Below are positions 1-40,971 of a DNA stretch of 40,971 bases, piece after piece. The notes under the pieces were generated by a model. That model was given only the letters and a program-made list of their open reading frames with translations. It was not told the DNA's origin and searched no databases. The stretch covers positions 1 through 40,971 of the forward strand of contig MHFI01000020.1 in NCBI GenBank assembly GCA_001804125.1, written 5' to 3'. The stretch's first letter is position 1, and each line of letters starts with the position of its first letter. The DNA is from Omnitrophica bacterium RIFCSPHIGHO2_02_FULL_51_18. GTDB taxonomy: Bacteria; Omnitrophota; Gorgyraeia; 2-02-FULL-51-18. The position numbers were made by a program, and so were the translations under genes.

Positions 1-3
1 CAT
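1..3 (-). other. Start codon of a gene running off the left edge (minus strand TAAGGAGGGTGTATG)
   Basis: Reverse complement of 1-15 is taaggagggtgtATG: strong Shine-Dalgarno 4-5 nt before an ATG. Confidence 0.5.
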
Positions 4-103
4 ACACCCTCCTTATTTTAATGCTGATGCGTTGAATAACCCTTCGTTTCCAATGATTTTCGCAGGCCGCGCCGCAAATTGAATTGCAAAATTAATTAAA
101 GAA

Positions 104-131
104 ATAAAAAAGGCTCGGTGAGAAGCCTTTC
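104..131 (-). terminator. Putative intrinsic terminator downstream of the 138-aa ORF
   Basis: Minus strand AAAGGCTTCTCACCGAGCCTTTTTTATTT: short stem followed by T-tract. Confidence 0.6.
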
Positions 132-142
132 TTGAAGGATTC

Positions 143-559
143 TTAGAAAGAAACCGGAGGAGCGTGAGTAAAATGGTTTAAAAGAAAAACTGCGGGCGGC
201 GATGCCCCCGGAGGAAATTCTACTTCATACTCAGGACGCGTATTCGGCCGAGGAATAAATCTCTCAAGAACTACGGTTTTGAAAAATGAATCTTTGGCAA
301 ACGTTATGCCGTTTGTATAGCTTTGAGCATTTTGGATCGCTGCCAGTGATGGGCAGCATAATGTGGCAGCGTCATGCTTTTCTGAATTGGATTGTTCTTG
401 GTTTTGGCTGGATTCACGGCAGTGCTCGGTACTATTCTTCACTGGCGCCGAATGGTTATGTTCCTCGGAAGCAAAAGCACATTCCACCAGGCAGAAATTG
501 CAAACGAATAAGAGAGAAAGGGTTAGCGCCGCTGAAGTAACTTTATGGATGATTTTCAT
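143..559 (-). CDS. Small exported His/Cys-containing protein, unknown function
   Basis: 138-aa ORF; N-terminal hydrophobic signal; EEHNHS, HC and LCCPS motifs. Confidence 0.6.
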   Translation of the reverse strand: MKIIHKVTSAALTLSLLFVCNFCLVECAFASEEHNHSAPVKNSTEHCRESSQNQEQSNSEKHDAATLCCPSLAAIQNAQSYTNGITFAKDSFFKTVVLERFIPRPNTRPEYEVEFPPGASPPAVFLLNHFTHAPPVSF

Positions 560-689
560 AGTCTCAAATTATAGCTCTACTATCATTTATTAGCAAAACA
601 TTCTACTTTCCAACACAACCCCATTTGAGCTTATCCAAATCCTTCTCATCTCGCAACGTGCAAATGCGGGCGAACGGCGACAAAAAAAG

Positions 690-1007
690 CTAAACGGCCG
701 CTTCCCCCTTCTCGCCGGTCCGGATCCGGACTACTTCTTCGATGTTATAAACCGCAACTTTGCCGTCTCCAAGCTGGCCGGTCCCACATATCCGTAAAAT
801 GGTGTTGACCAAGTCGTCTGAGGCTGCATCCGTGCAATAGATTTCAACTTTGGTTTTTGGCAAAAACAAATACGAGTCCGGACGGGTCTGCTCATTGCCA
901 AACCCCTTCACCTCGCTGACCGTCATGCCCGGGACACCCGCCGCGCGAAGCGCCTGCTCAAGATCCGTCAGTTTCTTGCTTTGAATGATGCATTCTATCT
1001 TTTTCAT
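690..1007 (-). CDS. P-II family (GlnB/GlnK-like) regulator with shortened T-loop
   Basis: MKKIECIIQ..., GMTVSEVKGFG, GTGQLGDGKVAVYNIEEVVRIRTGE match PII signatures. Confidence 0.88.
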   Translation of the reverse strand: MKKIECIIQSKKLTDLEQALRAAGVPGMTVSEVKGFGNEQTRPDSYLFLPKTKVEIYCTDAASDDLVNTILRICGTGQLGDGKVAVYNIEEVVRIRTGEKGEAAV

Positions 1008-1128
1008 AAGCCATAACCCTTTCTTTGAGCCGTATAAACTTCGACGGCTTTGGGAATGACTATAGAACCTATTTATGACAAAAACATTTCCGGAATGTAA
1101 ATAAAGAAACTGCTTAGGGAGGACTCTG

Positions 1129-1497
1129 TCAGGCGTTGGAAGCTTGTTCGATGGTCTTTTTCAAATCTTCAAGGAGGAATTCGCCTTTTTTAAAAAATGC
1201 GAAATAATCGGCCGGTTTAAAACGGCTTTCAATGTCCTCTTTTGAAAATCCGGAAATCAAGATGATCTGCACCGAAGCATTGATGCTGCGAAGCACCGGC
1301 AGGAATTTATCGCCGTTCGCTATCGGCATATTTACATCCAGAAGCACAATCTGAGGTTTCTCTCTTTTAAAAATATTGATCGCCTCTTCCAGGTTGTTGG
1401 CTGCATGGGCGTCATATTTCTGGGACTTCAGAAAACCCAGCATCATGGAAGTAAAGCCGGACTCATCGTCTACGATTAAAATTTTCTTATTTTCCAT
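1129..1497 (-). CDS. Receiver-only response regulator
   Basis: KILIVDDESGF, LLDVNMP receiver motifs; 122 aa, no output domain. Confidence 0.88.
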   Translation of the reverse strand: MENKKILIVDDESGFTSMMLGFLKSQKYDAHAANNLEEAINIFKREKPQIVLLDVNMPIANGDKFLPVLRSINASVQIILISGFSKEDIESRFKPADYFAFFKKGEFLLEDLKKTIEQASNA

Positions 1498-1513
1498 TTT
1501 GTTTTAAGCCCCT

Positions 1514-2434
1514 TTAAGCGCCTTCCTCTAATTCCCGGTGTTCATGAGAAATAGGTTCGATGTGCACCACCACATCAATCACCCCTTGAATCTCTTTGCG
1601 GATATCCCGCTCCACCCGGTTCGCTAAACTATGGGAATCGGCCACCGTCATATCCGAATCTACCAGCACATGAAGATCGATATGAATGTTATCCCTGCTG
1701 CCGCGAGTGCGTATCTCATGGCAAGCCCTGACCCCCGCGACCGTGCGGACTATTTTCTCGATGTTGTCCGTATCTAAAACCGCACGGTCACACAATACAT
1801 CCGAGGTCCGCTTCATGATCCGGACAGCCGTCAGAATAATAAAGCCCGCGATCCCGCCCGAAAAAACCGAATCTACATAAGGCACTTTATAATAAATTCC
1901 GAAAAGCGCCGCAAAAACCGAAATCGTGACAAAGATGTCCGTCAGCGTATGCTGTGAATCGCTAAGCAAAAACTCGCTTTGAAGAAGCCTCGCCTTCTTC
2001 CGCTCATAAAACACCACAAACAAATTCACAAGAAGCGTAAAGCCCATGAGCCCGAAACTTAAGCCGTTGACTTCGGGAGTCCGCGGCCGGATAAAACCCT
2101 GCAAGGCTTCCCTTAAGATGCCCCCCGCTACCGCAATCAGAAAAACGGCAATTAAAAGAGCCCCAAATGTTTCATATTTACGGTGTCCGTAGGGATGGCT
2201 GTCGTCTGCCGGACGCCCCGAAAAATAAATGGCAATAAGGCCCACAATATTCGAAGCGCCATCCGCAAGCGAATGAACCCCATCCGCTGTTATCACCATG
2301 CAATGGGTCCAAAGCCCCAGCGTGATCTTGAGCAGTGATACGAGCCAATTTAAAAAAAGCGTGAGCCAAAGAACGAAAGCGATCCGTTTTGTTCTTGCAG
2401 TCAAGCTTAAGGCCGGCTTCGGAGAAGCGTTCAT
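1514..2434 (-). CDS. Cation diffusion facilitator (CDF) family transporter
   Basis: ADGVHSLADGASNIVGL and HPYGHRKYE motifs, multiple TM segments, C-terminal cytoplasmic domain. Confidence 0.92.
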   Translation of the reverse strand: MNASPKPALSLTARTKRIAFVLWLTLFLNWLVSLLKITLGLWTHCMVITADGVHSLADGASNIVGLIAIYFSGRPADDSHPYGHRKYETFGALLIAVFLIAVAGGILREALQGFIRPRTPEVNGLSFGLMGFTLLVNLFVVFYERKKARLLQSEFLLSDSQHTLTDIFVTISVFAALFGIYYKVPYVDSVFSGGIAGFIILTAVRIMKRTSDVLCDRAVLDTDNIEKIVRTVAGVRACHEIRTRGSRDNIHIDLHVLVDSDMTVADSHSLANRVERDIRKEIQGVIDVVVHIEPISHEHRELEEGA

Positions 2435-2477
2435 AAGAAGCCTTTAGGCTGGGAAGAGCTTATCGAGACTCCGGGTA

Positions 2478-2711
2478 TTAGCTCTTTTTATCCTTGTCAA
2501 TTTCCCTCAATAAATAGTCGTCGAGCACTTCCTTCTTGGTACGCCACTGGCCGCCCACCTTGAAACCCGGCAGTTTCTTCTCTTTCAGCAGGCGGTAAAC
2601 AGTCATCGAATGCACCCCTAAATACTTTGCCACTTCCTTCAGGGTCATGATCTGCGTTCGCTGCGGCCTCTTTTCGTAAGATTGGTTCCACTCTTTTTCT
2701 TGTCTTTTCAT
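2478..2711 (-). CDS. Helix-turn-helix (excisionase/MerR-like) DNA-binding protein
   Basis: MTLKEVAKYLGVHSMTVYRLLKEKKLPGFKVGGQWRTKKEVLDDYL. Confidence 0.85.
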   Translation of the reverse strand: MKRQEKEWNQSYEKRPQRTQIMTLKEVAKYLGVHSMTVYRLLKEKKLPGFKVGGQWRTKKEVLDDYLLREIDKDKKS

Positions 2712-2819
2712 GTTTTTACTTTCCTTGACTAAGATTGACTAATAGGTTTCTTTTTAACTCTAATAATCTAACACATTCTTTAATAAGATTTCAACTATTT
2801 TTATCAAAAATAACAAGGC

Positions 2820-3239
2820 CTAATTTTGCTCGATCGCCACGCCTAATTTTTGGATGCCGGCTTGCTTGGAGGCATCCAAAACCTTCACGAGCGTGTCTAC
2901 GGAAGCTAATTTGTCTGCGCGCACCAGCACGCCTGCACTTTTGGCAAGTTTGGCGCGTAACTGGAGCTCTTTCTTTAAGGCGGTGGACAACACACGCGTC
3001 TTGCCGATATAGATTTCATTGCCCTGAGTCACCGAAACCACGAGCGGCCCTTCAGCACCCGCTCCTTCGGACGCCTTCCCCTCGGGAAGCTTGACTTCAA
3101 TCTTGGATTCCTTGTGCGGATTGAAGGTGTAAAGAAGGCTGAAACTGATGAAAAAGAAAATAAAAAGGTTCATCACGATGTCCGTCATCGCGAAGGACTC
3201 GAGCGACAGAAATGATTTGGACGACGGCTTAATTTTCAC
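2820..3239 (-). CDS. exbD: Biopolymer transport protein ExbD/TolR family (GTG start)
   Basis: SLESFAMTDIVMNLFIFFFISFSLLY and C-terminal LAKSAGVLVRADKLASVDTLVKVLDASKQAGIQKLGVAIE. Confidence 0.85.
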   Translation of the reverse strand: MKIKPSSKSFLSLESFAMTDIVMNLFIFFFISFSLLYTFNPHKESKIEVKLPEGKASEGAGAEGPLVVSVTQGNEIYIGKTRVLSTALKKELQLRAKLAKSAGVLVRADKLASVDTLVKVLDASKQAGIQKLGVAIEQN

Positions 3240-3288
3240 CCAGCCCTTCCTATCCTCGCTCTAAAATCATATTTTGGAAGGGCTGGGT
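3238..3288 (-). promoter_or_regulatory. exbB-exbD intergenic stem-loop (13-bp perfect stem) covering exbD SD and start codon
   Basis: acccagcccttcc (3238-3250) and ggaagggctgggt (3276-3288) are exact reverse complements. Confidence 0.75.
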
Positions 3289-3906
3289 TCACCGCCGGCC
3301 CCGCGATTTACGGAGCAGACTTACGAGTTCATCGCCGTAATGGTTGATGTCCTGGCTGATTGCGTGCACCTTGCCCAGAAAAAAATGGTAGATCACAAAA
3401 TAAGGAATGGCGACGATCAGCCCGGCAGCGGTTGTCAGCATCGCCTGATAAATTCCCGCCGCAAGCGCGCTGACCGTCACGGAGGTAGAAAGCCTCTCCC
3501 AGGCCATAAAGGCCTGAATAAGCCCCAGGATAGTCCCCAAAAAACCCAGGAGCGGCTCCACGCCTATCACCACCACCAGAAAATTGAGATTTCTCTCCAC
3601 CTGCTGGATCTGGCGGCCGCCTTCGCGTTCCATCACGCGTTCGATTTCGGAGGCTTCCTCATCGGAATTTTCAAGGCCCACCCTGAATACTTCAGCCAGC
3701 GGATGACTGACCTTGGCGCAAATACCCGCCGCTCCTTCCGGATTGCCTTGTTTCACAAGCGAGAATATTTTTTTGGCAAATGAATCCACATCCAACCGTA
3801 TGGACCAAAGAAACCAAAATCTTTCGAGCACGAGCGCAAGCGCAACGATGGAACCCAAAATAATCGGCACCATGACCCAACCGCCCTTAAAAATAAGATT
3901 CTCCAT
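3289..3906 (-). CDS. exbB: MotA/TolQ/ExbB proton channel family protein
   Basis: Three TM segments; GFLGTILGLIQAF and YQAMLTTAAGLIVAIPYFV motifs. Confidence 0.92.
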   Translation of the reverse strand: MENLIFKGGWVMVPIILGSIVALALVLERFWFLWSIRLDVDSFAKKIFSLVKQGNPEGAAGICAKVSHPLAEVFRVGLENSDEEASEIERVMEREGGRQIQQVERNLNFLVVVIGVEPLLGFLGTILGLIQAFMAWERLSTSVTVSALAAGIYQAMLTTAAGLIVAIPYFVIYHFFLGKVHAISQDINHYGDELVSLLRKSRGRR

Positions 3907-3914
3907 AAACTCTC

Positions 3915-5219
3915 CTATTTAAAACCCTTTTTCTTGACCCATGCCAAGGCCTCTTCCTTTGACGACAACTCATCTTCCAGCTGCGCTTCCTCAACAGCCC
4001 TTAAGATCCTGCCGATAAGCGGGCCCTCCGGATACCCAAGGGCCAAAATATCCCGCCCGCTTAAAAGCGGTTTCGGCTTAATCTGTTCTTGGGTCAGGGT
4101 TTTGACCTTGCGCTTCAAAAAATGCCAATTACTCAAATCCCCGTGGCTCGCCAAGCAATCGATCCGGTGTTGCGCAAGTTCAGTCTCAAAAGTCACCCTC
4201 TGAAGGAATTTTTTTAGAGTGCTTTCCCTCATTTGCTTCACATCCTTAAAACGCATGTGCCCTTCGACGCAGGCGACAATCTGGTCCTTGGTATCGTTCG
4301 GGAAACGTAAACGCTCCAAAATCCTCTCGGCGATTCGCGCTCCGACACGGTCGTGGCCGTTGAAACGAATTCTATCCGAACGTCTATACGTATCCGGCTT
4401 TCCGATATCGTGCAAAAGGCATGCAAACACAAGCACGAGCGCCGGGCTTTTAAGCTGTTCCAAGAGAAGCCTCGTATGGACAAACACATCGCCTTCGGGA
4501 TGAAAGGCCTTCGGTTGCGCCACGCCTTTCATTTTTTCGACTTCAGGCAACACCTCCTTCAAAAGCCCGCTCCTATCGAGAAGTGTAAGCGCCGTCCCCG
4601 GATGAGGGCCCGTAAACATCTTGATAAGCTCATCCCGGATTCTCTCATGACTCACCTCGTGAATTTTTTTATTAAGTTTTTTGACCGCACGGAAAGTTTT
4701 GGGCTCAATTTTGAACCCCAAAACGCTTGCAAACCGGACTGCACGGAGCATGCGTAATTTATCTTCATTAAACCGTTTGGACGGGTCTCCAATGGCCCTC
4801 AAGACCTTTTTCTTGAGATCCTTCTGCCCGTCCACCCAATCGAGCACCCTTTTTTCGACCGGATCATAGAAAAGGCCGTTCACCGTAAAATCGCGCCGGA
4901 GCGCGTCTTCCCGGGCGTCCGTAAAACGAACACCGGCCGGGTGGCGGCCGTCCTTGTAACCTTTATCGGCGCGAAACGCCGCCACTTCAAAATTCTCACC
5001 GTCGACAACGACGATCATCACGCCAAACTTGGCGCCTACGGGAATAGTCCTTGGAAAAATTTTGGCGATCCGGGCCGGACGCGCATCGGTCGCTACGTCG
5101 AAATCCTTCGGGTTCTTCTTTAAAAGAAGATCACGCACGCAGCCGCCCACAAAGTAGGCCTGGAAGCCATGGGAGCGAAGGGTGTGAATAATCTGAAGAG
5201 CTGATTGTTTCTTAGACAT
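3915..5219 (-). CDS. CCA tRNA nucleotidyltransferase / polynucleotide adenylyltransferase with HD domain
   Basis: AYFVGGCVRDLLLKKNPKDFDVATDA, RRDFTVNGLFYD, CLLHDIGKP. Confidence 0.92.
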   Translation of the reverse strand: MSKKQSALQIIHTLRSHGFQAYFVGGCVRDLLLKKNPKDFDVATDARPARIAKIFPRTIPVGAKFGVMIVVVDGENFEVAAFRADKGYKDGRHPAGVRFTDAREDALRRDFTVNGLFYDPVEKRVLDWVDGQKDLKKKVLRAIGDPSKRFNEDKLRMLRAVRFASVLGFKIEPKTFRAVKKLNKKIHEVSHERIRDELIKMFTGPHPGTALTLLDRSGLLKEVLPEVEKMKGVAQPKAFHPEGDVFVHTRLLLEQLKSPALVLVFACLLHDIGKPDTYRRSDRIRFNGHDRVGARIAERILERLRFPNDTKDQIVACVEGHMRFKDVKQMRESTLKKFLQRVTFETELAQHRIDCLASHGDLSNWHFLKRKVKTLTQEQIKPKPLLSGRDILALGYPEGPLIGRILRAVEEAQLEDELSSKEEALAWVKKKGFK

Positions 5220-5249
5220 GGGGATATAAATAATAGGGAGTCATTAAGA

Positions 5250-5415
5250 GATCCCTCGTCGCCGCTGGGCCGCGACCTCTTGTCGCGGCACGCCTCTCGG
5301 CGCACAATGTCCGCGCCGTAGAGGCCAGGCCGCGGCTCCTCGGGATAAGTTCGCACGGCGGATTTGGCGCTCCCCGCCAAAAAACTTGGCGAGTCGCGCA
5401 AATCCGGTGCTCACT
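5250..5415. repeat. Palindromic element family B, copy 1 (branched)
   Basis: 80-nt distal module nearly identical to 11361-11440 with compensatory change; additional nested hairpins GCCGCGAC/GTCGCGGC and GCCTCTCGGCGC/GCGCCGTAGAGGC. Confidence 0.75.
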
Positions 5416-5957
5416 TAATTAAGGGTTTTCTGCCCCGGCTTCCACTCGCAGCCTGTGAGCTTGCCTGATTGAAACGCCTGGAGTGTTCTTAAAGTTTCCT
5501 CGACGCTTCGGCCCACCGGCAAATCATTCACGACGGCTGAACGCAAGATGCCACCCGCATCAATAATAAAAGTACCACGGAGCGCGATCCCCTTGTCCTG
5601 AAGAAGCACATTGTAACTGCGGGAAATGCTGTGGTTGGTATCCCCGAGCATGGGAAACTGGATCTTGCCAAGCTCCTTTTCGGCCCAGGCTTTATGAGAA
5701 TAGACACTGTCCGTGCTGGCCGCCAATACCTCGGCGCCCAGCTTTTTAAACCCTTCGTAATTTTGATTGAAACTTTTGATCTCCGTCGGGCAAACGAACG
5801 TAAAGTCGAGCGGATAGAAGAAAAGCACCACCCACTTGCCCTTGTAATCGGAAAGCTTCACATCCTTAAAACTTCCGTCCGGTAAAAGCGCCTGAGCGGC
5901 AAAATCCGGGGCCTTCTGGCCGACCTGTATGTTGTTTTCAGTGCACGTTGATGTCAT
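5415..5957 (-). CDS. Peroxiredoxin (AhpC/TSA family, 2-Cys)
   Basis: FYPLDFTFVCPTEIKSF; start set to MTSTCTEN (ATG at 5957) preceded by GGGGAGG; track ORF begins at 5993. Confidence 0.93.
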   Translation of the reverse strand: MTSTCTENNIQVGQKAPDFAAQALLPDGSFKDVKLSDYKGKWVVLFFYPLDFTFVCPTEIKSFNQNYEGFKKLGAEVLAASTDSVYSHKAWAEKELGKIQFPMLGDTNHSISRSYNVLLQDKGIALRGTFIIDAGGILRSAVVNDLPVGRSVEETLRTLQAFQSGKLTGCEWKPGQKTLN

Positions 5958-6039
5958 ATTTAAACCTCCCCTTTCTCTAAAGTAAAGCGGCATTATACCT
6001 CAGAGACAGCCACCTGTCTATGTGCCGATTTGGACTTCC

Positions 6040-6223
6040 GCACCCATCCTATTTATTAGCAGGCCGCATGCCTTTTCCGTAAATGACGGGATCCCTCGGC
6101 CACTCGGAAATAACTCGGCGCCGTTTAGCCAAACGGCGCCTCGGACAATTTCCGATTGGCCGCTTCCCTTGTCATTTACGTCAAAGGCATAAGCGCGGCA
6201 ATGCTAATAAATAGGATGGGTGC
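6040..6223. repeat. Long palindromic element family A, copy 1
   Basis: 22-bp perfect outer arms (6040-6061 / 6202-6223), inner stems 6079-6087/6171-6179 and 6117-6126/6131-6140. Confidence 0.85.
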
Positions 6224-6266
6224 TCCAGTCGCACAAGGGTATCTAGTAGAAAACTCAAACAACCGG

Positions 6267-7196
6267 TCAAAGGGAATGAATTTTAATCTTTGGCAGGAGC
6301 TCGGGGATGTCTTCTTTTCGGCACAGCTTCGTGCCTTCAGTCATGACGGCCGAGGTACTGGCCGCCACCCCGAGACGAGCGGCTTCCCGAAGGCTCATTT
6401 TTCTGCAAAGCCCAAGCGCGAAACCGCCGATCAAAGAGTCGCCGGCGCCGACTTTGCTGCGTACAGGCACCGAAGGAGTCGTGACATGAAATGCATCGTC
6501 GTGCGTCACAAACAACGCCCCGCGCTTGCCCAGAGAAACCACGACGACTTTTACCCCCCTTACAACCAAAGACTTCGCGGCCTTCAGATAATCGGGAATA
6601 GTCTTAAGCTCCCTATTCATCAAGCGCTGCATTTCATACTCATTGGGCTTGATCATAAACGGTTTCGCCTCAATGCCGGCCTTGAGTGCGTCGTTATCCG
6701 CGTCTAGGATGCACGGTGTGCTGTCTCTCTGAAGCGCCGAAATAATTTCCTTGTAGGTGGAAGCCGGCATGCGGTGCGAAAGGCTTCCCCCAAGCGCCCA
6801 TAAAAAAGGTTTAGGTTTATGTCTCAGCAGTTTCTTCAATAATAAGGACACCCGCGTGTGATGGATCACGGGTCCTGGGGCGCTGATACGGGTCTGGGTA
6901 TGGTCCCGAATATCCGTCAAAATCGTATTTATCCGGGTGTCTCCCTTCACCGGGACGGCGGTGAAAGGAATATAAATCTTCCGCACTAAATATTTCCACA
7001 ACTCGCCCGGAAAGCCTCCGACAAGGGCGTACGCATAGGTCCTTCCGCCCAGCTCTTTGATAACTTTGGAAACATTAAGGCCTTTCCCTCCGGGATCGCG
7101 GAAAATAGCCTTGGCCCGGTTGGCGTCGTCTTTCACGAGACTTTCAACGAGGATGTGCTGATCAACCGAAGGGTTGACGGTGATCGTGGCAATCAC
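6267..7196 (-). CDS. PfkB-family hexose/1-phosphofructokinase-like kinase
   Basis: MIATITVNPSVDQHI, DPGGKGLNVSKVIKELGG, VGAGDSLIGGFALGL. Confidence 0.9.
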   Translation of the reverse strand: MIATITVNPSVDQHILVESLVKDDANRAKAIFRDPGGKGLNVSKVIKELGGRTYAYALVGGFPGELWKYLVRKIYIPFTAVPVKGDTRINTILTDIRDHTQTRISAPGPVIHHTRVSLLLKKLLRHKPKPFLWALGGSLSHRMPASTYKEIISALQRDSTPCILDADNDALKAGIEAKPFMIKPNEYEMQRLMNRELKTIPDYLKAAKSLVVRGVKVVVVSLGKRGALFVTHDDAFHVTTPSVPVRSKVGAGDSLIGGFALGLCRKMSLREAARLGVAASTSAVMTEGTKLCRKEDIPELLPKIKIHSL

Positions 7197-8872
7197 CCCA
7201 CCACCTCCTTCAGCGGCGCGTTCAAATAAAAAAGTATCTTTCGTTTATCTTCCTTGATAACTGTCATGTTTTTCTGGAATTCGAACGGTAAATTTTCTAT
7301 TTCCGTCCTCCGCGTCAAACAATAAACCTTGTTCTGCCCGAAGAACATTTTATAAAACTCTTCTTTTGAAATGTACTGTTCACCCGCGTCCGTATCCCCA
7401 TCTTCTCTGGCAAACTGAAGCTCACCCTCAAGCCCGATAGCCTGGACAGGTTTATCCAAATAAAATCGAAAATCATAGAGCGCGCCCGGATTCCCGTATA
7501 TCACCACAAGATCCTTGTCGTTCATGAGCGGGTTTAAAGCTTCGGCGAAGTGTTTTGTGGTGTAATTGGGGTTGGATCTTTCCATCGCCGCCTGGACCGG
7601 AAAAGAAGCCGCGACAAACATGAGAATCAGCGTATAAAACAATCGATTTGTATCCCGTTTTAAGACCCAGAAGAGCCCTGCCGCCGCTCCAGCCGCGGCA
7701 ATCACCCCGAGCCACCGAAGGCACGGCAATGTCTCACGCACAAAATCTCCCGGATGGCGATCAGCGTAAATAGGCAGTACCCATAGAAAGACCAGGCTAA
7801 AAAAAATAAGAAACAAAAGTGGCGAGGCAACCTGCTTCCATGACTTCACTTTCCACCCTTCAGACTCCCAGGTCACCCACCCGTCGGCTATGACTATCGA
7901 TAAAAACGGAATTGAGGGAAGAATATAGGTAGCCAGCTTCCCCTTCGAAAAAGAGAAAAAAACCACGAGCGCCGCGCCTGAAATCAGAAGAAAAAGTTTT
8001 TTGTGCCGCGTCGCTGGGTTCGAAAATGTAAGCGAGTGTTTAAGCGGCGTTAGGAAAAAAATCCATGGAATCAGCACGACCAGCATAAAGCCGTAATAAA
8101 AGTACCAGGGCCCCTGATGCTCGAAACTGCTTGAAATGAATCGTGCCATGTTCTCATGAAAAAAGAAAAATGACAGAAACTCCGGCTCGCGCTTTGCGAT
8201 CTCGAACATCCATGGCGCCACCAATAAAGCGCAAACCACAAAACCGGTGACCCACCGCATCCTTCTTAAGACCCTTCCGACTTGGCCTGTCAATAACGCG
8301 TAAACAGCGATCGTAATAAATGGAATAATGAGCCCTATAAAGCCCTTCGCAAGAAACGAGAGGGAAACACAGGCATAGAAAATCACCGTAGTGAGCCTGC
8401 TGAATTTGGCTTCGGTGGCCGCCAGATAAAACGCGTAAAGTGCGGAGACCACAAAAAATGAAAAGACCATGTCAATCACCAGATACCGCCCCACCTGCAA
8501 ATACCAAAAATTGGAGACTAAGATAAGTGACGACCAAAACGCCGTTTTTTCGCCGAAAATCCTGCGGGCAAATAAAAAAGCGGCTAAAACGCCAATCACC
8601 CCAAAAAACGCCGGAACAAGGCGCGCCGCCCATTCGGTAAAACCGAAGCATTGGAATGAAAGCGCAATCAGCCAATAAAACAGCGCCGGCTTTTTCAGGT
8701 AATCCACGCCGTAAAGCCTTGGCTCCACCCAGTCGCGCCTCTCCACCATCTCCTTGGCGATCTCGGCATAACGGCCTTCGTCGGGATTTCTTAAAGGGCG
8801 CTCTCCGAGACGAAAAAAGAATAAAAACGAGCTGACGCACACTATAGTCAGAAATAAAACCCATCCTCTCAA
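7193..8872 (-). CDS. ArnT-like (GT83/PMT superfamily) membrane glycosyltransferase
   Basis: N-terminal LRNPDEGRYAEIAKEM, ~12 TM segments; 4-bp overlap with flanking ORFs. Confidence 0.85.
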   Translation of the reverse strand: MRGWVLFLTIVCVSSFLFFFRLGERPLRNPDEGRYAEIAKEMVERRDWVEPRLYGVDYLKKPALFYWLIALSFQCFGFTEWAARLVPAFFGVIGVLAAFLFARRIFGEKTAFWSSLILVSNFWYLQVGRYLVIDMVFSFFVVSALYAFYLAATEAKFSRLTTVIFYACVSLSFLAKGFIGLIIPFITIAVYALLTGQVGRVLRRMRWVTGFVVCALLVAPWMFEIAKREPEFLSFFFFHENMARFISSSFEHQGPWYFYYGFMLVVLIPWIFFLTPLKHSLTFSNPATRHKKLFLLISGAALVVFFSFSKGKLATYILPSIPFLSIVIADGWVTWESEGWKVKSWKQVASPLLFLIFFSLVFLWVLPIYADRHPGDFVRETLPCLRWLGVIAAAGAAAGLFWVLKRDTNRLFYTLILMFVAASFPVQAAMERSNPNYTTKHFAEALNPLMNDKDLVVIYGNPGALYDFRFYLDKPVQAIGLEGELQFAREDGDTDAGEQYISKEEFYKMFFGQNKVYCLTRRTEIENLPFEFQKNMTVIKEDKRKILFYLNAPLKEVVG

Positions 8873-9570
8873 GCGGACAACTCCTTCCTCATTTTTTCGG
8901 CGGCAATCTTGTCCTTGTGGTCATACCAGCCGCGTATCCAGACCTGCCAAGCGTCATAATTCTCATACTGCATGCGTTTTAAAGAGGTGTGAGCGCCGGA
9001 GCTCTTCGCGTGAAGCTGATACCCCTCATGGACCGTCCAGGTTTTTGTTTTCGTGCGATCAGCCAACACGTGGGCAGCCTCAACTTTTTCCTGAAACACT
9101 TTAAGCCAAGTGCCCCGATCTGAGACCGAAATAATACAACCCCCCTGCCTGATTTCCATCAGCAGGTCTTTCGTGCTTACCTGCAAGGCTCCGCTCCCGG
9201 CCGCCGGGGCCGCCTCCGTATCAGCCTCGCAGATCACAAAAAGATCCCCTTTCTCGAGATAGATCTTGTTCGGGGGCTCATTTTTGAGCTCGAGATACGA
9301 ATTGGGACTTAGCTTCAGGACGCCCGTAAAGTCCCTGTTCAATTTGATCTGGACGGAACTCTGATTGCCGGTTTTGACCCGGGTGCCTGATTTTAAAAGC
9401 AGGTTCCGGAGCAAGGGCTGCCAGCGGCCGCTCTTAAAACCGGCAAATTTGACACTGCCTGTGACGTCAAACACCTTGGCGTATTCAATCTCAAGGGCGT
9501 TGAGCGGCGCGGCGCAGGCGGCGAAAAGAAAAATGAAGCCTGAAATGGACAGCTTGTGGAGATGGGGCAT
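8869..9570 (-). CDS. Exported FecR-domain protein
   Basis: Signal peptide plus VFDVTGSVKFAG...LLLKSGTRVKTGNQSSVQIKLN. Confidence 0.75.
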   Translation of the reverse strand: MPHLHKLSISGFIFLFAACAAPLNALEIEYAKVFDVTGSVKFAGFKSGRWQPLLRNLLLKSGTRVKTGNQSSVQIKLNRDFTGVLKLSPNSYLELKNEPPNKIYLEKGDLFVICEADTEAAPAAGSGALQVSTKDLLMEIRQGGCIISVSDRGTWLKVFQEKVEAAHVLADRTKTKTWTVHEGYQLHAKSSGAHTSLKRMQYENYDAWQVWIRGWYDHKDKIAAEKMRKELSA

Positions 9571-9573
9571 GAA

Positions 9574-10950
9574 TCAGAGGCTGGACAGTAAAAGCGTGGC
9601 CAATCCTAAATAAGTGGCAACGGTGATGATGTCCGTCAAAGTAGTGATTATGGGCCCGGTCGCTGTCGCAGGGTCAATGCCCAACCGGTCCAGTAGAATC
9701 GGCCCGAGCGCGCCCATGGTCGCCGCCACCGTCATAGAGGTCCACATCCCGATGACTACAACAAGAGAAAATGCCAAATGATAACGGCTTCCGTAAATCA
9801 GATACGCGATCAGGCCCAAGACCGCGCCATAAACCAGTCCCATGATGATGCCGACCCGCATCTCCCTGAAAACGGTCCTCAGTTTGTGCTGCCCGTTGAT
9901 TTGGCCGAGCGCCAGGCTCCGGACCATGATCGTGGCGGACTGCGACCCCACATTGCCTCCCATGCCGGCAATGATCGGCGAAAATGACGCAAGCGCAATA
10001 ATCTTTGTCAATATCGGCTCAAAATACCTGACGATAACCGAGATAAAAACCCCTGCGCAAAGCGTCACGACAAGCCACGGCATGCGAAACTGCACGATTC
10101 TGAAAACGGAGCGCTCGCTTAAATCCATCGCCTTCGTACCAACCATCTTTGCAATGTCTTCGGTGGCTTCCTGGCGGACAACCGAGAGAATGTCCTTGAC
10201 CATCAGAACACCCAAAAGCTTTCCGGTTTCATCCACGACCGGTGCACCTGTCAAACCGTATTTGGAAAATATTTTCGACACCTCTTCCTGGTCCGTTTCG
10301 GGTCGAATCTTGACCCCCTCTACCGATGACATGAGCTGTGAAAGCTCTTCATCCGGCGGCGCGCTCACAAGATCCTGGAGGCTTAAACTTCCCAGAGCTT
10401 TTCCCTGATCGTCCGTCACATACAGCGAATAAAGATGCTCCTTTTGATTGGGCCGGGTGATGGCCTGCAGCAGTAAAAGCGCCTGCTTGGCGTTCATCTT
10501 GGGCGAGAGCCTCACAAACTCGGGATGCATGAGGCTTCCCGCCGATTTTTCCGGGAACGTCATCAGAAGATCGATGTGTGAAAGCGCTTCCTGGCGCTTG
10601 ATAAGCCCCGTCATTTTCTTGACCGCGCGCGGGGACATTTTATGGAAAATCTTCGCTAAGTCCGGTGAATGCATGCCCTCAAGGATCGGCGTCACATTCT
10701 CTTCGCTGAGTTTCCCGAGAAGAAAACGCTGGTCATCCACGTCAAGAATTTCAAACAGTTTCAGCGCGGATTTGGCGGGCAGAAGTTTGAAAATCTGCAG
10801 GCGCTCTTCCTCATCAAATTTCTTCCAGCAATCCGCGAAATCCAGCGGACTGCATTCCCGCATCACCTGTTTCAGCAAAACATAATTCTTCCCCGCCAGG
10901 AGTTCTTTGATTTCGGGAATTAATAACGCTATTGAATGCAGTTGTTCCAT
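9574..10950 (-). CDS. mgtE: Magnesium transporter MgtE
   Basis: MgtE N domain, two CBS repeats, ASFSPIIAGMGGNVGSQSATIMVRSLALGQI. Confidence 0.95.
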   Translation of the reverse strand: MEQLHSIALLIPEIKELLAGKNYVLLKQVMRECSPLDFADCWKKFDEEERLQIFKLLPAKSALKLFEILDVDDQRFLLGKLSEENVTPILEGMHSPDLAKIFHKMSPRAVKKMTGLIKRQEALSHIDLLMTFPEKSAGSLMHPEFVRLSPKMNAKQALLLLQAITRPNQKEHLYSLYVTDDQGKALGSLSLQDLVSAPPDEELSQLMSSVEGVKIRPETDQEEVSKIFSKYGLTGAPVVDETGKLLGVLMVKDILSVVRQEATEDIAKMVGTKAMDLSERSVFRIVQFRMPWLVVTLCAGVFISVIVRYFEPILTKIIALASFSPIIAGMGGNVGSQSATIMVRSLALGQINGQHKLRTVFREMRVGIIMGLVYGAVLGLIAYLIYGSRYHLAFSLVVVIGMWTSMTVAATMGALGPILLDRLGIDPATATGPIITTLTDIITVATYLGLATLLLSSL

Positions 10951-10966
10951 AAAGGGCCGGGTTTAC

Positions 10967-11245
10967 TCAGTAAGTGGTAAAGTTGTAATAACCGATGACC
11001 TCGACCGGGCATTTGGACAGGGAAACCAAACGGTCATGGTGCTTTTTCATGAAACGCGCGTGATGTTTTTGCGTTTTCCACATGTAAAAAGAAGCATATT
11101 CGCCTTTTGCGTTGGTGCGGAAAAGCATATGGTATCCGATGAAGCCCCGGTGCCGCTCGGCTTCCTTTTCCCAGATCTTGCAGTCATTCACATAAAGGGG
11201 CACGTTCTTCTTCTTGATTTTAAATAACACCATATGAATAAACAT
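10967..11245 (-). CDS. Small dimeric alpha/beta-barrel (ABM-like) protein
   Basis: 92-aa ORF with RHRGFIGYHMLF...EYASFYMWKTQKHHARFMKKHH pattern. Confidence 0.55.
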   Translation of the reverse strand: MFIHMVLFKIKKKNVPLYVNDCKIWEKEAERHRGFIGYHMLFRTNAKGEYASFYMWKTQKHHARFMKKHHDRLVSLSKCPVEVIGYYNFTTY

Positions 11246-11261
11246 TTATCGACTCATTTTT

Positions 11262-11292
11262 AATGTCATTCCCGCAATCTTTTAGCGGGAAT
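11262..11292. repeat. REP-like short hairpin (GTCATTCCCGC...GCGGGAATC)
   Basis: cattcccgc aatctttta gcgggaatc inverted repeat. Confidence 0.55.
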
Positions 11293-11334
11293 CAAAACAG
11301 ATGTGATCTACGCTCCCGTGAGGATTACCGATAA

Positions 11335-11440
11335 GATCCCTCGTCGGTCGCCGCGGCGACCTCCTCGGGATGAGTTCGCACGGCGGACTTGGCGCTCCCC
11401 GCCAAAAAGCGTGGCGGGTCGCGCAAGTCCGGTGCTCACT
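11335..11440. repeat. Palindromic element family B, copy 2 (short form)
   Basis: gatccctcgtcgg/...cctcgggat outer arms, tcgccgcggcga palindrome, then 80-nt module shared with copy 1. Confidence 0.75.
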
Positions 11441-11877
11441 CACTTTAACCGTGACCAGGTTTGTTCGCCGACGATACCGTCGACCTTAAGATTGTTCCTT
11501 CTTTGAAACTCACGGATGGCTGCCTTTGTCTTTTTGCCTGCATGGCCGTCGACGGGGCCGGGATCGAACCCTGAACGAATCAGAGCTCTTTGAACGTCCT
11601 CCACGGACACGCCCGATACGCGGATGAGGGGCGATTGACCGGAAGTGCCGGGAGTACCGGAATGAGTCTGTTGAAGCGCCTGCTCGTAAGTCTCGACTTT
11701 AGCCTCGAGTTCCTGAATCTCGCTATCCTTTGCCTGAAGTTCTGCCTGCATCCGGGCGATTTGGTTCTGCTGCTCCGCCTTGGGATCCGGTCTCCTGGCC
11801 CGCGTCGTTGCGCATCCGGTGACAAGAAATAAACCGGCAGCAAAAAAAACTGACCCTATGGCTAAACGCTTCCTCAT
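11440..11877 (-). CDS. Lipoprotein with C-terminal peptidoglycan-binding (PG_binding_1) domain
   Basis: LVTGC lipobox; coiled coil; RSGFDPGPVDGHAGKKTKAAIREFQRRNNLKVDGIVGEQTWSRLK. Confidence 0.85.
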   Translation of the reverse strand: MRKRLAIGSVFFAAGLFLVTGCATTRARRPDPKAEQQNQIARMQAELQAKDSEIQELEAKVETYEQALQQTHSGTPGTSGQSPLIRVSGVSVEDVQRALIRSGFDPGPVDGHAGKKTKAAIREFQRRNNLKVDGIVGEQTWSRLK

Positions 11878-11959
11878 GAATTCTCTCTTGAATTATCAGA
11901 CGATTATACCTACACTCTTCCTATATGCAAAACAAAAATTTCGGCCGGCGAGGACTCTG

Positions 11960-12709
11960 ATGGAGTCTTTGGTGGCCGCAAAAAACATCTGCAAAATCTA
12001 CCCGGACACCCAGGCGCTCGACAACCTCTCGCTCACTTTAAAACGCGGCGAGATCCTTGGACTCCTGGGACCAAACGGCGCGGGAAAAACCACCGCGATC
12101 CATATTTTCCTGGGGCTGCTCACCCCCACTTCCGGGGAGGTTTCCGTATTCGGCCTGTCGCCGCTGAAATACCGCCATGCGATTTCGCAGAGGCTCAATT
12201 TTTCATCCGCCTACGCCCAGCTCCCCTCCAACTTAAAGGTCATGGAAAACCTCGCGATATTCTCAAAGCTTTACGACGTGAAAAATCACAAAAATAAAAT
12301 CGATGCCCTTTTGAAACTTTTCGAAATTACTTACCTGAAAAACCGCCTGACTGGTGCGCTCTCGGCCGGAGAAAAAACGCGCCTCAATCTCTGCAAGTGC
12401 TTGTTGAATGACCCGGAGCTGTTGCTTCTGGACGAGCCGACCGCCAGTCTCGATCCTGAAATGGCGGACACGGTGAGAAAAATCCTTAAAAACATACAAA
12501 AAGAGAGGGCCATCGGCATCCTCTACACCTCTCACAACATGCCGGAAGTGGAGGAAATTTGTGACCGCATCCTTTTCATCAACGAGGGCAAAACGATTGC
12601 CGAGGGGACGCCGAAAGAAGTTCTGCGGGATTTTGAAAGCAAAACACTCGAACAAGTGTTCATCCGGATCGTCAGGAGCGGCGATCTGATTTCCGGGAAA
12701 GCCCAATGA
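11960..12709 (+). CDS. ABC transporter ATP-binding protein
   Basis: Walker A LLGPNGAGKTTA, signature LSAGEKTRLNLCKCL, Walker B LLLLDEPT; start set to MESLVAA. Confidence 0.92.
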   Translation: MESLVAAKNICKIYPDTQALDNLSLTLKRGEILGLLGPNGAGKTTAIHIFLGLLTPTSGEVSVFGLSPLKYRHAISQRLNFSSAYAQLPSNLKVMENLAIFSKLYDVKNHKNKIDALLKLFEITYLKNRLTGALSAGEKTRLNLCKCLLNDPELLLLDEPTASLDPEMADTVRKILKNIQKERAIGILYTSHNMPEVEEICDRILFINEGKTIAEGTPKEVLRDFESKTLEQVFIRIVRSGDLISGKAQ

Positions 12710-13512
12710 CCCAGACGCTTGGACGGATAGGCGCGATGTTTCTCAGGTATTTGTATCTGCACAAGCGAAGTCTGCCCCGTACGTTTGAAATTATCCTTTG
12801 GCCGGTCATGGAACTTTTAGTGTGGGGTTACGTATCGATGTACCTGAGGAGCCTTTCGCAAAATAGTTTACTGAATGTCACGTCCTCCTTGATCAACGCG
12901 ATGATTTTCTGGGACATTCTCTACCGAAGCCAACAAGGGGTCAGTATTTCGTTTGTCGAGGATATCTGGACGCAGAACATCCTGAATCTCCTGATCTCAC
13001 CGCTCAAAATCTGGGAATGGATAGCCGCGGCGATTCTTTACGGCATCGTCAAAATTCTCATTATCGTCACGATCCTGTCTTTGATCGTCGCGAGCCTTTT
13101 TCATCTCAACTGGATTTCCAATCTTTCCTTTTACCTTTTACCTTTATCCTTTAACCTTCTTTTATTCGGCTGGGCGCTTGGGATCTTCACGGCCGCGCTG
13201 ATGATCCGTTGGGGACACGCGGCGGAGGCGCTCATCTGGGGCATTCCTTTCCTGATCCAGCCGCTGGCTGCCGTGTTTTATCCGCTCTCCGTGCTGCCGC
13301 CCTGGCTGCAACCGGTCTCAAAAGCCCTGTCCGCCACTTACGTGTTTGAGGGAATGCGCTCGGTAATCCACACGGGCCGGATGGATGCGGCATTTTTTTT
13401 CATCCCGCTTTCGCTGAACGCCGCCTATTTGGTGCTCGCCTCGTTTTTCTTTCAATGGATGTATGAAAAGTCAAGGCTCACGGGCCGCCTCGGGCGGCTT
13501 GGCATGGATTGA
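12706..13512 (+). CDS. ABC-2 type permease
   Basis: Six TM segments; 4-bp overlap with ATPase. Confidence 0.85.
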   Translation: MTQTLGRIGAMFLRYLYLHKRSLPRTFEIILWPVMELLVWGYVSMYLRSLSQNSLLNVTSSLINAMIFWDILYRSQQGVSISFVEDIWTQNILNLLISPLKIWEWIAAAILYGIVKILIIVTILSLIVASLFHLNWISNLSFYLLPLSFNLLLFGWALGIFTAALMIRWGHAAEALIWGIPFLIQPLAAVFYPLSVLPPWLQPVSKALSATYVFEGMRSVIHTGRMDAAFFFIPLSLNAAYLVLASFFFQWMYEKSRLTGRLGRLGMD

Positions 13513-13528
13513 AAGGAGCGTACTAAAA

Positions 13529-13921
13529 TTGCCCACGTTATTCACTAAAATCATAAAAGGCGAGATACCCTGTCATAAGATTTTGGAAGACGAGAGGTTC
13601 TTCGCCTTTTTAGATCTTAAGCCGATTCACGCCGGGCACACGCTCGTAATCCCGAAAAAAGAGATTGATTACATCTTCGACATTGATGATGAGTCCTTGG
13701 GGGGACTTGTAATCTTTGCCAAGAAGGTGGCGCAAGCCATCAAAAAAGCGGTGCCGTGCAGAAAAATCGGCGTGATGGTTTACGGGCTGGAAGTTCCTCA
13801 CGCCCATATTCATCTGGTTCCTGTCCAGGGCGTGCCGGGAGAATTCAGCTTCGTGCATGCCAAAAAAGCTTCGCAGGAAGAGCTGGCGCTCACCGCGAAA
13901 AAGATCCGCTCATTCCTGTAA
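13529..13921 (+). CDS. HIT family protein (probable TTG start)
   Basis: LFTKIIKGEIPCHKILEDERFFAFLDLKPIHAGHTLVIPK; HIT motif HAHIHLVP; GAAAGGAGCG upstream of TTG 13529. Confidence 0.9.
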   Translation: MPTLFTKIIKGEIPCHKILEDERFFAFLDLKPIHAGHTLVIPKKEIDYIFDIDDESLGGLVIFAKKVAQAIKKAVPCRKIGVMVYGLEVPHAHIHLVPVQGVPGEFSFVHAKKASQEELALTAKKIRSFL

Positions 13922-13931
13922 AATGTCAGTA

Positions 13932-14360
13932 TTAGTTTTCCTTCGGCTCGTTGCTAAAACGAGTCGGGCCGGGACCACTGCGCCGGGGACCGCTGCGATT
14001 GGAATAGCGCGGCCGGCTGCCGCGAAAAGGTCCGCGAAAACGGGGGCCCTGGGATTTCGCAATCGAAACCGTGATCTTACGGCCCATGAACTCCGTGCCC
14101 CCCAGTTTTAATGCCTTCTCAAGTTCGTCGACACTCGCCATCTCCACAAACGCAAAACCCTTGGGCTTTTTTGTGCGCCGGTCCCTCACCAGATGCACGG
14201 CGAATACCTGGCCGTAAGTCGAGAAAAGCCTTTTGATATCCTCGTCCTTCGCATTGTAATTCAGGTTGCCGACGTAAAGTTTCTTGGAGCTGTCTGTGGC
14301 AACACTCTTTGGAGCGAAAAGTCCGCCGAAAAAGTCGCGGATGCTGTCTAGAATGCTAAT
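13932..14360 (-). CDS. RRM-domain RNA-binding protein, apparent ATT start
   Basis: Reading frame extended upstream of the track ORF gives KKLYVGNLNYNAKDEDIKRLFSTYGQVFAVHLVRDRRTKKPKGFAFVEM (RNP2 and RNP1); in-frame TAG at 14367-14369; SD AGGAGGG. Confidence 0.75.
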   Translation of the reverse strand: MSILDSIRDFFGGLFAPKSVATDSSKKLYVGNLNYNAKDEDIKRLFSTYGQVFAVHLVRDRRTKKPKGFAFVEMASVDELEKALKLGGTEFMGRKITVSIAKSQGPRFRGPFRGSRPRYSNRSGPRRSGPGPTRFSNEPKEN

Positions 14361-15150
14361 GTTTTCCTACCCTCCTGTTTGACTGGCTTAAACCAGAAAT
14401 TTGACCAAGCCCTGATAGACCCGTGGCTTTTTTAAGTTCATTCACTTCACGGGGCGTAAGTTCCCTTCTCTCGCCGAACCTGAGGTCCTCTATGGACAAA
14501 GGCCCGTAGTTCAACCGTTCCAATTCTATCACCCGGTGCCCACTTTTCTCAAAAATTCTTCGTATTTGCCTTTTTTTGCCTTCATGCAGTTTGACGAATA
14601 AAGAAGTTTCGCGGGACGAAAGTTTCTCCACCTCAATCCGGCAAGGAGCCGTTTTTCCTTCCTCGAGATCCACGCCGCCTTCGAGCCTTTTGATCTTAGC
14701 CTGCGTGACGACCCCCAACACGCGCACGTGGTAACGCTTTTCAATGCCGAATTTCGGGTGCGTCAGGCGATACGCCAGCTCGCCGTCATTGGTCATGAGG
14801 AGCAAACCCGTCGTGTCGCGGTCGAGACGGCCGACCGGAAACAACCGCTCGGGAACGTCCTTAAAAAAATCGGCGACCGTACGCTTGGCGTTGGGGTCCT
14901 GCATCGTCGTCATCACGCCTTTGGGTTTATTCAAAATAAAATACCGCTTCTTTTGCGGAACATCCGTGGAAAGCTCCGTGTCATCAACGGTGACTTTGTC
15001 ATCGGGGAAAACCCGGCGGCCCTTCCCGCGGATAATACTTCCGTTTACGCGCACGCGGCCTTCTTCAATAATGGCCACGACGCCCCGACGCGAGGCAACC
15101 CCAAAACGCGCTAAGACAACCTGCAACCGTTCGCCTTTTGTCTTTCCCAT
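14356..15150 (-). CDS. rRNA pseudouridine synthase (RsuA/RluB family)
   Basis: S4 domain, NKPKGVMTT, VGRLDRDTTGLLLMTNDG, GKKRQIRRIF. Confidence 0.93.
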   Translation of the reverse strand: MGKTKGERLQVVLARFGVASRRGVVAIIEEGRVRVNGSIIRGKGRRVFPDDKVTVDDTELSTDVPQKKRYFILNKPKGVMTTMQDPNAKRTVADFFKDVPERLFPVGRLDRDTTGLLLMTNDGELAYRLTHPKFGIEKRYHVRVLGVVTQAKIKRLEGGVDLEEGKTAPCRIEVEKLSSRETSLFVKLHEGKKRQIRRIFEKSGHRVIELERLNYGPLSIEDLRFGERRELTPREVNELKKATGLSGLGQISGLSQSNRRVGKH

Positions 15151-15217
15151 GAGTCATTTTTCCATAACCTGTCATCTTGAGCCCAACATATTTCTGTCGG
15201 GCGAGAGATCTTTCTTT

Positions 15218-15283
15218 GTCATTTCGAACGAAGTGAGAAATCTTCTTTATGAGATTTCTCGTCGCTTCGCTCCTCGAAATGAC
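15218..15283. repeat. REP-like palindrome GTCATTTCGA...TCGAAATGAC
   Basis: Terminal inverted repeats gtcatttcga/tcgaaatgac with inner agaaatct/agatttct pairing; downstream of typA. Confidence 0.75.
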
Positions 15284-15296
15284 AGAGAATCAGTAA

Positions 15297-17156
15297 TTAT
15301 TCTTCTTGTCTTCGCAATCTTTTTCTTTGAAGCGGGTCAAGCACCCTTTTGCGCAGACGAATGCTCTTGGGCGTCACTTCGACAAGCTCATCGGGCGCGA
15401 TGTATTCGATCGCCAGTTCCAGCGGCAGTTCTTTGGGCGGCGTGAGCACAATCGCATCATCCGACCCGGAAGAGCGCATGTTGGTGAGCTTTTTCGACTT
15501 GCAAGGGCTCAAGTCCAGATCTTCGTCCCTGGAATTTTCGCCGATAATCATTCCCTGGTAAATCTCGACGCCGGAACCGATGAAAAGCGCGCCTCTGCCT
15601 TGTGCATTATTCAAGCCATAAGAAGTAGACACGCCCGGCTCACTGGCAACAAGCGACCCATGCGGCGCGGACTCAATCTTTTCCGTGACCATCGGTTGAT
15701 ACTCATCAAACACGTGGTGCACGATCGCGGTGCCGTGCGTTTTTGTCATAAAAACACCTTTGAGCCCGATCACGCCGCGTGTGGGAATCTGATACTCAAG
15801 ATGCAGTTCACCCGTCCCTGCCTGTCCGGCAGGCAGGGGCGCCTGAATCATATTTTTTAAGAGGCCCCGGCGTTTTCCTATTTCCTCGATCACCGAGCCC
15901 TGATATTCGGACGGCACGTCTACAATCAAAAACTCAAACGGTTCATACTTCACGCCGTTTTTTTCATGGAGAATGACTTCCGGCTGGGACACCTGAAGTT
16001 CATAACCCTCGCGGCGCATGGTTTCAATTAGGATTCCAAGATGCAATTCCCCGCGGCCGGCCACCAAAAAAGTGTCGGGGCTGTCGGTTTCCGTCACGCG
16101 AAGCGAAACATTGGTTTCAAGCTCCTTAAAAAGACGGTCACGCAAGACTCTCGAGGTGACGTACTTGCCTTCGCGGCCGGAAAAAGGACTGGTGTTGACG
16201 CCGAACGTCATCTGCACGGTTGGTTCATCAATCACCGGAGGCTCAAGCGGCATGGGGTTAGCCGTATCGGTGATCGTATCCCCTATGCCGATGTTTTCAA
16301 ATCCCCCCACCGCGACAATCTCGCCTGCTTCCGCGCTCTCTACCTCGGCGCGTTCAAGACCCTGATAAACAAGAATATTTGTAATTTTGGCTGTCACCCG
16401 GCTTTTATCTCGCCGTACCAGCATCGCAATATCATTTTTTCTGATCATCCCGCCGGTGACCTTCCCGATACCCATCTTGCCCTTATAAGAATCCTGCGAG
16501 AGCGCGAGTACCAAAATTTGCAGAGGGCCCTTTAGGACCACCTTCGGAGGCGGGATCTTCTCTAAGATAACGTCTAAAAGCGCGTTGATATTTTTGGCCG
16601 GCTTCGCCATATCCAATGTGGCGGTGCCTTGAGTGGCCGCAGTATAAACGATCGGAAAATCAAGCTGTTCCTCATTCGCGTTCAGATCACAAAATAGATC
16701 AAACGTACGGTTCACGACCTCCTCTATCTGCGAGTCCGCACGATCGACTTTATTGATCACGACGATCACTTTGTGGCCAAGCTCAAGCGCTTTTCTTAAA
16801 ACAAAACGCGTCTGAGGCATCGGGCCGTCCTTCGCGTCGACCAAAAGGAGCGCGCCATCGACCATTTTGAGCGTACGCTCAACCTCGCCGCCGAAATCAG
16901 CGTGGCCGGGGGTATCGACAATATTGATCTTTATGCCCTTATAAACAACACTCGCATTTTTGGCACGAATCGTAATCCCGCGCTCTTTCTCCAGATCCAT
17001 CGAATCCATGATGCATTCACCCATTTCTTCGATATTGCGGTGAACGTGCATCTGGCGCAGGATCCCATCCACCAACGTGGTTTTGCCATGGTCGACATGC
17101 GCGATGATCGCGACATTTCTGATCTTCTGTTGAGTTATCATAAGTTGATTATTCAC
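15297..17156 (-). CDS. typA: GTP-binding protein TypA/BipA
   Basis: [41 protein letters not shown]; likely start at MITQQKIRN. Confidence 0.95.
15816..15838. repeat. Short GC-rich palindrome inside typA
   Basis: ccctgcctg tccgg caggcaggg; encodes PLPAGQAG in TypA. Confidence 0.75.
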
Positions 17157-17269
17157 AATAGGTTACACAAAAATAAAAACTGCGAATCAAACCGACTTCG
17201 CAGCGCCAGGTAGAACTGCTATAAGCACGGGTAGTGTACCATAGGAAGGGTTCGTGTTACAATACGCCC

Positions 17270-18232
17270 ATGATTAAGCTTAAATCTCTCACTTTAAAGT
17301 CGGGAGTTATCTCCTCACCAATGGCGGGGTGCACGGACCTCGCGTACCGGCTTATTTCGCGCTCCTACGGCATGGAGTTTTGTTTTTTGGAGATGGTCTC
17401 CGCCGAGGGCCTGATTCGCGGCAACGAGAACACCGGCGGCCTCATGGAAACCCTTCCTGAAGACAAGCCGCTCGGCGCGCAGATATTCGGCTGCCGGCCC
17501 GAAGCGATGGGCGAGGCCGCCAAAAAAATAGAAGACATGGGCTACGATCTTTTAGATATCAACTTCGGCTGTCCTGTCCCCAAAATTGCCGGCAAAGGCG
17601 CAGGCTCTGCGCTCCTTGCCAGACCCGACGAAGCGCGTGAAATCTTTAAAGCGGTCGTGAAAGCTGTCAAAAAAATCCCCGTCACCGTCAAGATGCGGCT
17701 GGGCGTCAAGGACCCTTCAGGCAAAGAGGCCGCCGCCATCGCCAAGATTGCCGAAGAGTGCGGCATGAATGCCATCACGGTTCACGGCCGCACGCGCGAA
17801 CAAGGTTATTCGGGCAACGCCGACTACGAAGCCATCGGCCTCGTGAAAGCAACCGTGAAAATCCCCGTGATCGGCAACGGGGATATCTTAAGCGGCGCGG
17901 ACGCGCTGCGCCTCAAAAAAATCTCCGGATGTGACGGTGTCATGATCGGCCGCGGGGGGCTGGGAAACCCCTGGATCTTCAGACAGGTCGAGCATGCGCT
18001 TCAGGGCAAACCACTTCCCCAAGAACCGGGCTTCGAAGAAAGAAAAAAAGCGCTGTTGAAACACCTCGACCTTGAACTGACTTATCGCGATGAGCAAACC
18101 GTGGTTTGCCAGATGCGGAAAATCGCCTGTTGGTACTTCAAGAACCTGCCGGGCGCTGCGGAGTTTCGCGGAAAAATCAACGTGTGCCAGTCGGTGGAAA
18201 CGCTCAAGAAACTAATTGAGGATTTTGGTTAA
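17270..18232 (+). CDS. dusB: tRNA-dihydrouridine synthase
   Basis: SSPMAGCTDLAYR, DINFGCPVPKI, VIGNGDI, DGVMIGRGGLGNPWIF; start set to MIKLKSL. Confidence 0.92.
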   Translation: MIKLKSLTLKSGVISSPMAGCTDLAYRLISRSYGMEFCFLEMVSAEGLIRGNENTGGLMETLPEDKPLGAQIFGCRPEAMGEAAKKIEDMGYDLLDINFGCPVPKIAGKGAGSALLARPDEAREIFKAVVKAVKKIPVTVKMRLGVKDPSGKEAAAIAKIAEECGMNAITVHGRTREQGYSGNADYEAIGLVKATVKIPVIGNGDILSGADALRLKKISGCDGVMIGRGGLGNPWIFRQVEHALQGKPLPQEPGFEERKKALLKHLDLELTYRDEQTVVCQMRKIACWYFKNLPGAAEFRGKINVCQSVETLKKLIEDFG

Positions 18233-18241
18233 AGGGTGGTT

Positions 18242-18318
18242 AAAGGGGACAGCCATTTAAAAGGGGACAGCCATTTAATTTATAAATGGCTGTCCCCTTT
18301 TAAATGGCTGTCCCCTTT
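18242..18318. repeat. Palindromic element family D, copy 1 (double unit), possible bidirectional terminator
   Basis: 36-bp perfect arms (18242-18277 / 18283-18318), 5-nt loop; each arm contains aaaggggacagccattt twice; lies between convergent dusB and greA. Confidence 0.9.
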
Positions 18319-18794
18319 TAAGAGCGGCTTATCTTCAGAATCTTGTACTTCAGAGTCCCGGCTGGAATCCTGATCTCGGCGGAATCCCCTGCCTTCAGGC
18401 CCAAAAGCCCCTTCGCGATCGGAGAATTAACAGAAAGTTTGCCTTCGTCAAAATTGGCCTCATCGTGAGGCACGATCGAGTAGGTGATCTCCTCGTTCGT
18501 CCTGGCGTCCTTTAGTTTCACGGTCGCGCCGATAAACACCCGGTCCTTGGGAATTTTCGTGTCATCGAGAATTTCGGCGCGCGTCAAACGGTCTTCCAGC
18601 TCGGAGATCCTTTTTTCGTTGAACGCCTGACTGTTTTTCGCGGCATCGTACTCGGCGTTCTCCTTTAAATCGCCGAAAGCCCGTGCCCGCGCGATGTCTT
18701 CCGCGATCTCCCTGCGTTTCACAGTCTTCAAATGTTTCAGCTCTTTCCTGAGCTTCTCGTAACCTTCCCTCGAAATCAAAACCTTGTCTTCCAC
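18318..18794 (-). CDS. greA: Transcription elongation factor GreA
   Basis: LISREGYEKLRKELKHLKTVKRREIAEDIARARAFGDLKENAEYDAAKNSQ. Confidence 0.96.
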   Translation of the reverse strand: MEDKVLISREGYEKLRKELKHLKTVKRREIAEDIARARAFGDLKENAEYDAAKNSQAFNEKRISELEDRLTRAEILDDTKIPKDRVFIGATVKLKDARTNEEITYSIVPHDEANFDEGKLSVNSPIAKGLLGLKAGDSAEIRIPAGTLKYKILKISRS

Positions 18795-18821
18795 GCTCTC
18801 AAAATTCTCCTTTTTATGAAT

Positions 18822-19436
18822 TCACGAATAATTCAGTCTAGCATAAATTATTAGCAAATAAAACCACGGGCCGAATGACGGCGTCACCCAGCGCTTTAAT
18901 TCCTCTATCGGCAAACCGACGGCGTTTGAGAAGGAACCCTTCAGTTTTTCGACGATCGACGATTGTCTCGACTGGATCGCATAGGCGCCCGCTTTATCGA
19001 GCGGACTGATCTTCCTAAAGTAAGAATAGATATCCGCCGGGGACATTTTTTTGATGAACACTCCTGTTTTTTCGGAAAAAAGTTTCTTTTTTATTATTTG
19101 ACCCGCCGAGAGCTTAAGCAGCGCCACGCCCGTATAGACCGCATGCCACCGGCCTTGCAGTTTCGATAGTATTCGAACAGCCTCCTTGATGTTTCTTGGC
19201 TTTCCGATCACACCGCCTTTGAAATAGACAATCGTATCGGCCGATAACAAGGTGCCGTTCTTAACAAGCGGCTGTGCTGATTTTGCCTTTTCCAACGCAT
19301 GTCTTTTCACGAGCGCGGCTGGCCTAAGACCCGGCACGTCTTTCTCATGATAATACGGCCGCAAAACCCGAAACCGGATCCCCGCTTCTCGGAGCAACTT
19401 CTTCCTTCTAGGCGATGTAGACACTAAGTAAATCAT
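18822..19436 (-). CDS. maf: Maf-like nucleotide pyrophosphatase
   Basis: STSPRRKKLLREAGI, SADTIVYF, DKAGAYAIQ, VGLPIEEL. Confidence 0.92.
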   Translation of the reverse strand: MIYLVSTSPRRKKLLREAGIRFRVLRPYYHEKDVPGLRPAALVKRHALEKAKSAQPLVKNGTLLSADTIVYFKGGVIGKPRNIKEAVRILSKLQGRWHAVYTGVALLKLSAGQIIKKKLFSEKTGVFIKKMSPADIYSYFRKISPLDKAGAYAIQSRQSSIVEKLKGSFSNAVGLPIEELKRWVTPSFGPWFYLLIIYARLNYS

Positions 19437-19488
19437 AGATCTTCGCGTCTGTAAGTATAATTTAAGACTAACTCTTTTTGATTCTTAT

Positions 19489-19626
19489 GCCGCGTGACTT
19501 CTCCATAAATCATGGGAGCCCTCATTCAATCGGAAAAAACTCGGCGTCTTTTAGCCAAAAGACGCCTCGGACAATTTCCGATTGAACGTCTCCCTTATGA
19601 TTTATGTCAAAGTCTTGAAGCGCGGC
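19489..19626. repeat. Long palindromic element family A, copy 2
   Basis: ATAAATCAT/ATGATTTAT, TTCAATCGGAAA/TTTCCGATTGAA, GGCGTCTTTT-AGCC-AAAAGACGCC; homologous to 6063-6199. Confidence 0.85.
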
Positions 19627-19651
19627 CCAGCGCGAGTTTTGCCAATTTGCC

Positions 19652-19699
19652 GAGCCTGCCCCCGCCTGCCGGACGGGCAGGTGCCGGCAGGCAGGGCTC
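19652..19699. repeat. GC-rich palindrome related to the typA insertion
   Basis: gagcctgcccccgcctgccggacgggcaggtgccggcaggcagggctc. Confidence 0.6.
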
Positions 19700-19775
19700 C
19701 CCGCACTTACGTCAATGCCACGGAGCATGCTGGACGAGAAACCGATCAGGCGCATGGTATAACGTGTCATAGATA

Positions 19776-20996
19776 TCAAGATAGACTCTTCACTGCGGCG
19801 CGGCCCGCCACGGCGCCGCTGGACCAGGCCCACTGAAAGTTAAAACCGCCGATACGGCCGTCCACATCCAAAATTTCACCCGCGAAATATAGGCCAGGCA
19901 CCTTCCTGGATTCCATCGTCGACACATTCACTTCTTTTAAGTCCACGCCGCCCGCCGTCACTTCAGCTTTCTTGTAACCAACAACGCCGGTGACGCGGAG
20001 CGGACAGTTCAAAAGAAGGCGGATAATTTTCTTGTCGGTGCTGACGCCCGCTTTCCTAAGGAAAACCTCCACGAAACGCGCCGGCAAAGAAAAATCCTCA
20101 CACAACACGGTTTTAAGCTTCCTATGGGGATTTGCATTTTTCTTTTTCTCCAGGACGCTCCCAAGCGCCGCCTCATTTTGATCCGGCAGGAAACTGGCTT
20201 CCACCCGCGGCTCCTCTTGGAGCCCCGCCTTCGTCCAATGACGGCTGATATCCAGAACAACCGGCCCGCTGAAACCAAAATGCGTGAACAGAAACGAGCC
20301 TCGGGCTTCGGCTTTTTTACGGTTTTGTTTATAAAATGAAAGTTTCACGGGGAGCGTGATGCCGCTTAAACTGCGCCAATCCTCATCGTCGGTCGTAAGC
20401 GGTGTCAGTGCAGGCGCAGTGTCAACAATCGTATGGCCGAAAGAGCGGGCGATTTGGAAGCCTGTGCCGTCACTCCCCGTTTCGGGATAAGACAGTCCGC
20501 CGGTCGTGAGAATTACTTTTTTGGCAAGCAGGGAGCTTTCCGTCTCCGATTTTCCCGAAAGACGAAAAAAATTTCCTTCCTTCTCAACGCCGGTAATCAC
20601 AACGCCTGTCTTAAGTTCAATACCCAGACGCTCGGTTTCTCTCACCAGCGCCTCGAGCACGGTTTTTCCTGAATGGGTCGTCGGAAAATACTTTCCGGTG
20701 GGCTCTAACACCAGCTCCACGCCCATTTGCCCAAAAAAATCAATCGTTTCACGGGGCGTGAAAGCTTCCAGAACGTGCTTTACGAAATGAGAAACGCCGC
20801 CCTGATAGTCGGAAGACAGGACTTCACGGTTGGTGACATTGCAGCGGGTGCCGCCGGAGATCAGGATTTTCGCGCCGATTTTTTGGCGGCGGTCTATCAA
20901 AAGAATTGTCGAAGACTCGCCGTCATTTTGGCGAGCGGCTTGAATCGCCGTCATGAGTCCTGCGGCGCCGGCACCTATAATGACAATATCGGCGAT
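19776..20996 (-). CDS. HI0933/YhiN-family NAD(P)/FAD-dependent flavoprotein, apparent ATC start
   Basis: ADIVIIGAGAAGLMTAIQAAR dinucleotide-binding motif begins upstream of the track ATG (20954); in-frame TAG immediately before ATC at 20994-20996; GGFNFQWAWSSGAVAGR C-terminus. Confidence 0.8.
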   Translation of the reverse strand: MADIVIIGAGAAGLMTAIQAARQNDGESSTILLIDRRQKIGAKILISGGTRCNVTNREVLSSDYQGGVSHFVKHVLEAFTPRETIDFFGQMGVELVLEPTGKYFPTTHSGKTVLEALVRETERLGIELKTGVVITGVEKEGNFFRLSGKSETESSLLAKKVILTTGGLSYPETGSDGTGFQIARSFGHTIVDTAPALTPLTTDDEDWRSLSGITLPVKLSFYKQNRKKAEARGSFLFTHFGFSGPVVLDISRHWTKAGLQEEPRVEASFLPDQNEAALGSVLEKKKNANPHRKLKTVLCEDFSLPARFVEVFLRKAGVSTDKKIIRLLLNCPLRVTGVVGYKKAEVTAGGVDLKEVNVSTMESRKVPGLYFAGEILDVDGRIGGFNFQWAWSSGAVAGRAAVKSLS

Positions 20997-21260
20997 CTAA
21001 AACCTCGTGCCGACGGCCGGGCCGCCATCCTCGTTAAAACCGATGGTGGTATTTCCGTCCTGATAAAATTTGATTCCCCCCTCCTCATCGGTTTTCTTAT
21101 TCAGATCAAACGGCTCAAGCTCGGAGCTGTCTACGGTGAAATGGGTGGACCGGCCCGGCGAAATGGAGGCTTTGGCAATCTCATTGGACGCGTAAACCGA
21201 GACAGCCGTAAAAACTGCCGCTAAAAAAACAAGGCTTACTTTTCCGTCGTTTGTCTTCAC
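20997..21260 (-). CDS. Small exported protein, unknown function
   Basis: 87 aa with signal-peptide-like N-terminus; stop abuts the flavoprotein reading frame. Confidence 0.55.
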   Translation of the reverse strand: MKTNDGKVSLVFLAAVFTAVSVYASNEIAKASISPGRSTHFTVDSSELEPFDLNKKTDEEGGIKFYQDGNTTIGFNEDGGPAVGTRF

Positions 21261-21391
21261 ACTCTGCCTTTTGCCGAAACGGCCGCGCGCGTGGCCATAA
21301 GGTCAATAGTTTAGCAAAACATGACAAGGGTTGCAAACAGGAGCACATTAAAATATACTATTGATTTACGGATAAGCAATAGAAAAGAGCG

Positions 21392-21610
21392 ATGCCCAAA
21401 GAAGTGCCCCTTGCAAAACTATGCTCCGCTTGCGGTTCAAACCAGGGTGTGGAGATTGAAACCGTGACAAACGTGATGCCGCAACCCGGCGAGATGTACC
21501 CGGTACTCCTTTGCGCAGCGCACAGAAAAGCCTTGCAGGAGAAGTGGTTGGACATCGTGCTGGATAAAACCGGCAAACTCAACTTCATCCTTAAAAAAAA
21601 CGCGCGCTAG
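21392..21610 (+). CDS. Small CxxC-containing protein, unknown
   Basis: MPKEVPLAKLCSACGSNQGVEIETV...YPVLLCAAHRKAL, two cysteine clusters. Confidence 0.5.
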   Translation: MPKEVPLAKLCSACGSNQGVEIETVTNVMPQPGEMYPVLLCAAHRKALQEKWLDIVLDKTGKLNFILKKNAR

Positions 21611-22323
21611 CGCCTCTCCCTTCCCCCAAGATACGCCTCCTGCACGGCCGGGTTATTCCGGATCTCGTCGGCGCTTCCCTCCAGCACTATCTGACCCGTT
21701 TCAATGACATAAGCGCGTTTGGCGATCTTAAGCGCCCTACGGGCATTCTGCTCGACAAGCAGGATTGTCTTTCCCCGCCTGTGGATTTCTTCGATCATTT
21801 TGAAAATCGCCGAAACCAAAATCGGCGCCAGACCCAAAGAGGGTTCATCCAATAAAAGCACCGAAGGCCCCGACATAAGCCCGCGGCCGATGGCAAGCAT
21901 CTGCTGTTCTCCGCCGGAAAGAGTGCCGGCTTTTTGTTTCAGGCGTTTTTCTAAAACCGGAAAAAGCGCAAAGATTTGCTCCAGGTCCTTAGCAGTTTCC
22001 CCCGGGTCGTTCCTTACAAAAGCGCCCAGTTCCAGATTCTCAAGCACATCCAGTTTCTGGAAAATTTTACGCCCTTCCGGCACATGCACAATCCCCAGCC
22101 TTACGATCTCCTCGGCTGACAGCAACGCAATGGATTTTCCGCGAAAAAAAATCTCCCCGGCCGTCGGGCGCACGAGTCCGGAAATTGTCTTTAAAACCGT
22201 GGTCTTGCCTGCGCCATTCGCGCCCAAAAGCGCCACCATCTCGCCTTCGTGAACGCGAAACGTAATGCCTTTCAGACATTCCACCTTTTCATAACGCGTG
22301 TAAACGTGGTTGAGTTCCAACAC
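21607..22323 (-). CDS. livF: Branched-chain amino acid ABC transporter ATPase
   Basis: LLGANGAGKTTVLKTISGLV, LSGGEQQMLAIGRGLM, LLLDEPSLGLAP. Confidence 0.94.
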   Translation of the reverse strand: MLELNHVYTRYEKVECLKGITFRVHEGEMVALLGANGAGKTTVLKTISGLVRPTAGEIFFRGKSIALLSAEEIVRLGIVHVPEGRKIFQKLDVLENLELGAFVRNDPGETAKDLEQIFALFPVLEKRLKQKAGTLSGGEQQMLAIGRGLMSGPSVLLLDEPSLGLAPILVSAIFKMIEEIHRRGKTILLVEQNARRALKIAKRAYVIETGQIVLEGSADEIRNNPAVQEAYLGGRERR

Positions 22324-22327
22324 GACT

Positions 22328-23092
22328 TTAGCCCTCTCCCAAGTACGCCTCGATCACCTTGGGATTGTTTTGAATTTCTTGAGGCATGCCCTCCGCAATT
22401 TTTTCGCCTTCATCCATCACAATCACGCGGTCCGAAAGCGGCATCACCACTTTCATGTCATGCTCGATCAAAAGCACGGTCACCCCCTTTTGCCGGATCC
22501 GCCGGATGAGGTCCGCAATCTCAGCCTTTTCATTCGGGTTCATGCCGGCCGCCGGCTCATCCAGACACAACAGTTTGGGCCCGCACGCCAGAGCCCTGGC
22601 AATCTCCAGGCGTTTTTGATGGCCATAAGGAAGATTGGCTGCGATTTCATTGGCCCATTTTTCAAGGCCCACGAAATAAAGAAGAAGTTCGGCTTTCGTA
22701 AACACCCTTTCTTCTTCCGTCTTAAACCGCCGGGTTCTTAAAAAAGCATCCCACAGTTTTGAGGAAGTGCGCGTATGGTAACCGATTGACACATTTTCAA
22801 GCAGCGTCATGTTTTTAAAAATTCTCAAATTTTGAAAGGTCCTCGCGACGCCGCACTGGAGAATCTTATGGCTCGGAAGGCCGTTCAGCCGGGTCCGTCC
22901 GTCCTGAAAAAGGATTTCCCCTTCGTCGACCGGCAAAAGGCCCGTGAGACAATTAAAAAAGGAAGTTTTTCCGGCGCCGTTAGGACCTATGAGGCTCACA
23001 ATCTGGCCCGCGTCCACGGTGAGACTCATATGCTTCACGGCCGACACGCCGCCAAACCGCTTGGAGATGGAGCGCACGTCAAGAAGCGCCAT
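22328..23092 (-). CDS. livG: Branched-chain amino acid ABC transporter ATPase
   Basis: RFGGVSAVKHMSL, LIGPNGAGKTSFFNCLTG, LDEPAAGMNPNE. Confidence 0.94.
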   Translation of the reverse strand: MALLDVRSISKRFGGVSAVKHMSLTVDAGQIVSLIGPNGAGKTSFFNCLTGLLPVDEGEILFQDGRTRLNGLPSHKILQCGVARTFQNLRIFKNMTLLENVSIGYHTRTSSKLWDAFLRTRRFKTEEERVFTKAELLLYFVGLEKWANEIAANLPYGHQKRLEIARALACGPKLLCLDEPAAGMNPNEKAEIADLIRRIRQKGVTVLLIEHDMKVVMPLSDRVIVMDEGEKIAEGMPQEIQNNPKVIEAYLGEG

Positions 23093-24095
23093 GGGAGTCA
23101 GCCTCCTTCCGGTGTCCTTTGAGCTCCCGGCGGATGAGCTGGCTCCCCAAGATCCCTTGAGGCCGAAAGATCATCATGAAAATCATGAGTAGTCCGAAGA
23201 TCAGCATCCGGTACGCGGCAAAACCCCTTAAAAGCTCAGGCAAAATACCGAGAACCAAAGCGCCCAGCGCCGCGCCCCAGATGTTTCCCATTCCCCCCAG
23301 CACCACCATGGCCAGGATCAGCACCGACAGCACAAAGTCAAAGCTGTCGGGCGTCACAATCGTCTGCTTGGAAGCAAACACGCAGCCCGCAATCCCCGCA
23401 ATAAATGCGCTCACGCCGAACGCGACAAGCTTCACCTGGAGCGTCGATACGCCCATGCAGGAGGCCGCGAGCTCATCCTCGCGGATCGCGACCAGCGCAC
23501 GGCCGATCTTGGAGTCACACATGCGAAAAAGCAGATACGCGGTCACCGCGACCAAAAAAAGCACGAGATAAAAATAGGGCGTGGCGTTCACCGAAAATTT
23601 ATAAAGTTTCATATGAAGTCCATTTTCAAAACTTAAAAACCAAACGGAAGGCCTTGAGATTCCCAAAAGCCCGTTGGGTCCGCCGGTCCACTGGTCCAGA
23701 TTGTTAAACGCGATCCGGACAATCTCCCCGAAGCCCAGCGTCGTAATGGCCAGGTAATCGCCTCTCACGCGAATCGAAGGAATGCCGATCACGAGCCCAA
23801 AAAGCATCGACACCAACCCCGAAACCGGCAGCGCGGCCCAAAACGGCCAATGCCAGTTCAAATTCAAAAACGCATAGGTGTAGGCGCCGATTGCGAAGAA
23901 AGCGGCGTACCCCAGATTCAAGAGTCCCGCGGAACCCACCACCACGTTAAGGCCCATCGCCAAGAGCACGTAAATCCCGACATTCGTCATGAGGTCCATG
24001 TGGTAGGCGTTTTTATCTATCAGAGGGAAAAAAATAAACGGAAATAAAAAAAACAATACTTGAAAAGAGTAGGGATGTTTTTTAAAAGTATCCAA
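23079..24095 (-). CDS. livM: Branched-chain amino acid ABC permease
   Basis: AMGLNVVVGSAGLLNLGYAAFFAIGAYTYA; RGDYLAITTLGFGEIVR. Confidence 0.94.
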   Translation of the reverse strand: MDTFKKHPYSFQVLFFLFPFIFFPLIDKNAYHMDLMTNVGIYVLLAMGLNVVVGSAGLLNLGYAAFFAIGAYTYAFLNLNWHWPFWAALPVSGLVSMLFGLVIGIPSIRVRGDYLAITTLGFGEIVRIAFNNLDQWTGGPNGLLGISRPSVWFLSFENGLHMKLYKFSVNATPYFYLVLFLVAVTAYLLFRMCDSKIGRALVAIREDELAASCMGVSTLQVKLVAFGVSAFIAGIAGCVFASKQTIVTPDSFDFVLSVLILAMVVLGGMGNIWGAALGALVLGILPELLRGFAAYRMLIFGLLMIFMMIFRPQGILGSQLIRRELKGHRKEADSHGAS

Positions 24096-25013
24096 TTAGA
24101 CCTTTTCCGGAAGATTTTCGCCGAACAGACCGGAAGGTTTAAAAATAAGGACCGCGCCTAGAAGTAAAAACGCGAACGCGTCTTTCCATTCGGAAGAGAT
24201 ATAGCCGGCTGCCAACCCTTCAAACAGCCCCAATAAAATTCCTCCGAGCATGGCACCCGGAATGCTCCCGATGCCGCCAAACACCGCGGCCGTAAACGCC
24301 TTGATGCCTGCCAGATACCCGTCGTGAAAATTGATGCTGCCGTAGTACATCGCGAACAAGGCTCCCGCAACCGCTCCGAGCGCGGAGCCCAGCATAAACG
24401 TCACGCGGATCACCCGGTTCACCGAGATCCCCATTAAAAGCGCGGCCTCCGGATTCTCGGCGGTCGCGCGCATCGCTCGGCCCAAGGACGTGCTCTTCAC
24501 AAACCATGTGAGGAAAAACATGAGCCCCAGGGAGGTCAGAAAAATAATGAGCTGAACCAGCGAAAAAGAAACCGCGCCCAAGCCGAAGCGCAGATTCGGG
24601 ACCACTTCCGGAACCGTTTTTTCCCTGGAACCGCAAAGAAGCATCACGGCGTTCTGCAGAAAAAATGAAACGCCGATTGACGTGATCAGTGCCGTGAGCT
24701 TCGGCGAACCCCGCAAAGGTTTATAGGCCGTTTTTTCTATCGCGGCGCCCAGGAACGACGCGCCGGCCATCGCAAACAAAAACACGCCGAGAATCACGAG
24801 CCAAAACGGGACACCGGCGAAAAAAGACGTCAAAACCCAGATCATCAAAAGCGCCAGGTGCGCGCCCACCATAAAGATTTCACCATGCGCAAAATTGATA
24901 AGCTGCAGGACGCCGTACACCATCGTGTAACCCAGCGCAATCAGCGCATAGATCATGCCGATGGTAAGGCCGTTCAGGACTTGCTGGAGGAAAAGCTCTA
25001 TGTGGGCGTTCAA
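24096..25013 (-). CDS. livH: Branched-chain amino acid ABC permease
   Basis: QQVLNGLTIGMIYALIALGYTMVYGVLQLINFAHGEIFM. Confidence 0.95.
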   Translation of the reverse strand: MNAHIELFLQQVLNGLTIGMIYALIALGYTMVYGVLQLINFAHGEIFMVGAHLALLMIWVLTSFFAGVPFWLVILGVFLFAMAGASFLGAAIEKTAYKPLRGSPKLTALITSIGVSFFLQNAVMLLCGSREKTVPEVVPNLRFGLGAVSFSLVQLIIFLTSLGLMFFLTWFVKSTSLGRAMRATAENPEAALLMGISVNRVIRVTFMLGSALGAVAGALFAMYYGSINFHDGYLAGIKAFTAAVFGGIGSIPGAMLGGILLGLFEGLAAGYISSEWKDAFAFLLLGAVLIFKPSGLFGENLPEKV

Positions 25014-25027
25014 ATTATTTTCTGGCT

Positions 25028-25129
25028 GTCATTGCGAGCGATAACCCATACGTCATCCTGAGGAACGAAGTGACGAAGGATCTCGTTTTTTAGATTCTTC
25101 GGCCCGCCTGAGGCGGGCCTCAGAATGAC
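25028..25129. repeat. REP-like palindromic sequences between livK and livH
   Basis: gtcatcctgaggaacgaagtgacgaaggatct ... gattcttcggcccgcctgaggcgggcctcagaatgac. Confidence 0.75.
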
Positions 25130-25131
25130 AT

Positions 25132-26265
25132 TTAGGGCTTCATTTCTTCCAAAAATTTGAACTTCCCGTTCTCGATTTTAAATATCCCGACACTCTTGCC
25201 GATCGCGTCGCCCTTTTCATCGAAATTAATCGGGCCTAAGATCCCCTGAAAATCCTTGGTATTCCTTACTTCCTTTAAGACAGCTTCTCTGTCGTTTTTA
25301 CCAGCGCGGCGGATCGCCTCGATCAACACATTAGTCGCGTCGTAGCCGTACGCCGAAAAAGAGCCTATGGGTCCGTAACGGGCCTCATAACGCGTCAAAA
25401 AATCCTTCGCAGACGGAAGTTCGTGAGGGTCAATGCCGAGCATCGTCGAATAAGTTCCTTCGGAAAACTCGAGGCCGGCAATCTGAATCAATGTCACGTC
25501 AAAAATGCCGTCGCCGCCCATCCACGCCGCCGTAAGCCCGAGCTTCCTTGATTGCTTGATTAAGAGCCCAAGCTCCGGGTAGACGCCCCCGTAAAAAATA
25601 AGCTCAGGGGCTATCGATTTTACCTTCGTCAAAAGCGGCGTAAAATCCTTCTCGCCCTGCGTGATGCCATTGCGCAAAAGCACTTCTCCGCCCAAGAACT
25701 TAAATCTCTTCTGAAACTCATCCGCAATACCCTTTCCGTAAGTCGTCTGGTCATCGAGGATCGCAATTTTGCGTTTCCCGAGCTTGTTCCAGACAAACTC
25801 GGCCGCGGCCGGCGCTTGAACATCGTCAGTGGCGCATACGCGGAAAAACGTGTCAAAACCCTGTCGTGAAATTTCGGGATTGGTGGAAGCAGGCGTGATT
25901 TGCACCATGCGCGCCTCATGGTAAATGGCGGAAGCTGCTTTCGTGCAGCTTGAATTGAAATGCCCGATGACGCCCACCGCGTCCGGATTGGCCACAAGCT
26001 TATTCGCGACCAACACCGCCTGTGTCGGGTTGTGCTGGTCATCCAGGCCTTCCAGCCTGAGTCGGGTATCCCCGAAGACCGGGCCCCTGATATTGGCCTC
26101 CTCAACGGCCATCTGCGCGCCCTGCAGCACCCCAAGCCCGATATAAGCCTGATCCCCGGTCAGCGGCGCCGCAAGTCCGATCACGGCCGTGCTTTCTTTT
26201 TTAGCGGCGCCGCAAAGAAAGACACTTAAGAAAAAAAGCGCCAATAACCCGGCGGGCTTCCTCAT
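25132..26265 (-). CDS. livK: Branched-chain amino acid substrate-binding protein
   Basis: Signal peptide; AVIGLAAPLTGDQAYIGLGVLQGAQMAVEEAN; GVIGHFNSSCTKAASAIYHEARMVQITPASTNPE. Confidence 0.93.
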   Translation of the reverse strand: MRKPAGLLALFFLSVFLCGAAKKESTAVIGLAAPLTGDQAYIGLGVLQGAQMAVEEANIRGPVFGDTRLRLEGLDDQHNPTQAVLVANKLVANPDAVGVIGHFNSSCTKAASAIYHEARMVQITPASTNPEISRQGFDTFFRVCATDDVQAPAAAEFVWNKLGKRKIAILDDQTTYGKGIADEFQKRFKFLGGEVLLRNGITQGEKDFTPLLTKVKSIAPELIFYGGVYPELGLLIKQSRKLGLTAAWMGGDGIFDVTLIQIAGLEFSEGTYSTMLGIDPHELPSAKDFLTRYEARYGPIGSFSAYGYDATNVLIEAIRRAGKNDREAVLKEVRNTKDFQGILGPINFDEKGDAIGKSVGIFKIENGKFKFLEEMKP

Positions 26266-26268
26266 GAC

Positions 26269-26673
26269 CTACGGGGATGATTTGGAACGCCTGAGGCCCC
26301 GCAACACCACATCGAGTGTTCGCTGCAATTGATCCAGTTTTTCCATCTTGGAAAAAAACCCGGCAATATTGTAGCGTTTGGTTTCGTGGACAATCGCATC
26401 GTCCGCATAGGCCGTCACCATGACCACCGGAATGGTTTTATTAAACTCACGTATTTTCTCCAGCGTCTCAAGGCCGTTCATTTCCGGCATCTTGAAATCC
26501 AAAAAGACGAGGTCAAAACCGCCTTTTTTGATTTCCTCGATCCCATCCCGGCCGTTCGTGACCGTTTTGACTTCGTAGCCTTTCGTGCGAAGCCAAAAAG
26601 ACATCGTATCGACAAAATCCTTTTGATCGTCAATCACCAATATCGCTATGCTGCCAGAAGCCATCATCATCAC
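26269..26673 (-). CDS. Receiver-only response regulator
   Basis: ILVIDDQKDF, LVFLDFKMPEMNGLE. Confidence 0.88.
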   Translation of the reverse strand: MMMMASGSIAILVIDDQKDFVDTMSFWLRTKGYEVKTVTNGRDGIEEIKKGGFDLVFLDFKMPEMNGLETLEKIREFNKTIPVVMVTAYADDAIVHETKRYNIAGFFSKMEKLDQLQRTLDVVLRGLRRSKSSP

Positions 26674-26702
26674 CCCGTCTTATGCTGACACGTTCGTGTT
26701 TT

Positions 26703-28166
26703 TTAACCGACCTTTGGATAGAGAGGCAGCGTAAAAGTGAATTTCGCTCCTTTCTTTTCCTCGCTTTCAACCCAAATCTGACCCCCGTGTCTTTCCACGA
26801 TCTCCTTTGAAATCGACAACCCGAGCCCTGTGCCGCTGACCCCCACCTGGTCCCCGAACTGTTCGAAGCGCTTAAACAGCCTCAGTTGGTGTTCTTTAGA
26901 AATCCCGACGCCGGTGTCCGCCACGCTGACACACACAAACTTGCCGTCCTTCGACCAGGAGGTCTCAACGGTGATGCTGCCGCCGGCCGGGGTGAATTTG
27001 ATCGCATTGCCGATTAGATTATTTAAAACTTGCGTGACCCTTCCGGGATCCATCGAAAACTCCGGAATGCCTTTCAAAAAGTTTCGCACAATTTGAATGT
27101 TCTTGGACTTCGCCCATGTTTCGAGCACCTGGCAAGCGTCGTCAATCACCTTGTCCACCCGCGACTCGACAAACCTGATTTTCATCTTGCCGGAGTCAAT
27201 TCTCGAAATATCCAATACGTCCTCGACCAGACGGCTCAAGTGGTTCAAATTGTTGGCCACGATATTCAGAAAATTGCTTTGTGTCTCATTCAGTGAACCT
27301 GCGCTCGGGCTCAGCAGAATTTCGATTGCCTTTTGTATCGCAACGATCGGCGTGCGGAGCTCGTGCGTCACGTTGGACACGAATTTCGTCTTTATCTCCT
27401 CGAGTTCCCGTTGCTTGGTGACATCCGTCAGGATGTTCACCATTCCCACGGTTTGGCCGTCCTCGTTTTGTATCACCGCGCTCGAAGAGCGGATGACCTT
27501 CTTCACGTTTTCATCCTTGCTCTGGATTTCAATCACCTGGTCCTGCGCTCCGCCCTTGTTCGAACGCGCCATCGAAATCAGCACCTCATTCGGCAATTCT
27601 TCATAAATGCTCTGTCCGACCTTCCGCCCGCCTTGGACGCCGAGAATCTTCTCGGCCGAGGGATTCATCATCAAAACTTCCCCTTTTTGATTGACGACCA
27701 CAAGGCCCTCGGCGATACTTTTTACAATCGCTTCTGTTTGCTTGCGCTGATAATCCGCATGGCTGTAAAGTTGTTCAACGAGGCTGTATTTCTCCATCAC
27801 GAGGTTGTAATCGCGCCTCACCTTTTCCACCTCGTTGTTCTTGTCCTGAACCGCAAGCTGGTATTTGACGGAATACTCCTGTCGGATATCCTGCGTCATT
27901 TGGCGGGCTTGTTCCTCAACCAGGTTCGAGACAGCTTGAGCCGCACTCTCGGGATTCGGTTGGACTTGAAAAATCTTTTTGATCTTCTCGCGAATGGCCG
28001 AAGGTCTTTCTTGAGAAACTGCGGAAGGCTTGCTCGGCTCCGTTACGGCTAATTTCACCTCTTTTTTTGCAAACGCGGTCTGGTAAAGCACAAAAGCGGT
28101 GACGATGCCCACGGCGACCGCAAACGAAACAAGAAATGTAAACATACCTGAACCCAGATCAGTCAT
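26703..28166 (-). CDS. PAS-domain sensor histidine kinase
   Basis: SNVTHELRTPIVAIQ H-box; NLIGNAIKFTP; DTGVGIS; GTGLGLSISKEIVERHGG. Confidence 0.93.
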   Translation of the reverse strand: MTDLGSGMFTFLVSFAVAVGIVTAFVLYQTAFAKKEVKLAVTEPSKPSAVSQERPSAIREKIKKIFQVQPNPESAAQAVSNLVEEQARQMTQDIRQEYSVKYQLAVQDKNNEVEKVRRDYNLVMEKYSLVEQLYSHADYQRKQTEAIVKSIAEGLVVVNQKGEVLMMNPSAEKILGVQGGRKVGQSIYEELPNEVLISMARSNKGGAQDQVIEIQSKDENVKKVIRSSSAVIQNEDGQTVGMVNILTDVTKQRELEEIKTKFVSNVTHELRTPIVAIQKAIEILLSPSAGSLNETQSNFLNIVANNLNHLSRLVEDVLDISRIDSGKMKIRFVESRVDKVIDDACQVLETWAKSKNIQIVRNFLKGIPEFSMDPGRVTQVLNNLIGNAIKFTPAGGSITVETSWSKDGKFVCVSVADTGVGISKEHQLRLFKRFEQFGDQVGVSGTGLGLSISKEIVERHGGQIWVESEEKKGAKFTFTLPLYPKVG

Positions 28167-28198
28167 TGGGGTCTCCCTCCCTATTCACCTCCGATAGA

Positions 28199-28717
28199 CT
28201 ACTCAGTGACAGCCGTGGTATCTCCCGAGGAGGCCGTGCCCGTCAGATACGGCTCTAAAGCCGCCCAAGTCTTCGGGCCGACTTTTCCGTCCGCCTTAAG
28301 ACCGTTATTGGTTTGGAACTGTTCGATGGCCTTCTTGGTTCTCGGGCCGATTTTGCCGTCGATGTTGCCCTGATAAAGGCCGGCGTTCTTCAGAGCTGTT
28401 TGAATCTGCTGTTCGCGGCTCAAACCGGAAGCGGCGGAAGAAATCGTAAAGCCGGCACCTCCCGAAACCGCACTGGTTGTGGAGAAAGTTTGGTTCCCGG
28501 ATTGAGTCACCGGCGCCGTTTCGATGGGCAGCACCTCCACCGAAGTCTGCTGGTTGGAAGTGGTGCTCTGAGGAAGCTGTGCCAATTCCTCGGTCGAAGA
28601 AAGCGAGTCAAAGCCCGTGCCCGAAAGACTCGCCTGGTCATTCGACTTTTGACCACAGCCTGTGACGGTAAACGCTAGGCCTAAAAGTACGATTGTAATG
28701 AGTTTTGTGCGCTTCAT
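28199..28717 (-). CDS. Lipoprotein with C-terminal PG_binding_1 domain
   Basis: VTGC lipobox; LKNAGLYQGNIDGKIGPRTKKAIEQFQTNNGLKADGKVGPKTWAAL. Confidence 0.85.
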   Translation of the reverse strand: MKRTKLITIVLLGLAFTVTGCGQKSNDQASLSGTGFDSLSSTEELAQLPQSTTSNQQTSVEVLPIETAPVTQSGNQTFSTTSAVSGGAGFTISSAASGLSREQQIQTALKNAGLYQGNIDGKIGPRTKKAIEQFQTNNGLKADGKVGPKTWAALEPYLTGTASSGDTTAVTE

Positions 28718-28980
28718 TTTTTTCCTTCCTGTTCTGATGTTTGATATTCCGCGTTAATTTATATTTTTCCAAACGGATTTCATGTTTGTTCAACTAAAAT
28801 AATCACAGATCGGCCCTTTCTTCGGAATTCGGGAAAAAGACACTGAGAGAGTGACGAGAAAAAACCTAAGAAGAGTCTCTTGAAATTTCACCGGATTTTG
28901 TATGATTGCACCAACTTCGAGCGAGTATACACGCGGTCTATTTTATTGTCAAGCGCGATCCATAAAAAATGGGGCCTAAA

Positions 28981-29361
28981 CTATCTGGCGTGCTCGCGTA
29001 CGCACGCCTCAATTTGTTCGATCGTAACGGGCTTGGCAAGGAAAGGCTGTCCTCCAATTACGCCGTTAAAACGCCCCACCTCGTCGGACGAGACCGTGGC
29101 CGTAAAGAATACGATCGGCGTGTCTCGAAGCATCGGGTCCGATTTTATTTGCGCCGCCACTTCCGAGCCCTCTTTGTCAGGCATCACAATGTCGAGAAGA
29201 ATGATATCCGGACGAAAAGCTTGAGCGGCCCGGAACGCCTGCGAGCCCTTATTCTCCACCTCCACAATGTACCGGCCCGTCTCTTCCAAGTTCAGCTTCA
29301 AAAGCTCCGTCAGCGCTTCTTCATCATCGACGATCAGGATTTTTTTCTTATCGGCACTCAT
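28981..29361 (-). CDS. Receiver-only response regulator
   Basis: MSADKKKILIVDDEEAL, ILLDIVMPDKEG; start set to MSADKKK (track ORF begins at 29448). Confidence 0.88.
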   Translation of the reverse strand: MSADKKKILIVDDEEALTELLKLNLEETGRYIVEVENKGSQAFRAAQAFRPDIILLDIVMPDKEGSEVAAQIKSDPMLRDTPIVFFTATVSSDEVGRFNGVIGGQPFLAKPVTIEQIEACVREHAR

Positions 29362-29396
29362 CGAACCCCCCCTTTTTTTCTTGTTTTTTGCAATCG

Positions 29397-31955
29397 TTAA
29401 ACAGGAAACTCCAGCGTCACAAGCGTCCCCCCTTCTTTCCGATTGCAAACGTTGATGGCTCCTTCGTGAATTTTCATGATATTTTTGACGACCGACAGCC
29501 CCAGCCCCGTCCCACCCAGGCCGCGCTTAGTCGTAAAAAAGGGCTTAAAAATATTCGGCAAGAGATTCTCGGGAATCCCGGGCCCCGAATCGGCTATTTC
29601 GACGGTCACGATCTGCTTCACGATCCTCACCGGTTGACTCTGCTCGCGGCCGCCCGCAACCACCAGATTACTCACTGATTGTACACCCGTTTTAACGCTC
29701 AGCACAGCACCTTCCGGCATCGCATCCAGCGCATTCCCAAGAATGTTAATCAGCGCCTGAATAATCTTGTCCTTATCCAGGCTGATCCGCGGAATTAACG
29801 GGTCTAACGCTTTGACGACGTGAATGCGCTTGCGGTCAATAGGGTTCTTAATCAAGGAAAGTGCGTGGTCAATGATCGAATTCAGATCCTCCTGCTTGAC
29901 ATCCAGCTGCGAAGGCCTCGACAGGTCCAAAAGCCCTTTAACGATGTTATCGGCGCGGCGGATCGCCTCTTCCATCTTCTTCAGAAGATTCTCGATCTCC
30001 GGATTCTTGTCCTTCACATTTTTCGACAAGAATTCGACCGCCTGCAAGAGGATCGCCAGCGGATTCTTAACCTCGTGAGCGGCACCGGCCGCGAGTTGCG
30101 CGACGGTCGCCGCCTTGTCGGCCTCAATCATCTCTTGCTGAAGTCTTGTGATTTCGGTGATGTCTTCCCCAAGACTCAATGTGCCGATGGCCCGGCCCAC
30201 GTCGTCACGCAACAGCGTGTGGTTCCAGACGACCCGCCTTGCGTGGCCGGCCTTTGTCAAAATAGGCGCTTCGGTACGGCGCGGCGATTCTTTGATTAAA
30301 AACTCCTTGAACGCAATCCGGGTCTCGTACCTTTCCGCCTCGGGGATAAACAGAGAGAACCAATACTTCGCCAAAAGCTCCTCCCGCGAGTATCCGGTCA
30401 GTTTCAGAAAATGGGGGTTCACATATTCGATGCGCCCGTCGGCATTCAAGCCCACGGCCATAAATTCCACGTTTTCCAGGAGCGTCCTCATGCGCCTTTC
30501 ATTTTCACGAATGATCATTTCGGCCTTATTGCGTTCTGTGATATCCGTCAGGGAGCCGGCGATGCGCAGCGCTTTTCCCGTACTGGGGTCCCACACGGCG
30601 CGGCCTCTGGCGCGGCACCACAGATATTCTCCCTTTTTATTGCGCAGGCGGTACTCAATGTTGTAAGGACTTTTTTTTTCCAGATGGTTTTTCAGCGCCT
30701 CAAAAACCCGGGGGCGGTCTTCCGGATGAAGATGAGATTCAAACGAGGACAATGCATTCTTAAACTCATGTTCTTCGTATCCCAAGAGCTCCTTGTACCG
30801 GGGTGAATAGTAAATTTGATTCGTCGTAAGGTCCCAGTCCCACAGCCCGTCGCTGGACCCCCGCACGGCAAACTCAAACCGCTCCTTGCTCGTTAAATGT
30901 TCCTCGTGGGAAGACTGGATGGACTGAAGCATCACATTGATGGACTCCGCAAGGTTCGAAAGCTCATCTTTACCCTTGACCGGCACACGCGTCGATAATT
31001 TGCCGGTTTTCCTGATTTGGTTGACGCTCGCGTTTAAAACATAGACGCGCGATAAAACAATCCGTTCCAACAAAAGAAGCGTCACCGCCATAAATATCAG
31101 GCCGATAAAAATCATCGAAATTAAAAATGAGAATGCGCTGGCTTCGCCCCTTCGATAAACATCGCGCGGCTTTTCAACTTTTAAAATCAACCGGGGTTCT
31201 CCGTAGATGTCTTCAAGATAGACGTAGGAAGCGATGGTTTCTTCGTCCATCGGGCGAACCAGAACGGAACGTTTGTTCATCAAAGAGAAGCGGGCCCACT
31301 CAATATCCGGCGGCGGAAGCGCATCATCAGGACGGTAAATCGAGAGCTTGAGATCTGTTAAAAGGCTTAGGCGCTTCACCTGATTCTCATCCAGATAACG
31401 TCCGTCAATCAGCGTGCCTCGAGGAGGCCCTTCGTTTCTGCTGTTCAAAATCGGGCGCGAGGAGATAATCATGGGCCCCCGGGGCAAAATCAAAATCCCC
31501 GCAAGATTCTTTTGTTCGGTCAATGTCCGCATGAGAAGGCTTCCGGTTGAGAAATGTTTTTTCAACAGGGCCTCGTCGAGAATCTCCTTACGACCTAGTG
31601 GGTCAAACCCCGTTGAAAACACGATTTTTCCTTCCAGATCCACGAAAACAATCAAATGAAGCTTCATGCTCTGCACCGTCTTATCATTCAGATTGGAATC
31701 GATGAATGCCCGGTTGCCGTCCGCCACAAATTGATAGGCATCATCCGAACTGGACTCACCGGCAAAGCGCTCGCCGAATTCCATCGCGTTTTGGTCAAAA
31801 ACCTTGAGCGCCTGCCGAGTGCTGCGCAACGTAACCTCTTCTCCGGCTTTCAGAAAAGCATTCAACACTGTCATTTTCAAAACCACGCAGGCAGCGAGGA
31901 ACACGGCAATGACAACTACGCCTGTAATGAACACAGATTTGACACGGAGTCTCAT
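29397..31955 (-). CDS. Membrane PAS/PAC sensor histidine kinase (NtrB-like)
   Basis: Two TM segments, HAMP-like linker, PAS domains, AAHEVKNPLAILLQ H-box, GTGLGLSVVKNIMKIHEG. Confidence 0.93.
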   Translation of the reverse strand: MRLRVKSVFITGVVVIAVFLAACVVLKMTVLNAFLKAGEEVTLRSTRQALKVFDQNAMEFGERFAGESSSDDAYQFVADGNRAFIDSNLNDKTVQSMKLHLIVFVDLEGKIVFSTGFDPLGRKEILDEALLKKHFSTGSLLMRTLTEQKNLAGILILPRGPMIISSRPILNSRNEGPPRGTLIDGRYLDENQVKRLSLLTDLKLSIYRPDDALPPPDIEWARFSLMNKRSVLVRPMDEETIASYVYLEDIYGEPRLILKVEKPRDVYRRGEASAFSFLISMIFIGLIFMAVTLLLLERIVLSRVYVLNASVNQIRKTGKLSTRVPVKGKDELSNLAESINVMLQSIQSSHEEHLTSKERFEFAVRGSSDGLWDWDLTTNQIYYSPRYKELLGYEEHEFKNALSSFESHLHPEDRPRVFEALKNHLEKKSPYNIEYRLRNKKGEYLWCRARGRAVWDPSTGKALRIAGSLTDITERNKAEMIIRENERRMRTLLENVEFMAVGLNADGRIEYVNPHFLKLTGYSREELLAKYWFSLFIPEAERYETRIAFKEFLIKESPRRTEAPILTKAGHARRVVWNHTLLRDDVGRAIGTLSLGEDITEITRLQQEMIEADKAATVAQLAAGAAHEVKNPLAILLQAVEFLSKNVKDKNPEIENLLKKMEEAIRRADNIVKGLLDLSRPSQLDVKQEDLNSIIDHALSLIKNPIDRKRIHVVKALDPLIPRISLDKDKIIQALINILGNALDAMPEGAVLSVKTGVQSVSNLVVAGGREQSQPVRIVKQIVTVEIADSGPGIPENLLPNIFKPFFTTKRGLGGTGLGLSVVKNIMKIHEGAINVCNRKEGGTLVTLEFPV

Positions 31956-32056
31956 AGAGCCCTACTAAGTGTTAGCACAAGTAAATAATATTATATTTAT
32001 ATTGTCATAAGTATACATGATTGACTAATAGTTTACAAATAGGAGCGAGAAAAGCG

Positions 32057-32194
32057 TAATAGTTTAGTCGCTGCAAGTCCTCCTCTGTCATCTCGAGGAG
32101 CGAAGCGACGAGAGATCTCATCACACGACTCGATGAGATTTCTCGCTCGCCCCGCCAAATGGCGGGGCTTCGCTCGAAATGACTAAACTGTTAC
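32057..32194. repeat. REP-like palindrome inside a larger inverted repeat
   Basis: gtcatctcgaggagcgaagc...cttcgctcgaaatgac (32088-32183) flanked by gtaatagtttagtc / gactaaactgttac. Confidence 0.75.
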
Positions 32195-32257
32195 AGAAAA
32201 GCAGGGTCTGGAAGGATTCCCGTGAAGCCGCGCCGACAAGGACGCAGCGAAGCAGAA

Positions 32258-32330
32258 TAGCCCCAACGGGAGTCGAACCCGTGTCCCTACCGTGAGAGGG
32301 TAGTGTCCTAGGCCACTAGACGATGGGGCC
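32258..32330 (-). tRNA. tRNA-Glu(CTC)
   Basis: Minus strand GGCCCCATCGTCTAGTGGCCTAGGACACTACCCTCTCACGGTAGGGACACGGGTTCGACTCCCGTTGGGGCTA folds as a cloverleaf, anticodon CTC. Confidence 0.95.
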
Positions 32331-32363
32331 AAAAAGGTATATATTATATGGCTTCCAACGCCT

Positions 32364-35117
32364 ATGTCTACATCATTGTACGGTAAAAACAGTCTGTGGC
32401 AATTCACGGATGAGCACGCAAGTTTTAAGGTTGAATCGCCGGATCGCTTGAGCCGCCTTTACTTCCCGCTGGCCAACGAAGCCGGCATCCTTTCCAGCAT
32501 CACTCCCAACCTTCACGGGGACATTAAAACAAGCCATAATTCGTTTTTAACCCTCCCCGTCTCGGTTGAAGACCTCCATAACACGAAATCCAGCCGGAAT
32601 TTCTGGCTTTATGTCGAAGGCCACGGCGTCTGGTCGGCTACGGGCTCTTCGGCCGTTCAATTTGCAAACAAGTTCCTGAATAAAAACGATGAGAAAGTGA
32701 CTTTGGAAGCCGGCATGCTCTGGCACAAGGTGTCGCGGGAAAATCGTCTGTTAGGCCTCAAATCTGAGATCACTAATTTCACTCCCGTCTCGGACGACAC
32801 CGTGGAACTCATGGTCGTCAGCATCACAAATATCGGAAAATCAACCCTTAAGGTCACCCCCACTTCCGCGATTCCCATCTTTGGAAGATCCGCCGATAAC
32901 TTGAGGGACCATCACCACGTGACGTCGCTTTTGCACCGCATCATTCCACATACCGCCGGCATCGCCGTGAGACCCACGATGTCCTTTGATGAAAGAGGCC
33001 ATAAAGTGAATGAGCTCCTGTACTGCGTGCTGGGCGTGAGCGGAAACGAAGAACCCCCGGCGGGCATCTTCCCGACAGTGCCCGATTTTATCGGCGAAGG
33101 CGGAAGCTTCGAGACGCCCCAGGCCGTCATCGAAAACTTTGCCCCTCCCCAGAAAGACGGAAGCCATTACCAGGGAAAATCCGCGATCGGGGCGCTTCGT
33201 TTTAAAACAGTTTCTTTGGCCCCGCGGCAAAAAACCCATTTTGTGTTGATGCTCGGCATTGCCGAAAAAGAACCGAAACTCGACGAATGGATTAAAAAAT
33301 TCGGTTCACTGGCAAAAGCGGAAATAGCCCTTAAGGAAAACAAGGCCGTCTGGACGCAAAAAGCCAGCGCGGTATCCTTTCACACGCAGGACAAAAACTA
33401 TAATGGATGGACAAAGTGGGTCACGCTCCAACCCACTTTAAGAAAACTTTTCGGATGCTCATTTCTCCCTGACTTTGATTATGGACGCGGCGGGCGCGGA
33501 TGGCGGGACCTCTGGCAGGACTGCCTGGCGCTGCTTCTGGCTTCCCCGCATGAAGCGGGGGCCCTTTTACTTGATAACTTTAACGGCGTCCGGATCGACG
33601 GCTCCAATGCCACGATCATCGGCCCAAGCGCCGGCGAGTTCATGGCGGACCGCAACAACATCACGCGCGTATGGATGGACCACGGCGTCTGGCCCTACCT
33701 CACGACGGAACTTTATATTCATCAAAGCGGCGATTTTGAGATCCTCTTCCAGGAGGCGCGCTATTTTCGGGACATGCAGTTGTCCCGCGCGAGAGAAAAA
33801 GATCCCCGCTGGAACGAAGACTACGGAAAAAACTTAAAAACCAGAAGGGGGGCCGTGGTGAGGGGCACTCTCCTTGAACACATTCTCGTGCAGCACCTCG
33901 TGCAATTTTTCAACGTCGGCGAGCACAACCATATCCGCCTTGAAAACGCCGACTGGAATGATGGCCTCGACATGGCCTATGAGCGCGGAGAAAGTGTCGC
34001 GTTTACGACGCTTTACGGGTCCAACCTCGGTAAATTGGCGTGCCTCGTCGAAGAAATCGCGAAGAGAAAAGACCTGAAAACCGTGGAACTTGCGAGGGAA
34101 CTCTTGCTTTTGTTGGACCGGGTGAACGCCAAAAAAGTGAATTACGACTCCGCGCAGGCCAAGAAAAACCGCCTTGAAAGATACTTTGAAGCCGTCCAGC
34201 CGGAAATCTCAGGCAAAAAAGTCAACGTGCCGGTCAAAAAACTTGTCGCGGATTTGAAGGAAAAGAGCGAATTCATTGCCAACCACGTGCGTAAAAAAGA
34301 GTGGGTGCAGACGCGCGCCGGTGAAGGCTTTTTTAACGGTTACTATGACAATCATGGCCGCCGCGTCGAGGGCGAATTTCCACAAGGCCTTCGCATGACA
34401 TTGGCCGGCCAGGTGTTTCCGATCATGAGCCGCGTGGCCGACAACCATCAGGTCAAGGAAATATTTAAAACGGCCAAACATTACCTTAAAGACAAAGAGC
34501 ACGGCGGCTTTCATTTGAACACGGACTTCCATACGATCCGCCCGGACCTTGGCCGCGCGTTTTCCTTCGCATACGGCGAAAAGGAAAACGGCGCGTTCTT
34601 CAGCCACATGGCCGTGATGTTCGCCCATGCGCTGTACCAGAGAGGCTTTGTCAATGAGGGCTGCGAGGTCATCGATTCGATTTACAAAATGTGCCTCCGC
34701 ACCGAGAAAAGCAAGATCTACCCGGGCATTCCTGAATATTTCAATTCCGAGGGCCGCGGCATGTACCACTATCTCACCGGCTCGGCAAGCTGGCTTGTGA
34801 TGACGCTTTTGACGCAGGTATTCGGCGTGCGCGGGTTTTACGGGGACCTTCTTTTGTCGCCCAAATTTACAAAAAACGAGTTCGAAAAAACCAATGAACT
34901 CTCCGTGGAAACGCCGTTCGCCGAGAAACGAATCCGAGTAGTCTACAAAAACCCGAAGAAAATTCCCTACGAGCACTACTGCGTCACAAAGGTCGGTATC
35001 AACGGGAAAGAACTGAAAAGTCTGGCGCTCAATCAAAAAGAAGTGCTGATCCCCAAAGAAATTCTATCCAAACTCCCCAAAAAATCCTTAAATGTCATTA
35101 CGGTGACACTGGAATAA
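32364..35117 (+). CDS. GH94-like glycoside phosphorylase (cellobiose/chitobiose phosphorylase family)
   Basis: FGRGGRGWRDLWQDCLALL-type motif (YGRGGRGWRDLWQD), GEHNHIRLENADWNDGLDMA, YPGIPEYFNSEGRGMYHYLTGSASWLV. Confidence 0.88.
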   Translation: MSTSLYGKNSLWQFTDEHASFKVESPDRLSRLYFPLANEAGILSSITPNLHGDIKTSHNSFLTLPVSVEDLHNTKSSRNFWLYVEGHGVWSATGSSAVQFANKFLNKNDEKVTLEAGMLWHKVSRENRLLGLKSEITNFTPVSDDTVELMVVSITNIGKSTLKVTPTSAIPIFGRSADNLRDHHHVTSLLHRIIPHTAGIAVRPTMSFDERGHKVNELLYCVLGVSGNEEPPAGIFPTVPDFIGEGGSFETPQAVIENFAPPQKDGSHYQGKSAIGALRFKTVSLAPRQKTHFVLMLGIAEKEPKLDEWIKKFGSLAKAEIALKENKAVWTQKASAVSFHTQDKNYNGWTKWVTLQPTLRKLFGCSFLPDFDYGRGGRGWRDLWQDCLALLLASPHEAGALLLDNFNGVRIDGSNATIIGPSAGEFMADRNNITRVWMDHGVWPYLTTELYIHQSGDFEILFQEARYFRDMQLSRAREKDPRWNEDYGKNLKTRRGAVVRGTLLEHILVQHLVQFFNVGEHNHIRLENADWNDGLDMAYERGESVAFTTLYGSNLGKLACLVEEIAKRKDLKTVELARELLLLLDRVNAKKVNYDSAQAKKNRLERYFEAVQPEISGKKVNVPVKKLVADLKEKSEFIANHVRKKEWVQTRAGEGFFNGYYDNHGRRVEGEFPQGLRMTLAGQVFPIMSRVADNHQVKEIFKTAKHYLKDKEHGGFHLNTDFHTIRPDLGRAFSFAYGEKENGAFFSHMAVMFAHALYQRGFVNEGCEVIDSIYKMCLRTEKSKIYPGIPEYFNSEGRGMYHYLTGSASWLVMTLLTQVFGVRGFYGDLLLSPKFTKNEFEKTNELSVETPFAEKRIRVVYKNPKKIPYEHYCVTKVGINGKELKSLALNQKEVLIPKEILSKLPKKSLNVITVTLE

Positions 35118-35181
35118 GTAAAAGGGGACACCCATTTATTTATAAGTTACGATTTATAAATAAATGGGTGTCCCCTTTTGT
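35116..35181. repeat. Palindromic element family D, copy 2
   Basis: 26-bp perfect arms, 8-nt loop; 66 nt identical to 35290-35355. Confidence 0.93.
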
Positions 35182-35183
35182 TA

Positions 35184-35265
35184 TGCGGAAGGAGGGATTT
35201 GAACCCTCAAGCCTTTCGGCACATGCCCCTCAAACATGCGCGTATGCCAGTTCCGCCACTTCCGC
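35184..35265 (-). tRNA. tRNA-Leu(GAG)
   Basis: Minus strand GCGGAAGTGGCGGAACTGGCATACGCGCATGTTTGAGGGGCATGTGCCGAAAGGCTTGAGGGTTCAAATCCCTCCTTCCGCA; class II variable arm, anticodon GAG. Confidence 0.93.
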
Positions 35266-35289
35266 AAAGGGTGTTATTTTACTATATAA

Positions 35290-35355
35290 AAGTAAAAGGG
35301 GACACCCATTTATTTATAAGTTACGATTTATAAATAAATGGGTGTCCCCTTTTGT
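35290..35355. repeat. Palindromic element family D, copy 3
   Basis: Identical 66-nt copy of 35116-35181. Confidence 0.93.
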
Positions 35356-35520
35356 CAGGGCAACAACATAAGTATTAAACTTATCCACGGAATCAGAAAG
35401 TTTGGCGCCAGCATTCTCAGCATGCTGTTTCAGTTCGGAAGCATAGATTTCGTGGCGAATGCGATAAATTTCTTTTCTGTGCCAACTATTCGCCAGAATA
35501 AGTTTTAGTTTAATTTTCAC
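35314..35520 (-). pseudogene. N-terminal fragment of an acyltransferase-like (GNAT/autoinducer-synthase-type) protein truncated by repeat D3
   Basis: HRKEIYRIRHEIYASELKQHAENAG...DKFNTYVVALTKGD then repeat-encoded THLFINRNL*. Confidence 0.55.
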
Positions 35521-35559
35521 GTCCTCGTCTCATAACTTTTTTAAAATGGTGCTCTTCCT

Positions 35560-36282
35560 CTAACTTTCCAAGGTTTCAGAAAACCAATTTCTTATTTCCT
35601 CAACAAATCGATCAGGAAATTGCCGATAGATCTCTTCGGCGTGACTGCCATTTTCAAAGATTTTAACCTTTTTAGGTTCTTTGGCCTTTTTGTAAAGATA
35701 TTCGCTATGTTTTAAACTGACAGTAGGATCATGAGTACCATGAATAAAATAAATAGGTATGGGTGAAACCGAGGAAACAACATCGATTGGTTTTGTTTTA
35801 CGAAGAAATATATTGCCTGGTCTTACTCCCGCCCCCAGCTCAAGCCCTCTGATACCGAGTTTAATGGCATCCGGTGTCCACCACTTAAACTCGATTTTAT
35901 CACTGGCCATCGGCGAACTCACGCAAATCATACTATCAATGTTTCTGTATTCGACCTGCTCCAGAATAGCGATCGAACCGCCGTACGAAAAACCGAGTAC
36001 TCCGACTTTTTTATAATGTTGGCGAGAATAATCGATAACCGCCTTTAAGTCCTCCTTTTCATACGCTGAAAAAGTGTAAAGTCCTTCTGACTTTCCATGC
36101 CCTCTAAAATCCATCGAGACAACATCGAAATATTCTAGAAGCTCATTCTCAAGTTTATGAAATGTTTTGGTTTCCTTGCTTTGAAAAAACCCTGGAGCAA
36201 TCACAATCGAGGTGTTTTTTAAAACTCGCGTGTGCCGTATGGAGATTTTTATCCCTGAATTGGTGATAACCGCTTCTTGCAT
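35560..36282 (-). CDS. Alpha/beta hydrolase
   Basis: DFRGHGKSEG, GFSYGGSIA nucleophile elbow, HGTHDPTVS, NGSHAEE. Confidence 0.9.
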   Translation of the reverse strand: MQEAVITNSGIKISIRHTRVLKNTSIVIAPGFFQSKETKTFHKLENELLEYFDVVSMDFRGHGKSEGLYTFSAYEKEDLKAVIDYSRQHYKKVGVLGFSYGGSIAILEQVEYRNIDSMICVSSPMASDKIEFKWWTPDAIKLGIRGLELGAGVRPGNIFLRKTKPIDVVSSVSPIPIYFIHGTHDPTVSLKHSEYLYKKAKEPKKVKIFENGSHAEEIYRQFPDRFVEEIRNWFSETLES

Positions 36283-37019
36283 TAAATAGTTTTGCTTTCG
36301 ATCTTATCCGCTTCTAGATTTTTTATAAACCTAGCGGGTGTCCCTGCGAATAATGATTTCTCAGGGACAATTGTATTTTTCGATAACACGGACCTTGCGG
36401 CAATAAGGGAACCATTGCCTATCGTAGATCCTGGCATAATAACGGCGCCGAGTCCAACTGTGACTTTCTGTCCTATAATCGTTTTTTTAAGCTTAAGCTT
36501 TCCGTGCTCCGCAATATGCCCAATCAGTACAGCGTCACCCCCGATAACAGAGTCGTCTCCAATCTCAATAAGGGAAACATCAGCGATGCCTTTAGTATTG
36601 ACTTGAACTCTTTTGCCAATCTTAGCGCCCATAAGCCGATAATAAAACGGCAATAAAGGTGTGAGCCTCATATAATCCATAAAAGTAAGATTTACGATTA
36701 AAATCATCGCGTTTACAAACGCCCACTTCACGGCTTCTAGGGAAAAATATCCGTATTCCCCTTCTCTTATTTTAAGATTAAGAAGGTATCGTAAAATGAT
36801 TGTTTCAAGTGACAGCGAAACCCCAAAGACAAAAAATCCAATCCCAACACTGAATGATAATGCCACGGCTTTGAAATATATATTTAATGGACTTACTAAA
36901 TTCCAAGCGTTGAGAAGCAAAATAAAAGATGGGACGAGAGCTACGCCGAGAAGACAAGCTCCCAGTAGATACATTGCGAAAGTAAAAAAACACTGAAAGA
37001 GCGTAAAACTATTTTTCAT
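36282..37019 (-). CDS. Membrane protein with left-handed beta-helix (hexapeptide) acyltransferase domain
   Basis: TM segments followed by hexapeptide repeats IGDDSVIGGDAVLIGHI...AGTPARFIKN. Confidence 0.8.
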   Translation of the reverse strand: MKNSFTLFQCFFTFAMYLLGACLLGVALVPSFILLLNAWNLVSPLNIYFKAVALSFSVGIGFFVFGVSLSLETIILRYLLNLKIREGEYGYFSLEAVKWAFVNAMILIVNLTFMDYMRLTPLLPFYYRLMGAKIGKRVQVNTKGIADVSLIEIGDDSVIGGDAVLIGHIAEHGKLKLKKTIIGQKVTVGLGAVIMPGSTIGNGSLIAARSVLSKNTIVPEKSLFAGTPARFIKNLEADKIESKTI

Positions 37020-38346
37020 CGACTTTTTTGATCACTTGAGTTGCGAGACCTATTAATCCCAGGATGATAACTCCGATGGCGGCCCACAGCAAATACGGTT
37101 TATTCTCTGTCCACGGTTTTGACTCTTTGACAGGCTCAAAATTTTTATTCCGTATTTCTTCGGACAGATGCACCTTCACAAAATCTGCCAACGATTTAGT
37201 GCTCAGAACTTGCTCTATATCATAAGACACTGATGGTGCCGCAGGATTGCCATACCACAGATCATAGGCCGTGTTATTTTCACGGAGAAACACAGCAAAC
37301 TGTTTTAATCCATGGGCCTTCACCGAATCTATTTGGATCGGCTTATTATCACCGTTCAGTACTTTTATTTTAAGATACCGACATTTGGTTTCACCAAACC
37401 GTACCATAGGGTTAGCATTCACCGTTCCATCCAATAAAATAGAAAAAATAGTTCCGTCGCCCGCCTGGCTCCATTCTTTCATATCGTTACTGCTCTGGAT
37501 CTCGATTCGTCTGAAAAAATTAGTTTGGTTTGATGATATTTCGACTTCTTCAATAGGCAGATTTTTATCCCCTAAATCTACAAAGACGTCCACACTTTTC
37601 CCGTCTTGGCTGATCTCTGTCTTAGTAATAACCCCAGCGTATGTGCTTTCCGCGGCCTCGATTTTTTCCGATGTGAGGATCTGGACGTCGCTTAATTCTA
37701 TAGGCTCTTTATCTTGATTATGAGGGATTACGACACGCACATACCTAAACTTTGCCTCTGGAAACCGAAAGCTTAAGTTTTGTGAAGAATAATGCCCAAA
37801 ACTATATCCGGCGTAAGTTTCATTCGTAAGGCTTGCGAAATAATTAGCGCTTTCTTCATAGGATAAAGAATAGACACCAATACCCTTCCGGATCACCTCC
37901 CAGTTTCTGTTATCCTGGGAGCCTTCCACGTCTATTTTCCTGTAAAAATTATTGTGCTTAGGAATAAGTTTAATTTCATTGTACGTACCTATTTTCTCAC
38001 CCAGATCTATCAAAAGGCTGGTTTCCTCTGCTTTGACTTCATTAGATAAAACCTTGGATATTAGTTTCTTGGCCTTGATGACTTCAGCCTGCCTTCGGAT
38101 TGTATAGGGTGCCTCCGCGCCTTGCGAACTCATTATTCTTAAATCATAAAGATCCGGGCGAGAGGAGTTATAAACTTTTCCATCAAACTCCGCCGCAACA
38201 ACCTGGCTGGCATTGTTATTTATTTCAATCGATCGGCTAAATTCCCACTGTTTCAATGGAGTCTCGGCACCGCACACCTGTGAAATTGCTAACCACGCCA
38301 CAAATCCGAGAGAAAAAATGCATTTGACCCTAGCCTCTAATCTCAT
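37009..38346 (-). CDS. DUF3999-like exported protein
   Basis: Signal peptide, repeated beta-sandwich EIKLIPKHNNFYRKIDVEGSQDNRNW / FFRRIEIQSSNDMKEW units, C-terminal TM; adjacent to DUF2339-like gene. Confidence 0.7.
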   Translation of the reverse strand: MRLEARVKCIFSLGFVAWLAISQVCGAETPLKQWEFSRSIEINNNASQVVAAEFDGKVYNSSRPDLYDLRIMSSQGAEAPYTIRRQAEVIKAKKLISKVLSNEVKAEETSLLIDLGEKIGTYNEIKLIPKHNNFYRKIDVEGSQDNRNWEVIRKGIGVYSLSYEESANYFASLTNETYAGYSFGHYSSQNLSFRFPEAKFRYVRVVIPHNQDKEPIELSDVQILTSEKIEAAESTYAGVITKTEISQDGKSVDVFVDLGDKNLPIEEVEISSNQTNFFRRIEIQSSNDMKEWSQAGDGTIFSILLDGTVNANPMVRFGETKCRYLKIKVLNGDNKPIQIDSVKAHGLKQFAVFLRENNTAYDLWYGNPAAPSVSYDIEQVLSTKSLADFVKVHLSEEIRNKNFEPVKESKPWTENKPYLLWAAIGVIILGLIGLATQVIKKVDEK

Positions 38347-38357
38347 AGGACACCTCC

Positions 38358-40301
38358 TTAATCTTTTAACGCAAAATCACGCAAACGATCCTTATATTTC
38401 TGATAAAAGAACGACACCATCATTAAAACTAGACCCAGTCCTACAAAGGATATGATGCGGTAAATGCGATCCAGATGGGAAAGATCAAATGAGAATATTT
38501 TGAGCACAGCAATACCGAAAAGAACCAACGCCATAAGACGCAGCGCGCGAAATTTCCTATAAATACCAATTGCAATGGTTATAAGGGCATAAATAATCCA
38601 TAAAACTGAGATACTGAGCTGTCTGGCGCTGAATAGATCGCTATAAGTCGATGTGAATACCCCTCTAAACTTAGGACCTTGCTCAGGTAGCCCTGCCAGT
38701 AAGGTTTTAACATAAGCCATATGTGAAAAATAAGTTTGTGATTCAAGAGACAATTGGATTAAAAGCACGACATTTGCCAGTATAATTAAAAGCGTCGACA
38801 TGATTCTTTCGTCCTGGCGTATCTCATTTTTATATTTTTTATAAAGCCACCCGGCTGCGAATAAAACCGCCACAATCACCGTATACGTAAACATCCTTTC
38901 ATTTAAAATAAACGCATAATTTGAATGATTATAGTTATAAGGGTTATACGGATAGTCTATGGCTACCAGTCGAATTAAACTTAAGGCGCCCACAACCATT
39001 CCGGCTTTTCGAATATACGAATGCCGGAGTCTCATCCCTATCCAGAACAAAACAATCGATTCCACAGCCCAGCTGATCGTGACCCAGTTTTGCTTCAACT
39101 GAATTGGAATCGCAATGGTCACAAAAAGCGCGGTTAGGCCTACATAACTCAATATAAGTCCGCTGTCTTCCTTGCAACGCCTCAGAGCACTGTACGAGTA
39201 AGCCATATAAACACAGGCTAAACCGATAGGTAGAAGTCCGGGCAACGTTCCGGCGTGAGGCTTCAATATAACAAAAAGTGCTGAAAAATAGGCTACTCCG
39301 TTGAAAAGCACTAAACTGAGATCAGTCCCATCCGATTTTTCTTTGCGAATTAAATTATGACTGATTGAAAGTAGGCAAAATATAACAAAGAACATGGAGG
39401 CAAATAAAAATGCAGTCACCCAGTCTTGGGACTTATAGCTGGATGTGTACCAAGTGTTAAATAAGAAGCAGGTCGAAACAAATGAGGCTAGGTTCAAAAA
39501 TCGCCATTTTTTGTAAATGCTCATGTATAAAACACCTAAATCTAAAAGCGCTATGTAAGAGAAAAGAAGTTGAGGACTCAGGATTTTAGTGTTAAACAAA
39601 AGAGGTGTTAGAAACCCTCCGGCTATCCCTATAACCGCGGAACTTAGCCAGTTGGTGCGTATAGACCAGAAACCACAGTATAAGGTAACAGCGCTCATGA
39701 ATGCCAACGCTGGGGTGAGACCAATCAAGTGATAGAATCCAAATGAGGCGTATATGGATAGGTAAAGTATCCCGACACCGCCACCATGAAGGCCTTGAGA
39801 CATAACATCATATTTCTTATTTCTTGTGAATTCACTGCCGACTAACATACCAAACCCCGCGACGAGTCCTAATAGAACACGTCCCAACTCTCCGATCCAA
39901 CGATTATCAAAAGCATATTTTAAAAAGAAGGCTACGCCAAAAAGCAGGGCAATGACGCCTATGCGGTTAAGCCACACAAGCCCTATTGTGGATTCGATAT
40001 CTGCTTCCTTGAGAATTTCTTTTTTGGGCTTGGCTACGAATGGCGCTGATTTTGGTTCCTCGACCATTGGAATTCCAACAGCTATCTTGGTTCCGCCTAC
40101 GCTCTCGATTCCTGCGGACTTTTCCAGTCTATTCAATCGCTGATCAAACCGTTCAAACTGGCTATTAACAACTTCTTGATATTTGAGGAACTGCACCCTG
40201 GAAATATTGGAGTCCTCAGTATTAATGAGTTTTTCATTGCAGGATAAGCACTGCGCCCATGAATCATCATACGTCTTATGACATTTCGGACATTTTCTCA
40301 T
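38358..40301 (-). CDS. DUF2339-like polytopic membrane protein
   Basis: N-terminal CPKCHKTY...CLSCNEKL zinc ribbon; ESTIGLVWLNRIGVIALLFGVAFFLKYAFDN; many TM segments. Confidence 0.85.
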   Translation of the reverse strand: MRKCPKCHKTYDDSWAQCLSCNEKLINTEDSNISRVQFLKYQEVVNSQFERFDQRLNRLEKSAGIESVGGTKIAVGIPMVEEPKSAPFVAKPKKEILKEADIESTIGLVWLNRIGVIALLFGVAFFLKYAFDNRWIGELGRVLLGLVAGFGMLVGSEFTRNKKYDVMSQGLHGGGVGILYLSIYASFGFYHLIGLTPALAFMSAVTLYCGFWSIRTNWLSSAVIGIAGGFLTPLLFNTKILSPQLLFSYIALLDLGVLYMSIYKKWRFLNLASFVSTCFLFNTWYTSSYKSQDWVTAFLFASMFFVIFCLLSISHNLIRKEKSDGTDLSLVLFNGVAYFSALFVILKPHAGTLPGLLPIGLACVYMAYSYSALRRCKEDSGLILSYVGLTALFVTIAIPIQLKQNWVTISWAVESIVLFWIGMRLRHSYIRKAGMVVGALSLIRLVAIDYPYNPYNYNHSNYAFILNERMFTYTVIVAVLFAAGWLYKKYKNEIRQDERIMSTLLIILANVVLLIQLSLESQTYFSHMAYVKTLLAGLPEQGPKFRGVFTSTYSDLFSARQLSISVLWIIYALITIAIGIYRKFRALRLMALVLFGIAVLKIFSFDLSHLDRIYRIISFVGLGLVLMMVSFFYQKYKDRLRDFALKD

Positions 40302-40795
40302 GGCTTGATTTTCCCTCCATTATTCTGTGAGATCGTTTGTCGCAGACTTTCTAAGACCGATGTGACATTAACTAGATTACCTTCAGGCAGACAGACTATT
40401 TTGTCAACGCTCTTCTTATATATAGGCCATACTTTGTTTAAAAGATCGGATGCTTTCTTCGTGACCTTTATGAGATTCACTCTTCTATCACCTGTCAACG
40501 ATACCCTCTCAACAAATTTGTTCTTTTCTAGACGATCGACTAGCCGGGTAATATTCCCTGCTGTTACAATTATCTTTTTACATAGCTCGCTTTGAGGCAA
40601 CCCCTTGTTTTTCCCTACGTGTTTTATTACCAAAAGTGCATTCATTGTCACAGGACTTAACCCATAGACACTCAAGGTTTCGTCTATTTTTCTTTCGACA
40701 AGGGCATAACACGAAGCCATGTTGTATAAAAACTTTTCTTTTTGTCTATTCTTACTATCTCGTATTCCAAGCTCACTAAAAATTGGCATACCCAA
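40298..40795 (-). CDS. MarR family transcriptional regulator
   Basis: wHTH: LPQSELCKKIIVTAGNITRLVDRLEKNKFVERVSLTGDRRVNLIKVTKKA. Confidence 0.88.
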   Translation of the reverse strand: MGMPIFSELGIRDSKNRQKEKFLYNMASCYALVERKIDETLSVYGLSPVTMNALLVIKHVGKNKGLPQSELCKKIIVTAGNITRLVDRLEKNKFVERVSLTGDRRVNLIKVTKKASDLLNKVWPIYKKSVDKIVCLPEGNLVNVTSVLESLRQTISQNNGGKIKP

Positions 40796-40971
40796 AATCT
40801 CCTTACTGTTGATTATAGTTTACATGATAATTATTGATATATCAAATAATATTTCAAAGATCGGCAAAAAAATCACGAACGTCCGGCGGGAATCCGCGGG
40901 TATTTTGTAATAGCTTAGTCCCGCCAGAGAATATTCCACCTCACCATGCCCCATCTTCAAAAGGACAATGC

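Follow-up and report, generated by a model that had tools for sequence, protein, structure and literature searches.

Integron attC sites are imperfect hairpins that are read as a folded bottom strand, with their structure kept better than their sequence. The units of REP elements measure 20–40 bp and have stems of 5–13 bp (PMC3733652). ERIC (127 bp) and YPAL (168 bp) are small mobile repeats of enterobacteria (PMC2759123; PMC2229807). In E. coli, hairpins are removed by SbcCD (as cited in PMC3733652). The hairpin described here, copy 2 of a palindromic element, lies in a stretch of 40,971 nucleotides from Omnitrophica bacterium RIFCSPHIGHO2_02_FULL_51_18 (contig MHFI01000020.1), which is referred to as the window. 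The element and its relatives are giant REP-like mobile palindromes and constitute a new family.

Structure of copy 2 and other repeats in the window

The hairpin at 19489–19626 has a folding energy of −63.2 kcal/mol (z = −6.5 compared with shuffles), and that of copy 1 is stronger (z = −13). The original prediction held that at least eight compensatory pairs separate the two copies while the loops remain unchanged. On the shared model structure, exactly eight fully compensated pairs were counted, together with seven pairs that are one-sided or otherwise changed. The eight were counted on a MAFFT alignment built without the covariance model, and four of them are flips or purine–pyrimidine swaps that cannot be bridged by a G·U step. 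The AGCC tip, AACTC, TCGGACAA and AAGCGCGGC are indeed identical in both copies. The three paired changes claimed for the GGCC/TTC segment hold in part: two are compensated, but one pair has become an A·C mismatch and one C·T mismatch has been healed.

Table 1. Positions of copies 1 and 2 and their parts in the window
Feature	Position	Strand	Basis or remark
Copy 1, whole hairpin with outer arms	6040..6223	+	fold; 167 bits with family model
Copy 2, outer right arm lost	19480..19626	+	fold; family model 153.8 bits
Left side of conserved internal loop, AACTC	19538..19542	+	same in copies 1 and 2
Tip loop of copy 2, AGCC	19553..19556	+	
Right side of conserved internal loop, TCGGACAA	19567..19574	+	same in copies 1 and 2; common to AACTCG-type copies
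Half (tip to outer arm) of second copy facing copy 2, fused at GCGCGGC	19620..19750 (end approximate)	-	near-identical to G000:C55 copy except insert
Small CCTGCCTGCCGG-type palindromic insert within the half copy	19661..19698	.	G000 C14 and C3 copies have a similar insert at roughly this place

At its AAGCGCGGC flank, copy 2 is fused to half of a minus-strand copy that lies directly to the right, with a GCGCGGC shared by the two at the join. The outer right arm of copy 2 is gone because the half of another copy replaces it past AAGCGCGGC. Copy 2 is thus what remains of a pair, joined through GCGCGGC, that has been damaged.

Several other repeats were observed. An 85-nt hairpin with an asymmetric loop of its own occurs twice in or near intergenic DNA (5336–5420 and 11361–11445, 91% identical). 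Perfect hairpins of the GGGGACAG/GGGGACAC type are located at 18240–18320, 35116–35181 and 35290–35355, and a tRNA gene (35184–35265) is flanked by two identical 66-nt copies of this type. An inverted 39-nt repeat (15249–15287 and 32083–32121, 95% identical) resembles a widespread class of short palindromic repeats, GTCAT..GAGGAGCGAAGCGACGA. Across the genomes studied, a second hairpin family with the ends CGGGTGAC...AGGACCCG was seen at the loci L003, L005, L030, L051, L110, L120 and L131. In L051 the bare ends directly adjoin, and others hold 69–158 nt at that point, which gives the impression of hairpins inserted into the loops of hairpins.

Family extent and occupancy of orthologous junctions

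A model built from five copies of the window's own genome (R1) detected 13 loci in this genome and copies in G002, G003, G004, G008, G010 and G012, all of the same Omnitrophota family. A second model (R2), built from 58 matches of which four were antisense hits to previously counted copies, added copies in G004 and G010, and had no match outside the family in 147 class and 193 phylum genomes (overlapping samples, strict filters). The covariance-model search proposed originally thus yielded more than 50 further matches, bringing the total to about 59 copies in 7 of the 13 genomes of one groundwater Omnitrophota family. In the Rfam comparison, likewise proposed, the only matches above the gathering cut-off in the window and at six copy loci were tRNAs. 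The open-access library searched contained no account of repeats of this kind from Omnitrophota, and no phage or plasmid relatives were found.

The element is about 200 bases long (180–230 bp), with stems of ~80–95 bp. On the strand in which it is presented here (the reading strand), CAT..CATAAG, CTCCGTAA/TTACGTC and GGGA-xCC-CTCGGC/GCCG-TC-TCCC are conserved, and one subtype also conserves AACTC-stem-TCGGACA. Copies differ in their stem sequences, in their tip modules and in their outer arms. The right ends face each other (tail-to-tail) in all seven neighbouring pairs, as they do in copy 2 and its half partner. The G010 copies are near-identical and have sharp ends. Sharp boundaries had prompted the idea of insertion into pre-existing terminator loops or of arms copied from the target, which was rejected; the outer arms look like the element's own because same-genome copies align there by eye.

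Comparisons of orthologous junctions showed both occupied and empty sites, the check that the original prediction had suggested. The bioA and bioD genes overlap or are 0–19 bp apart in G001, G003, G005, G006, G007, G009, G010 and G011, and are separated by 214 bp in G000, 436 bp in G012 and 465 bp in G002, mostly of hairpin DNA. G011, with the overlap, and G012, with the 436-bp gap, belong to one genus. Similarly, fur and mutY overlap or have a 10-bp spacing in G002, G006, G007 and G010, and the junction contains family copies in G000, G003 and G012. The presence or absence at orthologous loci expected of a MITE is therefore seen at both junctions, and genome comparison shows that the element is mobile. 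Because both junctions are filled in several genera, an old origin is possible for some copies. Around the G012:C70 copy the flanks are orthologous to those of G011 and the intergenic DNA is too diverged to locate the insertion; no clear target-site duplication was seen among relatives too diverged for a base-exact insertion point. No full-length transposon was found, and the copy alignments have no invariant terminal tag. Other large hairpin types occupy the same junctions elsewhere, namely bioA–bioD of G014 (L180, another family) and fur–mutY of G009 (L187). In G010 (L141:6449–8369), genes for a BglII-like nuclease and an MT-A70 methyltransferase lie between two inverted near-identical copies.

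Covariation and the strand that probably folds

In an alignment of 54 copies (56 distinct rows), fitted to the covariance model, 48 of the 52 pairs change on both sides. Paired cells account for 94% in this alignment and for 40–49% when the partners are slid. The double-changed cells number 540 compared with 144 in shuffles, and none of the 500 shuffles reaches the observed level. A chance origin of the paired changes is excluded. With this covariation far above the controls, no Rfam match and presence or absence at orthologous loci, the claim of an undescribed repeated element stands.

Arm-to-arm template switching can also generate perfect stems and compensatory changes of several bases (PMC8794818), and compensatory change is therefore not proof of a functional RNA here. 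Multi-base compensated arm differences do exist between otherwise near-identical copies, as would be expected of a passive palindrome whose arms are complementary solely through template-switch copying in replication, with no recognition by a protein. However, the asymmetric loops and the GTAA / GGG-CCC / CTCGGC-GCCG core are kept across genera, whereas the loops would be lost if the arms were only corrected against each other. A passive origin also leaves the dispersal to empty sites and the fixed pair orientation unexplained, which makes it very unlikely. Template switching is not sufficient alone because it would not conserve asymmetric loops; we think that both a structure-linked process and template switching act on the compensated arms.

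The arms were aligned without favouring G·U, and isolated stem mismatches were counted on the reading strand. The results show 37 A·C and 12 G·T mismatches (p = 0.0005), an excess seen in 6 of 7 genomes and independent of the method of finding the hairpin centre. Wobble is therefore tolerated on the opposite strand. Selection on an RNA from the reading strand predicts the reverse bias and a cruciform predicts equality; thus one strand, the complement of the reading strand, seems to matter. Mismatch repair with a strand bias, or an antisense transcript, could instead account for the asymmetry. Few G·U intermediates occur among the copies. When close copies are compared, about half of their double changes prove to be flips or GC–TA swaps, which have no route through G·U.

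The copies occupy tandem, convergent, antisense and divergent gene settings with inconsistent transcription direction; eight lie in divergent-gene intervals and ten are antisense to both neighbours. Thus, no fixed host transcript spans them. The orientation relative to the replication strand shows a trend only (31/48, p = 0.06). A structured RNA from the reading strand (a 3'-UTR element, terminator or small RNA), with stems kept by transcript selection, would fit the very strong covariation and the same-strand stop codon found just upstream of the copy start for 31 of 51 left neighbours. However, the divergent and doubly antisense copies, the depletion of G·U relative to A·C, the double changes unable to use G·U, the lack of an Rfam match and the empty orthologous sites all speak against such an RNA, which appears highly improbable. 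The 3'-UTR and terminator roles were rejected as being at odds with the orientations and divergent positions. On the complement, the mismatches become 37 G·T and 12 A·C, as if a transcript tolerated G·U there, which would suit an opposite-strand RNA, antisense or independently transcribed, that was dispersed as a mobile element. However, no conserved flank is present for a promoter, the outer arms and flanks differ by locus and flip-type double changes are common, so that this RNA is improbable as well.

The original prediction had left both a structured RNA and a single-stranded DNA hairpin open. The DNA part is favoured, whereas RNA on the reading strand is disfavoured by the mismatch bias, the flips and the transcription direction; the relevant folding is probably that of DNA. 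Covariation usually serves to prove that an RNA is functional, and the mobile palindromes here give extreme covariation yet point to DNA. The ratio of A·C to G·T provides a simple test for other 'covarying' metagenome candidates.

Proposed movement and relation to known systems

Copy 2 probably, though by no means certainly, represents a non-autonomous REP-like mobile palindrome and is truncated at one side. The element was found in one Omnitrophota family only and would be recognised, through its asymmetric loops, in the form of a folded single strand; the single-strand recognition is what we infer from the evidence above. In the proposed mechanism, the complement of the reading strand would fold as a hairpin, probably during replication, allowing the element to move. 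The unpaired loop bases may be recognised by a cellular or transposon recombinase, and the arms would stay complementary through structure-dependent success in moving together with arm-to-arm template switching. Such long palindromes would probably survive in a class without the hairpin nuclease SbcCD.

SbcD was detected in none of the 16 order genomes and scored above the cut-off in 1 of 117 class genomes, whereas 13 of 14 control genomes match; SbcC gave weak partial matches only. Absence of SbcCD would permit long palindromes but would leave the restriction to one family unexplained. In this family, long palindromes persist naturally in hosts that seem to lack SbcCD. More tentatively, it is conceivable that a lineage of single-stranded DNA hairpin transposable elements with stems of nearly 100 bp, whose enzyme reads bottom-strand loop bases, became possible without SbcCD in the class.

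A special case of the preferred reading names the enzyme, with giant REPs being moved by a RAYT (Y1 HUH) transposase. The bulged intergenic hairpins, the dimers and the strand specificity are consistent with it, and genes for Y1 (RAYT-type) transposases are present in 12 of the 16 order genomes, whether or not these carry the element. However, the stems of ~80–95 bp compare with 5–13 bp in REPs (PMC3733652), the GTAG tag is not seen and the examined Y1 loci gave no nearby match to the element (E up to 1; incomplete genomes may miss genes). In addition, G003 and G008 carry copies and no Y1 gene was detected in them, both genomes being incomplete. Movement by a RAYT is thus unlikely, if somewhat less so than the RNA explanations.

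The preferred single-strand reading places the element beside three described systems. With integron attC sites, it shares an imperfect hairpin, a folded bottom strand and a structure that prevails over sequence. However, the element has no cassette array and is dispersed among ordinary genes, and the RYYYAAC / GTTRRRY core sites of attC are absent from its conserved columns. ERIC and YPAL, compared by description, are of similar size, intergenic and MITE-like. In the element, by contrast, no TA duplication was seen; it combines near-perfect pairing with fast compensated divergence and occurs in one Omnitrophota family only.

The likeness to the REP/BIME/REPIN and RAYT systems extends to dispersed, intergenic palindromes, bulged stems, opposite-orientation dimers and strand-specific recognition of folded single-stranded DNA (PMC3733652, PMC8266576, PMC3116915). 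Membership of the REPs, which the original prediction had named as a finding that would count against it, was not borne out. The hairpins of 180–230 nt exceed the REP unit and stem sizes, CGTC of the GTAG/CGTC tag occurs solely internally at loop edges, and no copies flank a RAYT gene in the Y1_Tnp loci examined; the opposite-orientation dimers of REPs are present, in 7 of 7 pairs as well as in copy 2 and its half partner. Compared with REPs, the element lacks a visible GTAG tag and a RAYT neighbour, is approximately five times longer, carries several successive conserved internal loops and turns over its arms quickly by paired changes.
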